Of a stretch of DNA of 64,000 nt, positions 1-64,000 are shown one piece after another. The position numbers and the translations under genes were made by a program. Within the stretch, counting starts at the first letter, position 1. Every line of letters starts with the position of its first letter. A model generated the notes under the pieces. That model did not search any database. It had not been told where the DNA came from and saw only the letters and a program-made list of their open reading frames with translations. This DNA is from Archangium lipolyticum (GTDB lineage: Bacteria > Myxococcota > Myxococcia > Myxococcales > Myxococcaceae): positions 310,001-374,000 of the forward strand of contig NZ_JANKBZ010000009.1 of the NCBI RefSeq assembly GCF_024623785.1, read 5' to 3'.

Positions 1-871
1 AGAGCGTGCGCGCGCGCGAGCTGTCCGCGAACATCCGCCAGATCTCCGTCGGCCGGTACTCCAGCGCGCCAATCTCGATGGAGGATTTGGTGTCGGTGAG
101 GGCGGCGATCTTCTTCACCAGGTCGCGGATGGCCACCTCCTCGCCCGAGGCGAGGTTGACCGGGCCCTCGATGGTGCCGGTGTGATCGGCGGCGGCGAGG
201 AGCCCGTCCACCAGGTTGCCCACGTAGTTGAACTCGCGGGTCTGCTCGCCCTTGGTGGTGCGGATGGGCTTGCCCTTGAGGCAGTTGATGATGAGCTCGG
301 GGATGATGGCCTTGCTGCTCTGATAGGGGCCGTAGGCGTTGAAGGGCCGCAGCACGACGATGCGCCCGCTGCCCTTCATCCGCTGCTTCATGCGGCAGTA
401 CAGCTCACCGGAGTACTTGGTGATGGCGTAGGGAGAGATGGGCTCGGGGTTCATCGTCTCCACGAAGGGCACGCCCGACTGGTGGCCGTACACCTCGGAG
501 GTGGACATGTAGACGAAGGCCTCGGTGCCGGGCACCACGTCCAGCAGGTTGGCCGTGCCCTTGGCGTTGACGTCGAAGCACTCCTCCACCTGCCGGAAGC
601 TCTCGCCCACGTGGTTGTAGGCGGCCAGGTGGAAGACCACGTGCGGGTCGAACTTCGCCACCTCGTCCAGCGCGCCGCGGTTGCGCAGGTCCGCTTCGAT
701 GACCTTGATGCGCGTCCACTCATCGCGCAGGCGCTCGTTCTTCATCACGTTGCCGTAGCGCGTGGTGACGGCCACCTTCGCGCCCTGCTCCAGCAACCGC
801 TTCACCAGGTGGCTGCCGATGAAGCCGGAGCCGCCCGTCACCACCACGCGTTTGTCTTTCATCCCGCTCAT
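1..871 (-). CDS. NAD-dependent sugar epimerase/dehydratase, partial
   Basis: Extended short-chain dehydrogenase of the nucleotide-sugar epimerase/4,6-dehydratase group; its C-terminus lies beyond the window edge. Visible: Rossmann glycine motif TGGSGFIGSHL near residues 9-19, a Ser/Thr-rich strand before the catalytic YAITK (YxxxK), and LRPFNAYGP, the usual substrate-loop motif. The chosen ATG at 871 overlaps the TGA of the nucleotidyltransferase gene (ATGA), so translation is probably coupled; an in-frame ATG three codons on is the alternative. It is the third gene of a minus-strand operon with a glycosyltransferase and a nucleotidyltransferase, so it likely modifies an NDP-sugar for a surface polysaccharide. 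The exact sugar cannot be read from the sequence. Confidence 0.85.
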   Translation of the reverse strand, partial: MSGMKDKRVVVTGGSGFIGSHLVKRLLEQGAKVAVTTRYGNVMKNERLRDEWTRIKVIEADLRNRGALDEVAKFDPHVVFHLAAYNHVGESFRQVEECFDVNAKGTANLLDVVPGTEAFVYMSTSEVYGHQSGVPFVETMNPEPISPYAITKYSGELYCRMKQRMKGSGRIVVLRPFNAYGPYQSSKAIIPELIINCLKGKPIRTTKGEQTREFNYVGNLVDGLLAAADHTGTIEGPVNLASGEEVAIRDLVKKIAALTDTKSSIEIGALEYRPTEIWRMFADSSRARTL

Positions 872-1617
872 GTTCCCGTCCCTTCCAGAAGGGTGAAGAA
901 TTCGATCTCGCCCTCGGCTTCGGTGCGTTCCTTCTCGGTGTTCACCGTGAGGTGCTTGCCCTGGTGCTTGTGTGCCCGTACGGCCCCGCGCTTCGTCAGC
1001 GCGCCGAGGAACATCATCAGGTCCGTCCCCCGCCGCATCTCGTCCAGCGCGGCGGGCTCGCAGAGGATGAAGCCGATGTTGATCCAATACGGCAGCACGG
1101 GCTTCTCCAGCAGCCCCGACACCCGGTCCGTGTCCCCGTCCATGGAGACGATGCCGTAGGGGCTCTGCAGCGGGTACACCGTCATCGTGGCCAGGGCTCC
1201 GGCCTCCGTGTGGTGGCGGGCGAGCGAGCCCAGGTCCACGTTGGCCAGGGTGTCGCCGTAGCAGACGAGCGCCCGGCCGGGCACGTGCCGGCGTGCATCC
1301 AGCACGCGGTCCGCCATGCTGGCGTCCTCACCCGAGTCCACGCACACCACCTCTTCGATACCCGAGGGCAGGGACAGCTCCTCGACGAAGCGGACGATGG
1401 CCTCGGCCTTGTAGCCGGTGCACAGGACGAAGCGGCGCACGCCCTGCAGGGACAGGTAGCGCAGCAGGTGCTGGAGCAGCGGCTTGCCGCGCAGGGGGAC
1501 GAGGGGCTTGGGGAGGTGCTCGGTGAAGGGACGGAGGCGCTCGCCCTTGCCGCCACACAGCAGCACGGCGGTGACGTCCGAGAGGGGAGAGCCGGTATCG
1601 GGAGGAGGAGTGCTCAT
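868..1617 (-). CDS. Sugar nucleotidyltransferase
   Basis: 249-residue NTP_transferase-fold enzyme that would activate a sugar-1-phosphate to an NDP-sugar in the cytoplasm. The signature GGKGERLRPFTEHLPKPL starts near residue 22 (GGxGxRLxPxT...PKP), and CYGDTLANVDL carries the metal-binding Gly-Asp. The overall pattern (YGIV, EKP, WINIGF) resembles glucose-1-phosphate cytidylyltransferase or mannose-1-phosphate guanylyltransferase relatives; the base and sugar are not determined. Start ATG overlaps the stop of the upstream glycosyltransferase (ATGA) and its own stop overlaps the next start, so three genes form a tightly coupled operon. A partner making the substrate for the adjacent epimerase/dehydratase is the simplest reading. 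Confidence 0.85.
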   Translation of the reverse strand: MSTPPPDTGSPLSDVTAVLLCGGKGERLRPFTEHLPKPLVPLRGKPLLQHLLRYLSLQGVRRFVLCTGYKAEAIVRFVEELSLPSGIEEVVCVDSGEDASMADRVLDARRHVPGRALVCYGDTLANVDLGSLARHHTEAGALATMTVYPLQSPYGIVSMDGDTDRVSGLLEKPVLPYWINIGFILCEPAALDEMRRGTDLMMFLGALTKRGAVRAHKHQGKHLTVNTEKERTEAEGEIEFFTLLEGTGT

Positions 1618-2765
1618 GTGAGGGCCTGCTGGATGCGCGTGACGAGCGGGCGCCGGAAGTTCTCGGGGGTGAGGTGGCGCTGCACGGCCTCGCGGGCCTT
1701 GGCGCCCATGCCAGGCAGCAGCTCCGGGTGGCGGTGCAGGTGCTCCAACCGCTCGCGGATGGCGCGTGCGTCACCGGTGGGGACGATGTAGCCGTTGACG
1801 CCGTCCTCCACCAGGTCCGCCGCGCCGGTGTTGTCGGTGACGATGACGGGCACGCCGCTGGCCATGGCCTCGGCCACGGAGTAGGAGAAGCCGTCGGCCA
1901 GCGAGGGGTGTACCAGGACGCTCGTCTTCCCGTACACCTCGCCGTAGCCCACCTTGCGCACCTCCACCGGCTTCACCACGAGGGAGGCGTCGCGCGCCTG
2001 GAACTCGCGCAGCATGTTCGTCGCCGCGCGCGAGCCCGGCCCGCCCCAGAGCACCAGCTCCGCGTCCTTGGGCTTCAGCGAGTCCCAGGCCTCCAGCAGG
2101 TAGTGGAAGCCCTTCCACGGCTCGATGAGGCCCACGAAGCTCACCCGGAAGACGTCCTGTGGGAAGGTGGCCTGGGGGAACTCCGAGAGGTCCAGGGGCG
2201 GCGTGGCCACCACCAGCTTCTCCTCGGGGAAGCCGCGCGCGAGGAAGGTGCGCCGGGCGCGCTCGGACATGACGCGCACCACGTCCGCGGTGCGGTATTC
2301 GTCGAGGATGCGCCGGTACATGCGCGGGCCGATGTTGCCCTTGAGGCCGAACTTGCGCGACTCGCGGTCCACGTGGGAGCGGAAGTCCTCCACATGGGTG
2401 TTCACCACGTCCAGCACCGTGCGCATGCCCCGCCGGCGGGCGGCATGGAGGCTCTCGGCGCACTGGCCCACCACGCCCTGGAAGACGTCCGCGGCGGGCA
2501 GGTTCGAGGCCACGTAACGGTCGAAGTGCAGGTCGCTCGCGAGCACCATCCAGTCGCGGCGGCGGCGCAGCAGCGGCACGCGCCCCATCCACGTGGACAG
2601 GGGCGAGGCGGGCACCCGGTGGGTGCGCGGCTCTCCCGAGTCACGACAGAAGACGCTCAGCGAGAAATCCTCGCGGAGCGCCTCGAGCATGTGCTGGAGG
2701 TTGAGGCCCTGGCCACCTTGTCGGGCCACGGCATTGGCTGCGAGGAGCAGAGCCTTCTCGTTCAC
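1614..2765 (-). CDS. Glycosyltransferase family 4 protein
   Basis: GT-B fold glycosyltransferase of 383 residues that would transfer a sugar from an NDP-donor onto a growing glycan at the inner membrane. The C-terminal donor-binding half shows VSFVGLIEPWKGFHYLLEAW, then a Ser-Val-Ala-Glu-Ala-Met/Ala-Ser-Gly-Val-Pro segment, the EX7E-type region typical of GT4. GTG start (rc of 2763-2765) with AGAGGG a few bases upstream. First gene of the minus-strand operon; the 176-bp gap to the divergent WecA-like gene must hold both promoters. No membrane segments. Acceptor and donor are unknown. Confidence 0.85.
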   Translation of the reverse strand: MNEKALLLAANAVARQGGQGLNLQHMLEALREDFSLSVFCRDSGEPRTHRVPASPLSTWMGRVPLLRRRRDWMVLASDLHFDRYVASNLPAADVFQGVVGQCAESLHAARRRGMRTVLDVVNTHVEDFRSHVDRESRKFGLKGNIGPRMYRRILDEYRTADVVRVMSERARRTFLARGFPEEKLVVATPPLDLSEFPQATFPQDVFRVSFVGLIEPWKGFHYLLEAWDSLKPKDAELVLWGGPGSRAATNMLREFQARDASLVVKPVEVRKVGYGEVYGKTSVLVHPSLADGFSYSVAEAMASGVPVIVTDNTGAADLVEDGVNGYIVPTGDARAIRERLEHLHRHPELLPGMGAKAREAVQRHLTPENFRRPLVTRIQQALT

Positions 2766-2941
2766 GGCGCCCTCTTACACAATCCCACCCCGGCTTGGGT
2801 ACAGGGGATTGCATCGCGGGGGGATTGAATTGTCCGGTCGGTCCCTCCCCATCCGGACGACATATTTGTCACACCTCCGGGCATTGACGCACCGCGCCCA
2901 TCTCGGCACCATGCGCCGCCTTTGGGGGTGGAGAGTTCGAG

Positions 2942-4426
2942 ATGATTACCTATCTGGTGGCATTCCTCGTCGCGCTGATGGTGGCCCTGGTGCTGACGCT
3001 GGTGGTGCGTAACCGTGCCCTGGTCTGGGGCTGGGTGGATCAGGCCAACTCCAGCCGGAAGGTCCACGTCCGTCCCATTCCCCGTCTGGGCGGAATTGGT
3101 ATCGTGGGCGGATTCTTCGCGCCGCTCTGTGCGCTCTTCCTGGTGGACTCGGTGGTGGGTGTCCAGTTCCTCTCTCAGACGGAGCTGGTGTGGGGTCTGT
3201 TCGGCGGCGGGCTGGTGGTGGCGCTGCTGGGACTCTATGACGACTTGAGGGGCGCGGGCGCGAAGCTGAAGTTCAGCGTGCAGATGCTGGTGGCGCTCGG
3301 GCTGTACGCGCTGGGCTTCCGCATCGAGGTCCTCGCCAATCCCTTCGGGCCCGAGGTGCCGCTGGGCCTGCTGGGGCTGCCCTTCACCGTGTTCTGGGTG
3401 GTGGGGGTCATCAACGCGCTCAACCTCATCGACGGGTTGGACGGGCTGGCCGGTGGGGTGGCCTTCTTCGGGGTGGGCACCAACTTCATCCTCGCGCTCA
3501 GCCGTGGGGACGTGCTGCTGTGCCTGCTGATGGCGGCGCTGGCGGGCGCCATCCTCGGCTTCCTCGTCTTCAACTTCAACCCGGCCTCCATCTTCATGGG
3601 GGACACGGGCAGCATGTTCCTGGGGTTCGTGCTGGCGGCCGTCTCCATCAAGACGAGCGCCAAGAGCGGTACCGCGGTGGCCATGCTGGTGCCGGTGATG
3701 GCGCTGGGCCTGCCCATCATGGACACGCTGCTGGCCATGGTGCGGCGCACGCTGCTGGGCCGGCCCATGTTCAGCGCGGACAAGGAGCACATCCACCACC
3801 GGATGATGAGCCGGCTGGTGCTCAGCCACCGCGCGACGGTGCTGGTGCTGTACGGGCTGTGCGCCCTCTTCACGCTGACGGCGCTCGGTCTGCACTGGGC
3901 CAACAGAGCGCAGAGCGCCATGCTGCTGACGGGCATGGGGGTGGTGGTGGCGGTGCTGATGCGCAAGCTGGGCTACCTGGACCTGCGGCGCGCCAGCGGC
4001 ATGAGCGAGTTGCGGCGCAAGAACATCCGGCTGCGCTCGCTGGTGAAGGGCGTCACCGACGAGGTGCGCGTGGCCAATGGGCCGAAGGACCTCTGGGCCG
4101 CGGTGCGTCCGCTGGCGGAGGCGCTCGACGCCTCTCGTCTGGAGCTGCGCCTCGAGCGCCAGCGTGACGGCAACCGCGACGGGCTCACCTTCGAGACGCG
4201 GCGGCCCGCCGGCGCGGCGCTGCCGCTGGAGGTGTCCCTGCGGGTGGAGGGCTCGGGCGAGACGCTCGGCCGGTTCCTGATCGCCTGGAGTGACGGGCGC
4301 TCGGAGATCAACCGCGACGAGGAGCTGGCGCTGGAGCTGGTGGTGGACGCGGTGGGGGACCGGGCCGGGAAGCTGCTGGCCCAGGCCGAGGCGGATCCCC
4401 TGCGCGTCGTCTCGTTGCGGCGGTGA
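2942..4426 (+). CDS. WecA/MraY-like polyprenyl-phosphate sugar-1-phosphate transferase with C-terminal extension
   Basis: Multipass membrane enzyme that moves a sugar-1-phosphate (typically GlcNAc-1-P) from UDP-sugar to undecaprenyl phosphate, starting glycan assembly. Family landmarks are all present: Asp-Asp at residues 100-101 (LYDDLRG), NLIDGLDGLAGG at 161-172, FMGDTGSMFLG around 218-228, and HIHHRM at 283-288. About ten hydrophobic segments fill residues 1-340. Unlike the usual ~350-residue WecA, it carries a ~150-residue soluble tail (340-494) with alternating charged beta-like stretches, not recognised. It opens the plus-strand polysaccharide gene run and overlaps the next gene by 4 nt (GTGA). 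Confidence 0.9.
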   Translation: MITYLVAFLVALMVALVLTLVVRNRALVWGWVDQANSSRKVHVRPIPRLGGIGIVGGFFAPLCALFLVDSVVGVQFLSQTELVWGLFGGGLVVALLGLYDDLRGAGAKLKFSVQMLVALGLYALGFRIEVLANPFGPEVPLGLLGLPFTVFWVVGVINALNLIDGLDGLAGGVAFFGVGTNFILALSRGDVLLCLLMAALAGAILGFLVFNFNPASIFMGDTGSMFLGFVLAAVSIKTSAKSGTAVAMLVPVMALGLPIMDTLLAMVRRTLLGRPMFSADKEHIHHRMMSRLVLSHRATVLVLYGLCALFTLTALGLHWANRAQSAMLLTGMGVVVAVLMRKLGYLDLRRASGMSELRRKNIRLRSLVKGVTDEVRVANGPKDLWAAVRPLAEALDASRLELRLERQRDGNRDGLTFETRRPAGAALPLEVSLRVEGSGETLGRFLIAWSDGRSEINRDEELALELVVDAVGDRAGKLLAQAEADPLRVVSLRR

Positions 4427-5475
4427 GCGGCATGGGCGCGCGGGCGCTCCTGGACGTGCTCCGGGCCTGGCCGGAGGCCCCGGGGGGCTCCGTGCCCGGA
4501 GACGCGGAGGCCTTCGTGCACGCGGCGGCCCGGCATGGGCTCGCGGGCTTCGTGCAGCACGCGCTGGGGCGCTCGGGCTGGGCGCTGGACGAGCCGGTGC
4601 GCACGCGCCTGCGCCGCGAGGCCCTGGCCCAGGCCGCCCGGGGCATGCGTGTGAAGGCGCTGCTGCTGCGGAGCCTGGACGCGCTGGCTCCGGTGGGGGT
4701 GGTGCCAGTGCTGCTCAAGGGCCACGGGCTGGCCGTGCGCCTCTATCCGGAGCCGCTGCAGCGGGCCACCACGGACGTGGACCTGCTGGTGGCGGACGAG
4801 GAGGTGGCGCCGGCCTCGCGTGTCCTGGAGGGGCTGGGGTTGAGGCCGCTGAGCGAGGCGGCGGCGGCGCACGCGCGGGAGCACGAGCACCACCTGACCT
4901 TCTCGGGTGCCGCGGGGATGGTGGAGCTGCACTTCCGCGCCCTCGTCGGCTACGGCCAGGCGCTGGAGGGACGGGCGCTGCTGGCGCGCGCGGAGGAGGC
5001 GGTGCTGGAGGGCCGGCGCGTGCGCTACCTGAGCGCGGAGGACGAGCTCGTCTACCTCGCGCTGCACGCGAGCAACCACCTGCTGCAGCGGCTGTCGTGG
5101 CTGTTCGACCTGAAGCTGCTGATGCTGGCCCATCCCGGGCTGGACTGGGGGCGGGTGGTGGAGGTGGCGCGCGGGACGGCCTTCCCCCACCTGGCGTGGT
5201 ACGCGCTGGAGGCGGCGTGGCGGCTGGTGGGAGCGCCGGTGCCGGAGGTGACGCTGGCGGCGCTGGCTCCGCCCTCGTGGCAGCGGATGATGGCGGCGCG
5301 CTTCTTCACCGCCGAGCGGCTGTTGGACACGGAACTGATGAACCACAAGCCGGCGTGGGTGGCGGCGAAGCTGTTGCTCGCGCCACGGCTGTTGCCCATG
5401 GCACGCTATACCGCGCGTCGGCTGCGGGAGGATGGGCTCGCGGCGCTGCGCGCGCACTTCGTGTCCTCACCCTGA
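4423..5475 (+). CDS. Nucleotidyltransferase-fold family protein (PF14907-like)
   Basis: 350-residue protein of the uncharacterised nucleotidyltransferase family often found in polysaccharide clusters. The hallmark is VLLKGHGLAVRLYPEP (invariant LKG) followed by a TTDVDLLV acidic motif near residues 115-120, which would coordinate metal in the pol-beta fold; a later Glu-rich stretch and DELVYLALHASNH fit the family. GTG start overlaps the WecA-like stop by 4 nt; an ATG three codons downstream is possible. Its substrate is unknown; neighbours argue for a role in capsule or O-antigen synthesis. A paralogue lacking the catalytic motif lies at 6689. Confidence 0.75.
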   Translation: MSGMGARALLDVLRAWPEAPGGSVPGDAEAFVHAAARHGLAGFVQHALGRSGWALDEPVRTRLRREALAQAARGMRVKALLLRSLDALAPVGVVPVLLKGHGLAVRLYPEPLQRATTDVDLLVADEEVAPASRVLEGLGLRPLSEAAAAHAREHEHHLTFSGAAGMVELHFRALVGYGQALEGRALLARAEEAVLEGRRVRYLSAEDELVYLALHASNHLLQRLSWLFDLKLLMLAHPGLDWGRVVEVARGTAFPHLAWYALEAAWRLVGAPVPEVTLAALAPPSWQRMMAARFFTAERLLDTELMNHKPAWVAAKLLLAPRLLPMARYTARRLREDGLAALRAHFVSSP

Positions 5476-5489
5476 AGGGAGCCCCGCTC

Positions 5490-6167
5490 GTGTCCAGGTC
5501 CTCGGCGTCGAAAGACTTTCCTCCCGCTCCCTGGGTCCTCCGGGGACAGATCTACGGCTCCATGTGGATGGTGCCCGCCGAGCGCATCCAGTTCCGTGTG
5601 GATCCAACCTTCGAGCTGCTCACCTTCGCGGGCCGTGTGTGCGTCGTCGCCTGCTTCGTGGACTACCAGGAGGGGAGCGTGCTCACCTATGGTGAGCTCT
5701 TCGGTGCCGTCAGCGTGAGGACGCGGGAACCGCGCCACCGGGGGCTTACGGTCACCCACATGTGGGTGGACAGCGAGCGCTCCATGCGTGGAGGCCGCGC
5801 GCTGTGGGGCATGCCCAAGGAGATGGCGCGGTTCGAGTTCGACCACCATCCGCCCGAGGGGGCCTTCAGGGGCATCGGTTGGGATTCACGGAAGAAGGAG
5901 CTGGCGAGGATGAGCTGCGACGTGGTCGCTGGACTGCCCGACAGCGTCCGCATCCCGATGAGCCTGCCGAACCTGCAGATGCTGGATGGGAAGGTGCAGT
6001 CACCGAAGACGGCGATCCACTTCTCGCCCCGGCTGATGCGGACCGAGTGGTCCATCCCCGAGGACAGCCCCCTGGCCTCGTTGGGCATCTCGGGGGCGAG
6101 CCCCTGGATGAGCTTCCAGGTGCGGAACTTCGAGTGGAACCTGCCCGCGGCGACTCCAGTGGACTGA
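5490..6167 (+). CDS. Acetoacetate decarboxylase-fold family protein
   Basis: 225-residue soluble protein of the acetoacetate decarboxylase (ADC)-like superfamily. Recognisable pieces: an N-terminal GQIYGSMWMVPAERIQF, a central THMWVDSERSMRGGRALWGMPKEMARF that matches the ADC 'GR..WG.PK..A' signature with the conserved Lys, and a C-terminal amphipathic beta stretch ending in FEWNLP. GTG start is chosen because GAAGGGA lies 9 nt upstream and the reading frame upstream only shadows the neighbouring gene. It sits 14 nt after the nucleotidyltransferase, so probably the same transcript, but whether it works on sugars is unclear; many such homologues lack decarboxylase activity. Confidence 0.7.
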   Translation: MSRSSASKDFPPAPWVLRGQIYGSMWMVPAERIQFRVDPTFELLTFAGRVCVVACFVDYQEGSVLTYGELFGAVSVRTREPRHRGLTVTHMWVDSERSMRGGRALWGMPKEMARFEFDHHPPEGAFRGIGWDSRKKELARMSCDVVAGLPDSVRIPMSLPNLQMLDGKVQSPKTAIHFSPRLMRTEWSIPEDSPLASLGISGASPWMSFQVRNFEWNLPAATPVD

Positions 6168-6195
6168 GCGCCGCGGGAGGTGGGCGGGCGCTGGA

Positions 6196-6597
6196 CTACT
6201 TGCTGACGGACGGGCGCCCGGCCGCGCCGGACGGCGTGAGCTCGAACACGTCGCCAGACACGGTGAGCTGGCGGGTGCAGTAGAAGCCCAGGTAGGAGCG
6301 GATGGCGTAGTCCTCGCGCAGGTTCATGATGACCTGGTTGGGCGCGAGCTCGGCGGAGAGGTACAGCTCCTGCATCGCCTCCTGGTACAGGTTGGTGGAG
6401 AGCGGGATGATGCAGAGCACGGAGCCGGTGGAGGACGCGCCGCTGGCCGGTTTCACATAGCGTACGCCCGCGACATCCATGCGGTACTCGAGCTGCTGGG
6501 TGGAGATGGCATCGCGGATGAAGCCGCCGGACGCACCGCAGCCGGCGAGCAGTCCCGCGCCGAGGGCGAGGGTCGAAAGACGAAAGGTCTGGGTCAT
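6196..6597 (-). CDS. Small hypothetical lipoprotein
   Basis: 133 residues with a type II signal peptide: Met-Thr-Gln-Thr-Phe-Arg then a hydrophobic run and lipobox LLAGC, the acylated Cys being near residue 20. The +2 residue is Gly, so outer-membrane sorting is expected. The mature part is polar with no catalytic motif. It is transcribed opposite to the surrounding polysaccharide genes and converges with the ADC-like gene. Function not recognised. Confidence 0.7.
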   Translation of the reverse strand: MTQTFRLSTLALGAGLLAGCGASGGFIRDAISTQQLEYRMDVAGVRYVKPASGASSTGSVLCIIPLSTNLYQEAMQELYLSAELAPNQVIMNLREDYAIRSYLGFYCTRQLTVSGDVFELTPSGAAGRPSVSK

Positions 6598-6688
6598 GGT
6601 CGCGCAGCCAACAACCAGTGGCCCGGTGACGTCAAGAGCAGGCTTCCGATTGCGTCCCGTGCGTGCGAGTCGCTAAAGGTCCGGCCTC

Positions 6689-7660
6689 ATGGCGATCAGT
6701 CTCATCGACACCTTCCGTCTCCTGGCCTCGTTCGACCCACCGCGCCGTTCACTGCGCGGGGCGCCGTGGGAGGAGTACGTGGACTGGTCCATCGCGCAGG
6801 GTCTGGCGCCGTTGGCCTCGTACAACCTCGAGTACCGGCTGGGTGGGGCGGACGCGCCGGAGTGGGCTCGCGACCGGTTGCTGAGCATCTACCAGGGCTC
6901 GCTCAACGACAACGTGATGAAGCTGGTCAACTTCAAGCGCTCCGTGGATGACCTGGAGGGCCGCAAGCTCCTCCTGTTGGGAGGAGCCGCCTTCGCCGAC
7001 ACGCTCTATCCGCACGTGGCCTTCCGCCCGGTGCTGGAAATCCAGATGCTGTTGCGGCGCATGGACGTGGATGCCTTCGCCGGCTACCTCGCCCAGCACG
7101 AGTTCCGTCCGGAGCCCGACGAGCCCGCCCATGGCGCGGCCCGGGTGGTGTCCGACGGCCGGACCCCCATCTTCCTCTACGCGGACGTGCTCGGCTCCGA
7201 GCGCCGCGACGAGGTCCAAGGCATCTTCGAGCGTGCGAAGCCGATGAGGATGTACGGCTCCTCCGTCTACCGTCCGGACCTGGAGGACATGGTGCTGCTC
7301 GTCGTCCTGCAGCACGCGCGAGAGGGCTACCAGGTGCCCTGGCTGTCCTTCGTGGACCTGCGCGAGCTGGTGATGGGGGCGAAGTCGATGGGGGGCCTCT
7401 ACTCGCGCTCCATGGATGTAGCGCTGTTGCTGGAGCGGGCGAAGGCGTGGAGGCTGGAGCGCTCCCTGTATGCGTCGCTGTCCCTCGTGGCGCGGCTGTT
7501 CCCCGAGACGACCGAGGCGGTGAAGCCGGCCCTGCCGCCGCTGCGCCGCGCCACGCGCGAGTTGCTGGACAGGCTGGTCGTCAACCCGGCGAGCGAGCCC
7601 GGCCAGATGAGCCATGTGCGGGGCTCGGATCGGTTGCGCCGGCTGCTCACCGGGCAATGA
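6689..7660 (+). CDS. Degenerate PF14907-like nucleotidyltransferase-fold protein
   Basis: 323 residues, same architecture as the gene at 4423: an N-terminal helical bundle, a hydrophobic strand KLLLLGGAAFADTLYP where the family has LKG, and a C-terminal DLEDMVLLVVLQHA helix. The acidic motif that should follow (Asp-x-Asp-Leu-Leu) is replaced by RPVLEIQMLL, and the LKG lysine is missing, so catalysis is doubtful. It may be a binding or regulatory paralogue. ATG is preceded by a modest AAAGG. It lies between the lipoprotein and ugd, 87 bp upstream of the latter. Confidence 0.65.
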   Translation: MAISLIDTFRLLASFDPPRRSLRGAPWEEYVDWSIAQGLAPLASYNLEYRLGGADAPEWARDRLLSIYQGSLNDNVMKLVNFKRSVDDLEGRKLLLLGGAAFADTLYPHVAFRPVLEIQMLLRRMDVDAFAGYLAQHEFRPEPDEPAHGAARVVSDGRTPIFLYADVLGSERRDEVQGIFERAKPMRMYGSSVYRPDLEDMVLLVVLQHAREGYQVPWLSFVDLRELVMGAKSMGGLYSRSMDVALLLERAKAWRLERSLYASLSLVARLFPETTEAVKPALPPLRRATRELLDRLVVNPASEPGQMSHVRGSDRLRRLLTGQ

Positions 7661-7747
7661 GGGGGGCGCCTGGACGTGACTCGCCCCTTCCCCCGGGTGC
7701 CCCTCCCGGCGTAAGAGCGTTCCCGGCTTCTGTCAGCCAGGACGCTC

Positions 7748-9046
7748 ATGCACATCGCCATCATCGGAACGGGCTACGTAGGTCTCGTCGCGGGTACCTG
7801 CTTCGCGGACTCGGGTAACGACGTCATCTGCGTGGATATCGACGCGCGGAAGATCGCCCAGCTTCAACAGGGAGAGGTTCCCATCTACGAGCCGGGTCTC
7901 GAGGAGCTCATCCGCAAGAACACGCGGGACAGGCGCCTGAGCTTCACCACGGACCTGGCCGCGTCGGTGTCGCGTGCGCAGGTGGTGTTCATCGCCGTGG
8001 GCACGCCCGAGGGTGAGACGGGCGAGGCGGACCTCCAGTACGTGCTGGCGGCGGCGGAGCAGATCGGCCGGGCGATGCGCCAGTACACGGTGGTGGTGGA
8101 CAAGAGCACCGTGCCGGTGGGCACCGCGGACAAGGTGCGCGAGGTCATCTCCCGCGTGACGGAGGTGGAGTTCGACGTCGTCTCCAACCCCGAGTTCCTC
8201 AAGGAGGGAGCGGCGCTGGACGACTTCCTCAAGCCGGACCGGGTGGTGATCGGCACGGAGTCGGAGCGGGCGCGCAAGGTGATGGGCCAGTTGTACGCGC
8301 CGTTCGTGCGCACGGAGAACCCCATCCTCTACATGGACACGCGCTCGGCCGAGCTGACGAAGTACGCGGCCAACGCGATGCTGGCCACGCGCATCTCGTT
8401 CATGAACGACATCGCCGCGCTCTGCGAGCGGGTGGGCGCGGACGTGGACTTCGTGCGCAAGGGAATGGGGGCGGACAAGCGCATCGGCTACCCGTTCCTC
8501 TTCCCGGGCGTGGGCTACGGCGGCTCGTGCTTCCCCAAGGACGTGAAGGCGCTGGTGGCCAAGGGCCGCGAGCAGGGCCTGGAGTTGGATCTGCTGCGCG
8601 CGGTGGAGCGCACCAACGAGCGGCAGAAGAAGGCGCTGGTGCACAAGGCGCTCAAGCACTTCGGCTCGCTGGACGGGCGCAAGTTCGCGGTGTGGGGCCT
8701 GGCCTTCAAGCCGAAGACGGACGACATGCGCGAGGCCCCGTCCATCGAGGTCATCGAGGGCCTGCTGGCCAAGGGCGCGCAGGTGTCGGCGCATGACCCC
8801 GTGGCCGAGCGCACGGCGCGGCGGGTGTTCGGCGAGCGCATCCGCTACACGAACGTGCCCTACGAGGCGCTGGAGGGCGCGGACGCGCTCTTCGTCGTCA
8901 CCGAGTGGAACGAGTTCCGCCACCCGGACTTCGAGCGCATGAAGGCGCTGATGAAGACCCCTGTCATCTTCGACGGCCGCAACATCTACGACCCGTCGCG
9001 GATGAAGGAGCTGGGCTTCTCGTACATGGGTCTGGGCAGGCGGTAG
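7748..9046 (+). CDS. ugd: UDP-glucose 6-dehydrogenase
   Basis: 432 residues, normal length for bacterial Ugd/TuaD; oxidises UDP-glucose to UDP-glucuronate with two NAD+. N-terminal NAD site GTGYVGLVAG, VGTPEGETGEADL at the domain boundary, conserved VVDKSTVPVGT, central dimerisation helix NAMLATRISFMNDIAALCERVGAD, and catalytic GYGGSCFPKD with the nucleophile Cys at 261; C-terminal VWGLAFKPKTDDMREAPS also conserved. UDP-glucuronate would feed the surface-polysaccharide machinery encoded on both sides. An extragenic hairpin repeat follows the stop. Confidence 0.95.
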   Translation: MHIAIIGTGYVGLVAGTCFADSGNDVICVDIDARKIAQLQQGEVPIYEPGLEELIRKNTRDRRLSFTTDLAASVSRAQVVFIAVGTPEGETGEADLQYVLAAAEQIGRAMRQYTVVVDKSTVPVGTADKVREVISRVTEVEFDVVSNPEFLKEGAALDDFLKPDRVVIGTESERARKVMGQLYAPFVRTENPILYMDTRSAELTKYAANAMLATRISFMNDIAALCERVGADVDFVRKGMGADKRIGYPFLFPGVGYGGSCFPKDVKALVAKGREQGLELDLLRAVERTNERQKKALVHKALKHFGSLDGRKFAVWGLAFKPKTDDMREAPSIEVIEGLLAKGAQVSAHDPVAERTARRVFGERIRYTNVPYEALEGADALFVVTEWNEFRHPDFERMKALMKTPVIFDGRNIYDPSRMKELGFSYMGLGRR

Positions 9047-9090
9047 ACCCTCACCCCGGCCTTCTCCCAAAGGGAGAGGGTGGGGGGCCC
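9047..9090. terminator. Extragenic hairpin repeat between convergent genes
   Basis: Inverted repeat CTTCTCCC/GGGAGAGG with a 3-nt loop, flanked by CCTCACCCC and GGTGGGG arms. It lies between the ends of ugd and the convergent small lipoprotein gene. The same CCCTCTCCC/GGGAGAGGG core recurs at 21690, 21756 and 25379, always at gene 3' ends, so it may act as a bidirectional terminator or REP-like element. There is no clear T-tract. Confidence 0.55.
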
Positions 9091-9104
9091 GGTGCGGCCG
9101 GGGT

Positions 9105-9443
9105 TCAGCGGGCCAGACCGCAGTCCTGCTTGCCCTTGTCCGTCCGGATGAACGCGCAGAAGCGCCGGTTCTGGGCTTCTTCGTCCTGATTGTTCGGATC
9201 CGTGTCCTGCTCGTCCGGGGGAGGGGCGACGCACGTCGTCAGCTTCTCCTCGCAGGCGGCGAGCTGCTCCTCGGTCTCCTCGACGCGTGTCTGTTCATCG
9301 GCCACGGCCTGGAGGCAGATGGTGCGGTTGACGGGCTCGACACAATCGCAGAGCCGCTCCGACAGTTCCCGGCACGAACTCTTGCAACCGGCGAGGGCGA
9401 GCAGGGCGGAGGAGATCAGGAGGAGGGTGGCGGAGCGGCGCAT
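9105..9443 (-). CDS. Small cysteine-rich lipoprotein
   Basis: 112 residues starting at ATG 9443 (an upstream in-frame start would add 14 non-signal residues). Signal peptide with lipobox LALAGC at about residue 20. The mature chain has eight or more Cys (CKSSCRELSERLCDC, then CLQ, CEEK, CVAP, CAF, CGL), a predicted helical/coiled segment rich in Glu and Gln, and an acidic Pro/Asp linker. Disulfide-stabilised outer-membrane lipoprotein of unknown role; such genes are common in myxobacteria. Confidence 0.65.
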   Translation of the reverse strand: MRRSATLLLISSALLALAGCKSSCRELSERLCDCVEPVNRTICLQAVADEQTRVEETEEQLAACEEKLTTCVAPPPDEQDTDPNNQDEEAQNRRFCAFIRTDKGKQDCGLAR

Positions 9444-9548
9444 GAGGTGGGCGAAGATGCCAGATGGAGTCCTGGATGCAAGCAATGGCGGAGGCAGGGT
9501 CGGGTGCTAGCCTCTCCGGTTGCTCACTTTCCGGGAGACTCCCTCGTC

Positions 9549-10160
9549 ATGACGTCGCTCCTCCTCGTCCTGCTCGCCGTTTCACCCATGCCCGGCCAGG
9601 CCTCGTTGCTGGCTCCCGCCCGTGCCGAACCGGGGCCTTCGGCGAGGCTGCTCGTGGCCCGGGACACGCGGGAGGAGGCGGTCCTGCTCTCCCGGCTCGA
9701 GGCTCCCGCCACGGAGAGCCATGAGGAGCGCATCCGCGCGCTGTCCCGTGAGATTGACGACATCAACACACGCCTGCGCCGCACCAGTACGAACTGGCCC
9801 ATCGGCTCTCTGGTGATGTCCTACGCGGGCTACGTGCTGGCGCCGATGCTGCTCGTCGGGCTCCCGCTGATCGTCTACGGGCTGGCCGTGTCGACGCAGT
9901 ACGCGGCCACGCTCGTTGGTATCGGCGCGGCGCTCACGGTGCTGGGAGGTGGTGGCGTGGCCCTGCTCATCGTGGGCATCGTCAGTGGCATCAACGCCTC
10001 GGAGGCGGCCCGAGCCGAGCGCGATGACCTCCTCCGCAGGCGCGGTCAGCTCGAGGACGAGCTGCGCGAGCTGAAGCAGGCGAGGCCGGAGTCCTCCGTG
10101 CAGGCCTGGCGCGATGGACGGGCCGAGAGCTTCATGAGGGTGGCCTCGCTGTCCTTCTGA
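9549..10160 (+). CDS. Secreted/membrane protein with coiled coil and two membrane segments
   Basis: 203 residues; ATG 9549 chosen because GGGAG lies about 9 nt upstream and the next residues form a signal peptide ending near Ala-Arg-Ala. Then a Glu/Arg-rich helix (residues ~50-75, coiled-coil pattern), two long hydrophobic segments (~80-110 and ~118-145) and a second charged coiled coil (~150-180). No catalytic motif. A membrane scaffold or sensor is possible; not recognised. It precedes the O-antigen ligase-like gene by 109 bp. Confidence 0.65.
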   Translation: MTSLLLVLLAVSPMPGQASLLAPARAEPGPSARLLVARDTREEAVLLSRLEAPATESHEERIRALSREIDDINTRLRRTSTNWPIGSLVMSYAGYVLAPMLLVGLPLIVYGLAVSTQYAATLVGIGAALTVLGGGGVALLIVGIVSGINASEAARAERDDLLRRRGQLEDELRELKQARPESSVQAWRDGRAESFMRVASLSF

Positions 10161-10269
10161 GCAGGCGGGCGGGCTTCCCTCCGCATCCCGGCTTCCCCTG
10201 GGGAGGCGGGTCCGGAAGCGGCCACTTCCGAGCGCCTGTTCGGACCCGTGACATACTCGGGCCGCCCCC

Positions 10270-12888
10270 ATGTTCCCCGTGTCTGACTCCCACTCCCGGC
10301 TCTCCCGGTATGCCCTCGGCGCCGAGGGAGTGCTGGCGATGCTGCTGGTGCTGCTGCCGCTGGCGCTCGGGAGCGCGCCGGGCTGGGTTCTCTGGCCGCT
10401 CGTGGCGCTCTCGGGACTCGCCTTCGTCCTGGCGTGTGTGGGGGCCAGGAGGCAGGGCCGGGCGCTGTACCTCCCGCCGCTCGCGCTTCCCCTCGGGGCG
10501 GGGGCCCTCCTCTGCCTGCTTCAGCTCGTGCCGTTGCCGCCGGGGCTCCTCGCCGTCCTGAGCCCCGAGGCCGCCGGGCTGCGTGACTTCGCCCTCGTTC
10601 CCCTGGGACTGGACGGCCCGCGGCCCCTGTCGCTGGACCCGCCCGCCACCTGGCGCGAGCTGGCCCGGCACCTGGCGTACCTGCTCACCTTCGTCGCCGC
10701 CGTGCAGGTGTGCCGCTCCAGCCGCGCGCGCCGCCGGCTGTTGAGCACGCTCGCCTTCACGGGAGCGGGGGTGGCCTCGCTGGGGCTGCTGCACGCGTTG
10801 CTCAGCCTCGACAGGCTCTTCGGCGTCATCGCCTTCATCCACGCGCGGCCACCGCTCCTCACGCCCTTCGGCAATCCCAACCACCTCGCGGCCTTTCTCA
10901 CCCTGTCGGCCACCGTGGCGTTGGGGCTCGCGCTCTCCAGTGGGACGCGGGTGCGCGCGGTGCCCTTCGCGGTGGCCGGCGTGCTGAGCGGAGCCGGCGT
11001 GCTGCTGACCCTCTCGCGCGGGGGCATCGCCTTCTTCGTCTTCGGGCAGCTCGCCTTCGTGCTGTTGCTGCTCGGGCGCCGGGCGGAGAAGGCGCGGGCG
11101 CGCACGTGGCGCCGGGGCGGGGCCGTGCTGCTGTGTTTCCTCGCGGTGCTCGTGGTGGGCGGCTACGTCGCCTCCGAGCGCATCTCCGCCGAGCTGGCCA
11201 CCGCGGACAGCGTGGAGGAGCTGCGCCAGAGCAAGATGGAGCTGTGGCCGGAGGTGGCCTCGGCCGCGCGAGCCTTCCCGCTCGGCATGGGGCGCGGTGC
11301 CTTCGAGTCCGTCTTCCCCCGCTACCAGACCCGGCCCGTCATCAATACCTCCACGCACCCGGAGAACGCGGTGCTGCAGCTCGCCAGCGAGCTCGGGGTG
11401 CCCGGGGTGTTGCTGCTCGCCATGCTGCTGTGGGGCTTCGGCCGGTTGCTGCGCCGGGAGAGGCTGGGGGTGATGGAGATGGCGGTGCTGGCGGGCGTGG
11501 CGGCGCTCGGGCTGCACGACCTCTTCGATTTCAGTCTGGAGCTTCCCGCGAGCGCGGTGGCGGCCTGGGTGGCACTGGCCACCGTGGCCCGGTCCGATGA
11601 CTGGGAGCGCTCCGGGTCCCCGCGCGGCCATGCGCCCCTGCCGGTGCTCGCGGTGGGAGTGGTGCTCACGGCCGTGGGACTGGCCGCGCTCGTTCCCGGC
11701 CGGAGCACCTTGGCCACGGCCGAGGAGGAGCTCGGCGGACTCGTCGCCGCGCGCGCCCCGCTCGCCGAGGTGCGTGCCCGGGGGCTCGCGCTCATCGACC
11801 GGCACCCGGCGGATCATGGGCTCCAGGACTTGATGGGCATCGCCCTCGCGGACGCGGGGCCCTCGGAGGCGGTGGAGGCGCTCGCCTTCGCCAACCGGGC
11901 CCTCTTCCTGAACCCGCAGGATGCACGGGCCCACCGCGTGGCGGCGCGAGCCCTGCTCACGCTGGGCCGCCGCACCCAGGCCTTCCTCGAATACCGCCTG
12001 GCCTTCGGGGCGGGAGACCGGGAGCTGGTGTGGCGGGAGGCGCTCGGGCGGGCGCGCACCCTCGCCGAGCTCCAGGCCCTCACGCCGGACTCGCCGGCGG
12101 ACGTGGTGCCCTTCGCCACGGAGCTCATCCGGACGGGGCACGCGGAGGAGGCGCTTCCCTGGCTCGCCTGGGCCCGCGAGCGCCTCGGCGAGGCTCCCGA
12201 GGTGGTGGGCTTGTGGGAGCGCGAGGCACGTCTGCGGCTCGACCGGCGCGAGCTGGTGGAGGCCGAGTCCGCCAGCGCCGAGGTGTCCCGCCGGGCACCG
12301 GACGTGCTCTCCTCGCACCTGCTGCACGCGGACGTGCTCCGGGCCCAGGGCCGGAAGGAGGAGGCGCTCGAGTTCCTCGAGGCGCTGCGCACCCGCTTCC
12401 CGGGTGACGAGGAGCTGGCCTTCACGCTGGCGCGGCAGCAGGTGGACCTGGGCCTGACGCGGCGTGCGCGGGAGACGCTCCAGCAGGTGGCGCCCTTCCT
12501 TTCGAGCCTGCCGCATCGGGCCCAGCTGTTCATGCTGGAGGGGGCCAGCTACGAGCAGGAGGGGCACCGCGCGCGGGCGCTCGAGTCGTGGAAGTCGGTG
12601 GCGCGCATCCAGCCCGGCCCCGAGGCCTGGTTCAAGGTGGCGAGTCTGCACGAATCGCTGCACCAGTTGGACGCCGCGGCGCGGGCGGTGCGCGAGGGAT
12701 TGAGGCTGCTGCCCGCCGACAAGCGCGCGGAGGGGGAGGCGTGGGTGGACCGCCTGGAGACGGCGGAGCGCCAGCGCATGGAGTCCCGGCGTCGCGAGCG
12801 GATTGGGGACGCGGACGAGCGGGACCAGCTGCTGCGGGTGCTGGGGTCGGAGGAGGACGTGAGGGCCGACGGAGACGAGGGACTCTGA
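10270..12888 (+). CDS. O-antigen ligase/polymerase-like membrane protein with TPR tail
   Basis: 872 residues. The first ~450 contain about twelve hydrophobic segments and the Wzy_C/O-antigen ligase periplasmic loop signature STHPENAVLQLASELGVPG near residues 360-380, where the conserved His-x-x-Asn acts in glycan transfer. Residues ~480-840 are helical repeats with TPR character (Ala/Leu/Gly spacing such as DARAHRVAARALLTLGR). This ligase-plus-TPR architecture is known in myxobacterial polysaccharide polymerases. It closes the polysaccharide locus and would polymerise lipid-linked repeat units or attach them to lipid A core. Confidence 0.85.
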   Translation: MFPVSDSHSRLSRYALGAEGVLAMLLVLLPLALGSAPGWVLWPLVALSGLAFVLACVGARRQGRALYLPPLALPLGAGALLCLLQLVPLPPGLLAVLSPEAAGLRDFALVPLGLDGPRPLSLDPPATWRELARHLAYLLTFVAAVQVCRSSRARRRLLSTLAFTGAGVASLGLLHALLSLDRLFGVIAFIHARPPLLTPFGNPNHLAAFLTLSATVALGLALSSGTRVRAVPFAVAGVLSGAGVLLTLSRGGIAFFVFGQLAFVLLLLGRRAEKARARTWRRGGAVLLCFLAVLVVGGYVASERISAELATADSVEELRQSKMELWPEVASAARAFPLGMGRGAFESVFPRYQTRPVINTSTHPENAVLQLASELGVPGVLLLAMLLWGFGRLLRRERLGVMEMAVLAGVAALGLHDLFDFSLELPASAVAAWVALATVARSDDWERSGSPRGHAPLPVLAVGVVLTAVGLAALVPGRSTLATAEEELGGLVAARAPLAEVRARGLALIDRHPADHGLQDLMGIALADAGPSEAVEALAFANRALFLNPQDARAHRVAARALLTLGRRTQAFLEYRLAFGAGDRELVWREALGRARTLAELQALTPDSPADVVPFATELIRTGHAEEALPWLAWARERLGEAPEVVGLWEREARLRLDRRELVEAESASAEVSRRAPDVLSSHLLHADVLRAQGRKEEALEFLEALRTRFPGDEELAFTLARQQVDLGLTRRARETLQQVAPFLSSLPHRAQLFMLEGASYEQEGHRARALESWKSVARIQPGPEAWFKVASLHESLHQLDAAARAVREGLRLLPADKRAEGEAWVDRLETAERQRMESRRRERIGDADERDQLLRVLGSEEDVRADGDEGL

Positions 12889-12921
12889 GCGGTCGCCCCA
12901 CGGGTGCTCCGAGGGACGCGG

Positions 12922-13827
12922 TCAGTCGAGGAAGCGGCGCTCCCAGCGGAGCATGTCTTCCGGGGTGAACACGGGGCGGCGGCCTTTCTCCTGGTGGTAG
13001 AGCCAGGGCTCCAGGACGCGTGCGAGTTCGCGATACGCGGGCAGTACGTCACCGCGTTCGGTGTCTCCCGCCTTGGGCCATGGGCCCAGCGTGATGACGG
13101 CCCTGTCACCTTCCATTTCCTGGACGGTAGTGCCCTCGGAACGCAGTCGTGAGCGCAACTCCGCCACGCCACCCAGTTGTCCCAGCAGCGGTTGGCCGAG
13201 GAAGGTCAGCCATGCGGGACCACGCACGTGGGTGCCAATGTGTAACGAGAGCCATCCCAGGTCGGGGATATCCAGGCCCGGGTAGCGGAAACAGAACTTC
13301 TTGATTTTGTTCATCACCCCTACCATGTCGGTGGAGCAGTGGAAGGAGAGGCCTGCGTAACCGGAGCAGAGGAATGGCAGGGAAGAGGCCAATTCCATCG
13401 CCAACTCACAAACCCGTCCCGGCCCGTGCTCTTCCAGATATTCAGTGGGCAGCCAGACGCTCATTGCACTCATGGCTCCCGGCAGATAGCGCATCGCGGG
13501 CAGATCGGGTCGCTTACCCCGGTATTGGAACTGATACCATTGTTCGACATGCGGTGTGCCCGTCAGCAACAGGGTAGGCTTGGTGCCCGCGAGCATTTCG
13601 TCCCGGATGCGCGCCAGAATGGCATCATCGAGCTTCTGCCAGTCTCCTTCTTCGTCCACATATCCGTCGAGCGTCTGGGGACCCACTGCGCGCACATACG
13701 CATCCAGGGCACCAATCACTCCTTGCCCCATGTGGGAATGGGGATGCATGTAGAAGTCAATGCTCACGCCTTCGCGTATGAAATAAGCTCCGCGGTCAAT
13801 ACGGATTCTCGGGTAGTGCTTGCTCAT
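12922..13827 (-). CDS. DUF3396-type immunity protein, putative
   Basis: 301 residues resembling the DUF3396 (type VI immunity) family: YPRIRIDRGAYFIREGVSIDFYM at the N-terminus, a helical MSVWLPTEYLEEHGP, then GYAGLSFHCS and LGWLSLHIG strands. No signal peptide, so cytosolic. Start at 13827 is preferred because it overlaps the stop of the upstream lipoprotein gene (ATGA), implying coupled translation; an in-frame ATG 15 nt earlier is possible. Paired with the putative nuclease lipoprotein, its likely job is to neutralise that toxin. Family membership is by pattern recognition. Confidence 0.65.
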   Translation of the reverse strand: MSKHYPRIRIDRGAYFIREGVSIDFYMHPHSHMGQGVIGALDAYVRAVGPQTLDGYVDEEGDWQKLDDAILARIRDEMLAGTKPTLLLTGTPHVEQWYQFQYRGKRPDLPAMRYLPGAMSAMSVWLPTEYLEEHGPGRVCELAMELASSLPFLCSGYAGLSFHCSTDMVGVMNKIKKFCFRYPGLDIPDLGWLSLHIGTHVRGPAWLTFLGQPLLGQLGGVAELRSRLRSEGTTVQEMEGDRAVITLGPWPKAGDTERGDVLPAYRELARVLEPWLYHQEKGRRPVFTPEDMLRWERRFLD

Positions 13828-14645
13828 CGCAGGATTCCCCATCGGGGGGCCACCCTCACCGGTTCGGGTCCCAGGGCTTTTTTGTAGAGTTGTCCCTGAT
13901 TCATGAGTCCGTGGCAGGGATGCCCTTCGGGGTACTCACGCCATTCAGAACTCTTGTCGCCGTCCTTGTTCACGCAGGGGAACTTGAAATCGAAGACGGC
14001 CAGGGCCTGGAGCGGGTTTCCCGTGTGGATGACGACATCGGGTCTGATGGTGCCCTTCAATTCGCTGCTGCATCCATTGGCCAGCAGTTCCTCGACCTGC
14101 TCACAGCTGATGAAGGTCGTCTGCCCTGTCCGCAGGTCGTGGCGGTAGCACGGCTCCAGGCTGAAGCCGCCCGGGCGCAGACCGTTCAATTTCCCCTGGG
14201 CACACTGGAGGGCCACCTCGTGCATCTCGCTCCCGAGCCGCATGGCCCATGTCACGCGCCTGCCCTGGGCGTCCGTTGTCCACTGCCGGCACTCTGCATC
14301 CGACGGAGTCGGGTCCACGAATTGCGCCCTGTGCCGGATGAGAACCTCTGACCGGGCCAGGTTGGCGCAATCCACCAACTCCTCCTGGATGTGCTCCTCC
14401 AGCGTCTTGTCCAACACCGCGAGCACCGCCGCGCCAGAGGCCACGGCCGTGCCCACCGCCTGCACCGTCGTGGTCTCCTTCCCGGTCAGGGTGGCGCAAT
14501 AGGCGGGATTCCTCAGGCACCCGTTCGACAGCGAATCGAGCGCGTAGTGACCCGGAACGCCACGGCCCGGGGTGCTGACACACGCCCCAAGCAACATGCT
14601 GCTGGCGAGCAATCCCCGGAACTTGAGCATCGGTCGATGCGACAT
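13824..14645 (-). CDS. Putative lipoprotein nuclease toxin (SitA-like)
   Basis: 273 residues. Start at ATG 14645 gives a type II signal peptide with lipobox LLGAC, Cys22; +2 is Val, predicting the outer membrane. The C-terminal half has a PD-(D/E)XK-like layout: GSEMHE (Glu140, Glu143), RPD (Asp203), FDFK (Asp219, Lys221) and a downstream QGQLY. Seven or more Cys are scattered through the chain. The gene directly overlaps a DUF3396-type immunity gene. Lipoprotein toxins with variable nuclease tails plus immunity genes (SitA/SitI) are delivered between myxobacterial cells by outer-membrane exchange; this pair fits that plan, but activity is inferred. Confidence 0.6.
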   Translation of the reverse strand: MSHRPMLKFRGLLASSMLLGACVSTPGRGVPGHYALDSLSNGCLRNPAYCATLTGKETTTVQAVGTAVASGAAVLAVLDKTLEEHIQEELVDCANLARSEVLIRHRAQFVDPTPSDAECRQWTTDAQGRRVTWAMRLGSEMHEVALQCAQGKLNGLRPGGFSLEPCYRHDLRTGQTTFISCEQVEELLANGCSSELKGTIRPDVVIHTGNPLQALAVFDFKFPCVNKDGDKSSEWREYPEGHPCHGLMNQGQLYKKALGPEPVRVAPRWGILR

Positions 14646-14762
14646 GGCCTCCACCTTGCCGGCCAGGATGACCCAGGTGGCGGGTGTCCCTCGTGCCGGG
14701 CGCCGGCATCCTACGGAGCGGGCGGGCCGCGAGGCCATGACTACAGCGTTCGTCCCTTCAAG

Positions 14763-15269
14763 CTACGGGTGCAGGTCGTGGTGCACGGCGTGCGACCGCT
14801 CCGGTTGTTCCAGGCTGATGGAGGCCATCCGGGGTGACTCGAGGCCGACGAAGTCCTCGACGCTCACCTCCAGGGCTTCCTCGTGCGAACCGGCGCGCAG
14901 TAGCAGGTCCTCCGCCACCTCCAGGCCGCCGTCCATGAGCACGGGCAGGCCATAGAGCTTGCCGAAGGGGGGCTCCGCTCCCAGCTCGCATTCCGGGAAC
15001 CGGTCCGCGAACTCGTCCTCGGTGGCCAGCCGGGCCTCCCGGGCGCCGAGCGTCTCCCGGACCTTTTCCAGGTCCAGCGTCGCCGAGGCGGGAATGAGGC
15101 AGATCCACAGCTTCTGGTCCGCCTGGACGATGACCGACTTGACCACGCGGTAACCCGTCACATGGAGCGATTGCGCCAGCTCCTGCGCCGTCACCGCGCG
15201 CGAGTGCCAGTGCCGCAGGAAGGGAACGTGCTGCTCGTGGAGGTAGTGCTGGATGGGCTCGGGGATCAT
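14763..15269 (-). CDS. YbaK/prolyl-tRNA deacylase domain protein
   Basis: 168 residues spanning the single YbaK/ProX-type editing domain, which hydrolyses mischarged aminoacyl-tRNA. N-terminal TAQELAQSLHVTGYRVVKSVIVQAD carries the conserved Lys used by the family, followed by EPPFGKLYGLPVLMD and a C-terminal GSHEEALEVSVEDF, the substrate-pocket Gly-Ser-His motif. Start ATG 15269 is backed by AAGGTGG 6 nt upstream. Stand-alone trans-editing factor; which aminoacyl-tRNA it clears cannot be read off. Monocistronic-looking, with about 100 bp on each side. Confidence 0.85.
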   Translation of the reverse strand: MIPEPIQHYLHEQHVPFLRHWHSRAVTAQELAQSLHVTGYRVVKSVIVQADQKLWICLIPASATLDLEKVRETLGAREARLATEDEFADRFPECELGAEPPFGKLYGLPVLMDGGLEVAEDLLLRAGSHEEALEVSVEDFVGLESPRMASISLEQPERSHAVHHDLHP

Positions 15270-15368
15270 GGGTGCCACCTTCTGTCTCGAAAGTGGATGG
15301 TCCCCGGCCCGCAGGCCATGCCTCTCCAGGCGTGTGCCTCCCGAGCGGGCGGGCACGCGCCCCTGGCT

Positions 15369-16694
15369 TCACCTCTGGAAATCGTACACGTTGCCCAGGC
15401 CGAGGATGCGCGTCAGCTCGTCGAGCGCCGTCATCGTCTCGCGCGCCAGCTGCGGGTCCGCCAGATCCCGGGCGCGCAGGTCCTCGCGGTAGTGCCGCTT
15501 CACCCAGGTGGCGAGCGCCTCGTGCAGCTCCGGGGTGTAGAAGACGTTGGCCTTCACCGCGGCGCGCTCGGTGTCGGTGAGCCACACGCGCTGGCGCAGG
15601 CACGCCGGGCCACCACCGTTGTTCATCGACTGACGCACGTCGAGGTAATACACGCGCTTGACCGGGTTGTTCTCCGCCACCACGCGCTCCAGGAAGCGCC
15701 GCGCCGGCTCCGTCTCCCGGCTCTCCTCCGGCGCCACGATGGCCATGGTGCCGTCCGGTAGCGAGAGCACCTGCGAGTTGAACGGGTAGGCCTTCACCGC
15801 GTCCCGCGCGGGCAGCTCCTCCTCGCTGGCCAGCACGTACGTGAAGCCCTCGCCCAGCTTCTCCCGCAACGTCTTGAGCAGCCCCTGGGGGTCCACGAAG
15901 GCCAGCTCGTGCAGCATGAGGAAGCTCTGGTTGCCCACCGCCAGCACGTCGGTGTGGAAGGCGCCCGCGTCGATGCCCTCGGGGGCCTGCTGCGGGAAGA
16001 GCACCTGCGCCCGCTCCAGCTGGTGCAGCCGTGCCAGCGCCTGGCTGGCCTCGAAGGTCTGCCGGGCGGGGAAGCGGGTGGGGTGGCGCACGTCATCGCG
16101 CCAGACGCTCCGTCCCCAGGCCAGCAGGTGCACCGCCGCGTGTCCCGGGGTGACGAGCCGGGTGTGGTTGGCCGCGCCCTCGTCCGCGAAGTGCCCGCCG
16201 CCGGGCAGTGGCGCGTGGACGGCGAAGTGCTTCTCGTCCGCGAAGATGGCGCGCAGCACCGCGTGCGTCGTCTCCGCCTCCAGCGCCCGGTGGAACATCT
16301 GCTGAAGGTTGGCCGGCGTCAGGTGCATCCGCTTGTCCGCCGTGTCCTCCGAGGGCGCTCCCGTGGCCGCGTTCGCCGTCCACATGGCGGCCGAGCTGGA
16401 TGTCAGCCGCAGCAGGTGGTCGGCCTCCTGCCCGGCCCGGGTGATGACCTCCTCGTCCGTCCCGGTGAAGCCCAGCGCGCGCAGCGCCTTGAGCGAGGGC
16501 CTCGGCTGGGGCGGCAGCACCGCCTGGCCCACCCCCAGGCCCGCCACGAAGCGCATCTTCTCCAGACCCTGGAGGGCCGCTTCTCGGGGGTGGCTCACCT
16601 CGCCGCCGTGACGGGCGGACGCCAGGTTGCCGGGCGACAGACCGCCATAATTGTGGGTGGGACCGACGATGCCGTCGAAGTTGTATTCGCGCAT
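15369..16694 (-). CDS. astB: N-succinylarginine dihydrolase
   Basis: 441 residues (E. coli AstB is 447); converts N2-succinylarginine to succinylornithine, CO2 and ammonia in the AST pathway. Near-perfect family start MREYNFDGIVGPTHNYGGLSPGN, central KRMHLTPANLQQMFHRALE and GGGHFADEGAANHTR, FHTDVLAVGNQSF with the catalytic His, and QSMNNGGGPACLRQR with the active-site Cys. ATG 16694 is used rather than the upstream in-frame start because homologues begin there. No other ast gene is in the window. Its start lies only 5 bp from the divergent acyltransferase start, so each promoter must lie inside the other gene. Confidence 0.93.
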   Translation of the reverse strand: MREYNFDGIVGPTHNYGGLSPGNLASARHGGEVSHPREAALQGLEKMRFVAGLGVGQAVLPPQPRPSLKALRALGFTGTDEEVITRAGQEADHLLRLTSSSAAMWTANAATGAPSEDTADKRMHLTPANLQQMFHRALEAETTHAVLRAIFADEKHFAVHAPLPGGGHFADEGAANHTRLVTPGHAAVHLLAWGRSVWRDDVRHPTRFPARQTFEASQALARLHQLERAQVLFPQQAPEGIDAGAFHTDVLAVGNQSFLMLHELAFVDPQGLLKTLREKLGEGFTYVLASEEELPARDAVKAYPFNSQVLSLPDGTMAIVAPEESRETEPARRFLERVVAENNPVKRVYYLDVRQSMNNGGGPACLRQRVWLTDTERAAVKANVFYTPELHEALATWVKRHYREDLRARDLADPQLARETMTALDELTRILGLGNVYDFQR

Positions 16695-16699
16695 GGGAT

Positions 16700-17662
16700 A
16701 TGGAAACGCTCGTGGAGCGCCCTCCCTTAGCAAAGCGCCTCAAGCGTTTCCTCCGCTACCTGCTCGTCCGTGTGGCACTGGCCATCGTCAGCCGCCTCCC
16801 GTTGGGCTTCGCCCGGTGGTTGGGAGCCGGTTTCGGCCGGTTCGCCTTCGCCGTGGCGGGAGGCGAGCGCCGTAAGGCCTTGAAGTCCCTGGCCCGTGCC
16901 TTCCCGGAGAAGTCCGACGCGGAGCGGCATGACCTGGCCCGTGCCTCCTTCCGTCACCTGGGCATGGCCGCCTTCGAGGTCGGGGCCACCGACTCGATGG
17001 ACCGTCAGCTCGAGCGCCTGGTGCATTGGCCGGAGGAGGACCGGCGCATCCTGGACACGGCGCTCGCCCGGGGCAGGGGCGTCGTCTTCATCTCCGGCCA
17101 CGTGGGCAACTGGGAGCTGCTGGCCCGGCGGGTGGCCCGGGCGGGCTACCCCAGCCAGAGCATCGCCAAGGAGACCACGGATCCGCGGCTCACCACTCTC
17201 GTCGAGCGCTTCCGGGCCCGGGGCGGGGTGCGCAGCATCTGGCGCGGCCAGGAGGGAGCGGCGCGGGCCATGCTGCGCGCCCTCAAGGCGGGGGAGATTC
17301 TCGGGCTGCTCATCGACCAGGACACCCGGGTGCAGTCCGTCTTCGTCCCCTTCTTCGGCGAGCTGGCGGCCACCCCGAGGGCGGCGGCGGACCTGGCGCT
17401 GCGCACGGGCGCGGCGGTGGTCGTGGGCTTCTGCCAGCGCGAGGGCGACGGCTACCGGCTGTGGATGGAGGAGGTGCCCTGGCAGGCGAGCGGAGACCGG
17501 GAGGCGGATGCCCTGGTCCTCACCGCCGCCCTCTCGCAGCGCATCGAAGCGGCCATCCGCCGTGCCCCCGAGCAGTGGGTGTGGATGCACCAGCGGTGGA
17601 AGACCCGGCCCGCCGAGCCACCGGGCATGCTCGCGGCTGGAGCACCCACGCCCACCCGGTGA
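16700..17662 (+). CDS. LpxL/HtrB-like lipid A acyltransferase
   Basis: 320-residue member of the lysophospholipid/lipid A acyltransferase family; adds a secondary acyl chain to lipid A at the inner membrane. A hydrophobic helix at residues 20-50, then the catalytic H-x4-E as HVGNWE (His134, Glu139), SIAKETTDPRLTTLVERFR, and the conserved IDQDTRVQSVFVPFFGELAATPRAAADLALRTGA. Start ATG lacks a clear ribosome site and is set by the 5-bp gap to astB. Directly upstream of lptC (5 bp), so part of an LPS maturation/export operon. Confidence 0.88.
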   Translation: METLVERPPLAKRLKRFLRYLLVRVALAIVSRLPLGFARWLGAGFGRFAFAVAGGERRKALKSLARAFPEKSDAERHDLARASFRHLGMAAFEVGATDSMDRQLERLVHWPEEDRRILDTALARGRGVVFISGHVGNWELLARRVARAGYPSQSIAKETTDPRLTTLVERFRARGGVRSIWRGQEGAARAMLRALKAGEILGLLIDQDTRVQSVFVPFFGELAATPRAAADLALRTGAAVVVGFCQREGDGYRLWMEEVPWQASGDREADALVLTAALSQRIEAAIRRAPEQWVWMHQRWKTRPAEPPGMLAAGAPTPTR

Positions 17663-17667
17663 TAGAG

Positions 17668-18210
17668 ATGGGCCCCGTGCCACGTGCCGTTCTCATCTCC
17701 TGCCTCCTCGCCCTCCTGGCCGCCTGCGCTCCGAAGCAGGCCACCGGAGACGCCTCCGAGCCTCCCGCCGTGGTGATGCACGGGGTGCGGCTGCGCTCGT
17801 TCGAGGGCAGCACCCTGTCGATGACGGGGGAGGCCGAGCAGGCGACCTACCATCGCACGGGCGACATCGTCGCCACCCAGGCCACGCTCCACGTGTTGGG
17901 CAGGGGCCAGGGGGAGGGTGCTCCCGGCGGAGAGACGACGGTGAGCGCGCGGACCATGGAGGGCAACCTCATCACGCGGCAGTTGGAGGCCTCGGGAGAC
18001 GTGGAGGTGCGCACGGCCACGGGCATGGTGGCGCGCTCGCCCCGGGCCACGTATGACGGCGTCCAGCAGCGGGCGCGGGGCACGGAGGGCGTGCGGGTCC
18101 AGGGGCCGGATTACCGCCTCCAGGCCGAGACGTTCTCGCTGTCCTTCCCCGACGAGAGCTTCACCTTCGAGGGCTCCGTACGGACGACCCTGGGAGCCGC
18201 GCGTGATTGA
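17668..18210 (+). CDS. lptC: LptC-like LPS export protein
   Basis: 180 residues, similar to LptC of the LPS transport bridge. Short signal/anchor: PRAVLISCLLALLAACAPK, with a lipobox-like LAAC, so it may be a lipoprotein rather than a membrane-helix-anchored LptC. The rest is the beta-jellyroll LptC/OstA pattern: GVRLRSFEGSTLSMTGEA, LITRQLEASGDVEVRTATG, YDGVQQRARGTEGVRVQGPDYRL. Starts 5 bp after the acyltransferase and overlaps lptA by 8 nt. Position and fold make the call good even though sequence is divergent. Confidence 0.8.
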   Translation: MGPVPRAVLISCLLALLAACAPKQATGDASEPPAVVMHGVRLRSFEGSTLSMTGEAEQATYHRTGDIVATQATLHVLGRGQGEGAPGGETTVSARTMEGNLITRQLEASGDVEVRTATGMVARSPRATYDGVQQRARGTEGVRVQGPDYRLQAETFSLSFPDESFTFEGSVRTTLGAARD

Positions 18211-19138
18211 GTACCTCGTGACGGCCTTCTTCGTGGCCCAGCCGGTGCCGGCCACCGCCACCGCGGGGGCCCGCGCGCCCAACAAGGTGGAGGCTTCGCA
18301 GCTTCGCAGTCCGGTGGAGATCACCTCCAAGCTGGTTGCGGGCTCGCGCAGCCAGGCCGTCTTCACCGGCGACGTGGTGGTGAAGCACCAGACGATGGAC
18401 CTGCGGTGCGACAAGATGACCGCCCACTACAACGGCCCCCGCGAGGTGACGCGGGTGGAGTGCGAGGGCAACGTGCGCGCGGTGGATGGCGAGCGCACGG
18501 CCCGGGGCGAGCGGGCCGACTTCGACGTGCCCGCCGGCCTGTTGGTGGTGACGGGCAACCCCGAGGCGAAGGACCCGAAGGCCCACCTCCGGGGCTCCGA
18601 GGTGCGCCTGACGCAGGGCAACTCGAACTTCGAGGTGAAGGACGCGGTCGTCACCCTCGAGTCGGCGCCGCTCAAGGTGAAGGGCGCGCAGCAGCGCAAC
18701 CCGGTGGACATCAACGCGAAGCGGGTGGCGGGCACGCGCACCCAGGCCGTCTTCACTGGCGACGTGGTGGTGAAGCACCGGACGATGGATCTGCGGTGCG
18801 ACAAGATGATCACCTACTACAACGGCCCTCGCGAGGTGACGCGGGCGGAGTGCGTGGGCAACGTGCGCGCGGTGGATGGCCAGCGCCGGGCGAAGGGAGA
18901 GCGTGCCAACTTCGACGTGCCCACCGGAGTGCTGGTGGTGACGGGCAATCCCGAGGCGTGGGATCCAACGACCCACCTCCGGGGCTCCGAGGTGCGCATG
19001 ACGCTCGGCAACCAGAACTTCGAGGTGAAGGACGCGGTCGTCACCGTCGAGACGGCCCCGCTCCAGGAGCAGCAGCAGAAGCGCAAGAGCGGCAAGGGCA
19101 CGACGGGCAACACGGATGGGGGAGCGAAGCAGCCATGA
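18203..19138 (+). CDS. lptA: LptA with two tandem OstA domains
   Basis: 311 residues, about double the usual LptA (~185). Two near-identical OstA/LptA beta-jellyroll domains follow each other with a 130-residue (390-nt) period: each holds a TQAVFTGDVVVKH-type strand, RTMDLRCDKM, YYNGPREVTR, GNVRAVDG, a GERA-FDVPTGVLVVTGNPEA motif and HLRGSEVRMT. The GTG start overlaps lptC by 8 nt; the N-terminus is weakly hydrophobic (IEYLVTAFFVAQPVPATATA), probably a signal peptide. A Lys/Gln-rich tail ends the protein. LptA forms the periplasmic filament carrying LPS to LptD; a pre-fused dimer would make a longer filament unit. Start overlaps of all lpt genes imply one operon. Confidence 0.85.
   Translation: MIEYLVTAFFVAQPVPATATAGARAPNKVEASQLRSPVEITSKLVAGSRSQAVFTGDVVVKHQTMDLRCDKMTAHYNGPREVTRVECEGNVRAVDGERTARGERADFDVPAGLLVVTGNPEAKDPKAHLRGSEVRLTQGNSNFEVKDAVVTLESAPLKVKGAQQRNPVDINAKRVAGTRTQAVFTGDVVVKHRTMDLRCDKMITYYNGPREVTRAECVGNVRAVDGQRRAKGERANFDVPTGVLVVTGNPEAWDPTTHLRGSEVRMTLGNQNFEVKDAVVTVETAPLQEQQQKRKSGKGTTGNTDGGAKQP
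18301..19080 (+). repeat. 390-nt tandem duplication inside lptA
   Basis: Two direct units of 390 nt (about 18301-18690 and 18691-19080) encode the two OstA domains. Long stretches are nearly identical at the DNA level, e.g. from 18361 and from 18751, including synonymous positions, which points to recent duplication or ongoing gene conversion. Unit boundaries are approximate. Confidence 0.8.
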
Positions 19139-19872
19139 GCGGGCAGTTGTGGGCCGAGGGTCTGCAGAAGACCTTCCGGCGGCGCAAGGTGGTGCAGGGC
19201 GTGTCCTTCCACGTCTCCCAGGGCGAGGTGGTGGGACTGCTGGGTCCCAACGGCGCCGGGAAGACGACGAGCTTCAACATGGTGGTGGGTTTGGTGCGGC
19301 CGGACGCTGGCCGGGTGCGCGTGGACACCGAGGACCTCACCCACCTGCCCATGCACCGGCGCTCCCTGCGGGGCGTGGGTTACCTCCCCCAGGAGGCCTC
19401 CATCTTCCGCAAGCTCACCGTGCGCGAGAACTTCCTGGCCGTGCTGGAGCTACAGCGGGGCCTGGACAAGGCCGCCCGCGAGAAGCGCGCCCAGGCGCTG
19501 CTGGAGGAGTTCGGCCTGGGCCACGTGGCCGACTCGCTGGGCGAGACGCTCTCGGGTGGTGAGCGCCGCCGCGCGGAGATCGCCCGCTCGCTCATCCCCG
19601 AGCCCCGCTTCATCCTCTTCGACGAGCCCTTCGCCGGTGTGGACCCCATCAACGTGGGAGACCTCCAGCGGCAGATCTCCCACCTGAAGTCCCGGGGACT
19701 GGGCGTCCTCATCACCGACCACAACGTCCAGGACACCCTCGGCATCTGCGATCGCGCCTACATCATCGCACAGGGTCAAATCCTGGAGGAGGGGACGCCC
19801 ACGCAGATCGCCTCCTCGGCGAGGGCACGGGCGGTCTACCTGGGGGAGCGATTCCGCTTGCAGTCGGTGTGA
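19135..19872 (+). CDS. lptB: LPS export ABC transporter ATP-binding protein
   Basis: 245-residue ABC ATPase of the LptB2FGC complex that powers LPS extraction from the inner membrane. Walker A GPNGAGKTT (residues ~37-45), Q-loop in GYLPQEASIFRKLTVRENF, signature LSGGERRR, Walker B FILFDEPFAGVDP and switch His in ITDHNV. The LptB-typical EASIFRKLTV and PFAGVDPINV confirm the subfamily. Start overlaps the lptA stop (ATGA). It precedes rpoN, the arrangement widely conserved in Gram-negatives, here with a 264-bp gap. Confidence 0.95.
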   Translation: MSGQLWAEGLQKTFRRRKVVQGVSFHVSQGEVVGLLGPNGAGKTTSFNMVVGLVRPDAGRVRVDTEDLTHLPMHRRSLRGVGYLPQEASIFRKLTVRENFLAVLELQRGLDKAAREKRAQALLEEFGLGHVADSLGETLSGGERRRAEIARSLIPEPRFILFDEPFAGVDPINVGDLQRQISHLKSRGLGVLITDHNVQDTLGICDRAYIIAQGQILEEGTPTQIASSARARAVYLGERFRLQSV

Positions 19873-20071
19873 GGGCCGAGGAACCGGCTCCGCCGTTCCT
19901 TCCCCACAGCGGCACGGCTTCTTGCGGAGGCCCGCTCGCACGTCCATTCTTGAACGTCTTTACGCGAGAATGAGACGGTGCAAGTAGGCGGAATAAAAGA
20001 AGAAATTCACACAATGCAAAGGGTAGGCCGGACTCCCGGACACTGGACGAAGTCAGGGGGCCTTGTTAGTT

Positions 20072-20087
20072 TGGCACGGTCCTTGAT
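20072..20087 (+). promoter_or_regulatory. Sigma-54-like promoter upstream of rpoN
   Basis: TGGCACG-N4-TTGAT matches the -24/-12 consensus TGGCACG-N4-TTGCA except that the -12 GC reads GA. It lies 50 bp before the rpoN ATG inside a 264-bp gap that also has an AT-rich stretch (19990-20030). This suggests sigma-54 autoregulation; no upstream activator site was identified. Confidence 0.5.
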
Positions 20088-20136
20088 GGCAGGAAGCCGT
20101 CGAGTGGGTTGTTGAGAGTGGTCGGGAGACCTGAGC

Positions 20137-21651
<1,515 letters not shown>

Positions 21652-21689
21652 GCGTTCACCAACCCAACCCAAGTCCAACCCAACCCACC

Positions 21690-21776
21690 CCCTCTCCCTT
21701 CGGGAGAGGGACGGGGTGAAGGTATCGAGTGCCCCGGGTTGAACCCGTGAGAGCTCCCTCTCCCTCTGGGAGAGGG
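21690..21776. repeat. Two CCCTCTCCC/GGGAGAGGG hairpins after rpoN
   Basis: Perfect 9-bp stems with 3-nt loops at 21690-21710 (loop TTC) and 21756-21776 (loop TCT), each extended by C-rich/G-rich flanks (ACCCC... GGGGTGA). They separate the convergent rpoN and glycosyltransferase genes and probably act as terminators or as REP-like repeats; related copies lie at 9060 and 25379. Confidence 0.65.
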
Positions 21777-21805
21777 CTGGGGTGAGGGTCTACACGCGCA
21801 CGGGG

Positions 21806-22906
21806 TCACTGTCGCATCGCGAGCTCAATGGCCTCCTCCAACAAGGGCACGCGGACGGAGGGAACATAAAGACCCTCCGCGAGCTGTCGCCCAGCGAGGC
21901 CCAGGGCGCGCCGAGCCTGGGGGTCATCCAACCAGCGAGCGAGCACCTCGGCGACGGCATCCGGCCGGGGAGGAACCCGGGCGCCACACGAGGCATCGAC
22001 GATCTCCCGGGCACCGCCCATGTCCGTGGTGAGAACGGGCAGGCCGGCGTACATGGCCTCGACGAAGACGATGCCGAAGGGCTCGGGACCGAGGTTGGGC
22101 TGGCAGAAGATGTCAGCGGCGGCGAGCAACCTGGGGACGTCGGAGCGCTGGCCGAGGAATCTCACCCGGCCGGACAGCCCCAGGGTCTCCACGCGAGCCC
22201 GCAGGCGGGCCAGGAGAGCCAGCTCCTCGGGGCGCTGAGCGCCGCCCACCACCAGACAAGCCCAGTCCGCCGCGCGAGGCAGCCGCGCGAGTGAGTCCAG
22301 CAACAACTCCTGGCCCTTCCAGGCCTCGAGGCGGCTCACCTGGACGATGACGGGAGTGTCCTCGGCGAGGCCGAGCTCCTGGCGGACGGCGTGCCTCGCG
22401 CCGGGCTCTCTTGGAGCGCGGTCTTCGACGGGGCAGCCGGTGACGAGTGGGGTGAGCCCGGGCAGAAGGGTGGACGCGGAGGAGGCGGTGAAGGCCGAGT
22501 TGGACAGGAGCGCGTCCGGGGGCAGCCACGCGAGGAGCCGATCCAAGGGGAAGCGGGGGTCGACCGGGCCGTGGAGGAAGAGGGCCTGCCGGTGACCGAG
22601 CAGTGCGGGGCCGGCGGCGGCCCTGAGCCAGGAGGAGTGGACGAGCACCAGGTCGGGGCGCCAGGAGGACAGGAGGCGGCGAAGCCGGAGCTGTGGAGCG
22701 ACGAGGGTCCACGGGCGGCCGAGCCGGGCCGGGCCGAGGACATCGACGGAGGCCCCGGAGGCGCGCAGCTCCGAGGCGAGACGGCCCTCGAAGAACAGGG
22801 CGAAGCGGTGCTCGAGACGCCGGGGAGCCCTCGCCAGGGTGACGAGGAAGCTCTCCACGCCTCCGTACAGATTTCCCGCCGCTAGGTGGAGCACACGGCC
22901 CGCCAC
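21806..22906 (-). CDS. Glycosyltransferase family 4 protein
   Basis: 366-residue GT-B enzyme. N-terminal GNLYGGVESFLVTLAR is the usual GGVE acceptor-side motif; C-terminal VSRLEAWKGQELLLDSLARL and QPNLGPEPFGIVFVEAMYAGLPVLTTDMGGAREIV hold the donor-binding EPFG..EAM motif (E-x7-E). GTG start with GAGGAGG 7 nt upstream. It stands alone, convergent with rpoN and divergent from a lipoprotein gene; donor and acceptor unknown, though an envelope glycan is likely. The gene start shares a 97-bp gap with the lipoprotein gene. Confidence 0.88.
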   Translation of the reverse strand: MAGRVLHLAAGNLYGGVESFLVTLARAPRRLEHRFALFFEGRLASELRASGASVDVLGPARLGRPWTLVAPQLRLRRLLSSWRPDLVLVHSSWLRAAAGPALLGHRQALFLHGPVDPRFPLDRLLAWLPPDALLSNSAFTASSASTLLPGLTPLVTGCPVEDRAPREPGARHAVRQELGLAEDTPVIVQVSRLEAWKGQELLLDSLARLPRAADWACLVVGGAQRPEELALLARLRARVETLGLSGRVRFLGQRSDVPRLLAAADIFCQPNLGPEPFGIVFVEAMYAGLPVLTTDMGGAREIVDASCGARVPPRPDAVAEVLARWLDDPQARRALGLAGRQLAEGLYVPSVRVPLLEEAIELAMRQ

Positions 22907-23003
22907 GTTGCCTCCTCGTTGTCCGCGGGGGGATGTTGGCCCCGGGAGGCGAGCCCATCAAGGAAAGGCGCCTGATTGTCCGGGAGGAGGAGGAGGGGGC
23001 GTC

Positions 23004-23819
23004 ATGAACCGAGCCATTGTGAAGGGTGGTGGTAGGGTGGGGCCGATGCCTTCCGCCTCGTCTCTCCGTTGCGTCGTGGGTGCGGTGGCCGCGCTGGGGC
23101 TCGCCGGCTGTGGCCGCACCGTGGCCGAGTCCGTCACCCTCGCGGACCTGAAGGACCGCACCCTGCAGTTCACCCTCACGGACGTGGACTCCCTGGAACG
23201 GGAGACCTCGACGTTGGGGGCGCACCGCTTCACCGCCATCTTCTCCGCCGGAGACATCTGCGCCCGGCTCACGGGGAACGTCACGGCGACCCTCAACGGC
23301 CAGCCCATGAAGCTGGAGCCCGGGGGAGTGCCCGACACGGGCGTGGGGGGACGCGAGGTCTGCGAGGCGCCGCGCGTCACCTTCGACTTCGATCCGGGAC
23401 AGTGGAACGAGGAGCCCACGGAGGACCTGCGGGTCATCCTCCAGGACGACACCCACTCGGTGGTGCTCGTGCTCGAGAATGCCAAGGCGAAGCGGCGCTT
23501 GCTGCGCAGCGGTGGCACCGCGGGCACGCTGCGGCGCGGACAGACGCATACCTACGTGTGGCTGCCCGAGACGGATACGCTCGCGGCGCCCGTGCAGGCC
23601 AGCCTCTTCCCGGCCAGTGGGGGCGCGGAGGCCGCGCTCGAGGTCCAGCAGGAGGGCAACGCGGCCCGCATCTCCGTGCGCGGCACCACGGTGGAGGGGG
23701 CGTACTACCTGCGCCTGAGTGGCACCGCCAACGCCCAGGTGCTCACCTGCGAGGGGGTGGCCGGCTGCCAGGGAGGCCTCTTCCACTCGGAGGACTTCGA
23801 GGTCTCGGTCATCCCCTGA
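23004..23819 (+). CDS. Hypothetical lipoprotein with repeated beta strands
   Basis: 271 residues from ATG 23004, which has a very strong GGAGGAGGAGG run upstream; a later ATG (23046) would give a more typical signal peptide. Lipobox LGLAGC. The mature chain is beta-rich with Asp/Thr, two Cys pairs (DICARL, REVCEA, LTCEGVAGCQ) and no catalytic motif. Probably an outer-membrane lipoprotein of unknown function, found beside cell-envelope genes. Confidence 0.65.
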   Translation: MNRAIVKGGGRVGPMPSASSLRCVVGAVAALGLAGCGRTVAESVTLADLKDRTLQFTLTDVDSLERETSTLGAHRFTAIFSAGDICARLTGNVTATLNGQPMKLEPGGVPDTGVGGREVCEAPRVTFDFDPGQWNEEPTEDLRVILQDDTHSVVLVLENAKAKRRLLRSGGTAGTLRRGQTHTYVWLPETDTLAAPVQASLFPASGGAEAALEVQQEGNAARISVRGTTVEGAYYLRLSGTANAQVLTCEGVAGCQGGLFHSEDFEVSVIP

Positions 23820-23923
23820 GCCCGCCCGCCGTGCTTGCGGCCGAGGGTCGTCCGGGCGGTGGTTGCCGGGGTCCACCAGTCTCCCCACCGTGGGCGGGGT
23901 AGGCAACTGGAGGACACCCCCAC

Positions 23924-24802
23924 ATGGCTCAGAAGAATCCCCGTGACGCAGGAGTGAAGCCCCCTCTGCCCGGCCAGGAGCAGGCACACCCGGGCATCGA
24001 GGCGCAGATGACACCCGAGCCGGACTACGGCCTCACGTCGTACAAGGGGCTGGGCCGGTTGAAGGACAGGGTGGCACTCGTCACCGGAGGGGACAGCGGC
24101 ATTGGCCGTGCGGTGTGCCTGGCCTTCGCGCGCGAGGGGGCCGACGTGGCCTTCGCGTACCTCAATGAGGACAAGGACGCCGAGCAGACGCGGCGCGTGG
24201 TGGAGGACTCGGGCCACCAGGTGCTCTCGCTCAAGGGCGACCTGACGGACGAGGCCGTATGCCGCCGCATCATCGAGGACACGGTGAAGCGCTTTGGCCG
24301 CATCGACGTGCTCGTCAACAACGCGGCCTTCCAGGGCAAGTCGGTGGAGAAGTTCGAGGAGCTCACGGCCGAGCGCATCGAGCGGACCTTCCGGACCAAC
24401 ATCCTCGCGATGTTCCACCTGGTGCGCTACGCGCTGCCGCACATGAAGTCCGGGGCCTCCATCATCAACGTGGCCTCCATCCAGGCGTACCAGCCCAACC
24501 CGGGCATTCTCGACTACGCGAGCACGAAGGGCGCCATCGTCACCTTCACCAAGGGGCTGGCGCAGGAGCTCATCGAGCGAGGCATCCGTGTCAACTCGGT
24601 GGCGCCGGGCCCCGTGTGGACGCCGCTGATTCCGCAGTCCTTCGACGCGGAGAAGGTGAAGTCGTTCGGCAAGAGCTCGCCGATGGGCCGGCCGGCGCAG
24701 CCGGTGGAGCTGGCGCCTTCGTTCGTGTTCCTCGCCTCGGACGAGTCGCGCTACGTGAACGGGGAGATTCTCGGCGTCACGGGTGGCCAGGTCCTCGCCT
24801 GA
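23924..24802 (+). CDS. SDR family oxidoreductase (YghA/GSP39-like)
   Basis: 292 residues. The long N-terminal extension with PPLPGQEQAHPG and MTPEPDYG is typical of the YghA/general-stress-protein-39 type SDR. NAD(P) motif TGGDSGIGRAVCLAFAREGADV, NNAAFQG, catalytic Ser in INVASIQAY and Tyr/Lys in YASTKGA, then the C-terminal NGEILGVTGGQVLA. Probably an NADP-dependent reductase for aldehydes or ketones under stress. Immediately after its stop lies a tRNA-like fragment, which marks the left edge of a mosaic region. Confidence 0.88.
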   Translation: MAQKNPRDAGVKPPLPGQEQAHPGIEAQMTPEPDYGLTSYKGLGRLKDRVALVTGGDSGIGRAVCLAFAREGADVAFAYLNEDKDAEQTRRVVEDSGHQVLSLKGDLTDEAVCRRIIEDTVKRFGRIDVLVNNAAFQGKSVEKFEELTAERIERTFRTNILAMFHLVRYALPHMKSGASIINVASIQAYQPNPGILDYASTKGAIVTFTKGLAQELIERGIRVNSVAPGPVWTPLIPQSFDAEKVKSFGKSSPMGRPAQPVELAPSFVFLASDESRYVNGEILGVTGGQVLA

Positions 24803-24826
24803 CAAACCGGGCCTTGCTCACGAGGG

Positions 24827-24854
24827 GCGGCGGGTTCGATTCCCGCCGCCTCCA
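24827..24854 (+). other. tRNA T-arm/3'-end-like fragment, copy 1
   Basis: Stem GCGGCGGG/CCCGCCGC closing loop TTCGATT, followed by CTCCA: T-arm and acceptor-3' strand of a tRNA, with no matching 5' half upstream. The identical 23-nt core occurs at 50122 and 53047 on the same strand with different acceptor tails. Read as an integrase attachment remnant. An integrase-like remnant ends exactly here on the minus strand. Confidence 0.6.
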
Positions 24855-25205
24855 CTCCGGAATTCCCGGAAAGGACTCAGCTTTCCGGGAGGCTGTGGCA
24901 AGGGATGTAGCAAGGCTCCGGGCGCCATCAGGCGAGCCGGGGTCTTCTTTTTCCGCTGAAGCCGCCAGCGGCAGCCGGGCGAACTGGCCTCGCTCGTGGC
25001 GCTGCACCTTGAGCTTCACCACCTCGGCGCAGAGGGCCTTCCACGGGAACGTGGTGTAGAGGTCGATGATGTTGCCGCTCTTGCGCGGGGTATGGGACGA
25101 GTCCGCGCGAAGGGAAATCCGCACGATGCCGGTCAGTCCCTTCTCCGCGAGATAGATGCTCACCCGTCGCGGATAGACACCGTAGCTCAGTTCGTAGAAC
25201 TTCAT
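24855..25205 (-). pseudogene. GST N-terminus fused to an integrase C-terminal remnant
   Basis: One open frame joins two unrelated pieces. From 25205 the first ~30 residues (MKFYELSYGVYPRRVSIYLAEKG) are the thioredoxin-fold start of a glutathione S-transferase. From about 25115 the frame continues NIIDLYTTFPWKALCAEVVKLKV...RHERGQFARLPLAA, which looks like the C-terminal tail of a myxobacterial phage/tyrosine integrase, and it runs into the tRNA-like fragment. Both genes are non-functional here. Together with the fragment this marks an element that inserted into, and then largely decayed from, a GST gene. The integrase assignment rests on pattern and position. Confidence 0.5.
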
Positions 25206-25378
25206 GTTGCGACCCATGGGCTGTGTCTTGTGTTCGCCCAGGGATGAATAGATACGAGGACTCCGTCCCCTTGGGAGGGCGAGCCCTCAGCTCGAATCGG
25301 CGCATCTGCGGATGGTTCACTCCACTCGCGTCTGCCCGGCTGTGTTCAATCGGCATCTCCTGACGATTTGTGTAGGCC

Positions 25379-25399
25379 CCCTCTCCCTCTGGAAGAGGG
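25379..25399. repeat. CCCTCTCCC-type hairpin
   Basis: Fourth copy of the extragenic hairpin (CCCTCTCCC, loop TCT, GGAAGAGGG with one mismatch), placed at the 3' end of the TetR-type gene. The flanking 25206-25378 contains no supported gene. Confidence 0.5.
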
Positions 25400-25413
25400 A
25401 TTCCGCGGGGCGC

Positions 25414-25998
25414 CTATGTGGAGAGCCCGCGGATGATGAGCGCGGCCAGGGTCGAGGCGGCCTTGGCCTCCTCGACGCGGCCTCGAATCATCTCCCGCGA
25501 AATCGCCTCCGCCGCACCGATGATTCCGACGCAGCGCAGGTGGAGTTCCTCCTTCGACAGGTTCGTGTAGGGCGCGAACGCCTCGCAATAGAGGGCCACG
25601 TAACTGTCGAGCAGCTCCTGCTGGAAGGCCTCCATCTCCTCGTCGCCCTTCAGCGCGGCCGAGATGGCATGCCACTCCGGACCCACCGACGTGTAGCAAT
25701 TCATGTAGGCGCGGCTCACCACGCGGGCGACGTCCTCCAGCCGGCGCCGTGTGCGCTCGAGCGCCTCCTGCAGCACCTTGACCTGCCGGGCGTCTATCTG
25801 CGCGTAGAGCGCGATGAGCAGCCCGGAACGTGTCTTGAAATGCTCGTAGGCCACCGGCTTGCTGACGCCGGCACGCTCGGCGAGATGGCCGAGGGTCAAC
25901 GCATCCGTCCCCTCCTCGCGCACGATGGTCTGCGCGATGTCGAGCAACTGGTCGCGCCTCTGGGCCTTCGGCAGCTTCTTGCTGGATGTCTCGCTCAT
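25414..25998 (-). CDS. TetR/AcrR family transcriptional regulator
   Basis: 194 residues. N-terminal TetR helix-turn-helix: RRDQLLDIAQTIVREEGTDALTLGHLAERAGVSKPVAYEHFKTRSGLLIALY. The C-terminal ligand domain is helical and unspecific. ATG 25998 is chosen because homologous proteins start just before the HTH; the longer frame upstream crosses the intergenic region. Divergent from the saccharopine-dehydrogenase-like gene, with a palindrome at 26112-26138 between them, so it probably represses that gene and itself. Ligand unknown. Confidence 0.85.
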   Translation of the reverse strand: MSETSSKKLPKAQRRDQLLDIAQTIVREEGTDALTLGHLAERAGVSKPVAYEHFKTRSGLLIALYAQIDARQVKVLQEALERTRRRLEDVARVVSRAYMNCYTSVGPEWHAISAALKGDEEMEAFQQELLDSYVALYCEAFAPYTNLSKEELHLRCVGIIGAAEAISREMIRGRVEEAKAASTLAALIIRGLST

Positions 25999-26111
25999 GG
26001 CAACGCGGCTCGCACCTGAACCGGTGTCAAGTGACTGTAGCGCGCCGCCAGGCGCGGAGCACGAGCCGCTTCGCCGCCCCTTGCCCTCCCTACGAACAAA
26101 TCGTGGCGAAC

Positions 26112-26138
26112 CTACTGCCGGTAACTTACTAAAGGTAG
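26112..26138. promoter_or_regulatory. Palindromic operator for the TetR-type regulator
   Basis: CTAC-N5-GTAA-C-TTAC-N5-GTAG, a 27-bp imperfect palindrome centred at 26125, in the gap between the divergent TetR gene and the gene at 26211. Size and position fit a TetR-family operator. Confidence 0.55.
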
Positions 26139-26210
26139 GAGCCCGGGCGGGATGGGCGCGACCCATTCCGGCCACGCCGCCGCCCCGCCATGCAGAGGAG
26201 CCCTCCCACC

Positions 26211-27221
26211 ATGTCCGCGAACACGCAGCAGCCCGTCCTCATCATTGGAGGCTCCGGCCTCGTTGGCTCCCAGGCCGCGAAGATGCTCCGCCGGCTCCAA
26301 CCGGGCCTGCCCATCACGATTGGAGGACGCGACCTGGCCCGGGCCGACGCCGTCGCCAGGGAGGTGGGCGGCGCGGATACCGCGAGGCTCGACCTGGAGC
26401 GACCCGACCTGGGCCTGCCTGCCGGGAAGTCCTTCAGTGCGATCGCCATGTTCCTGAAGGACGACACCCTCAACTCGCTGCGGTACGCGCAGGCCAGGGG
26501 GGCGGCCTATCTCGGCATCTCGACGGCCCTGTTCGAAATCGGGCCGGAGGTGGGGTTCTACGTCGCCAGACCTGGCAGTGCGCCCATCCTCATGGACAGC
26601 CTCTGGCTGGCGGGAGCCGCCACGCTGCCGGCCCTGCACTTCGCCAGGGAGTTCCGGACCCTCGAGGCCATCGAAATCGCCGCCGTTCTCGATGAGGAGG
26701 ACATGGGTGGACCGGCGGCGTATGCCGACTTCGAGCGCATGACGAAGGTCACGGCGAGCGCCCTCCGCCTCGAGGACGGCAAGTGGCGCTGGGTCCAGGG
26801 AGAGGACGCGGCACGCACCCTCGTGGGCGTGGACGGAGCGGAGCTGCGGGTCCAGGCCTACGCGCCGCTCGACCTCATGAGCCTCGCCGGGGCGACCGAC
26901 GCCCGGTCCATCCGGTTCGACCTCGCGGTGGGGCAGTCGGCGACCCGCAAGCGCGGCGAGCCCTTCTCGACGGAAATCATCATCGAGCTGGTGGGCCAGC
27001 GGTGGGATGGAACGACGGGACGCGTCCGCTACGAGCTCGTCCATCCGGCGGGTCAGGCGCCCGTGACAGCCCAGTGCGTCGCCGTGGGTCTCGAGCGGTT
27101 GCTCGGCCTCGCGGGCGGCCCCCCCGTGCCGCCGGGGCTCTACCTCCCGCACGTCCTCATCGACCCGGCCTACATGGTGCGGCGCCTGGAAGAGATCGGC
27201 ACCCGCATCCGCCGGGTGTGA
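26211..27221 (+). CDS. Saccharopine dehydrogenase-like NAD(P)-binding protein
   Basis: 336 residues. N-terminal Rossmann motif LIIGGSGLVGSQAAKMLRR, followed by a GGRDLARADAVAREVGGA segment, as in trans-acting enoyl reductase/saccharopine dehydrogenase-like proteins. No clear saccharopine active-site residues, so the reaction is unknown; C-terminal PVPPGLYLPHVLIDPAYMVRRLEEIG. ATG 26211 has GAGGAG 11 nt upstream; an earlier ATG at 26190 is possible. Under likely control of the divergent TetR regulator. Confidence 0.75.
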   Translation: MSANTQQPVLIIGGSGLVGSQAAKMLRRLQPGLPITIGGRDLARADAVAREVGGADTARLDLERPDLGLPAGKSFSAIAMFLKDDTLNSLRYAQARGAAYLGISTALFEIGPEVGFYVARPGSAPILMDSLWLAGAATLPALHFAREFRTLEAIEIAAVLDEEDMGGPAAYADFERMTKVTASALRLEDGKWRWVQGEDAARTLVGVDGAELRVQAYAPLDLMSLAGATDARSIRFDLAVGQSATRKRGEPFSTEIIIELVGQRWDGTTGRVRYELVHPAGQAPVTAQCVAVGLERLLGLAGGPPVPPGLYLPHVLIDPAYMVRRLEEIGTRIRRV

Positions 27222-27228
27222 GCGGCCC

Positions 27229-27583
27229 ATGTGTCAGTCGCAGGGCGACTGGGAGAAAGCAGGAACCCTGCTGGCCGATGCGGCGATCTCCCTGAAGCGG
27301 GCGGGCGGGAGGCCATTGTTCTCTGTACCAACACCATGCACAAAGTCGCCGAGATGGTGGAACAGCGCAGCGAGCTGCCGCTGTTGCATATCGTCGACGC
27401 TACCTCCTCTCGTTCGAATTGAGGGCGGATGGCATGCCCGTCACGATGGTGGTGGCGCTCATGCCGTCGCTGAAGGAAACGCCGATGCTGCTGCGCGCGG
27501 CCGAGGACTTCTTGCATGCTGTGCACACCTTGAGCAACCCGGCCGTGCTGAGCGGGTCATTCTCCTTCCCGGACGTGTGGTAG
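27229..27583 (+). pseudogene. Frameshifted amino-acid racemase fragment joined to an unknown 3' end
   Basis: The first part reads WEKAGTLLADAAISLKRAG in one frame and then AIVLCTNTMHKVAEMVEQRS...LPLLHI in another, the central part of an aspartate/glutamate racemase (RacX/YgeA type; catalytic Cys in VLCTNTMHK) broken by a ~1-nt shift near 27310. From about 27401 a third frame gives YLLSFELRADGMPVTMVVALM...LSGSFSFPDVW to a stop at 27583, the C-terminus of some other, unrecognised protein. So two gene remnants are fused; no functional product is expected. Confidence 0.55.
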
Positions 27584-27616
27584 GCGTCATGGACAGACCC
27601 GCTCGGAGAGGCGGAG

Positions 27617-28351
27617 TCACACCTGCGCGGTGGGACGGATGACGATCTCGTTCACATCGACATCGGCCGGCTGCTCGATCGCGAACGCAATGGCGCGGGC
27701 GATCGCATCCGGCGGCATCGCGAGCTTGTCTCGGGTGGCGGCGAGCTGGGCTCTCACCTCCGGATTCGCCACGCCATCCGCGAAGTTCGTCCGGACGATG
27801 CCAGGCGAAATGATCGTCACGCGCAGCTTGTCGCCGGCCTCCTGGCGCAAGCCCTCGGAGATGGCGCGCACGGCGAACTTCGTGCCGGAATAGACAGACT
27901 GGTTCGGCACGGTGCGATGCCCTGCTGTGGAAGCGATGTTGACGAAATGCCCGAAACCCTGCTTGCGGAAGACAGGCAGTGCCGCGGAAATGCCATACAG
28001 AACACCTTTGATGTTGATGTCGATCATCTCCTCCCAATCCCCAACGCGCAGGTCGTCGAGGGGAGAAACCGGCATGATGCCGGCGTTGTTGACGAGAACG
28101 TCGAGCTTGCCATACCGCTCACATGCCAACCTGACGAGGCCGGCCAGCTCGTCACGCCGTTTGACGTCCGTGCGTGCATGGGCAGCTTCGCCCCCCGCTC
28201 TCACGATACGGTCCGCGAGTGCCTCGAGGCGATCCAATCGGCGCGCGCCGAGTACGACCTTCGCACCGCGCTCGGCGAGCAGGAGCGCGGTTGCCTCACC
28301 AATTCCGCTGCTCGCACCTGTGATGACGACGACCTTGTCTTCGTTCCGCAC
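27617..28351 (-). CDS. SDR family NAD(P)-dependent oxidoreductase
   Basis: 244 residues, classical short-chain dehydrogenase: VVVITGASSGIGEATALLLAERG, NNAGIMP, catalytic Ser in VNIASTAGH and YSGTKFAV (Tyr-x3-Lys). GTG 28351 is taken as start because AAGGAG lies 8 nt upstream and the Rossmann strand begins at residue 6. Divergent from an AraC-type regulator 133 bp away, which may control it. Substrate unknown; sequences of this type are close to the YdfG/clavaldehyde-type reductases. Confidence 0.88.
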   Translation of the reverse strand: MRNEDKVVVITGASSGIGEATALLLAERGAKVVLGARRLDRLEALADRIVRAGGEAAHARTDVKRRDELAGLVRLACERYGKLDVLVNNAGIMPVSPLDDLRVGDWEEMIDINIKGVLYGISAALPVFRKQGFGHFVNIASTAGHRTVPNQSVYSGTKFAVRAISEGLRQEAGDKLRVTIISPGIVRTNFADGVANPEVRAQLAATRDKLAMPPDAIARAIAFAIEQPADVDVNEIVIRPTAQV

Positions 28352-28484
28352 GGAGAAACTCCTTCCCTGGGGTTGCGGGGCAAAGGAGTAGAGGGTGGAC
28401 GCTCGGCGGGCTTGGGCATTGTTGGCGGACATGTCCCGCCAAGAACGCCCAAGCCACGGTGGCGGCTCGCGGTAGCATCGAGGC

Positions 28485-29327
28485 GTGAGCCCTTCCCTTC
28501 GCGCCGTCTCCGATGGCCCGCACTCCATCCGGGTCTTCCTGCCCCCGAGTTGCCCGGGCCTGCGGGTGGTGCGCTACAGGACCGACGAGCGGCTGTGGCG
28601 CTCCGTGAAGGAGCGCTTCTCGGTGACGCTGACGTACTCGGGCCGAGCGGAGTGGTGCAGCCGTGGCAGGGTCTGGTCCACCACTCCCGGGACGCTCGAC
28701 CTCAAGCAGATCGGACAGGTCCACCGCGATCTGCGCCGCGAGGGTCCTTCCCGCTTCCAGGTGATCTCCTTCGATGAGGCGCTCGTCACCGAGGCCCGTG
28801 AGGCGCTGGGCCATCCGGCCTCATCCCACCTGCGGCGGGTACAGTTCGAACGCGAGCAGCCCATGGCGGCCCCCTTCGTCCGTCTCCATGCCCTGTTGGG
28901 CGAGGACAGAGTGGAGCCTTCCAACACACTGGAGCTCCAGACGGCGCTGACCGAGGCGCTCTCCGCGCTGGCCACGTGCTTCGGTGACACCGACGAGCCG
29001 GAGCGGCGCGCTCGCGGGCCCGTCCGCCGGGCGCGCGAGGCGCTGCACGATGCCCTGGAGCAGGGCATCACGCTGGAAGCCCTGGCCAGGCTGGCGGGAC
29101 TGGACAAGTTCCACCTGTGCCGAGCCTTCCGGGAAGAGGTGGGGATGCCGCCCTACGCGTACCTCACCCACCTGCGCATCTCCCGGGCCATGGGGCTGCT
29201 GACCCAGGGGCTGACCCCTTCGGAGGTCGCGCTCCGGGTGGGGCTCTACGATCAGAGCCAGCTCAACCGGCACTTCAAGCGCATCACCGGGCTCACCCCG
29301 GGCCAGTTCGCGCGCGCCGTGCAGTGA
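28485..29327 (+). CDS. AraC family transcriptional regulator
   Basis: 280 residues. C-terminal tandem helix-turn-helix: LEALARLAGLDKFHLCRAFREEVGMPPYAYLTHLRISRAMGLL and SEVALRVGLYDQSQLNRHFKRITGLTPGQF, the second with the conserved family signature. The N-terminal ~170 residues form a cupin-like sensing domain (RVVRYRTDERLWRS, GTLDLKQIGQVHR). GTG start. Divergent from an SDR gene, which is the likely target. 29328-29612 downstream holds no recognisable gene. Confidence 0.85.
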   Translation: MSPSLRAVSDGPHSIRVFLPPSCPGLRVVRYRTDERLWRSVKERFSVTLTYSGRAEWCSRGRVWSTTPGTLDLKQIGQVHRDLRREGPSRFQVISFDEALVTEAREALGHPASSHLRRVQFEREQPMAAPFVRLHALLGEDRVEPSNTLELQTALTEALSALATCFGDTDEPERRARGPVRRAREALHDALEQGITLEALARLAGLDKFHLCRAFREEVGMPPYAYLTHLRISRAMGLLTQGLTPSEVALRVGLYDQSQLNRHFKRITGLTPGQFARAVQ

Positions 29328-29612
29328 CGATCGCGCGGGGCAAGTCGAGGTATTACGGCTGGAGGGGCGAGATATTCTTCAAGTGCGTGGGCGGCGAGGC
29401 GGGAATGCCCACGCGTGTGCGGTGTCGGGGATGCGTGCCTCGGCGACGATGGCGACGGCGAGCGCACGGCCGATGCCATGGGGGCGCGGTAGGGGACTGG
29501 GCCTGTTGGCTCTGCGGTGGCGTAGACCGCTGGCCCTTCGCGGCTCTGGCCGGTTGGTCGCCTGCCTGCTCAGCGTTGACGTGGCCGTGCCGTCCGGCTT
29601 CACTCCGCCGCC

Positions 29613-30008
29613 ATGGCAAAAGTCACCGGCATCGGCGGCATCTTCTTCAAATCGACCAAGGACGACAAGGCGCTGTCCGAATGGTACCAGCGTCACCTCG
29701 GCATTCAGCTCGAGCCCTGGGGCGGCGCCATTCTGAAGTGGCCCGAGGATAAGGCCGAGGACAAGGGCCTCACGGTGTGGAATGTCGCGGCGAAGGACAG
29801 CGACTGGTTCGACGCGCCGTTCATGATCAACTACCGCGTCGACAACCTCGGCGAGCTGCTCGCTCAGCTTCGAGCGGCGGGGGTGCAAATCGTCAAAGGC
29901 CCCGAGAGCCACGAGAACGGCAAGTTCGCGTGGATCATGGACCCGGACGGTAACAAGGTGGAGCTCTGGGAGCCCATGCTCTGGGACGAGAAGAACAAGC
30001 AGCGCTGA
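29613..30008 (+). CDS. VOC family (glyoxalase/bleomycin resistance-like) protein
   Basis: 131 residues forming one vicinal-oxygen-chelate domain of two beta-alpha-beta3 modules: GIGGIFFKSTKDDKALSEWYQRHLGI and a C-terminal ENGKFAWIMDPDGNKVELWEPM, with the conserved DPDGN and metal-binding Glu. Probably a metal-dependent detoxification or dioxygenase-like enzyme; substrate cannot be inferred. Lone gene flanked by non-coding sequence. The codon use is less GC3-rich than neighbours, consistent with transfer. Confidence 0.85.
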   Translation: MAKVTGIGGIFFKSTKDDKALSEWYQRHLGIQLEPWGGAILKWPEDKAEDKGLTVWNVAAKDSDWFDAPFMINYRVDNLGELLAQLRAAGVQIVKGPESHENGKFAWIMDPDGNKVELWEPMLWDEKNKQR

Positions 30009-30551
30009 GCTGCGCGCGTTCCCAACCGCGCAGGAACACTCGACATCCGCTGTCCGGCGCATAGGCGGGATGGGAGGCCTGGCCAGGAGGGTCGGGCGAC
30101 CCGCCCTGCCTCGGGCTCCTCGAGAGGGTGCGTGCCTCCGCTGTGAGTAACTCCCAGAGCTCCTGCTGCGCTGGCCCCCAGGCCGGAGCCAGGACAGCAG
30201 GCAACTGAAGGTGGCCCGAGAGGGTGTCAAAGAACTCGAGCAGTGGTGAGGGGGCGGCAACCGCATGCCCGGCCCGAGCATTTCAAGAGGAGCCCGGGCC
30301 ATGGGGGTATGTCGCCACGCGTCAGGACTTCCTCACAGGCCTTCCAAACCGCCAGGCCCACTCCCAGCCCTCAAGTAAAAGTTTCCAAGGAATCAGATAA
30401 ATCAATTATGACGTTTCTGGGAGAATTGGCCATTATTGTTCGTTTAACCCGATTGTGCCAGTTGTTGCCTCTGTAGTGGCAAATGGTTCGAGAAGGTGCG
30501 TGGCCTGCACTCGAGGCGACTCGCCGAACCGCACAGCCTGAAGGAGGCGAA
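30009..30551. other. 543-bp intergenic region, AT-rich part and dispersed repeat
   Basis: No gene is supported. 30375-30480 is markedly AT-rich against the ~69% GC surroundings, as in recently acquired DNA. 30217-30290 is one copy of a ~74-nt repeat whose second copy is at 31832. An SD sequence AAGGAGG at 30540 serves the metalloprotease gene. Confidence 0.6.
30217..30290 (+). repeat. 74-nt direct repeat, copy A
   Basis: Contains GTGTCAAAGAACTCGAGCAG followed by GTGAGGG...GCCCGAGCA. Copy B at 31832-31905 has the same order with a few substitutions. The two copies flank the astacin-like protease gene. Confidence 0.65.
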
Positions 30552-31685
30552 ATGTTCAATCGTGCAATGCGTCACACGGCTTTTCTTGCCTTGGGTTTGT
30601 TGAGCACCGCGTGTGGAGATCAGGCGGCAACGGAGCACGAGAGCGAGTTGGAAAACGACGCCGTGTACAATTCACAGTACCCGAAAGGCCAGTCCTTCCA
30701 GGTGCGGCTGGCCGGCCTGAAAGAACCCGTCACGGCGGTGCTCAAGGGCGACTATGCCTTTGTCGGCGACCAGGTGATCGGCCAGGTCTCTGGCACGCAG
30801 GTGCTCAGCGCGGACAAACAGGTGCTGTTGACACTGGATGGTGAATCGCGAGTCAGGGCCATGGGCTCTGGCATCGTCAACGCCAACGGTCAGAAGTGGC
30901 CAGGGGGTGTGATTCCGTACGAGATCGATCCCGCCGCGTCGGCGGCAACGCGTGCGGCCTTCGAGGGCGCCAAGGCCGACTACGACGCGAAGACCTCCAT
31001 CCGCTGGGTTCCCCGAACCAACCAGGCCGATTACGTTCGGATCATCACCGGCGACGGGTGTTGGAGCTACGTCGGCAAGATCGGAGGACGGCAGGACTTG
31101 TCGCTGGGCAACGGCTGCGGCGTGAACCCCGCCCGGCACGAGCTCGGCCACGCTGTCGGGTTGGCGCATGAGCAGGTGCGCCAAGACCGCGATACATGGG
31201 TCACCGTCAACGCGGGCGGCAGCCAGAACGCCATTGACTGGGGATCGGCGGGCACGCCCATCGGAGCATACGACTTCGAGTCGATGATGCACTACCGCAA
31301 TTACTTCGTGAATGGCCGTTGGGATTACGTTCCCAAGAATGGCTTTCCGCCGGAGTGGGTTGGCAACGATCGCGTCAACACCTTTACCGCTGGCGACCTC
31401 GGGGCCATCCGCGCCATCTACGGCGGCACGACCACTGGTGTCTGCTTCTACTCTGACATCGACTACAAGGGCGAGAGCTTCTGCGCGACCAGCGACAGCT
31501 CCTGGGTCGGGACGCAATGGAACGACCGCATCTCCTCGGTCAAGGTGAGCCCCGGCTTCGAGTTCACCTTGTTCAACGACATCAATTTCGGCGGAAGTGG
31601 TCTGGGGTGTGGTTGTGACATCCCGAACCTGGTGCAGCACAACTTCAACGATCTCACCTCTTCGTTCCGGATCAAGAGGAAGTAA
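30552..31685 (+). CDS. Astacin-like metalloprotease lipoprotein with crystallin-type domain
   Basis: 377 residues. Signal peptide with LLSTAC lipobox (Cys21), then a propeptide-like beta region. Zinc metzincin motif HELGHAVGLAHE with ligands His196, His200 and His206 and catalytic Glu197, and Met-turn SMMHY about 40 residues later: M12A (astacin) pattern, lacking the animal Cys spacing. C-terminal ~90 residues (VCFYSDIDYKGESF...DRISSVKV...FTLFNDINFGGSG) form a beta/gamma-crystallin-like Greek key, probably calcium- or substrate-binding. ATG 30552 has AAGGAGG 6 nt upstream. Lower GC than neighbours and flanked by direct repeats. Confidence 0.88.
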   Translation: MFNRAMRHTAFLALGLLSTACGDQAATEHESELENDAVYNSQYPKGQSFQVRLAGLKEPVTAVLKGDYAFVGDQVIGQVSGTQVLSADKQVLLTLDGESRVRAMGSGIVNANGQKWPGGVIPYEIDPAASAATRAAFEGAKADYDAKTSIRWVPRTNQADYVRIITGDGCWSYVGKIGGRQDLSLGNGCGVNPARHELGHAVGLAHEQVRQDRDTWVTVNAGGSQNAIDWGSAGTPIGAYDFESMMHYRNYFVNGRWDYVPKNGFPPEWVGNDRVNTFTAGDLGAIRAIYGGTTTGVCFYSDIDYKGESFCATSDSSWVGTQWNDRISSVKVSPGFEFTLFNDINFGGSGLGCGCDIPNLVQHNFNDLTSSFRIKRK

Positions 31686-31716
31686 CAAGACCGTTCGTCC
31701 AAGCCCGGGCCGACGC

Positions 31717-31780
31717 ATAGGGCGAATAGAAGGACTGTTGAGGGGGCGGGCTGGTGCAGAGGGGCCGAGGAGGGTCGGCT
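31717..31780 (+). repeat. Dispersed ~60-nt repeat (copy shared with 55157)
   Basis: GCATAGGGCGAATAG...GGGCTGGTGCAGAGGGGCCGAGGAGGG-type sequence matching 55157-55222 with roughly 85-90% identity by eye. Intergenic in both places. Confidence 0.6.
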
Positions 31781-31831
31781 TGGGCCTGTGGGCAACTGCG
31801 GCCCGGCTCTCAACACCACGCGAGCTGCGTC

Positions 31832-31905
31832 CGAGAGGGTGTCAAAGAACTCGAGCAGTGGTGAGGGCGCAGCACCCGCATACCCGGCCCGAGCACCTCA
31901 AGCGG
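31832..31905 (+). repeat. 74-nt direct repeat, copy B
   Basis: Second copy of the element at 30217 (GTGTCAAAGAACTCGAGCAGTG core). The stretch 31686-31916 has no gene. Confidence 0.65.
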
Positions 31906-31916
31906 CTCGGGCGACG

Positions 31917-32252
31917 TCACAACGGCAGATTGACTGCAATTCCCTCGCGGCCGGAAATCCACTCGCGCAAGTACTGGTTGAGCTCCCCGTAGAATGACAC
32001 CGACACCAGGTCAGCCACCGCAAAGAGTTCGCGGAGCAGTGAATCCACATGGTTGTTATGCGTTTCGGCCGCGTCAGCGTCGACGTACTCCTCAATTATC
32101 GAATAATGACCGGGCCTCTGCGTGACGAACCACTGGTAGCGCAACGTTCCCGGCTCGGTCGCAGCGGCGGATGCCAATGCCCGCGCCACCCGCAGGAACT
32201 CTGCCTCTCCGTCGGTCCGTGCTCTGAACTCACATAGCACCAGAAGACTCAT
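31917..32252 (-). CDS. Antibiotic biosynthesis monooxygenase (ABM)-like protein
   Basis: 111 residues, one ABM ferredoxin-like domain: SLLVLCEFRARTDGEAEFLRVARALASAAATEPGTLRYQWF, then IIEEYVDADAAETHNNH with the conserved His, and SVSFYGEL. Such proteins are cofactor-free quinol monooxygenases or stress proteins. ATG 32252 has AGGAGA 6 nt upstream. It stands alone, convergent with the repeat region on its left. Confidence 0.8.
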   Translation of the reverse strand: MSLLVLCEFRARTDGEAEFLRVARALASAAATEPGTLRYQWFVTQRPGHYSIIEEYVDADAAETHNNHVDSLLRELFAVADLVSVSFYGELNQYLREWISGREGIAVNLPL

Positions 32253-32333
32253 ACGATTCTCCTGCGCAGGCCGCGCTTTGAGGGTCGGTTTTCGTCGTAC
32301 CACTCGGCAGGCTAGAAGTCGTCTGATAACCAG

Positions 32334-32376
32334 CCTGGCTGTCCCGCTTGTGCACGTCGATGCCGATGTTCTCCAT
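32334..32376 (-). mobile_element. IS110-type transposase N-terminal remnant
   Basis: MENIGIDVHKRDSQ is the start of an IS110-family transposase (DEDD RuvC-like domain, Gly-x-Asp-Val-His); the frame then leaves the homology. Only ~14 codons remain. The surrounding 32253-32672 (420 bp) carries no complete gene. Confidence 0.5.
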
Positions 32377-32672
32377 CTCCCACTCCCCCCCACTTCGGCG
32401 GTCACGTCCGCGCCGCCGCAAGTCAGGGCTCGGTGGGCCTCCACGCACGTGGCTGGCCAGCCGCTTCATCACCGCTATGCGTCCGACGTGCCGCCGCTGG
32501 CGATAGCGCGCGGGCCCCCGCAGCCGGACTTCTGGCACCAGCCCCTCCCGCGCGTGTCCCCACCAGGCCCGCGCTCACCCAGACACGTCCAGGTATCCCC
32601 GCGGAACGTACACGCGCCTCCGCGGCCAGGAGCCGGGAGGCGCGCTTGGTTCAGCTTGTCCTCAGACCGCGC

Positions 32673-33962
32673 TCAGTACGGATAGCGCTCCGCCACCGCC
32701 TGCATGTCGCAGGTCGTGATGTTGGCCGCACACGCGGTGGGGTTGTAATACATGATCGAGTTGCAATCCTTGTGGTGATTGAGGCCGAGGACGTGCCCGA
32801 TCTCGTGGGTCGAGACCGTCTTCCCGTAGTGCCAGCCCGAGTAGTAGTAGGTGTTCAACTTGATGGTGGCGCTCGCCATGCAGGTAGCGCTGGCGGCGTT
32901 GTAGTTCGCGTACCCGTACCAGCCGGTGGCGCCGTAATTGGCCTCGTACACCATGACGTCGGACGTGCCGCTGGCGCGCCAGTGGAGGTACAGGCTGTTG
33001 TTGTAGTTGTTGTACATCCACTCGTTCATGCCGTCGCCGACGGGCCACTTCGAGCTGGAGTAGTCCGTGAAGGTGATGTTCGTGGGCTTGCGGCACCACT
33101 TGTGGGGGAAGAGCGGAATCCCGCACCAGCTCTGGGCGGACGGCCCCTGCGAGGGGCGCTCATCCAACATGGCCAGCTTGGGCAGGTCGGGGCCCAGGTA
33201 CTGGACGGCCTTCGCGCGGGACGCGACCCGCTCGAGCAGCGCGCTGACCGGCTTGCCGGCGTATCCCTCGGTCGCGGCGGCGTGACGCTGCGAGCCCGCG
33301 TCCTGGATGAGGCCGTCCTTCACCTGGAACTGGCCCAGCGGGCCGCCGGTCACGGAGTAGATGCCCTCCATGGAGCGCGTGGCCAGGGGCGCGGTGCCCC
33401 CCGGCGGGACGAGGAAGAAGACCGCCTGCGCGCCCACCGCCGGCAGCGAGCTGTCCTGCGGCGCGATCGTGCATCCGTCGGAGAGCAGACCGCCCGGGAA
33501 CATGATCTCCACGGTGGAGCCCTGCGCCACCGTGCCGCCCGAGGCGGTCTTGAGCTCCTGCGAGGAGCGCGCGATGTCGCCGATCCGCACGGTCGCGATG
33601 GTCACCGGAAGGTCGGAGTAGATGCCGCTCTCCGGTCCGGTGGGCTGCCCCTCCACCTTGGACTGCGCCCAGGCGCGGACGACGTCGTAGCGCGTGGATT
33701 CCACCCGGCCGCTGACGATCAATGCCGAGTGGTCGGTCAGGTCATCGATCGAACCGTCCCGGCGGATCCAGTCCATCTCCATCGTGTGCTCCGTTCCCTC
33801 GGCGTGCGCCTGGGCGGGCACCGGCGTCCCGGGCACCCACGCCGTCACGCGAGCGTCCTCGGAAGCGGGAGCGGGCGCTTCGTCGGAACCGGGCTTGGCA
33901 CATCCAGCCAGGCCCAGGAGGGCGAATGGAACGACCCAGGAACACGTCAGTTTCTTGGTCAC
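32673..33962 (-). CDS. Matrixin-type zinc metalloprotease lipoprotein
   Basis: 429 residues. GTG 33962 is preferred: GGAG lies 6 nt upstream, whereas at the neighbouring ATG (33968) it abuts the start. Lipobox LLGLAGC. C-terminal zinc motif HEIGHVLGLNHHKD with Met-turn SIMYY within ~20 residues: M10A/matrixin metzincin. The middle has a long region with TSDVMVYEANYGATGWYGYAN and multiple Cys, and a beta-rich N-terminal part likely acting as a pro-domain. Secreted or surface protease for predation or remodelling. Lies 0.7 kb from the astacin-like gene, but opposite strand. Confidence 0.85.
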   Translation of the reverse strand: MTKKLTCSWVVPFALLGLAGCAKPGSDEAPAPASEDARVTAWVPGTPVPAQAHAEGTEHTMEMDWIRRDGSIDDLTDHSALIVSGRVESTRYDVVRAWAQSKVEGQPTGPESGIYSDLPVTIATVRIGDIARSSQELKTASGGTVAQGSTVEIMFPGGLLSDGCTIAPQDSSLPAVGAQAVFFLVPPGGTAPLATRSMEGIYSVTGGPLGQFQVKDGLIQDAGSQRHAAATEGYAGKPVSALLERVASRAKAVQYLGPDLPKLAMLDERPSQGPSAQSWCGIPLFPHKWCRKPTNITFTDYSSSKWPVGDGMNEWMYNNYNNSLYLHWRASGTSDVMVYEANYGATGWYGYANYNAASATCMASATIKLNTYYYSGWHYGKTVSTHEIGHVLGLNHHKDCNSIMYYNPTACAANITTCDMQAVAERYPY

Positions 33963-34384
33963 GAGCATCTCCGCGGGGTGAACGCCGGAATTCAGCGCCA
34001 GCGTGGGTTCTCCTAAAGGACGAGAAAACGAGACGCCTGTCCCACGTGGAGCCGAAAAAAGTGCGGGGGTAGCCACGACGGAAAAAGGTGCTCACGGCGG
34101 AACCTGGCGCCGGAGATGGTGTCAAAGGATTCGAACGCGGGACTCAAGTCACGCAACGAGACTCGGTATGGACGGGGGGCCCACGGGTCGTCGTCTGTCT
34201 CTCCAAGGCGCTCGGCGGGGGATGGCTGGCGAGCACGCAGTCCCCGGGGACGAGCGCGGGCGGGTAGGGGCTTGCCCCGGTTGGCACTCCCGCCCTGCGA
34301 GGCTGGGGGGATCCTTCCAATTGGCTTTAGCGGAGGGCCCCCGCCATGCGGTGACGGGGGCGAGGACGAGCATCCCGTGGTCCG
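33963..34384. other. 422-bp intergenic stretch
   Basis: No supported gene. Holds a degenerate copy (34118-34137, GGTGTCAAAGGATTCGAACG) of the GTGTCAAAGAACTCGA repeat. The matrixin promoter is expected near 33970-34080. Confidence 0.5.
34118..34137 (+). repeat. Short repeat GTGTCAAAG(G/A)A, degenerate copy
   Basis: Related to the cores of 30217, 31832, 38451 (inverted) and 63254; lies between the matrixin and glycosidase genes. Confidence 0.4.
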
Positions 34385-36444
34385 CTACGGTGCGATCGTC
34401 AGGGAGTCGAGGTTGACGTGGCCCGAGTCTCCCGAGCCGTAGACGTAGGCGAGGGTATTGGTGCCCGCGTTCAGCGGGATTCGCGCGGTGTAGGTCGACC
34501 AGGAGTTCCAGTCCGCTGTCGCGGGCAGGGTGATCTGGGTGCGCACGCCATTCAACATCATGGAGACCGTCTGGGCCGAGCCGCTGCCGTTGCTGTACTT
34601 CAGGGTCGCGGAGTAGGTGCCCGCCGTGCTGGCCTGCAGGGTGAACGCGGTGGTCGCTCCGGAGTTCCAGTACCCAGCGACGAACCCGCGCCCGGAGTAG
34701 CCCGGGTGGTCGTTCAGGGCGATCGCGCCCGAGGACAGCGCCGCGTCCTCCGCCTCGAGCACGAGCATCGGGGGAGGGGGCGGTGCGATCGTCAGGGAGT
34801 CGAGGTTGACGTGGCCCGAGTCTCCCGAGCCGTAGACGTAGGCGAGGGTATTGGTGCCCGCGTTCAGCGGGATTCGCGCGGTGTAGGTCGACCAGGAGTT
34901 CCAGTCCGCCGTCACGGGCAGGGTGATCTGGGTGCGCACGCCATTCAACATCAGAGCATGCGGGTGCGCTGCTCGGCCATATTGCCGAACCCGGATTCGA
35001 TGTCGCCGGACCACATGCCGTAGCCGTAGCGCTGGGCGCCGAGGTAGAAGTTGCGGTTGAGCGAGAACACCCGCCGGTCCGAGACCGCCCGCTGCCCGTC
35101 ATACAGCGACCGCTGCATGTTGAAGTGCTGGAGGCTGTTGAACAGCGTCCCGTTCGCCTCGTCGGCCTCGTCGTTCCACCAGCCCGCGATGCCCGAGTCG
35201 AACAGCGTCCGGGAGTGCTGCCAATACCAGTCACGGCACGTCTGCTTGGAGAAGTCGACGTCGTTGGCGGGCCGGCCGGAGAAGTACTCCATGTAATCGG
35301 CCAGGCCCGGGTAGAAGCAGCCGTTGGTGCGCGCCCACTGTCCCTGCACCGTGGTGCCTCCGCCCGCCTTCCCGACGATCACCCGGGGCTTCATGATCCC
35401 CATCAACATGACGCCCCTGGCCGCCATGTCCCGGGCGAACGTCCCGGCCGCCCCGCTGGGGAACTTGTTCGGGTGCACGTTGCCGCTGGCGGAGGTCGAG
35501 TTCCACCGGAACTCGCCGTAGTCGTCCTCGCCCCAGGCCTTGAAGTCGAAGTCCAGGGTGAAGGCATCCAGGGGGATCTTCCGATCCCGGTAGCCCTGGA
35601 CGATCGAGATGACCTCCGTCTGCGTGGTGCCCCACTCGCTGTTGTTGAACCCCAGGGCCCACTTGGGTGACAGGGCGGGCTTGCCGGAGATCTCCGCGAC
35701 GCCCGCCATCACCTGCCGGGGCGGACCGACCAGGACGTAGTACGCGACGTTGCGAGTCGACACGCCACTGAACTCCAGGGTGGTGTCGGTGATGGCGAAG
35801 TCCCCATCGATGGAGTCCACCAGCAACCCATAACGGCTGGTGAAGGCGAGCGGAGCCCCACCGTCCCCCTGCATGTTGGCGCTGACCCGGCCGCCGTCGT
35901 TGCGCTGCATGCCCTCGGCGAGGTTCTGCTTGGGATCCTTCTCGGCCCAGGGCACCGGGTTGCCGGTGATGCCGTAGAACGCCTGTCCGGACCCATGGTT
36001 GAACTTCACCCCGTCCGCATACACGCCCTCGGCGGCCTGCTCGCTCAGCACCAGCGCTCCCGTGGCGTCGAAGACGGAGAGGCGGGCGGGATTCCGGCTG
36101 ATCTTCACGGTCAGCTGCGCCGTGGTGACCACGATGGGATTGGACGCCATGTCGGCGGAGGTGATGTTGCCCGTGGCCCACGTCTTGGCGGGATCGATGA
36201 CGGCGGTGGGGGGATCGGCGACGCCACCGGGACGGTAGTCCACCTTGACGATGTCCGGGCGCAGGGCCTGGATAAGGAGCTTGTCGCCGCCGACGGTGAG
36301 GGTGAGGGTGTCACCCGAGAGGGAGGCACTGGTGACGGACCCGAGGGCGGCGTGAGCGGGCAGGGCCGACAGGCCGACCCCGGCCACTGTGGAGAGCAAC
36401 GTGGTCGCGAGCAACCTCGCTCGGCGGCGGTGAGACGCGAACAT
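34385..36444 (-). pseudogene. GH31 glycosidase broken by internal deletion, with CBM tail
   Basis: From ATG 36444 (GGGAGG 7 nt upstream) 497 residues read as a secreted family-31 glycoside hydrolase: signal peptide ending AHA, N-terminal beta domain, TIM-barrel motifs PKWALGFNNSEWG, LDFDFKAWGEDDYG and WWNDEADE, then GMWSGDIESGFG, after which TGA (34951-34953) stops the frame. In another frame the sequence continues as a carbohydrate-binding module (LMLNGVRTQITLP..., NLDSLTIAP) to a stop at 34385. The junction falls inside a CBM copy, so the rest of the catalytic domain has been deleted. The first ORF could still give a truncated protein, but probably no active enzyme. Confidence 0.7.
34389..34953 (-). 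repeat. Near-identical 172-nt CBM-coding direct repeats
   Basis: 34389-34560 and 34782-34953 differ at about two positions over 172 nt and lie 393 nt (131 codons) apart. They encode the same CBM segment (VRTQITLP...WNSWSTYTARIPLNAG...VNLDSLTIAP). The second copy's edge is the deletion junction in the GH31 pseudogene. Confidence 0.8.
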
Positions 36445-37003
36445 GAGACAACCTCCCGGAATGGGAATGCGCGTGACGCGGCGCGCGAAGGCCGATCCGC
36501 TGAGCCCGGCATCGGAGCGGAAGGAAGCCGCAGACGCGCTGCCAGAGTCAGGACCCCCCTGAACCGGGGTCTCTGGGAGCATGACACCGGGAAATCGAGT
36601 TCGTAAAGAAAAACAGCTAAAACCTTAAAAAGTGGATGAACCAGGAAAACGATGCGCCGCGTGATCCCCGCGTCTCCACGCCCCATGAGCAGCTTGTAGC
36701 CGGTGTCCGCGCTCAGCCCGTGGGCCGCGCTGAAGCTCTTCGTGGAGGCCGCGCTTCCAGGCTGGATACCGGGCAGGTTCACCTGGGTCGTCCCCAGGGT
36801 CTTCAGCCAGGTGTTGGACGCGTTCAAGACGATGAACTCCAACTTCCAGCCCTCGTTGATGTTTTCCATGACATGGCAATGCCCGCGAGCACGGGTGGTG
36901 AGCACCAGCCCATCGCCTCCGAAGGGGCCGCGCGACGAGCCCGGGAAAGGTGTCCCGGGAAAGGTGCCAAAGAGCTCGTTGCGACAGACGTGCGCGCCGC
37001 AGC
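36445..37003. other. 559-bp region with a coding remnant, no intact gene
   Basis: On the minus strand 36625-36869 reads NEGWKLEFIVLNASNTW, QVNLPGIQPGS and HGLSADTGYKLLMGRGD, which looks like the beta-strand tail of a secreted protein with no signal peptide or start. Not recognised. A degenerate GGTGCCAAAGAGCTCG repeat lies at 36960-36976. Confidence 0.4.
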
Positions 37004-37471
37004 CTAGTCGCCGCCCGGGCTCCAGCCACCGATGCTGCGATAGATGCTGTCGCGGAGCTCGCGCACCTCGGCATTCAGCCGGTCCAGCCGGTCCATCGAC
37101 ATGCCGGAGGCCGAGAGCAGCCTTTCTCCCAGGCAGCCGGCTCGCGTCCGCAAGGTGCGGCTCTTCTCGGTGAGGGCGATCAGCACCTGCCGTTCGTCCG
37201 TGGGATTGCGTATCCGGCGCACCAGGCCCGCCGTCTCCAGACGCTTGAGCAGCGGCGTGAGCGTGCTGGACTCCAAGGCGAGACGCTCCGCGATGCGGCC
37301 GACGCTCTGCTCGTCCGTGCGCCAGAGCACGTTCAGCACCAGGTACTGCGGGTAGGTAATCCCCAACTCGTCCAGCACCGGTTTGTAGGCGCGCTGAATC
37401 GCCAGGCTCGCGGAATAGATTGCGTAGCAGACCTGCTCGTCCAGGCTCGCCGGGCTCTCGACCTCGTCCAT
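37004..37471 (-). CDS. OhrR-type MarR family regulator
   Basis: 155 residues. N-terminal DEQVCYAIYSASLAIQRAYKPVLDELGITYPQYLVLNVLW is close to OhrR, with the redox-sensing Cys at position 15 as in Bacillus OhrR. Winged-helix core: SVGRIAERLALESSTLTPLLKRLETAGLVRRIRNPTDERQV. Likely derepresses when Cys15 is oxidised by organic hydroperoxides. Divergent from the hydrolase gene with three TATCGCGATA palindromes in the 180-bp gap; it probably controls both. Confidence 0.88.
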   Translation of the reverse strand: MDEVESPASLDEQVCYAIYSASLAIQRAYKPVLDELGITYPQYLVLNVLWRTDEQSVGRIAERLALESSTLTPLLKRLETAGLVRRIRNPTDERQVLIALTEKSRTLRTRAGCLGERLLSASGMSMDRLDRLNAEVRELRDSIYRSIGGWSPGGD

Positions 37472-37532
37472 CTCAGCTCCTTCCCTTCAACCCCTACATC
37501 TCACTTCATCGGTTCATTCTCGTACGAAAGGA

Positions 37533-37618
37533 TATCGCGATAACATTCTGGTGGACAACGGCACTCGGCGGGTGTACCTACTTGCTTATCGCGATAACGA
37601 TTTTGCTTATCGCGATAA
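37533..37618. promoter_or_regulatory. Three TATCGCGATA operator palindromes
   Basis: Palindrome copies at 37533-37542 (ATATCGCGATAA context), 37586-37597 and 37607-37618; the last two are perfect TTATCGCGATAA. Centres are 54 and 21 bp apart, the latter two helical turns. In the divergent gap of the MarR-type gene and the hydrolase, so the expected operators. Confidence 0.75.
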
Positions 37619-37651
37619 CCAACCCATCCCTCTCGAACAGGAGACAGAACC

Positions 37652-38431
37652 ATGAACCTCACGCTTCGTACCCTCGTCTCGGCCGCCGCCTTGCTCGTGG
37701 CCGGCCTCGCCGCGGCCACCCCTGCCGGCAACCCGGCCCCCATCAAGAACGTGGTCCTGGTCCACGGCGCCTTCGCCGACGGCTCTGGCTGGCGCGGCGT
37801 GTACGATGTACTCACCGCTCGGGGCTACCGGGTCAGCATCGTCCAGAACCCGCTGACGTCGTTCGAAGACGATGTGGCCGCCACCCAGCGGGTCCTGAAC
37901 CGTCAGGACGGGCCCGCCATCCTGGTGGGCCACTCCTACGGAGGCAGTGTCATCACCCAGGTCGGTGAAAGCCCCAAGGTCGCGGGCCTCGTTTATGTCG
38001 CCGCCTTTGCGCCCGAGGTCGGCCAGTCCACGCTTGATCAATACGCGGAGGTCCCCCCGCCGCCGAACTTCGTGCCCGAGGAGCAACCCGACGGATTCGC
38101 CTTCCTGAAGGGCGAGACGTTCCGGGCTGGCTTCGCGGGCGACGTGAGCAAGAAGGACGCCGCCTTCCTGCGCGACTCACAGGTCCCGATCGCCATGGCC
38201 GCCCTCAAGGCCAAGGTCACGACCGCGGCGTGGAAGACCAGACCCAGCTGGTTCATCGTGGCGACGGAGGACGGAGCCATCGCGCCGGAGCTGCTGCGGC
38301 GGACCGCCAGGCGCATCGGAGCCCGGACGACCGAGGTGAAGGGCAGCCACGTGGTGTTCCTGACCCAGCCCAAGGCGGTCGCGGACGTGATCGACTCCGC
38401 GGCGCGCGGGGTGTCGTCCGCGGCACGCTGA
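37652..38431 (+). CDS. Secreted alpha/beta hydrolase
   Basis: 259 residues. Signal peptide ending in AAATPA, then VVLVHGAFADGSGWRGVYDVL (oxyanion HG), the nucleophile elbow GHSYGG with Ser95, and late Asp and His (VATEDGAI, KGSHVVF). Similar to periplasmic esterases of the hydrolase family with LVHG; substrate unknown. GAACAGGAGA lies just before the ATG. Controlled presumably by the adjacent OhrR-like regulator through three palindromes. Confidence 0.88.
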   Translation: MNLTLRTLVSAAALLVAGLAAATPAGNPAPIKNVVLVHGAFADGSGWRGVYDVLTARGYRVSIVQNPLTSFEDDVAATQRVLNRQDGPAILVGHSYGGSVITQVGESPKVAGLVYVAAFAPEVGQSTLDQYAEVPPPPNFVPEEQPDGFAFLKGETFRAGFAGDVSKKDAAFLRDSQVPIAMAALKAKVTTAAWKTRPSWFIVATEDGAIAPELLRRTARRIGARTTEVKGSHVVFLTQPKAVADVIDSAARGVSSAAR

Positions 38432-38450
38432 GCACTCGGGGCGCCGCGCT

Positions 38451-38471
38451 TGCTCGAGTTCTTTGACACCC
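38451..38471 (-). repeat. Inverted copy of the GTGTCAAAGAACTCGA repeat
   Basis: Reverse complement reads GGGTGTCAAAGAACTCGAGCA, the same core as at 30217. It lies 20 bp after the hydrolase stop, so it may act as a 3' element. Confidence 0.5.
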
Positions 38472-38678
38472 GTCGGGCGTCCGCTTCACCCTGACCGAGC
38501 CCGCCTGGTTTCAATGCGCCTGGCGGCTCCGGCCGCCCTCTTCGTATCCGAATGTATCCGCCCCACGGGCGGCTAACTTTCCCGACAGATCCACGGGTTG
38601 CGCGACATCTGCGCGATACCTCGCGGCCTCCCAATGGCGCCACTGGAACACACGGCCCGCCAACCCGAGGAGAGCGCG

Positions 38679-38906
38679 ATGTCCACCCGCAGCACGCCTA
38701 CCCCGCCCCTGATGTCCCGCGTCGACGGCGTGGGCCAGCGGCTGGCGGGCCAACGTCTGGAGCGGGCCCGACCACCTGTCCGCGCTGGCGGCGGAAACCG
38801 CGGCAACGCCACCGAACTCGAAGCGCATGGCCTGCTGCTGTTGCGGCAGTCACGCGAACAGCGCGTCGTCCTCGGCACGCTCGAACCCAAAGGAGCCCTG
38901 TCATGA
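38679..38906 (+). CDS. Small protein, coupled to the next gene
   Basis: 75 residues with ATG preceded by AGGAG at good spacing and a stop overlapping the next ATG (ATGA). The C-terminal part (ELEAHGLLLLRQSREQRVVLG) is helical; no known domain. Start signal and coupling argue that it is real, or the remnant of a longer upstream gene. Confidence 0.45.
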   Translation: MSTRSTPTPPLMSRVDGVGQRLAGQRLERARPPVRAGGGNRGNATELEAHGLLLLRQSREQRVVLGTLEPKGALS

Positions 38907-39574
38907 ACACGAAAGTCCCCTCCATCACCGGCTGGAAGCTGTTCTGGCTGATCGGCACGCTGGTTCTAGCGATGTCGGCGCTGCTCCTGGCGCTCAATGC
39001 CGATCCCGTCGAAGGCACGCGCTCGGTGATCCGCGCCACGGCGCGCACCTCGTTCGCGCTGTTCCTGGCCGCGTTCGTCGCCTCCTCGCTGAACACGCTG
39101 GTACCCAGTGACTTCACGCGACGCCTGATGCGCGAACGCCGCTACGTGGGCCTGTCGTTCGCCTTCTCGCACCTTGTGCACCTGATGGCGATCTTCAGCT
39201 ACGGCGTGCTCAATCCGCAGTTCTGGCCCAGCCGCAACACGTTGACCAATACACCGGGCACTGTTGGCTACGTGTTCATCGCGTTGCTGGCGATCACGTC
39301 CTTCCATGTCGTCTCGCGGCACATGACCGCGGCCTCGTGGAAGCGTCTGCACACCGTCGGCATGTGGGTGATCGCCGCCATCTTCGGCTACTCGTTCTTC
39401 AAGCGCATTCCGACGATGAGCGTGCTGTACGCCATTCCATTCTCGATGCTCTGCGCCGCCGTCGCCGTCCGCCTCGTCGGCAAGTGGGCGCAGGCGAACA
39501 AGCGCAGGCAGGCACACGCCCGCGGTTCCTACCACAACGTCCCCTCCCCCAACGCACTGGAGTCCCTGTCATGA
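38903..39574 (+). CDS. Ferric reductase-like transmembrane protein
   Basis: 223 residues with six hydrophobic segments. HLVHLMAIFSYGVL and the His-rich SFHVVSRHMTAASWKRLHTVGMWV resemble the heme-binding helices of ferric reductase-like/YedZ-type proteins. AGGAG 7 nt before ATG 38903. It is coupled to a small upstream gene and is followed by a possible ohr remnant and a two-component system, suggesting a redox-stress module. Confidence 0.75.
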   Translation: MNTKVPSITGWKLFWLIGTLVLAMSALLLALNADPVEGTRSVIRATARTSFALFLAAFVASSLNTLVPSDFTRRLMRERRYVGLSFAFSHLVHLMAIFSYGVLNPQFWPSRNTLTNTPGTVGYVFIALLAITSFHVVSRHMTAASWKRLHTVGMWVIAAIFGYSFFKRIPTMSVLYAIPFSMLCAAVAVRLVGKWAQANKRRQAHARGSYHNVPSPNALESLS

Positions 39575-39690
39575 CCCCCTCCCTCGAAACCGTTCTCTAC
39601 ACCGCGCCCCCCTGCCCGGCCTGGACGGTGACATGAAGCGCCGTCTGGTCGAGGCCGGCCGGCGGCTCCGCGCGTTCGACATCGCGCCGC
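39571..39690 (+). pseudogene. Possible ohr remnant
   Basis: ATG 39571 (coupled ATGA) starts TPSLETVLYTA, like the start of Ohr/OsmC proteins, then loses the frame. Shortly after, another frame gives LPGLDGDMKRRLVEAG, like an Ohr C-terminal segment. The centre, with both catalytic Cys, is missing. A deleted ohr would fit the OhrR-type regulator upstream, but the match is short. Confidence 0.35.
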
Positions 39691-39754
39691 CCCGACGCGG
39701 TGGCACAATCGCGACGGACGAAGCCTCCGGCACTTCCCCCCTGCCAGGAACCAG

Positions 39755-40495
39755 ATGGAACACGTAGATCACATCCTGGTCGTCGACGACGACCGCGAGA
39801 TCCGGCAGATGGTCGCGGACTATCTGCAGAAGAACGGGCTGCGCGCTACGACAGTGGCCAACGGCCGGGAAATGCGCGCCGTGCTCGACACCCACGCCGT
39901 GGACCTGATCGTGCTGGACGTGATGATGCCCGGCCAGGACGGCCTCACGCTGTGCCGCGACCTGCGCGCCGGCAAGCACCGCGCGATACCCGTGGTGATG
40001 CTGACCGCGCGCGACGACCAGACCGACCGCATCATCGGCCTGGAAATGGGCGCCGACGACTACGTGACCAAGCCTTTCTCCGCGCGCGAATTGCTCGCGC
40101 GCATCAAGGCGGTGATCCGGCGCACGCGCATGTTGCCGCCCAACCTGCAGGTCACCGAGGCCAGCCGCATTCTGGCGTTCGGGCGCTGGCGCCTGGACAC
40201 CACCGCGCGCCACCTGCTCGCTCCCGACGACACCGTGGTCGCGCTCAGCGGCGCCGAGTTCCGCCTGCTGCGCGTGTTCCTCGACCATCCCAACCGCGTG
40301 CTCACCCGCGACCAACTGCTCAACCTCACCCAGGGCCGCGACGCGGAGCACTTCGACCGCTCCATCGACCTGTTGGTCAGCCGCCTGCGGCAGCGCCTGC
40401 AGGACGACGCACGCGAGCAGAGCTACATCAAGACCGTGCGCAGCGAGGGCTATGTCTTCAGCATGCCGGTGACGCTGGTCGGTGAAGGAGAATGA
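39755..40495 (+). CDS. OmpR/PhoB-type response regulator
   Basis: 246 residues. Receiver domain with HILVVDDDREIRQMV, phospho-acceptor Asp55 in LIVLDVMMPG, conserved VMLTARDD and YVTKPFSARELLARI; winged-helix output with LSGAEFRLLRVFLDHPNRVLTRDQLLN and SIDLLVSRLRQRL. Its stop overlaps the start of the kinase gene (ATGA), so they form one cognate pair. Targets unknown; the adjacent redox-type genes are candidates. Confidence 0.95.
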   Translation: MEHVDHILVVDDDREIRQMVADYLQKNGLRATTVANGREMRAVLDTHAVDLIVLDVMMPGQDGLTLCRDLRAGKHRAIPVVMLTARDDQTDRIIGLEMGADDYVTKPFSARELLARIKAVIRRTRMLPPNLQVTEASRILAFGRWRLDTTARHLLAPDDTVVALSGAEFRLLRVFLDHPNRVLTRDQLLNLTQGRDAEHFDRSIDLLVSRLRQRLQDDAREQSYIKTVRSEGYVFSMPVTLVGEGE

Positions 40496-41835
40496 ACGCG
40501 CCGCGCCACCGCAGGTGGTCGCGCTGGCTGCCCAGGACCATCGCCTCGCGCCTGTACCTGATCCTCTTCAGCGGCCTGCTGCTCGCGCACGGGCTGTCGT
40601 TCGGCCTGCTGTTCTACGAGCGCTACGAAGCGGCGACCTCGATGTTGATGACCAACCTGGAGCAGGACGTCGTGGTGGCGGTGAAGCTGCTCGACCGCCT
40701 GCCACCGGAGGAACGCGAACACTGGCTGCCGATGCTGCGGCGTCGCACCTTTCACTATATGCTGGGTCCTGGACAGGAGGGCGGGCCGCTCGCCAGCGAC
40801 ACCTCTCGGGACATGGCCAGCATGATCGCCATGGCGCTGGGCCCGCGCTATCCGACCAGGGCGAACGCCGTGTCCGCGGATCCGGAGCGGTTCCAGGTGC
40901 ACCTGAAGCTGAGCGACGGCAGCCCGATGGTGCTTGAGGTGCAGCCATCGGTGATGCCGCTGGCGAAGTGGCTGCCTTACGTGCTGGCCGTACAGCTGGG
41001 CTTGTTGCTGCTGTGCACGTGGGCGGCGGTACGCCTGGCGACGCGACCGCTGGCGCGACTGGCCGACGCCGCACATACGCTGAGCCCGGCCGGCGAAGGC
41101 GAGCGCCTGCAGGAAGGCGGACCGGTCGAGGTCGCCAACGCAGTGTCCGCGTTCAACGCCATGCAGGACCGCATCGCCCGGTACATGCAGGAGCGCCTGC
41201 GGATCCTCGCGGCGATCTCGCACGACCTGCAGACGCCGATCACGCGCATGAAACTGCGCGCCGAAACGATGGACGAGTCTCCCGAGCGAGAGAAGATGAT
41301 CGGCGACCTCGGGCAGATGGAGCACCTGGTGCGCGAAGGCATCGCCTACGCGCGCAGTGCGCACGGCGCGTCGGAGACGCCCGTCAGGATCGACTTCAAC
41401 GCGTTCTTCGACAGCCTGGTCTACGACTATCTCGACACCGGCAGGCAGGTGGCGTTCACCGGCCGCGTCAACGCTCCCGTGACGACGCGGCCGCATGCCC
41501 TGCGCCGGGTGGTCTCCAACCTGATCGACAACGCCATCAAGTATACCGGCGCAGCCGAGCTGGACGTCGGCAACGACGACAAGGGCGATGTGCTGATCCG
41601 CGTGCGCGATCGTGGCCCCGGCATTCCCGAAGCCGAGCTGGGCAAGGTGATGGAGCCCTTCTATCGCTTGGAAGACTCGCGCAACCGCGATACCGGCGGC
41701 ACCGGCCTTGGCCTGGCGATCGCGCAGCAGTTGGCCGAGTCGATCGGTGCGACGCTGACGCTGCGCAATCGCGAAGGCGGTGGACTGGAGGCCATCGTGC
41801 GCGTACCGGCGGGCCTTCGAAACCGCGGGCGATGA
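40492..41835 (+). CDS. Sensor histidine kinase
   Basis: 447 residues. Two membrane helices (near 25-45 and 160-180) bracket a ~110-residue periplasmic sensor; then HAMP, phospho-acceptor His244 in SHDLQTPITRMK, and the HATPase domain with the N-box NLIDNAIKYT, DRGPGIPEAELGKVMEPFYRLE and GTGLGLAIAQQLAESIG. Partner of the response regulator. An inverted-repeat terminator follows at 41947. Confidence 0.95.
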   Translation: MNAPRHRRWSRWLPRTIASRLYLILFSGLLLAHGLSFGLLFYERYEAATSMLMTNLEQDVVVAVKLLDRLPPEEREHWLPMLRRRTFHYMLGPGQEGGPLASDTSRDMASMIAMALGPRYPTRANAVSADPERFQVHLKLSDGSPMVLEVQPSVMPLAKWLPYVLAVQLGLLLLCTWAAVRLATRPLARLADAAHTLSPAGEGERLQEGGPVEVANAVSAFNAMQDRIARYMQERLRILAAISHDLQTPITRMKLRAETMDESPEREKMIGDLGQMEHLVREGIAYARSAHGASETPVRIDFNAFFDSLVYDYLDTGRQVAFTGRVNAPVTTRPHALRRVVSNLIDNAIKYTGAAELDVGNDDKGDVLIRVRDRGPGIPEAELGKVMEPFYRLEDSRNRDTGGTGLGLAIAQQLAESIGATLTLRNREGGGLEAIVRVPAGLRNRGR

Positions 41836-41946
41836 CTGGGGGCTCGCGAGGAGCGTACTCGTGGGCGAGAAGATTGAGATTGCCCTCGAGGTGCAGGCGG
41901 TCAAGGCCCACGCCCAGAAGGGGGCCTGACGTTGGACGCCCGTCGA

Positions 41947-41979
41947 GCGGGCCCGTCCCTCGTGAATGGACGGGCCCGC
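41947..41979. terminator. GC-rich bidirectional terminator-like hairpin
   Basis: Perfect 12-bp stem GCGGGCCCGTCC/GGACGGGCCCGC with a 9-nt loop between convergent genes. No T-run, which is normal for high-GC genomes. Confidence 0.7.
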
Positions 41980-41989
41980 GTCCGGTCTC

Positions 41990-43972
41990 TCAGTCCTGGA
42001 TGCGGTACTTGTGGTGCGTGTACTCGGCGGCGAAGGAGTCGGTGAACCTCCCGCCGGAGTAGGGGATGGTGCGGTTCTCGCCAATCACCTCGATGGTGCC
42101 GCTCGCGGGCAGGCCGGGCGGCAGGGTGTAGGTGTACGTCCCGCTGGCGAACTGCCGCTTCTGCATGGCGAAGACGTAGGCGGCGTTGTCGCGGTACTTG
42201 AGCATCGTGCTCAGGTTCGGGTTGAACTGCCACACGTAGGACTGCGTGTTGAGCACCCGCGCGAGCGACTTCACCTCGGCGTTGATCTTCTTCACCCGGT
42301 CATGCGTGGCCTGGTAGGCGGCGCGTGTGTCATTGAGCACGTCCGGGGTCGACGGGTTCGCGGTGGAGTCAGAGAAGACGTGCGAGAAGTACGCGAGGAG
42401 GCGCGCCTCGTGGATGAGCGTGGACCACACCGCGCCCTCGATCTGGTTGGCGTTGATGACGCTCCCGGTGGCCACGCCGAGCCGCCACTTCGCCCGCGGG
42501 TCCGGCCCGTCCGCGCCGGAGAGGAACGTGGCCCGCTCCTCGTCCGACTGCCACATCAGCGCGCCCTTGCCGACGTTGGCGTAGATGAGGGCGTTCGGGT
42601 TGTTCAACTGCTCGTACTGGGTGTTGTAGACGGAGTAGCCGCAGGCGTGCGGCTGGTCCGGCACGCAGGTGTCGTACACCGCGTCGTTGACGTAGCCGGT
42701 CCACGGATTCCAGCCCGGGCCGCCCCACATGTCCACCTCGTCGTGGAAGGTCGTGCCGACCGACTCACCGCCCAGTCCGGTGCCGGCGAGGTTCCAGATG
42801 CCGTACTTCCGCATCCATGCGCCCGAGCTCTCGTTGGTGTTGTACACCTCGAGGAACGTGTTGATGCCGTGCGCCGCGTCGGTGCTGAAGCGCCACTCCT
42901 CGTCGGAGTACGCGCCCCAGTAGCCGATGGGGAAGAAGTCCTCGCGGGTCCACGGCGTGCCCGCCATGGCCGGGAAGCGCGCGTAGTACGACGGTCCGCC
43001 CTCCCACGGCACGCGCGGCAGGCTCAGCCCGGGGGGCGGCTGCTCCGAGGTCGTGGTGGCCGAGGCCGTATTGGACGCGGGGCCCAGGTTGCCGACGGCG
43101 TCACGGGCCCTCACCGTGTACGTGTAGAGCGTGGACGCCGCGAGCCCGACGTCCTTGTACGTGAGCGTGTTCCCGGAGACGGTGGTGAACTCCTCGCCGT
43201 TGCGGAAGAGGACGTAGGCCGTCACGCCGATGTCGTCCGTGGCCGCGGTCCAGGTGAGCTGGATGGCGCCCGCCGTGGACGGCGCCGCGGCGAGGGAGCC
43301 TGGAGCGGAGGGCGCGCCCGTGTCGGGGGTGGGGGAGAAGAGCACGTCCACGAAGTAGTTGGTGCTCTGGTAGCTCTGCGTGGGGAAGCCGCCGCTGCCA
43401 TAGAGATAGACGCCATTCTCGCCGTCCACGCCGGAGGCCAGCGCCGTCAGGGGGCCATTCGTGATGCCCTGGCTGGCGAAGGCGTTGTCCGTGGCCGAGT
43501 AGCGGCCGCGCGGCGCGAGGTACGAGGCGACGTACGTGGTGTTGGCGGAGATGCTCACCGGCGTGGCGAAGCGCACCATCTGCCACCCGGTGGCCGTCTC
43601 GTTGGTGAACGTCGCGGACGCGAGCCGCTGTCCCGAGCGGCTCCAGAGGCTGCCCACGTGCGTCCCACTGTTCGCCGAGCTGCCCTTGTAGAAGCGGACG
43701 CCCGCCACGGTGCCCGGGACGCTGGCGCGGAACTTCACGCCCAGCTCGACGGACGCCGTGTCCGGGTCCGCGAGGATGGCGGGGGTGACACTCGCGCCGA
43801 AGATGCTGGCCTCGGTCGCGAGGCGAGGGAGACGCCCCGCGGCTTCGGCATCAGCGCGAGCTGCAACGTCGCCGGCTTCTGCTGCTGCGTGACCCGCCCG
43901 AGCAGTGAGCCAGGCGGGAAGAGAAGCCGCGCAGCCCCTTGAAGTACACATCGGCCCTGGCCACCCTCCCAT
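41990..43972 (-). CDS. Glycosidase-like secreted protein with DUF4082 and Fn3 domains, 5' end doubtful
   Basis: Up to 660 residues. DUF4082-like domain (ASIFGASVTP... GVKFRASVPGTVAGVRFYKG, residues ~55-215), one fibronectin-III domain (~225-320, GAIQLTWTAATDDIGVTAYVLF), then ~340 residues beginning PWEGGPSYYARFPAMAG...FFPIGYWGAYSDEEW that look like a TIM-barrel glycosidase. The first ~50 residues have no signal peptide. An IS5 remnant lies 70 bp upstream of the ORF start, so the true 5' end was probably lost; the ORF may not be expressed. Confidence 0.6.
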   Translation of the reverse strand: MGGWPGPMCTSRGCAASLPAWLTARAGHAAAEAGDVAARADAEAAGRLPRLATEASIFGASVTPAILADPDTASVELGVKFRASVPGTVAGVRFYKGSSANSGTHVGSLWSRSGQRLASATFTNETATGWQMVRFATPVSISANTTYVASYLAPRGRYSATDNAFASQGITNGPLTALASGVDGENGVYLYGSGGFPTQSYQSTNYFVDVLFSPTPDTGAPSAPGSLAAAPSTAGAIQLTWTAATDDIGVTAYVLFRNGEEFTTVSGNTLTYKDVGLAASTLYTYTVRARDAVGNLGPASNTASATTTSEQPPPGLSLPRVPWEGGPSYYARFPAMAGTPWTREDFFPIGYWGAYSDEEWRFSTDAAHGINTFLEVYNTNESSGAWMRKYGIWNLAGTGLGGESVGTTFHDEVDMWGGPGWNPWTGYVNDAVYDTCVPDQPHACGYSVYNTQYEQLNNPNALIYANVGKGALMWQSDEERATFLSGADGPDPRAKWRLGVATGSVINANQIEGAVWSTLIHEARLLAYFSHVFSDSTANPSTPDVLNDTRAAYQATHDRVKKINAEVKSLARVLNTQSYVWQFNPNLSTMLKYRDNAAYVFAMQKRQFASGTYTYTLPPGLPASGTIEVIGENRTIPYSGGRFTDSFAAEYTHHKYRIQD

Positions 43973-44044
43973 GAGGTGCGCGGCAGTGGCCTGGCTCTCT
44001 TGGCCCGGGCGGCATAAGCCTCAGAGGATGTTGAAGTGGAGCAG

Positions 44045-44112
44045 TCAGGCGAAGCGCCGAAGCATGAGGTCAATCATTCCGAGTTGGATGAAGGCGTCGG
44101 AAGCCGATGGAG
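44045..44112 (-). mobile_element. IS5-family transposase C-terminal remnant
   Basis: Minus strand reads RIPPSASDAFIQLGMIDLML followed by RRFA and stop, matching the conserved tail of IS5/IS427-type transposases (Glu/Asp-Ala-Phe-Ile-x-Leu-x-Met-Ile-x-Leu-Met-Leu-Arg-Arg). The rest of the gene is absent. Confidence 0.55.
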
Positions 44113-44226
44113 GTATTCGAATTCTCCTCCATGTCCATGAGTTTCACGGCGGCGGCACTGGCCGTGGAAGGTGTGGGCAAGGAAGTCACCTTGCTGGTGG
44201 GCGGCGGCGACGTGCCTGTGTCGAGT
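44107..44226 (+). pseudogene. Partial copy of the diaminohexanoate dehydrogenase gene
   Basis: FSSMSMSFTAAALAVEGVGK followed by EVTLLVGGGDV closely parallels FFSMATSFTTAALGADGIGK-DVTILVGNGYV of the intact kdd gene (45320-45430). The intact copy starts 360 bp further on. So the region contains an old partial duplication, broken next to the IS5 remnant. Confidence 0.65.
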
Positions 44227-44464
44227 CGCGCTACGTCCAGCGGGCGTTGGTGCGTACACTCAGGCACAATGGGGCCGTTCATCAGTCTCGTTCCGCCTTC
44301 GACAGCTTCGGAAATCCCACAGGTCAATCACACGCGGCGCGGTACCGCCCCCGGTTCCTGGCGGGGGTCGTTCCCGCTTGGCATGAGCGGCGCACGGGTG
44401 GCGCGGGGACGGCCCACGTGTGTCGTCCATCCCCCGGATGTCCTGGGGGGAGTGGGGGAGCGCC

Positions 44465-45502
44465 ATGGTGATTCCAGATCCTTACGGGCTCAAACGCGTC
44501 ATCGGTGAACGAGGCGTGTTGCCTCAGCGGGCGAAACGGTTGGACCCCTCGTTGCCGTGCCGTGAGTCGGAGCTGCTCATCGACGTGGAGCGTCTCAACG
44601 TCGATGCCGCGTCCTTCCAACAGCTCCGGGACTCCGCTGGCGGAGATCCGGCGCGCATCGCGCAGCGCATCCGGGAGATCGTCCAGGAGCGAGGCAAGAT
44701 GCACAACCCGGTGACAGGCTCGGGCGGAATGCTCATCGGGCGGGTGAAGGAGGTGGGCCCGAAGTATCCAGCCCGCAAGCGGCTGAAGGTGGGGGATCGG
44801 GTTGCCTCCATGGTGAGTCTCACCCTCACGCCCCTCCAGCTCGAGGGAATCGACCGGGTGAACGTGGACAACGGCCAGGTCGACGTGCGTGGACACGCCA
44901 TCCTCTTCGCCACCGGCCACTACGCGAAACTACCGGATGACCTGCCCGAGGCGCTCGCGCTCGCCGCGCTGGATGTCTGTGGCGCACCGGCCTTGATTCA
45001 CCGGTTCGTGAGCCCCGGGATGACCGTGGGTGTCCTGGGGGCGGGCAAGGGCGGGGCACTCAGCCTCACCCAGGCCCGCCGGAGCCTCGGCGGACATGGG
45101 CGGCTGATAGCCCTGGATGCATCCGAGGATGCGCTCGCTCTGCTCTCGGGCCTGGGCCTCTGTGACGCGGCACTGCGCGTGGATGCCACCCAGGCCGTCG
45201 AGGCGATGGAGAAGGTGTGCCAGGCCACCGGCGGAGAGATGTGCGATCTCGTCGTCAACTGCGCTTCGGTGGGAAACACCGAGATGGCCACCCTCCTGGC
45301 CACGCGTGCGGGAGGCATGGCCATCTTCTTCTCCATGGCCACCAGCTTCACCACGGCCGCGCTCGGGGCGGATGGCATCGGCAAGGACGTCACCATCCTG
45401 GTGGGCAACGGCTATGTGCCTGGTCATGTGGAGCTGACCCTGGACCTGCTACGGACCGAGCCAGCCCTGCGCCAGTTCTTCGAGGAACGCTACCGCGTGT
45501 AG
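44465..45502 (+). CDS. kdd: L-erythro-3,5-diaminohexanoate dehydrogenase
   Basis: 345 residues, the usual length for Kdd (lysine degradation/fermentation, oxidative deamination of 3,5-diaminohexanoate). Start MVIPDPYGLKRVIGERGVLP..., ELLIDVERLNVDAASFQQLR, GNPVTGSGG-type loop (HNPVTGSGGMLIGRVKEVG), and Rossmann GVLGAGKGGALSL. ATG 44465 with GGGAG upstream. Other lysine-fermentation genes are absent, so the pathway cannot be reconstructed here. A partial copy lies just upstream. Confidence 0.85.
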   Translation: MVIPDPYGLKRVIGERGVLPQRAKRLDPSLPCRESELLIDVERLNVDAASFQQLRDSAGGDPARIAQRIREIVQERGKMHNPVTGSGGMLIGRVKEVGPKYPARKRLKVGDRVASMVSLTLTPLQLEGIDRVNVDNGQVDVRGHAILFATGHYAKLPDDLPEALALAALDVCGAPALIHRFVSPGMTVGVLGAGKGGALSLTQARRSLGGHGRLIALDASEDALALLSGLGLCDAALRVDATQAVEAMEKVCQATGGEMCDLVVNCASVGNTEMATLLATRAGGMAIFFSMATSFTTAALGADGIGKDVTILVGNGYVPGHVELTLDLLRTEPALRQFFEERYRV

Positions 45503-45605
45503 GAAATGAGCGGGGTGGCTGGAGGATGGATGTCTCTGGGTGGGATGGGGAGCCACCGAGCATCCTCGGGGACTCCCCACCTGGCTTCGTCCTACCACCG
45601 GGATG

Positions 45606-46568
45606 TCATACTTTTCGCGGTGGGCGCGGGCTCGCGGGGCCCCGTGCGCCTTCCGGGGCCTCCCTCTTCTTCCGTGGCGCCGCCTCGCGGGCCACGTCCA
45701 CGAAGGCCCGCAGCGCGGGCGATACCTGCGCGCGGCTGGGGAAGTAGAGGAACAGGCCCGGCACCAACGCCGCGTAGGGCTCCAGCACCACGCGCAGGGT
45801 GCCTCGCCGCAGTTCCTCCGTCACCATGGGCTCGAACGCGTAGGCGAGCCCCACCCCGGCCTCCGCCATCCGCAGCAGCAGGTGGCTGTCCGAGGTGATG
45901 ACGGGCCCCCGTACCGGCACGCGCCAGCTCCGCGTCCCGCGCTCCAGCTCCCACTGGTAGATGCCTGACGTCGTGGTGGAGCGGATGCAGATGCACTCAT
46001 GGGACAGCAGGTCGTCCGGCGTCTCCGGCGTGCCCCTCCGCTCCAGGTACGAGGGCGCGGCCACCACCACGAACCGGCACGCATCCGACAGCCGGACCTG
46101 CACCATGTCCCGCTCGATGGACTCCGTCAGCCGGATCCCCGCGTCCAGCCCCTCGGCCACGATGTCCACCAGGCGGTCCTCCACCCGGACGTCCACCTCC
46201 ACCTTCGGGTAGCGCGCGAGGAACCGTGGCAGCAGCGGCGCGATGAGGGTGGACACCGCGATGGCGGGAACCGTCAGCCGCACCCGTCCCGTCACCTCCC
46301 CCGGCTGCACCGCGGCCGTCCTCAGCGCCTCCAGTGCCTGGTCCACCGCCGGCCCGGCGTTCTCCAGCAGGCGCTGCCCCGCCTCCGTCAGCGCCACGCT
46401 CCGGGAGGTCCGCGTGAGCAGGGGGACGCCAAGCCGTTCCTCGAGCTGGCGGACGGATTGGCTCAGCGCGGACGGAGAGATGCCGAGCTCGGTGGCGGCG
46501 GCCGTGAAGCCGCGCCTCCGGGCTACGGCGAGGAACGCATTCAGGGCATTGAGCGGGGTGAAGGCCAT
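45606..46568 (-). CDS. LysR family transcriptional regulator
   Basis: 320 residues. N-terminal winged HTH LNAFLAVARRRGFTAAATELGISPSALSQSVRQLEERLGVPLLTRTSRSVALTEAGQRLLE, then the substrate-binding domain (VRLTVPAIAVSTLIAPLL, GLDAGIRLTESIERDMVQVRL). Divergent from the alcohol dehydrogenase gene 114 bp away, its likely target. Arg/Pro/Lys-rich C-terminus. CrgA/DsdC-like subfamily. Confidence 0.88.
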   Translation of the reverse strand: MAFTPLNALNAFLAVARRRGFTAAATELGISPSALSQSVRQLEERLGVPLLTRTSRSVALTEAGQRLLENAGPAVDQALEALRTAAVQPGEVTGRVRLTVPAIAVSTLIAPLLPRFLARYPKVEVDVRVEDRLVDIVAEGLDAGIRLTESIERDMVQVRLSDACRFVVVAAPSYLERRGTPETPDDLLSHECICIRSTTTSGIYQWELERGTRSWRVPVRGPVITSDSHLLLRMAEAGVGLAYAFEPMVTEELRRGTLRVVLEPYAALVPGLFLYFPSRAQVSPALRAFVDVAREAAPRKKREAPEGARGPASPRPPRKV

Positions 46569-46682
46569 CTTGAAGTATTTCTAAATGGCCCATGTGGATC
46601 CTGCCAGTTTCGCCCGCTGTTCCCGGAGCGCATACCTGGGGGGCGTGACCCCCAGGCCACGAAAACCCCCAAGGAGAACCCC

Positions 46683-47735
46683 ATGCCGAAGACTCCTGCC
46701 TATGCCGCCCCCGCCGCTGGAAAGCCGCTGGCGCCCTTCTCGTTCGAGCAGCGCGAGGTCGGCCCCCATGACGTGCTCATCGACATCCTCTACTGCGGGG
46801 TCTGCCACTCCGACATCCACCAGGCTCGTGACGAGTGGGGCGGCGCCATCTTCCCCATGGTGCCGGGCCACGAGATCATCGGCCGCGTCAAGCAGGTGGG
46901 CCAGCACGTCACGAAGCTGAAGGTGGGCGACATGGCGGGCGTCGGCTGCATGGTGGACTCGTGCCGCGACTGCCAGACGTGCCGCCGGGACCTGGAGCAG
47001 TTCTGCGAGCGGGGCATGGCCGGCACGTACAACGGCACGTACATGGACCGGAAGACGCCGACCTACGGCGGCTACGCGTCTCGCATCGTCGTCACCGAGC
47101 ACTTCGCGCTGAAGGTGCCCGAAGGGCTCGACCCCGCTGCCGCCGCGCCGCTGCTGTGCGCCGGCATCACCACGTACTCGCCGCTGCGCCAGTGGAACTG
47201 CAAGAAGGGCGACCGCGTGGGCGTGGTGGGCCTGGGCGGGCTGGGCCACATGGCCGTGAAGCTCGCCGCGTCCATGGGCGCGGAGGTGACGGTGCTCAGC
47301 ACGTCCCGCACCAAGGAGGCCGACGCGCGCCGCCTGGGCGCCCAGGGCTTCGAGGTCACCAAGGACGCGGACACCTTCAAGAAGCTGTCGGGCCGCTTCG
47401 ACCTCATCATCGACACCATCTCCGCCCCGCATGACTACAACCAGTACCTGGGCATGCTGCGCCCCCAGGGCACCATGGTGGTGGTCGGCGTGCCGCCGGA
47501 GGCGGTGCCCGTGCACGCGTTCTCGCTCATCGGCGGGAACAAGCGCCTGGCCGGGTCGATGATCGGCGGCATCGCCGAGACGCAGGAGATGCTCGACTAC
47601 TGCGCGAAGCACAACATCGTGTCGGACATCGAGATCATCCCCATCCAGAAGATCAACGAGGCCTACGAGCGCATGATGAAGGGCGACGTGCGCTACCGCT
47701 TCGTCATCGACATCGCGAGCCTCGAGCGCGCGTAG
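46683..47735 (+). CDS. Zinc-dependent NAD(P) alcohol dehydrogenase (YahK/AdhC type)
   Basis: 350 residues. Catalytic zinc ligands in YCGVCHSDIH (Cys, His) and GHE; structural zinc CRDCQTCRRDLEQFC; nucleotide motif VGVVGLGGLGHMAVKLA. NADP-dependent cinnamyl/aldehyde reductase group (YahK-like, by GVCHSD and TYGGYASRIVV). AAGGAG 7 nt before the ATG. Reduces aldehydes to alcohols. Probably regulated by the divergent LysR gene. Confidence 0.93.
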   Translation: MPKTPAYAAPAAGKPLAPFSFEQREVGPHDVLIDILYCGVCHSDIHQARDEWGGAIFPMVPGHEIIGRVKQVGQHVTKLKVGDMAGVGCMVDSCRDCQTCRRDLEQFCERGMAGTYNGTYMDRKTPTYGGYASRIVVTEHFALKVPEGLDPAAAAPLLCAGITTYSPLRQWNCKKGDRVGVVGLGGLGHMAVKLAASMGAEVTVLSTSRTKEADARRLGAQGFEVTKDADTFKKLSGRFDLIIDTISAPHDYNQYLGMLRPQGTMVVVGVPPEAVPVHAFSLIGGNKRLAGSMIGGIAETQEMLDYCAKHNIVSDIEIIPIQKINEAYERMMKGDVRYRFVIDIASLERA

Positions 47736-47845
47736 CGGAGCCGCGGTCCTTTCCGCACCGGGTTCGTTGGGTACCGGCGGTGGCCGAGCTCCATCGCGAG
47801 GCGACTCCGCCTCCCGGACTGCGTGAGCCGGGGGGCGGAAGGCGT

Positions 47846-49039
47846 TCACGCACGCGGCTGGTTCCACTCCAGGCGGTACGAGTACATCTTCGATTGGCCG
47901 GAGGCGCCGAGCCGCAGGAAGAAGGGCAGCATCCGATCTCGAAACCACTCCGAGACCGCGCCGCTCACGGCCTTGCCGCTCCCGTTGCGGCGTGCGGCGC
48001 GGAAGATGGCGTCCACCCGAGGGCGACGGGCCTTCTCGAAGGCGGCGAAGGCCTTCTCCGGGGTGGGGATGTCTCGCAGGCATTGGGCCAGCACCAGCGC
48101 ATCCTCCATGGCGAGGGCCGCGCCCTGACCCGCGCTCGGAGACATCGCATGCGCGGCATCCCCCAGCAGGCAGACCCGGCCCGAATGCCACCGTGGCATC
48201 GCGTGCAGGTCATGGATGGGCCAGGGTCCCAGGAGTTCCGGCGTGGCGCGAATCACGTCGCCGACCCACGGCGGATCCTCCCGATGGAGTTCCAGGAGCC
48301 GCTCGCGCTCCCGGGAGGGATCCGGGTGCTTCCGGAGTGCCTCGAGGTCCGAGCTCCCGGGCGCGCCGTTGTGGAACCACCAGATCTCCCCCGACGGGGT
48401 AACGAAGGCGCCGAAGAAGGCCCGCCGCCCGAAGAGCATGAGGTTGACGCCCGGCGGCACGGGCACCTGGACGCCCCGGGCGAAGCCACCGTAATCGAGC
48501 AGCCCCGTGAAGCTCGGGGCCGGGGCGTCCGGGAGGAGCAGCGACCGCACCCGCGAGCGCAGCCCATCACAGCCGACGAGGATGTCCGCCGACGACTCCG
48601 AGCCATCCTCGAAGCGGGCAATGACGTGGCTCGGGTGGGACTCGTCCACGGCCACGAGCCGCTGGCCCCAGCGGATGTCCACGCCCTGCCGGGCGGCCTC
48701 CTCCGCCAGGATCGCGTTCAACTGTCCACGCCGGATCATCGTCAGGGGTCTGCCGAACGCGCTCACATCCCCGCTGCGATCAATGGCGCCGATGGTCTCT
48801 CCCCGGCGATTGATGAACTGGAACGATTCACACGGAGTTCCCGCCGCGGCCACGGCGGCGGCCACTCCCAGCGGCTCCAGGGCATTCATCCCGTTCGGAG
48901 CGACGCCCAGGAAGGCACCTTCCCCCACCGCCGCCGTCGGCCGGGCCTCGGTGATGGAGACCTCCAGCCCCAGTCGCTTGAGCCACATCCCCAGGACGGG
49001 TCCCGCGATGCCTCCCCCCACGATCAGCACTTTGCGCAT
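47846..49039 (-). CDS. FAD-dependent monooxygenase
   Basis: 397 residues of the p-hydroxybenzoate hydroxylase-like group: dinucleotide motif IVGGGIAGPVLGMWLKRLGLEV, DG motif GCDGLRSRVR and second FAD motif LLGDAAHAMSPSAGQGAALAMEDA. Resembles aromatic hydroxylases and tetracycline-type monooxygenases; substrate unknown. Divergent from a LysR gene 84 bp away; a T-N11-A LysR box sits in that gap. Confidence 0.9.
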   Translation of the reverse strand: MRKVLIVGGGIAGPVLGMWLKRLGLEVSITEARPTAAVGEGAFLGVAPNGMNALEPLGVAAAVAAAGTPCESFQFINRRGETIGAIDRSGDVSAFGRPLTMIRRGQLNAILAEEAARQGVDIRWGQRLVAVDESHPSHVIARFEDGSESSADILVGCDGLRSRVRSLLLPDAPAPSFTGLLDYGGFARGVQVPVPPGVNLMLFGRRAFFGAFVTPSGEIWWFHNGAPGSSDLEALRKHPDPSRERERLLELHREDPPWVGDVIRATPELLGPWPIHDLHAMPRWHSGRVCLLGDAAHAMSPSAGQGAALAMEDALVLAQCLRDIPTPEKAFAAFEKARRPRVDAIFRAARRNGSGKAVSGAVSEWFRDRMLPFFLRLGASGQSKMYSYRLEWNQPRA

Positions 49040-49095
49040 GTCTCTCGGCCTCCGTTCACCGCTTCATATGCGGAGAGACCGATTCACCTGCAGTG

Positions 49096-49110
49096 ATGAT
49101 TCGTGATCAT
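49096..49110. promoter_or_regulatory. LysR-type box
   Basis: ATGAT-N5-ATCAT, which contains the T-N11-A spacing (T49097, A49109), between the divergent FAD monooxygenase and LysR genes. It sits just before the LysR start, as in autoregulated LysR/target pairs. Confidence 0.5.
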
Positions 49111-49123
49111 ATCGTACACCGAT

Positions 49124-50056
49124 ATGAACCTATCCGCCCTCGACCTGAACCTGCTCCTCGTGCTGCACACGGTCCTCGAGGAGAAGAGCGTGGCGAAGGC
49201 GGCGGCGTCGCTGCACGTGACGTCCTCGGCGGTGAGCAATGCGCTCGGACGGCTGCGCGGCCTGTTGGGAGATCCCCTGCTGGTGCGCCATGGGCGCGGC
49301 CTGGTGCCCACTCGCCGGGCCACCGAGCTGGCCCCGCGCCTTCGTGCCGCGTTGAAGGAGTTGCAGGGCGCGCTGGAAGGAGCCGCCGCCCCTTTCGAGC
49401 CCGCTCGGACCGACCGGATGTTCACGCTGGCGTGCTCGGACAATGACCAGATTGCCCGGGTGCCCCGGATCGCCGCGGCCTTCTCGGCGCGGATGCCTCG
49501 CGCGACGCTGAGGATCGTCAGCATCGACCAGCTCGAGGCCACCGACGGACTCGCCAGTGGACAGGTGGATGCCGTCATCGGCCCGATCGAGGCCGCCGCG
49601 CCGGGTCTACACGCGGCGGAGCTGTATCGCGACGAAGCGGTGATGGTGGTCCGCCGGGATCACCCCAAGGTGGGCAAGCGGCTGTCGAAGCAAGCCTTCA
49701 ATGAACTCCGGCACGTGGACATCTGGCTCTCCATCGAAGGGCCAGGGGTGGGGCACCGCTTCATCGAAGGTTTCTTCCAACAGCACGGTCTGCGGCGGAC
49801 CGTCTCCCTGGTGGTGCCCAGCTTCGCCGCGGCGGCGATGGTCGCCGCGACCACCGACCTGCTCGCGGGCCTGCCGCGCCTCGTGGCGGAGGCACTCGCC
49901 CAACACCTGCCCCTGCGGATTCTCGAGCTGCCCGTGGCCCCACCGCCTTTCCAGATGCACCTGCTCTGGCACGAGCGCACGCATGCCGATGAAGGAGCAC
50001 GCTTCTTCCGGGAGCTCGTCCTCGGAGCCATGCGCCCTCCCGGAAAGGCAACGTAG
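49124..50056 (+). CDS. LysR family transcriptional regulator
   Basis: 310 residues. ATG 49124 chosen because NLSALDLNLLLVLHTVLEEKSVAKAAASLHVTSSAVSNALGRLRGLLGDPLLVRHGRGLVPTRRA is the canonical start of the NodD/SyrM-type subgroup. C-terminal sensing domain with DAVIGPIEAA and WLSIEGPGVG. Divergent from the FAD monooxygenase, the expected target. Confidence 0.88.
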   Translation: MNLSALDLNLLLVLHTVLEEKSVAKAAASLHVTSSAVSNALGRLRGLLGDPLLVRHGRGLVPTRRATELAPRLRAALKELQGALEGAAAPFEPARTDRMFTLACSDNDQIARVPRIAAAFSARMPRATLRIVSIDQLEATDGLASGQVDAVIGPIEAAAPGLHAAELYRDEAVMVVRRDHPKVGKRLSKQAFNELRHVDIWLSIEGPGVGHRFIEGFFQQHGLRRTVSLVVPSFAAAAMVAATTDLLAGLPRLVAEALAQHLPLRILELPVAPPPFQMHLLWHERTHADEGARFFRELVLGAMRPPGKAT

Positions 50057-50121
50057 CCTCACCCAGGCCCAGCGCGACGCCTTCGGCGCCCACACCTACC
50101 AGCGCCGCGCCTGGTCAGTCG

Positions 50122-50149
50122 GCGGCGGGTTCGATTCCCGCCGCGTCCT
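50122..50149 (+). other. tRNA T-arm/3'-end-like fragment, copy 2
   Basis: Same GCGGCGGG/CCCGCCGC stem and TTCGATT loop as copies 1 and 3, with acceptor-like tail GTCCT. No 5' half. Confidence 0.55.
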
Positions 50150-50186
50150 CACACGAGCCGGTGTCCTCCATCCACATGCAGCACCT

Positions 50187-50480
50187 CGCCGGTGGGACAC
50201 CTCCTTCCTCATGCTCGGCAACGGAGTGGGGCCCGTGGACCTGCACTACGGGACGCCGCGCGAGAATGCCGTGGACACGTTCGCGCTCGCGCTGGACGCC
50301 AGCGGGTTCCCCATCATCGCGTGGCTCAAGCAGACCTCGGTGCACTTCCCCAACGTCGTCATCCGGGCTTCGCGCTGGGATGGACAGGCGTGGGTGGCCA
50401 TGGGAGGGGCGCTCAACGAGGTGGCTTCTCCGGACTCGGTGGCCTCGAAGCCACGCCTGAGCTGGACGCGAGCGGCGTAA
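50187..50480 (+). pseudogene. C-terminal fragment of a secreted beta-propeller-like protein
   Basis: In-frame stretch ending at TAA 50478: DTFALALDASGFPIIAWLKQ followed by ASRWDGQAWVAMGGALNEVASP, resembling the repeat unit of myxobacterial secreted proteins (ALD..G.P..AW ... W.G..W...GG). No start or signal. The tRNA-like fragment lies 38 bp before it. Confidence 0.5.
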
Positions 50481-50543
50481 CAACGCCGGCATCACCCCAG
50501 GAATGATTGGTGACCGGTCCACTTCGTCCTGCATAGTACGAGG

Positions 50544-51587
50544 ATGAGCACAGTCCTGGTGACAGGTGGATCGGGTTTCATCGGCAGTCATTGTATCCTA
50601 CGGCTCCTGGCGGCGGGTCATCAGGTGCGCACCACGGTGCGCAGCCTCGAGCGCGAGGGCGACGTGCGCGCCATGTTGAAGCAAGGCGGTGCCGAACCGG
50701 GCGATCGCTTGTCCTTCGTCGCCGCTGACCTCGAGAACGACGCGGGCTGGCCGCAAGCCGTCGCCGGCTGCGAGTTCGTGCTGCACGTGGCGTCGCCCTT
50801 TCCTCCGAACATTCCCAAGAACGAGGAGGAACTGCTCGTGCCCGCGCGCGAAGGCGCTCTGCGCGTCCTGCGTGCCTCACGCGCCGCGGGTGTCAAGCGC
50901 GTGGTGCTGACCTCTTCGTTCGCGGCGATCGGCTATGGCCAGAATCCGCGAGGGACACCGTTCAACGAGTCGAACTGGACGGATCTCCAGGGCGATGACG
51001 TCATCCCCTACGTCAAATCGAAGACCCTGGCCGAACGCGCGGCCTGGGATTTCATCGCCAACGAAGGCGGCGGCTTGGAACTCTCCGTCATCAATCCGGT
51101 GGGCGTGTTCGGCCCGGTCCTGGGGCCTGACTACTCAACCTCGATCCTCATGGTGCAACGCCTGATGGACGGCGCCATGCCCGGGTGCCCGCGGCTCTAT
51201 TTCGGCATCGTCGATGTGCGAGATGTCGCCGACTTGCATATCCTCGCCATGGCTCATCCCGCGGCCAAGGGCGAACGCTTCCTCGCCGTCGCGGGCGATT
51301 TCATGCCGATCATCGGTATCGCCAAGGTGTTGAAGGACCGCATGGGCACATGGGCCAGACGCGTGCCGACCTTACAACTGCCCAACTGGCTGGTGCACCT
51401 CGCCGCGCTGCGAGACCCCGCGGTGCGTCAGATCCTGCCCGAGCTCGGCAAGACGAAAAACGCCACCAACGAAAAGGCCAGGCGGATGCTGGGTTGGGCA
51501 CCGCGCTCGAACGAGGAGTCCCTCGTTGCCACCGCCGAGAGTCTGGTGCGGCTCGGGCTTCTGAAGGACAGCCCGAAAAAAGGGTAG
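50544..51587 (+). CDS. NAD-dependent epimerase/dihydroflavonol-reductase-like protein
   Basis: 347 residues. Rossmann VLVTGGSGFIGSHCILRLLAAGHQVRTTVRS, LTSSFAAIGYGQNP, catalytic Tyr-Lys in YVKSKTLAE, and the motif NPVGVFGPVLGPDYSTS, all typical of dihydroflavonol-4-reductase/cinnamoyl-CoA-type extended SDRs. Reduces ketones or aldehydes; substrate unknown. Follows a 487-bp degenerate gap. Confidence 0.85.
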   Translation: MSTVLVTGGSGFIGSHCILRLLAAGHQVRTTVRSLEREGDVRAMLKQGGAEPGDRLSFVAADLENDAGWPQAVAGCEFVLHVASPFPPNIPKNEEELLVPAREGALRVLRASRAAGVKRVVLTSSFAAIGYGQNPRGTPFNESNWTDLQGDDVIPYVKSKTLAERAAWDFIANEGGGLELSVINPVGVFGPVLGPDYSTSILMVQRLMDGAMPGCPRLYFGIVDVRDVADLHILAMAHPAAKGERFLAVAGDFMPIIGIAKVLKDRMGTWARRVPTLQLPNWLVHLAALRDPAVRQILPELGKTKNATNEKARRMLGWAPRSNEESLVATAESLVRLGLLKDSPKKG

Positions 51588-51643
51588 GCCTATGTCCCTG
51601 GTGCCTCCGCCTCGGGCAAACCTCACGAAGCTCGGGCTCCCCC

Positions 51644-52633
51644 TCAATCCCTTGTAAAGGGGAACCCCGGAAGCGGGACAACCTTTACGCGCTCGTGGGT
51701 GTCGGGTCCCTGTTGGAAGAGCTCGCTCATGAATTGCTCGAGCATGTCGGCGGGGGATAGCGGAGCCTGGGTGCTCATCCAATCCGACAAGGCTTGCTGA
51801 AGCGCCTCGGCGGTCGGGTACCGGTCATCCCGTGCTCTGGCCAACGTACGCTGGAGGATCGCCAGGAGGGTCTCGTCCAGAGAGGGATTGAACTCCCGCG
51901 CGGGAACCAGCCGCCCCTCCACGGCATGGGAAAGCCGCTCGAACTCGGATTCACCGACACCGAACGGGAGGCCCCCGCACAACATCTGATACAGCACCAC
52001 GCCCACGACATAGACGTCCGAGCGGGCGTCCAGCACCTGTCCGAGCACCTGCTCGGGAGAGAAATAAACGACCTTGCCCCTCAACCTCCCCTCGTCCGGC
52101 GGCCACACCCTCCTGTCGATGCCGAAGTGGGAGATCTTCACCTCCCCCTCGAAGCTCACCAGCACATTGCCGCGATAGAGGTGCTGTCTGACGAAACCCA
52201 GAGGCACTCCCCGCGCGTCCAGCCGCGTGTGCAAATAGTGCATGCCCCGGCATATCTCGATGGCGATGCCCACGGCGATGGGCGCGGGCAACCATTTCTG
52301 ACCCCGCGCCCTGGCCCGATTCCGCACATGGCACAGGGAATGGCCATCCACCCATTCCAGGGCCAGGAAGTACTCGCCCGCCACCCGTCCGAAGTCGAGA
52401 ACCCGCACGAGGTTGTCGTGGCTGAGGTCCACCGCGATGCGGGCCGCATCGAGAAACATCTCGACGAACGCGGGGACTTCGGCGTTGTAGTCGTGCACCC
52501 GCTTGATGAATACATCCCGGGTAGCGCCGGACGCCGCCGTGTCGCGGGCCCGGTACCCCATCGACAATTCCCCCACGTTCAACCGCTCCAGCAATTCGTA
52601 CCTGCCGAACCGCGTCGTCTGGATGTCGGACAT
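51644..52633 (-). CDS. Ser/Thr protein pseudokinase
   Basis: 329 residues matching a bacterial Pkn-type kinase domain, but key catalytic residues are gone. Retained: ATP-site Lys44 (VFIKRV), Asn156 (RGNVLV), APE-type SPEQ. Changed: HRD reads Arg149-Gln150-His151, DFG reads His169-Phe-Gly, the alpha-C Glu is Ala63, and the Gly loop is LNVGELSMG. So no phosphotransfer is expected; a scaffold or regulatory role is likely. ATG 52633 is set by the kinase N-lobe start (FGRYELLERL). No membrane segment. Myxobacterial kinases of this type (FGRYELLERL, GEVKI.FGI) are numerous. Confidence 0.85.
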   Translation of the reverse strand: MSDIQTTRFGRYELLERLNVGELSMGYRARDTAASGATRDVFIKRVHDYNAEVPAFVEMFLDAARIAVDLSHDNLVRVLDFGRVAGEYFLALEWVDGHSLCHVRNRARARGQKWLPAPIAVGIAIEICRGMHYLHTRLDARGVPLGFVRQHLYRGNVLVSFEGEVKISHFGIDRRVWPPDEGRLRGKVVYFSPEQVLGQVLDARSDVYVVGVVLYQMLCGGLPFGVGESEFERLSHAVEGRLVPAREFNPSLDETLLAILQRTLARARDDRYPTAEALQQALSDWMSTQAPLSPADMLEQFMSELFQQGPDTHERVKVVPLPGFPFTRD

Positions 52634-53115
52634 GTCCGAGATGCTATCACCCCAGCCAACAGGCCCAAGCTCCTGCCGCGCACCGCTTGGGAGCGCGGCC
52701 TGGGCAGGCGTGTACACCCAAGGGGCTGCGCGGCCTCTGCACAGGCTGGGCGCACAACATGGCGTCCCGGGTTACGTCGTCTATGCGACCAGCGCCACCA
52801 CGGGCACGACCGCGCAGGATGGCGTCCGGATCGGCGGCGGCAATCTGTACAATGGCAACGTCAACAGATGAGCGGGTGGTGCGAGCGGGGCGCGGGAGGG
52901 GCTCAAGCAGAACCCCTCCCGCGGATGCGGCTCGCAGCGCTCAGCCCACCACGAGGTTGATGATGCGGCCGGGAGAGCCGCTGTGACGTGCTTTGCTACA
53001 TTGCTACAGCAGGCCCGCGCTGGAGCGCTCTTGCCGGAAGCCTCCAGCGGCGGGTTCGATTCCCGCCGCTTCCATACAAGTCTTTTCTGGCATGGTCCCC
53101 AAGGCCCGAGGGGGC
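52634..53115. other. 482-bp degenerate region
   Basis: Plus strand has an unrecognised C-terminal fragment (GVPGYVVYATSATTGTTAQDG..., stop near 52869). Copy 3 of the tRNA-like fragment is at 53047. No intact gene. Confidence 0.5.
53047..53074 (+). other. tRNA T-arm/3'-end-like fragment, copy 3
   Basis: Same GCGGCGGG/CCCGCCGC hairpin and TTCGATT loop, acceptor-like tail TTCCA. No 5' half. Right limit of the mosaic region that starts at copy 1. Confidence 0.55.
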
Positions 53116-53610
53116 TCACAAGTAGGCCAGCATCCGGCCGCAGGTGATGACACCCGTCCACAGGACGAGCGAGACCCCGGCGGCGACTCTCGCGGCGGGA
53201 GGAGCCACCGTCTCGGTGTTCCACGTCTGGACTGAACGGAACACGCCCCGGTGAAAGAGCAGGGAATTGAGCCCGGCGAGCACGATGAGGGCGAGCTTGA
53301 GACCGAAGACGGGGCTCGTCCCCAGGTGGAGCGCCTGGGGGAGGAAGAGCAGCACTCCGGACGGTACCACCACCGCGAGGCCGCCTCGGGCCCACGGCAG
53401 GAGATGACGCGCGAGCTCCACCACGGGCAGCCGGCGGGAGAGGCCCAGCAGGCGCAGGTCGAACATCACGGCGGCGCCCACCAGGAGGACGAAGCCGAGG
53501 ATGTGAACCACCTCCACCAGCGGGAACAGCAGTGGCTCGCGGCGCATCACCTCCGCGAGCCGGGTTGTCTCCAGCCAGACGAGCCACGCCGGACCCCTGG
53601 GCGCCGACAT
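53116..53610 (-). CDS. Membrane protein, DUF6644-like
   Basis: 164 residues with four membrane segments (near 30-50, 70-90, 100-120, 135-155). Seems to be a partner of DUF6152 proteins (in-frame with it and overlapping its stop). ATG 53610 overlaps the upstream TGA by 1 nt. Function unknown; the pair often sits near copper or redox genes, which is only an inference. Confidence 0.65.
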   Translation of the reverse strand: MSAPRGPAWLVWLETTRLAEVMRREPLLFPLVEVVHILGFVLLVGAAVMFDLRLLGLSRRLPVVELARHLLPWARGGLAVVVPSGVLLFLPQALHLGTSPVFGLKLALIVLAGLNSLLFHRGVFRSVQTWNTETVAPPAARVAAGVSLVLWTGVITCGRMLAYL

Positions 53611-53963
53611 CAGCGCAACTCCACCGTCCTCCCCCCTACGGTGATGCGCTCGGCGCGCAGCTCGTCCGGGGTGGTTCGATGGGGATGGCCTTCCACGGTG
53701 GCCTCGGCGCCCTCGGCCAGCGCCTCCCGCGGCAACCCCCGGTTCTGCATGCGCGCGGGCGGAGCGAGGACGACGTGCCACGTCCGTGCATCCCCTTCGA
53801 GCACGATGTAGCCATGGGGATTGTCGTACCCCGACTCGCGGATGACTCCCGTGAGGGTCATGGGCCGCTCACTGTCGTACCCGCTCCATCCGTGATGTGC
53901 GAACGCGCTGCCCGACAGCCACAGCGCCCCGAGGACACCGGCCCAGCTCGAGGTTCTCATCAT
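53610..53963 (-). CDS. DUF6152-like periplasmic protein
   Basis: 117 residues. Signal peptide ending SGSAFA and then HHGWSGYDSERPMTLTGVI, the DUF6152 start with its paired His. Beta-rich, about 95 residues mature. Upstream partner of the membrane protein. Function not known; 53964-54132 downstream holds nothing. Confidence 0.7.
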   Translation of the reverse strand: MMRTSSWAGVLGALWLSGSAFAHHGWSGYDSERPMTLTGVIRESGYDNPHGYIVLEGDARTWHVVLAPPARMQNRGLPREALAEGAEATVEGHPHRTTPDELRAERITVGGRTVELR

Positions 53964-54132
53964 CCTGCCTCCCCAGGAGGAAACGGTCTCCGCCTGCCGG
54001 CGAATCCCTCCCCCTGGGGGCGAGCGCTCCGCGAATGGCCATTGTCCGGGCGACCGCTTCCTGGTCAGGCTGGTTGCCGCAAACCCACGGCCCTGGAGGA
54101 GGTCCTGGCCTGGCGGCGTGCCCGCCAGGGGC

Positions 54133-55113
54133 TCAGCGGAAGCTCAGCACCTGTTGGCAGGCCTGGGGCAACTCGCGTGAGGAGCCGCCGGAGATGCACG
54201 AGATGTAGGTCGGCAGGCCGCGCACCTGGGTGCCCCCGAAATACACGTCACGCCGTCCGGCGGGGTCGAGCAGGCGGAGGTGCGTGCACTCCGTCCTGAC
54301 GCCGTCGATGGCACAAGGGATGCGGGATTCCACATACGGAACCCGGCCGATGTCCTTGAACGTCTCCACGCCATCCCGCACGAATGTCTTCAGGCGGGAA
54401 GCATCGGGGAGATGAACCCAGTCGAGCCGCGAGCCATCACCACACTCGATCTGGCCGCTGCCGTCGCCCGACAGGAGCTTGCATCCGGCAGGCGCGGAGA
54501 GCTCCCGGCCCGCGAGCGCCGCCTCCGGCTGCTTCACGGTGGCCCCTGCCTCGGGCGCGGCCCTCCAGCCGTTGCCCGCGAGCTTTTCCAGCACACGCCC
54601 ACAGAGTGACTGCTGTTCCGGGGTCGTCTTGCAGAGAACGCGCCGCGCTCCCTTTCCCTTCACCGGGATGACAGCGAACGTCGACATCTCATGAGCCTCC
54701 GGCGCCTTCGCGCTCATGCGCAGGATGCGAGCCTTCTGGCCCGCCAGCGTCGCCGACTCTTCCTCGAATTTCATCCGGCCCGCGGCTTGCCCCTCGAAGG
54801 TGCGGCGACTGTTTTCCCACAGGCTCTCGGCGGAGACACCCGGGTGGTCGGAGATGATGGCGTTGAAGCCCCGGCACTCGTAGCCCCACCCCTCGACCCC
54901 GATCGACTCCGCCGTACATCCGGCGAAAAGAGACTCGGAGGGAGTACTGGGGCTGGCGTGAGCGGACAGGGTGGGACCCGCCGCGCACAGAACGAGGGAC
55001 AGCCCGAAGGGGAGATGGAGCGAAGAGGCGAGATTCAACGGAACCTGCTTTCCGGAGTGGGTTGGCGCGCGACAGGACGCGGGCTGGCCGGTGTTCCTGA
55101 CAAGCCCGCGCAT
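54133..55113 (-). CDS. Hypothetical secreted cysteine-rich protein
   Basis: Up to 326 residues; ATG 55113 is the only clear ATG, but the hydrophobic segment (LHLPFGLSLVLCAAG) lies 30 residues in, so a shorter start (TTG near 55038) is likely. Signal-type region ends SAHA. The mature part has several conserved Cys (GCTAES, YECRGF, ALCKTTPEQQSLCGR, AGCKLL, IECGD, RTECTHL, ISCISGG). Not recognised; secreted. Confidence 0.55.
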   Translation of the reverse strand: MRGLVRNTGQPASCRAPTHSGKQVPLNLASSLHLPFGLSLVLCAAGPTLSAHASPSTPSESLFAGCTAESIGVEGWGYECRGFNAIISDHPGVSAESLWENSRRTFEGQAAGRMKFEEESATLAGQKARILRMSAKAPEAHEMSTFAVIPVKGKGARRVLCKTTPEQQSLCGRVLEKLAGNGWRAAPEAGATVKQPEAALAGRELSAPAGCKLLSGDGSGQIECGDGSRLDWVHLPDASRLKTFVRDGVETFKDIGRVPYVESRIPCAIDGVRTECTHLRLLDPAGRRDVYFGGTQVRGLPTYISCISGGSSRELPQACQQVLSFR

Positions 55114-55424
55114 GACCGACCCGAGTGGCTCAGGAGCGCGCACGTGCGGCGTGCGCGGCACATAGGGCGAATAGGAGGCCGGTTGAGGGTGAGGGCTGGT
55201 GCAGAGGGGCCGAGGAGGGCCGCTGACGGGGGCCACCTGGGCTGTGCGCCAGGGCGAAGAGGCCGTGCAGCCCCCGTTGGGCACACACTCGCCCTGACGG
55301 CCCTCCCAGGAGGCCGGGGGAGGGCAGGGGGCCTGTAGGCACCTGCTGTCGCGCCGCCCTCCCCGCGCCAGTGTCTCGGGCGCGAGGAGGGCGTTTCAGG
55401 CGGAGTGTCTCCAGAGGAGTCCTC
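55114..55424. other. 311-bp intergenic region with dispersed repeat
   Basis: Contains a repeat (55157-55222) matching 31717. Nothing else is supported. Confidence 0.6.
55157..55222 (+). repeat. Dispersed ~60-nt repeat (copy shared with 31717)
   Basis: ATAGGGCGAATAGGAGG followed by GGGCTGGTGCAGAGGGGCCG, as at 31717-31780. Confidence 0.6.
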
Positions 55425-58400
55425 TCAGGGCGTGTAGAGCTCCACCGAGGAGAGATAGCCGCCTCCGGTGCCAGTGCCCCCCGAGATGAGCACCTTCCCG
55501 GAGGGCAGCCGGGTGGCGTTGTGGCCGGAGCGTGCCGTGGTCAGGGGCGCGGTGGAGGACCAGGAGTTGGTGGCCGGGTCGTACACCTGCACGGAGGTGA
55601 TGGGCTTGTCCGCGTTATCGGCCCCGCCCGAGATGAGCACCTTGCCGGAGGGGAGCAGGGTGTCAACGTGTCCCGAGCGTTCCACGGCCAGAGAACCCGC
55701 CGGGGACCAGGAGTTGGTGGCCGGGTCGTACACCTCCGCGGTCGCGAGATGACTGTTGTAATAGTTGTACTGGCCCCCCACGACGAGCACCTTGCCGGAC
55801 GCGAGCAGCGTCGAGGTATGGGCGTAACGGACCGAGGCCATGGAAGCAACGCGGGACCAGGAGTTGGTGGCCGGGTCGTACACCTCCGCGGTGGAGAAGA
55901 AGCCGGCACCATAGCCCCCCGTGACCAGCACCTTGCCGGACGGGAGCAGGGTGGCCATGTGCAGGTAACGCACCGAGGTCATGGACGCAGCGGGGGACCA
56001 GGAGTTGGTGGCCGGGTCGTACACCTCCACGGAGGAGAGGAAGCTGCCGTTGTACCCACCGGTAACGAGCACCTTGCCGGAGGAGAGCCGGGTAGCGGTG
56101 TGGCCGAAGCGTGCCGCTGCCATGGAGCGGGCGGAGGACCAGGAGTTGGTGGCCGGGTCGTACACCTCCGCAACGGAAGTAGCACCGTTGTTGTATCCGC
56201 CTGCGATGAACACCTTGCCGGACGAGAGCAGGATGGCCGGAGCGGAGCTGTGGGGCGAGGCCATGGGGCCGGTGGAGGACCAGGAGTTGGTGGCCGGGTC
56301 GTAGAGCTCTGCGGAGGTGAGCATGCTGCTATTCTGGCCCGCCGCGACGAGCACCTTGCCAGAGAGCAGCAGGGTGGAGGTGTGGTTGGCGCGCGGCGTG
56401 ACCATGGAGCCCGCCGACGTCCCCCCTCCGGATACAGGCGGCGGACGGAAGACCACGGACACCGTGTTGGTCTGACACAGGATGGCACCCGAGGCATTCT
56501 TGATGACGGCGTAGCGTGTGTAGTTGCCCTCGAGGCCAGGCGCGTTGGTGTAGGTGAAGCTGCCGGAAGCGGCACCAATCGGCTGATTCACCGCATCCGT
56601 CACCCCGTTCTTGGTGCCATTCCAATAGGCGCCAGCACCCGCGGGCACGAGGCCCGACACGCTGATGGTGAGGATCATCGAGCCGCCAGAGGGCACATCA
56701 TGGCTGCTGGAGGACAGCGAGCAGCTCAGCGTCCCTCCACCGCCGCCCGAGCCGCCCGAGCCGCCCGAACCGGAGCAGGAGGTGGTGGCGCACCGGCAGA
56801 AGCCGCCGTAGGGGGCATTGCCGGTGCAATAGAGGCCGCTCTGACACTGGGACGAGCCGTGGCAGATGCTCCCCACCCCTCCCAATGGCCTGCAGGAGCC
56901 CCGGAGCGAGCCAGGGTAGGAAATGGGAGTGGAGCAATAGAGGCCGCTCTGGCACTCACCTGAGTTGGCGCAGGTCGTCCCATTCCCTCCCAGGGCCCGG
57001 CAGATGCCCTCGGAGAGACAGTAGAGGCCGCTCTCGCACTGAGACGTGCTGGAGCACCGCGCCCCCGCCCTTCCCCGAGGGACACTCACGGCCCACGCGG
57101 TGAAGTGCGGGACATCCACCACCCAGCTCAGGCGATCAGGGTCCGTGCTGGACGGCTGGATGTTGCCAGCCCCCTGCTCATGCCAGGCGTAGTCCGACAA
57201 GTCGAGCCACCACGCGGGAATCGTCTCTCCCGCGGGGTGACTGCTTGCCCAGGCGTCAGGCAATTCGAGTTCGAGCCTCACCCTCTTTCCCGGGGCCACC
57301 TGAGCGGAGGCGCCGTTGGACCAGAGGCTGACCTCGGCCATGCGCAGGTCTCCGAGATCCACCGGCTCCCCATCCGCCTCGCGCACGCCAATCCCAGGGC
57401 CAGGGAGCGCGGCGGGGTCAACGGTCGAGTCCAGTGAAGCGATGGTTACCTGCACGTCTCCCGTGACGGGGTTGCCCAGGGCATCCACGACGGCTTCGGG
57501 AGGAAAAGTGAGACGCACCCCCGGCACCTGGAGGGTTCCCCCCCGCCCGGCGTCGAGCGAGAGAGGCTCGCCCAGGGCGAGCAGCCGGATGCCACGGAGG
57601 ACGAGCCCCTCCGCCTGCAACGGCACGATAGCGACCGCCGGGGCATGGCCGGGCGCCTCCACTCGCACCCGCAGCTGCTCCCCTGTCAAACCCTCGAAGA
57701 GCTGGCGCCCCAGGCCATCGACGGAGAAGGTCGCATCCATCGCATGGATTGCCGCCGTGGGGATGGGCCGGCCGGAGACGTCCAGGACCTGCAGGAGAAC
57801 GCTGGTACTCGCGGGGTTCGCCGATGCGGGAGGCGTATAGCGCTCCGCGGAAGACTGGTTGCCATTGCTGACGCCGCCCGCCACAAGCACCTGGCCCCCC
57901 TCCAGGAACGCCGCCGTGTGCTGATAACGCCCCACCGCCATGTGGCCCGCGGGCTGCCAGGCCGCCATGGCGGGGACATACAGCTCGGCGGAAGTCTGGA
58001 TTCCGGTGTGCTCGTGGTAGCCGCCCACCACGAGCACCTGGCCATCGGGCAGCAACGAGGCCGAGTGGTGGCGGCGCGGCAAAGCCATGCTGCCAGTGTT
58101 TATCCAGGTACCCGTATCCGGCGAGTACAGCTCCGCCGACACGCCGCCGCGCCACTCCTCCCCGCCTCCACCCGTGACCAGCACCTGGCCGCCGAGCAGC
58201 ATGGTGGCGGTGTGGCCGGTGCGAGCCACCTTCATCGAGCCCACGGCATGCCAGGTTCCGGTGGCCGGGTCATACAGCTCCGCGGTGTTCACGCGCACGC
58301 CCGCCGAGTCGGTGCCGCCCGCCACCAGCACCTTGCCGTCGAGAAGCAGGGTCGCGGTGTGGTTGCGGCGCGCCGTGCCGAGGGCGCCGGTGGAGGTCCA

Positions 58401-58961
58401 GAGCCCGCTCTCCGGGTCATACACCTCGGCCGCAGCCAGGGTCTCTCCGTCACCGCCTCCGCTGACTCCGCCGGCGACCAGCACCTTGCCGCCGGGCAGC
58501 GGCGTGGCCGTATGTTGGCGACGAGGGTGGAGCAGCGCCCCCGTCGGTTGCCAGGTTTCAGCGGCGGGGTCATAGAGCGCCGCGGAGACACTGGGGTTCC
58601 AGTCGCCCGCTCCCGCCACCAGCACCTTGCCGTCGGGCAAGCGGGTAGCGGTCGCCTCCCGATAGGGATTGGGGGCATCGGCGACACCGCGCCAGAGGCC
58701 GGTCGCTGGATCATAGACCTCGGTGGAGACGTTATACCCACCGACGACGAGGACCTGACCATTCTCCAGGACCGTGGCGGTATGGAGCAGTCGAGCACGG
58801 GCCAAGTCGCCAGCCGGGCTCCACGTCCCTTCATCGGTGGTGCTCCCCTGCCGCATCGAGACGTGGGGGAATGACACCTTCGCTGGCTGCTCCGTACTGG
58901 AACAGCTTGTCAGGAAGAGGCCGAGAAAAAACAGCAGACCTGTTCGTGGATATCGTCGCAC
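55425..58961 (-). CDS. Two-propeller kelch lipoprotein with cysteine-rich centre
   Basis: 1178 residues, GTG start with GGAGA upstream. Lipobox LFLTSC (Cys20). First kelch-type propeller at ~45-375: seven repeats of ~50 residues with HTAT/HSAS, LLPDGKVLVAGG and AE(L/V)YDPATG..W. Then a carboxypeptidase-regulatory-like domain (~390-450), a beta region around 460-560 (ZU5-like), and a cysteine-rich block (~630-735: CSSTSQCESGLYC, three repeats). A Gly/Ser linker (~740) leads to an Ig-like domain (~755-840), then a second seven-repeat propeller (~855-1178). Outer-membrane surface protein, probably for adhesion or binding. Confidence 0.88.
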   Translation of the reverse strand: MRRYPRTGLLFFLGLFLTSCSSTEQPAKVSFPHVSMRQGSTTDEGTWSPAGDLARARLLHTATVLENGQVLVVGGYNVSTEVYDPATGLWRGVADAPNPYREATATRLPDGKVLVAGAGDWNPSVSAALYDPAAETWQPTGALLHPRRQHTATPLPGGKVLVAGGVSGGGDGETLAAAEVYDPESGLWTSTGALGTARRNHTATLLLDGKVLVAGGTDSAGVRVNTAELYDPATGTWHAVGSMKVARTGHTATMLLGGQVLVTGGGGEEWRGGVSAELYSPDTGTWINTGSMALPRRHHSASLLPDGQVLVVGGYHEHTGIQTSAELYVPAMAAWQPAGHMAVGRYQHTAAFLEGGQVLVAGGVSNGNQSSAERYTPPASANPASTSVLLQVLDVSGRPIPTAAIHAMDATFSVDGLGRQLFEGLTGEQLRVRVEAPGHAPAVAIVPLQAEGLVLRGIRLLALGEPLSLDAGRGGTLQVPGVRLTFPPEAVVDALGNPVTGDVQVTIASLDSTVDPAALPGPGIGVREADGEPVDLGDLRMAEVSLWSNGASAQVAPGKRVRLELELPDAWASSHPAGETIPAWWLDLSDYAWHEQGAGNIQPSSTDPDRLSWVVDVPHFTAWAVSVPRGRAGARCSSTSQCESGLYCLSEGICRALGGNGTTCANSGECQSGLYCSTPISYPGSLRGSCRPLGGVGSICHGSSQCQSGLYCTGNAPYGGFCRCATTSCSGSGGSGGSGGGGGTLSCSLSSSSHDVPSGGSMILTISVSGLVPAGAGAYWNGTKNGVTDAVNQPIGAASGSFTYTNAPGLEGNYTRYAVIKNASGAILCQTNTVSVVFRPPPVSGGGTSAGSMVTPRANHTSTLLLSGKVLVAAGQNSSMLTSAELYDPATNSWSSTGPMASPHSSAPAILLSSGKVFIAGGYNNGATSVAEVYDPATNSWSSARSMAAARFGHTATRLSSGKVLVTGGYNGSFLSSVEVYDPATNSWSPAASMTSVRYLHMATLLPSGKVLVTGGYGAGFFSTAEVYDPATNSWSRVASMASVRYAHTSTLLASGKVLVVGGQYNYYNSHLATAEVYDPATNSWSPAGSLAVERSGHVDTLLPSGKVLISGGADNADKPITSVQVYDPATNSWSSTAPLTTARSGHNATRLPSGKVLISGGTGTGGGYLSSVELYTP

Positions 58962-59236
58962 AAGTTCTCCGTGGAGATATGAGCCCTGGATTTACTCGTT
59001 GAAACAGTCAGCTCATACGGGATGTTATGTTCTTCCAGCTTGTGCTGGCTGGCAATTCCCTGGAGATGCTTCAGGACGAAGAAGAACGTGATGGTGGTGG
59101 CCGTGCGGCGGCTCTGGCGCTTTCGCAGGACCAGAAGAGTGCCTCGGCGGTTTCTTGCACGGCAAACCGTTGCATCATCAACGGCAGGTGCGTGAGCTGT
59201 CCGGAGTGAGCTGAGCAGTGGCGGTTCCATGAACAC
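58962..59236. other. 275-bp intergenic region
   Basis: No gene, repeat or RNA recognised. It separates the kelch gene from the AHSA1-type gene, both minus strand, so the kelch promoter is here. Confidence 0.6.
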
Positions 59237-59704
59237 TCAGGAAGAGCAACCCGCCTCGACGAGCGCCGCGAGTTTCGCGAGTGACATCCGCCAGCCCGTC
59301 TCGTTGTCGGCGGGCGACACGCCGCGCGGTAGCCCATCGTGCACGGCGAGGATCTCGGTGCCCCCGTCCACATCGGTGAGCGTGGTCGTGATCGTCATCT
59401 CACCCTGCATCGCGGGATCCATCGTCTCGAACTCGACCACTTCGACCACCTGCTCGTCTGGCACGAGCTTCACGAAGCGACCGTGGTACGTGTCGGTGTG
59501 CGCGGTCGTCTTGCCGGTCTCCGTTGGAGCATCGTACGTGAGCGAGATCCGGAACGAGCCACCTTCGCGGGGATCGAACTCATGCACGTGGCTGGTCATG
59601 CCGGTGGGCACCTTCCACGTCGCGATCGCGCGCGCATCAATGAGCGCGCGATAGACGCGCGCACGGGGCGCGTTCACACGGCAGCTGATTCGGGTCGAGC
59701 TCAT
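59237..59704 (-). CDS. SRPBCC/AHSA1-type protein
   Basis: 155 residues. START-like fold: RVNAPRARVYRALIDARAIATWKVP, HEFDPREGGSFRISLTY, and VVEFETMDP, then LTDVDGGTEILAVHDGLP and the long C-terminal helix. Typical of the activator of Hsp90 ATPase homologue 1 (AHSA1) group; binds small hydrophobic ligands. ATG 59704. Not linked to an obvious partner. Confidence 0.85.
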   Translation of the reverse strand: MSSTRISCRVNAPRARVYRALIDARAIATWKVPTGMTSHVHEFDPREGGSFRISLTYDAPTETGKTTAHTDTYHGRFVKLVPDEQVVEVVEFETMDPAMQGEMTITTTLTDVDGGTEILAVHDGLPRGVSPADNETGWRMSLAKLAALVEAGCSS

Positions 59705-59774
59705 GCCCGGACTCTACTGTTCTTCGAAAATCAAAGCCCCCCCTCGAGAACCGCGCCGGCCTGGCACTCCGGCT

Positions 59775-60977
59775 TTACGACCGGGAGCCCGCCGGGCCCA
59801 GCTCCGCTTGCAGCGCGTCCGCCAGCCGCTGGTAATCCTCGGGCGAGTTGTAGAGCTGGGCGGACACTCGCAGGTGGCGCTGGGGTGGCCGGGGCCAGAC
59901 GACGACAGGCACCTCGATGCCGTGCTTGAAGAGGAGCTTGTCCTGGAGGGGCTCCGACCCGCGTATCACGGACACCTCCATGCCGCCGTCCGGCAGCGCC
60001 ACGGTGGCCATGGAGCCCACCATGTCCTCGGGACAGTGGGGCGCCACCCCGAGCCGCTGGCAGAGGAAGGAGCGCGCCGCGAGCGCCTTGGCCCGGTTGG
60101 AGGCCATCACTTCGGGCCAGCCGCCGGGCAGCATGCCGCCCATCACCTCCAGCACCTTCGGGATGCAGAGGAACGGGGTGGGGTCGTCCGTACCGAGCCA
60201 GTCGAAGTCGAGGCGGAATTGCGAGCGGTCCTTGCGCCGCGAGTTGTACCCGTGGCTGATGATGAGGGGACGGATGCCCGGCTGGAGGTCCCTCCGCACG
60301 TGGAGGAAGGCCGCCCCCTTGGGCGCGCACAACCACTTGTGACAGTTGCCCGAGTAGTACGCGACGCCGAGCTGGCGCAGGGAGAGGGGCACCTGCCCGG
60401 GGGCATGGGCGCCGTCCACGAGCGTCTCCACGCCGCGCTCGCGCAGCGCCCGGACGATGGTGGCCAGGGGGAGCACCAGCCCCGTCGGGCTGGTGATGTG
60501 GTCGATGAGGAGCAACCGGGTGCGCTCGGTGACGTGGGAGAGCACCGTGTCCACCACCGCCTGGGCCGAGGGCACGGGCCAGGGCAGCTTGATCACCACC
60601 ACCTTCACGCTCCACTGGCTGGCCACGAACTCGAGCGCGTTCCTGGAGCCGTTGTACTCGTTGTCCGTCACGAGCAGCTCATCGCCGGCGGAGAAGCGCA
60701 GCGAGCGCAGCACGGTGTTGACGCCCGTGGAGGCGTTGTTGACGAAGGCCAGATCGTCCGGATCCGCGTCCACGAAGGCCCCCAGCGCCGCGCGGGCCGA
60801 GTCGAGCAGCCCCTCGACCTCGCGCAGGAGGAAGCGCACCGGCTCGGCCTCCAGACGGGCCCGCAGCCGGGACTGCTCCTCCAGTACCCGGGTGGGGCAC
60901 GCGCCGAAGGAGCCGTGGTTGATGAAGGTCACCTCGGGGTCGAGCGACCAGTGGGAACGGAAGGGAGAGGTGTTCAT
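59775..60977 (-). CDS. Class-V aminotransferase-like PLP enzyme
   Basis: 400 residues. Start with FINHGSFGACP, the isopenicillin-N-epimerase type motif, AFVNNASTGVNTVLRSL, DGAHAPG (PLP Asp) and CHKWLCAPKG with the Schiff-base Lys. C-terminal VSAQLYNSPEDYQRLADAL. Likely an epimerase, lyase or desulfurase-type enzyme; substrate unknown. ATG 60977. Stands alone. Confidence 0.9.
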   Translation of the reverse strand: MNTSPFRSHWSLDPEVTFINHGSFGACPTRVLEEQSRLRARLEAEPVRFLLREVEGLLDSARAALGAFVDADPDDLAFVNNASTGVNTVLRSLRFSAGDELLVTDNEYNGSRNALEFVASQWSVKVVVIKLPWPVPSAQAVVDTVLSHVTERTRLLLIDHITSPTGLVLPLATIVRALRERGVETLVDGAHAPGQVPLSLRQLGVAYYSGNCHKWLCAPKGAAFLHVRRDLQPGIRPLIISHGYNSRRKDRSQFRLDFDWLGTDDPTPFLCIPKVLEVMGGMLPGGWPEVMASNRAKALAARSFLCQRLGVAPHCPEDMVGSMATVALPDGGMEVSVIRGSEPLQDKLLFKHGIEVPVVVWPRPPQRHLRVSAQLYNSPEDYQRLADALQAELGPAGSRS

Positions 60978-61124
60978 GAGGAGCGCACCATAGAACGGCG
61001 CTTCCGCCCATGAACAGTGCCTCCCTTCCCGGGCTCAGCGCGGCGTGAGAAGGCCAGCTAGCGGAACCCAGGGCACCTCTGCCTCGCTGGGGCGAGGTGA
61101 GGTGCCCGTGGGCCCGCGAGAGCG

Positions 61125-61433
61125 TCACGCGCGGTCGGCGATCACCATGACGTCCACGAAGCCGTTGTAGGGATCATCGAAATTGCCAGAGCTGTCCCGG
61201 AGCGAGAATGTCACCAGGACCCTGACCGTGGTGAGCGTGATGTTCGTCACGCGTGTGTCGATCTCCGTCCTGAGCAGGTGATGATCACCGTTGGTGTACC
61301 CGACGTTGAAGCCGTTGAGCACGGCTTCGGCTGCCCGCACATTGGTCGGAAACACAAACGCGAGCTCCATGCTCTGGGCGCTACCGCTATGTGTCGGAAA
61401 GGTTGCTCTCCTCCGCTGAAAATCAATAGGCAT
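61125..61433 (-). CDS. Hypothetical protein, lectin-like pattern
   Basis: 102 residues. ATG 61433 with GGAGA 7 nt upstream. Beta-rich: AFVFPTNVRAAEAVLNGFNVGYTNGDHHLLRTEIDT, FSLRDSSGNFDDPYNGFVDVMVIAD. No signal peptide. Not recognised; the strand pattern could suit a small jelly-roll or H-type lectin. Confidence 0.55.
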   Translation of the reverse strand: MPIDFQRRRATFPTHSGSAQSMELAFVFPTNVRAAEAVLNGFNVGYTNGDHHLLRTEIDTRVTNITLTTVRVLVTFSLRDSSGNFDDPYNGFVDVMVIADRA

Positions 61434-61656
61434 TGTATTCTCCGGTGTGCTGGGGCCCGCCATGGGTCCCAACAGGTGGAGTGACCTTGCTGGGATGTGA
61501 CTGAAGCCCTGGCCGCCAGGACTTCTCCATCCGGGCTGGAGACAAGGAAGAATGGCTTGGGCAATCTGGCAGGATTCGACGCCTGTTCGTCCGTTCCGGA
61601 GCGCCGCGTGAGGGCACCATGGGGCCTTCACCTCGCCTCACGGAAAGGGTCCTCCC

Positions 61657-62292
61657 ATGATTTCGGAAGTCGCCGGTGTCCGCCTCCCCGATAGCAAGCT
61701 CGCACGCGAAGCGACCGAGCTCGTCCGCGACGTCTCGACCCCTCTCGTCTACCACCACGCGCTCCGCTCCTACGTCTTCGCCGAGCTCCTCGGGCGCACG
61801 CGGGGCCTCGTCTACGACTCCGAGGTGCTCTACCTCGGAACGGTGATGCACGACCTCGGCCTCACCGAGCGCTTCGCGGGCACCGAGCGCTTCGAGGTCG
61901 ACGGCGCCAACGCGGCGCGCGACTTCCTCGTGCGGCACGACGCTCCGAAGGAGACCGTCGCGCGGGTATGGGATGCAGTCGCGCTCCACACCTCACTCGG
62001 CATCGCCGCGCACAAGGAACCCGAGGTGGCGCTGGCCCACCTCGGCATCGGTGTGGACGTCGTCGGAATCGGCGCCGAGCACATCGGGCGCGAGCGCCTC
62101 GAGGCGGTCGCCGCGGCATTCCCACGTCTGGGCTTCAAGCAGTCCTTCCTCCACGTGCTGGTCGGCGTGGTCCAGAAGAAGCCGCACACCACCGTCGGCA
62201 ATTTCCTCTCGGACGTGGGCCGCCGTCACGTCCCCGGCTTCCACCCCGGGGATTTCTGCGACCTGCTCGTGGGGGCACCATTCACCGAGTGA
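61657..62292 (+). CDS. HD-domain protein (cyanamide hydratase-like)
   Basis: 211 residues. HD-type metal site: YHHALRSYVFAELLG (His), VMHDLGLTERFAG (HD) and later ALHTSLGIAAHKEPEVALAHLGIGVDVVG. Like the HD domain cyanamide hydratase/YfbR group; metal-dependent hydrolysis of a small substrate. Its 3' end overlaps the convergent regulator gene by 67 nt. Confidence 0.85.
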   Translation: MISEVAGVRLPDSKLAREATELVRDVSTPLVYHHALRSYVFAELLGRTRGLVYDSEVLYLGTVMHDLGLTERFAGTERFEVDGANAARDFLVRHDAPKETVARVWDAVALHTSLGIAAHKEPEVALAHLGIGVDVVGIGAEHIGRERLEAVAAAFPRLGFKQSFLHVLVGVVQKKPHTTVGNFLSDVGRRHVPGFHPGDFCDLLVGAPFTE

Positions 62293-63221
62293 CGGAACTC
62301 GGCGGGGCCAACGCCGCGCTGCCGGAGGAAGGCGCGGCGCAGGCCGTTCGTGTTCTCGAAACCCACGCGCGCCGCGATGGTCTGGATCGGCAGCTCCGAG
62401 CCCTCGAGCAGCAACTGGGCGGCCTCGACGCGGGCGGCCTCGACGAACCGTGCGGGCGTCATCCCCGTTTCCCGCCGGAACACCCGCGCGAAATTGCGCG
62501 GACTCATGTGCACCCGTCGCGCGAGCTCCTCCACGGAGTGATTCTCGCGCAGGTGCTCCATCACCCACTGCTGCAGCGAGTGGATGGCGGGCATGTCGGC
62601 GAACTGGGCCTCGAGCTGGCGGCTGAACTGTGACTGGCCGCCGGGGCGCTTGAGGAAGACGACGAACTCGCGCGCGATGGTGAGCGCGAGCGCACGGCCG
62701 AAGTCCTCCTCGACCAGCGCGAGGGCCAGATCGATGCCGGCGGTGACGCCAGCGGAGGTGTATGTCGAGCCATCCTTGATGAAGATGTGGTCGGGCTCGA
62801 CAGTGGCGGCCGGACAGGCACGCGCGAGGGCGCGAGCGAAGCGCCAGTGCGTGGTGGCGCGCTTGCCGTCGAGCAGTCCGGCCGCGCCCAGGACGAAGGC
62901 GCCCGTGCAGACGGAGCCGTAGCGCCGGCAGCGGGGGGCCTCGCGGCGAAGCCACTCGAGCACCTGGGGGTCTCCGGCAATCGGAGGAACACCGGGGCTG
63001 CCGGCGACGAGCAGGGTGTCGATCGGCCCTACATCCTCCGCGAGGGTGGCCGCGGGCCGGATCCCGATACCCGACAGGGTCGTGAAGGGGCCGGGACCGG
63101 TGCCGAGGATCAGGAGCTCGTAGCCCCCCCGGGAGAGCTGGGCCGCCGCGGCGAAGACATCCGCGGGCCCGACGGCATCGAGAGCCAGGACACCAGGATA
63201 TGTGAGGATGGCGATTCGCAG
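62226..63221 (-). CDS. GlxA/AraC-type regulator with non-canonical start
   Basis: 331 residues as read from CTG 63221. N-terminal DJ-1/PfpI domain (RIAILTYPGVLALDAVGPADVF, TLLVAGSPGVPP, YGSVCTGAFVLGAAGLLDGKRATTHW) and C-terminal AraC HTH (SVEELARRVHMSPRNFARVFRRETGMTPARFV, TIAARVGFENTNGLRRAFLRQRGVGPAEF). No ATG, GTG or TTG precedes the domain in this frame before an in-frame stop; the only standard start (GTG 62963) would cut off half of it. So either CTG is used or the start codon has been lost. Confidence 0.7.
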   Translation of the reverse strand: MRIAILTYPGVLALDAVGPADVFAAAAQLSRGGYELLILGTGPGPFTTLSGIGIRPAATLAEDVGPIDTLLVAGSPGVPPIAGDPQVLEWLRREAPRCRRYGSVCTGAFVLGAAGLLDGKRATTHWRFARALARACPAATVEPDHIFIKDGSTYTSAGVTAGIDLALALVEEDFGRALALTIAREFVVFLKRPGGQSQFSRQLEAQFADMPAIHSLQQWVMEHLRENHSVEELARRVHMSPRNFARVFRRETGMTPARFVEAARVEAAQLLLEGSELPIQTIAARVGFENTNGLRRAFLRQRGVGPAEFRHSVNGAPTSRSQKSPGWKPGT

Positions 63222-63430
63222 GGCGGCGGAAACATAGATGCCCTCGCGTGCTCGGTGTCAAAGAACCCGACGCGCGGGCTTGGAGGGACGGACGGGCCAC
63301 GAAAAAAAGCGCGCCGCTTTAAACAGGAAAAGGGGGCAGGGGTTCTTCCCGGCAAATCGCTTCGCGGGAGCGCCGTTCTCCTGCGCGGCCTTCTCTCCAT
63401 CTTCTCATCTAGAGAAAAGGAACCCACTCC
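63222..63430. other. 209-bp intergenic region
   Basis: Has a copy of the GTGTCAAAGAA repeat (63254-63270) and an AT-rich AAAAAAAGC run near 63303. The lipoprotein gene's SD (AAAAGGAA) is at the right end. Confidence 0.55.
63254..63270 (+). repeat. Copy of the GTGTCAAAGAA repeat
   Basis: GGTGTCAAAGAACCCGA; the core is shared with 30217, 31832 and inverted at 38451. Confidence 0.45.
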
Positions 63431-63985
63431 ATGACCACGATCCGGAACACCCTGACCTGCGCCCTCGCCGCCGCCCTCCTCACCACCGGCTGCGGCCATC
63501 AGAGCACCGACCTCTCCCAAGGGGTCTACACGCTGCGCTTCGACAAGACCCAGGACACCTGCACCCCCGCGAGAGCCGGGGGCGACTTCGGCACCGTCCG
63601 GGTCGAGCAACTCGGTGGCATGGCCTTCGCGGAGTACCCTTCGATCTTCTCCCCGGGACCCGTGCGGCAGGCCTCGGTTCCCTTGTCCGAGGGCATGAGA
63701 ACCGAGGGGACCACCGGGGGCAGCTCCTGGGCCGGAGTGCTCACGCACGACGGGGTGGAGGTCGAGCGTGTGGAGGAGAAGTCCTTCGAGCTCGGCTACA
63801 GCTACTCCATCGAGGGCCTGGCCAACATTCCCGCCGGCGAAACGCGCCCGGAGGGCTACCCGGAGGCGGACTGCGAGGTGCGGGGCCGCCTCGTCTACAC
63901 GCTCAAGGAGGAGTGCCCGGTGCGCTGCGAGCTCGTGCGCGACAGCGAGACGCTCCCCCTCCAGACGCGTTGTGCCTGTCCCTGA
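63431..63985 (+). CDS. Hypothetical lipoprotein
   Basis: 184 residues. Signal peptide with LLTTGC lipobox. The mature chain is beta-rich with six or more Cys, four near the C-terminus (ADCEVRG, EECPVRCEL, TRCACP). AAAGGAA 9 nt before the ATG. No match recognised. Confidence 0.65.
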   Translation: MTTIRNTLTCALAAALLTTGCGHQSTDLSQGVYTLRFDKTQDTCTPARAGGDFGTVRVEQLGGMAFAEYPSIFSPGPVRQASVPLSEGMRTEGTTGGSSWAGVLTHDGVEVERVEEKSFELGYSYSIEGLANIPAGETRPEGYPEADCEVRGRLVYTLKEECPVRCELVRDSETLPLQTRCACP

Positions 63986-64000
63986 GACGCCGGACGGGCT

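Follow-up and report, generated by a model that had tools for sequence, protein, structure and literature searches.

A pseudokinase of Archangium lipolyticum belongs to a loosely constrained clade of kinase-only myxobacterial proteins

Does a gene that encodes a protein kinase fold deprived of most of its catalytic residues still make a regulator, or is it a gene on its way out? The question is raised by a locus of Archangium lipolyticum, within the 64,000-nucleotide stretch of DNA that was analysed (hereafter the window). The gene occupies positions 51644–52633 on the reverse strand, starts with an ATG at 52633 and has 329 codons plus a stop; its product is designated P0001. A longer reading from a GTG at 52717 is possible, and M1 of the 329-residue protein aligns with the starts picked for its relatives. 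The source genome is 12.6 Mb in size, and 155 kinase matches were counted in it.

P0001 is a member of the protein kinase superfamily, of the Hanks Ser/Thr type. It matches PF00069 (E 1.1e-20), and the predicted structure is an intact kinase fold (mean pLDDT 87.5, pTM 0.87); the nearest solved structure to this model is PknB of Mycobacterium tuberculosis (5u94), with a TM-score of 0.89 by target length and 0.72 by query length, and the nearest solved structures by sequence are StkP and PknB. An earlier reading of the locus from its letters alone (the sequence-only reading) had held that the fold is preserved, and the domain match and the model agree with it. P0001 is like the PknB-like kinases in this bilobal fold and in the PF00069 match; it differs from them in having no alpha-C Glu, HRD Asp or DFG Asp, and in ending before the C-terminal part that its relatives carry. 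As to a possible anti-phage kinase, the score against MAD6 is 78.6 bits, short of the NCBIfam cut-off of 460, and the PADLOC matches are broad (29 families, mostly PD-T4-6 kinase models, with a best E of 1.2e-44 and models that carry no cut-off), a breadth that suggests generic kinase similarity.

The catalytic motifs were located by alignment with relatives, and all of the substitutions that had been read from the sequence are confirmed. The beta-3 ATP lysine is kept as Lys44 (in FIKR; 52502–52504, reverse strand, as are all parts of the gene), the alpha-C Glu is replaced by Ala63 (in FLDAAR; 52445–52447), HRD by Arg-Gln-His at residues 149–151 (52181–52189), and DFG by HFG at residues 169–171 (52121–52129); N156 aligns with the Asn of the relatives. 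The glycine-rich loop is degraded as well (residues 19–26, NVGELSMG; 52556–52579), with GELS in the columns where relatives have GGMA, the pattern in active relatives being G-x-GGMA-x-V. Of the 68 other distinct relatives that were aligned (the rows left after duplicates and self rows were dropped), 67 have the Asp of HRD and that of DFG alike, and the one that does not, L074, is itself a member of the degenerate clade of P0001, described below. Among 60 of the 155 kinase matches in the P0001 genome—a biased sample from the higher-scoring matches listed, which do not include P0001—the DFG Asp is absent from none and the HRD Asp from one. That one, L224 (G000:C5:76950-77950), reads HHN for HRD and has an intact DFG.

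Of the four residues of an active Ser/Thr kinase (beta-3 Lys, alpha-C Glu, HRD Asp and DFG Asp), P0001 thus keeps the Lys alone. A pseudokinase, in the passage of PMC12599244 that defines it, has at least one of the beta-3 Lys, HRD Asp and DFG Asp missing; two of these three are gone from P0001, and the pseudokinase signature claimed for it holds; it also falls within a clade of ten, no member of which has kept the alpha-C Glu or the DFG Asp. From what is known of kinase chemistry, a protein with neither the HRD Asp nor the DFG Asp should not transfer phosphate.

The clade was recovered from a search of 96 genomes of the family, which yielded ten degenerate, kinase-only proteins spread over four genera: P0001 (genus group g1); L102, L107 and L110 (g38); L103, L104, L105 and L131 (g33); and L109 and L074 (g17). 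Members were found in three of the 27 g38 genomes. All ten rows have the alpha-C Glu and the DFG Asp replaced, have no C-terminal part and fall in a single clade, with long branches as a caution on this last point. The alpha-C position is Asp in L102, and the first DFG position is Glu in L103, L104, L105 and L131. The HRD Asp is replaced in eight members (by Glu in L102, L105, L107 and L131) and kept in L103 and L104; the ATP lysine is replaced in five and kept in P0001, L103, L104, L105 and L107; and the equivalent of N156 is kept in five. Judged from these acid-for-acid swaps, other members of the clade may be less dead than P0001, which has no acid at the sites concerned. Outside the family, no further members were seen at E up to 1e-85 among the matches listed from 195 genomes of the phylum, and 26 loci recovered from the genome collection by a peptide-pattern search all have the HRD Asp and the DFG Asp.

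The retention of K44 and N156 in P0001 is what would be expected of a non-standard enzyme or nucleotide binder, in which these two residues work together with others that replace the lost acids, and kinase folds with other chemistry have precedents in SidJ, SdjA and SelO (PMC12599244). We consider it highly improbable that P0001 is such a protein: K44 and N156 are each kept in just half of the clade, and the glycine loop and the catalytic loop are the parts that have lost most conservation relative to active kinases, the similarly variable tail aside.

Two trees were computed. In the first (55 rows and all columns, 35 of 90 rows having been left out) the ten proteins are split from all others by a branch supported at 100/100, and in the second, from which the columns of the glycine loop, lysine, alpha-C, catalytic loop and DFG were removed and further rows dropped to leave 39, the support is 100/99. 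The nearest active kinases to the clade in the first tree are L075, L076, L077 and L080 (93/87); placement of P0001 with these four was rejected by the AU test (p 0.006), a rejection weakened by the long branches. A single origin of the clade appears likely from these trees rather than proven, and long branches (L102 and L110) may inflate the one-clade result.

From the starts picked, the clade proteins are 307–341 residues long and end near the juxtamembrane stretch, before the C-terminal part. Four active relatives were scanned for domains; three have a PEGA match after the kinase domain (L075, L076 and L036) and two have TPR matches below the cut-off (L036 and L078). Hydropathy after the kinase domain reaches a 19-residue mean of at least 2.0 in 16 of 23 active relatives and lies at 1.6–1.95 in the other seven, among them the closest three. 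A membrane anchor in the active relatives is likely from this hydropathy scan. The most hydrophobic 19 residues of P0001 begin at residue 209 (mean 1.64) and lie inside a kinase-domain helix. P0001 would be soluble and derived from a myxobacterial Ser/Thr kinase that was probably membrane-bound and whose kinase domain, to judge from the relatives, led into a C-terminal part of PEGA and/or TPR-like type. Loss or replacement of the DFG Asp, of the alpha-C Glu and of all that follows the juxtamembrane stretch would date to a single ancestral lineage, with the HRD Asp and the ATP lysine disappearing afterwards in some members.

Comparison with known pseudokinases was made by description. Among the 99 kinases of Myxococcus xanthus there are 11 reported pseudokinases, and seven pseudokinases fall in its developmental expression groups (PMC6791715), and P0001 is alike, by description and not by sequence, in being a myxobacterial Hanks-type pseudokinase. 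Seven families of bacterial Ser/Thr pseudokinases (ActPs1–3, GLW, CP1, DYD and DLHK) are named in PMC12599244, where bacterial pseudokinases are called largely unexplored experimentally. P0001 resembles these in having a bacterial kinase fold with degraded catalytic motifs, and it differs from some of them by the descriptions given there and not by sequence comparison. GLW pseudokinases have GLW for HRD and a membrane segment after the kinase domain, whereas P0001 has RQH and ends at residue 329; ActPs2 proteins have Arg for the beta-3 Lys, Asn for the HRD Asp and, in about 90%, a long activation-loop insertion, whereas P0001 has Lys44, His151 and no insertion; and about 60% of ActPs1 proteins are without alpha-G, whereas the P0001 model has a helix at residues 230–239 that was assigned by eye to alpha-G. 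The terms Myxo and Deltaproteobacteria are absent from the main text of PMC12599244, and the main text of PMC7694542, which covers signalling genes in Myxococcaceae, does not contain the word pseudokinase. No description of the P0001 clade was found in a literature search outside which the 2008 myxobacterial kinome paper lies. The clade is a new lineage of a known kind of protein, the bacterial pseudokinase.

A protein search at E 1e-70 found no counterpart of P0001 in the five other genomes of the genus. A DNA search recovered fragments of the gene, 95–96% identical, in a second genome of the genus, G003, and this copy is the only remnant in other genomes of the genus among the matches listed. 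The fragments correspond to positions 51627–51676, 51753–51937 and 52121–52316 of the window (an overall span of 51627–52316, reverse strand); the copy is at a different place in its genome, its first part and two internal stretches are missing, and its frame is broken. It reads RQD and HFG. Sequencing error is ruled out as the source of the lost motifs by the RQ and HFG that the two copies share, and these most simply predate the split between P0001 and G003; the change of the HRD Asp to His lies most simply on the P0001 branch, because Asp stands at this site in 16 of 16 active relatives. The substitutions noted earlier recur in the G003 copy as far as RQ and HFG are concerned, and not as far as the HRD Asp is concerned, which that copy keeps.

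Over 126 aligned codons P0001 and the G003 copy differ at 15, partly through changes contributed by the dead copy, and 13 of the 15 are amino acid-changing (NG86 dN 0.052, dS 0.031). The corresponding counts for four neighbouring genes of the window compared with G003 are 7/29, 10/27, 29/96 and 27/67, with ratios of 0.10–0.25; a row for ADH was left out, its coordinates falling in the wrong frame. The probability of 13 in 15 is 0.12–0.19 if both copies are neutral and 0.015–0.033 if P0001 evolves at a dN/dS of 0.15 and the G003 copy is neutral. Position 131 is Leu in all 25 other relatives and in G003 and is Met in P0001 alone, and for His132 and Pro244 a change on the G003 branch is the simplest account; the other nine positions fit either branch, so that the rates of the two branches are not separable.

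The excess of amino acid-changing differences and the loss of the HRD Asp on the P0001 branch are both what plain decay would produce, that is, a gene without function observed before its first stop codon. We find this explanation doubtful, as ten separate open frames over deep divergence, together with a conserved C-lobe, need past selection; moreover, codons 248–293 of P0001 differ less from G003 (2 of 138 bases, as against 15 of 240 elsewhere; P 0.037, in a region chosen post hoc). When the P0001 gene was evolved neutrally in 300 simulated runs, 2–8% remained stop-free at 0.3–0.49 amino acid changes per site, the range of the P0001 branch in both trees, with frameshifts uncounted. Since so few runs stay free of stops, neutral drift fails to explain the clade.

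Selection on the clade was compared with that on active relatives using pairs that, like the sequences of the regional comparisons (6 and 8), were picked by hand. NG86 dN/dS is 0.53–0.91 in five pseudokinase pairs versus 0.06–0.29 in seven active pairs; YN00 values are lower, at 0.17–0.52 in the pseudokinase pairs versus 0.01–0.07 in five of the seven active pairs. On these estimates the constraint on the clade is loose, with a dN/dS several times that of the active relatives. It is also uneven along the protein. Residues 187–290 (51764–52075), a C-lobe stretch that includes APE and alpha-F to alpha-I (helices named by eye), are conserved across the clade: of the sites conserved in 16 active kinases, a fraction of 0.89 is kept here (26 sites) versus 0.55 elsewhere (90 sites), and none of 10000 permutations gave a contrast as high, the contrast having been chosen after seeing the data and the sites not being independent. 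By region, the fraction kept is highest, at 0.91, both between APE and alpha-F (15 sites) and between alpha-H and alpha-I (8); it is 0.76 for alpha-D to alpha-E (14) and 0.73 for alpha-G (3), and it falls to about half in the N-lobe (0.52; 49 sites), the catalytic/DFG region (0.51; 24) and the activation loop (0.50; 3). Four residues, R77, L79, R174 and V209, are each common to eight or nine of the ten pseudokinases and absent from the 16 active kinases.

The sequence-only reading had deemed a scaffold or allosteric role likely, and in its full form this would make P0001 a functional signalling pseudokinase under present selection, regulating Ser/Thr kinases. An open frame and a C-lobe kept over long branches speak for such a role, the four residues shared only by the pseudokinases hint at a maintained design, and the M. 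xanthus pseudokinases in developmental expression groups offer a parallel. Set against these are the weak constraint, the broken copy in G003 and the surroundings: the pseudokinase is the sole kinase-like frame in each of the ten neighbourhoods (16–64 kb), with no partner kinase nearby, and there is no close active counterpart in the P0001 genome among the matches listed, the best other match being 43% identical. Because the constraint is weak, no kinase is nearby and the G003 copy is broken, a scaffold or allosteric role does not follow from pseudokinase status, and we judge its full form unlikely. What stands of the claim is some retained non-catalytic role, which is supported by the persistence of the frame through long divergence and by the conserved C-lobe.

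The reading that we adopt, with moderate confidence, is that P0001 is a catalytically dead, loosely constrained kinase remnant, probably acting, if at all, by C-lobe binding, and being lost. With the frame and the C-lobe kept for so long, the likeliest action would be binding, in which the C-lobe face (P+1/APE and alpha-F to alpha-I) might touch other kinases or substrates as a decoy or docking partner. With constraint now loose, the gene would appear dispensable: it is scattered across genera, broken in G003 and marked by near-neutral-looking changes. Missing catalytic motifs alone, as P0001 cautions, do not reveal function. With its close active relatives, its members at different stages of catalytic loss and the broken copy in the genus of P0001, the clade lets one ask directly under which circumstances a dead kinase regulates and under which it is just a gene on the way out.

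In genome G092 the locus of L102 (L102:8260-9767) is flanked by a conserved block on either side. Active kinases (L075, L076 and L077) occupy the same slot in G082, G079 and G076, and the blocks are 38–86 bases apart in G093, G090, G081 and G078; 13 of 14 further g38 loci gave no kinase match, and the other (L161) gave a weak 46-residue match off the slot. The slot is thus variable across g38 species: it is filled by an active kinase, by a pseudokinase or by other DNA, or is almost empty. The presence of L102 in a slot of active kinases would fit local decay over a single origin, but the grouping of L102 with the active kinases of its own slot was rejected by the AU test (p 0.0003), again weakened by long branches. 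We offer as a speculation that soluble pseudokinases cut off from membrane kinases could act by a preserved C-lobe on myxobacterial kinases, as fast-evolving decoys or docking partners, and could come and go as accessory genes do; this slot, with active kinases in three species, one pseudokinase in a fourth and no kinase in others, would then be a natural series of kinase loss.

Around the P0001 gene, no Rfam match at gathering score was found between 50000 and 56000 of the window, and there is no tRNA at the gene, the only one in the window being at 24763–24855. Between 44000 and 62000, gene-sized blocks match G003 at 92–99% identity but at far-apart places (for example 45605–47737, 47864–50056 and 50467–51589), and from these matches the neighbours look as if assembled from many sites. 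Immediately upstream of the P0001 gene is an intergenic repeat of about 100 bases (52653–52759); a weaker copy, at 79%, lies at 43922–44004, and G003 and G004 have copies of 88–91%. At 55425–58961 the window encodes a Kelch-repeat protein of 1178 residues, with many DNA matches of about 65–70% across the genus.
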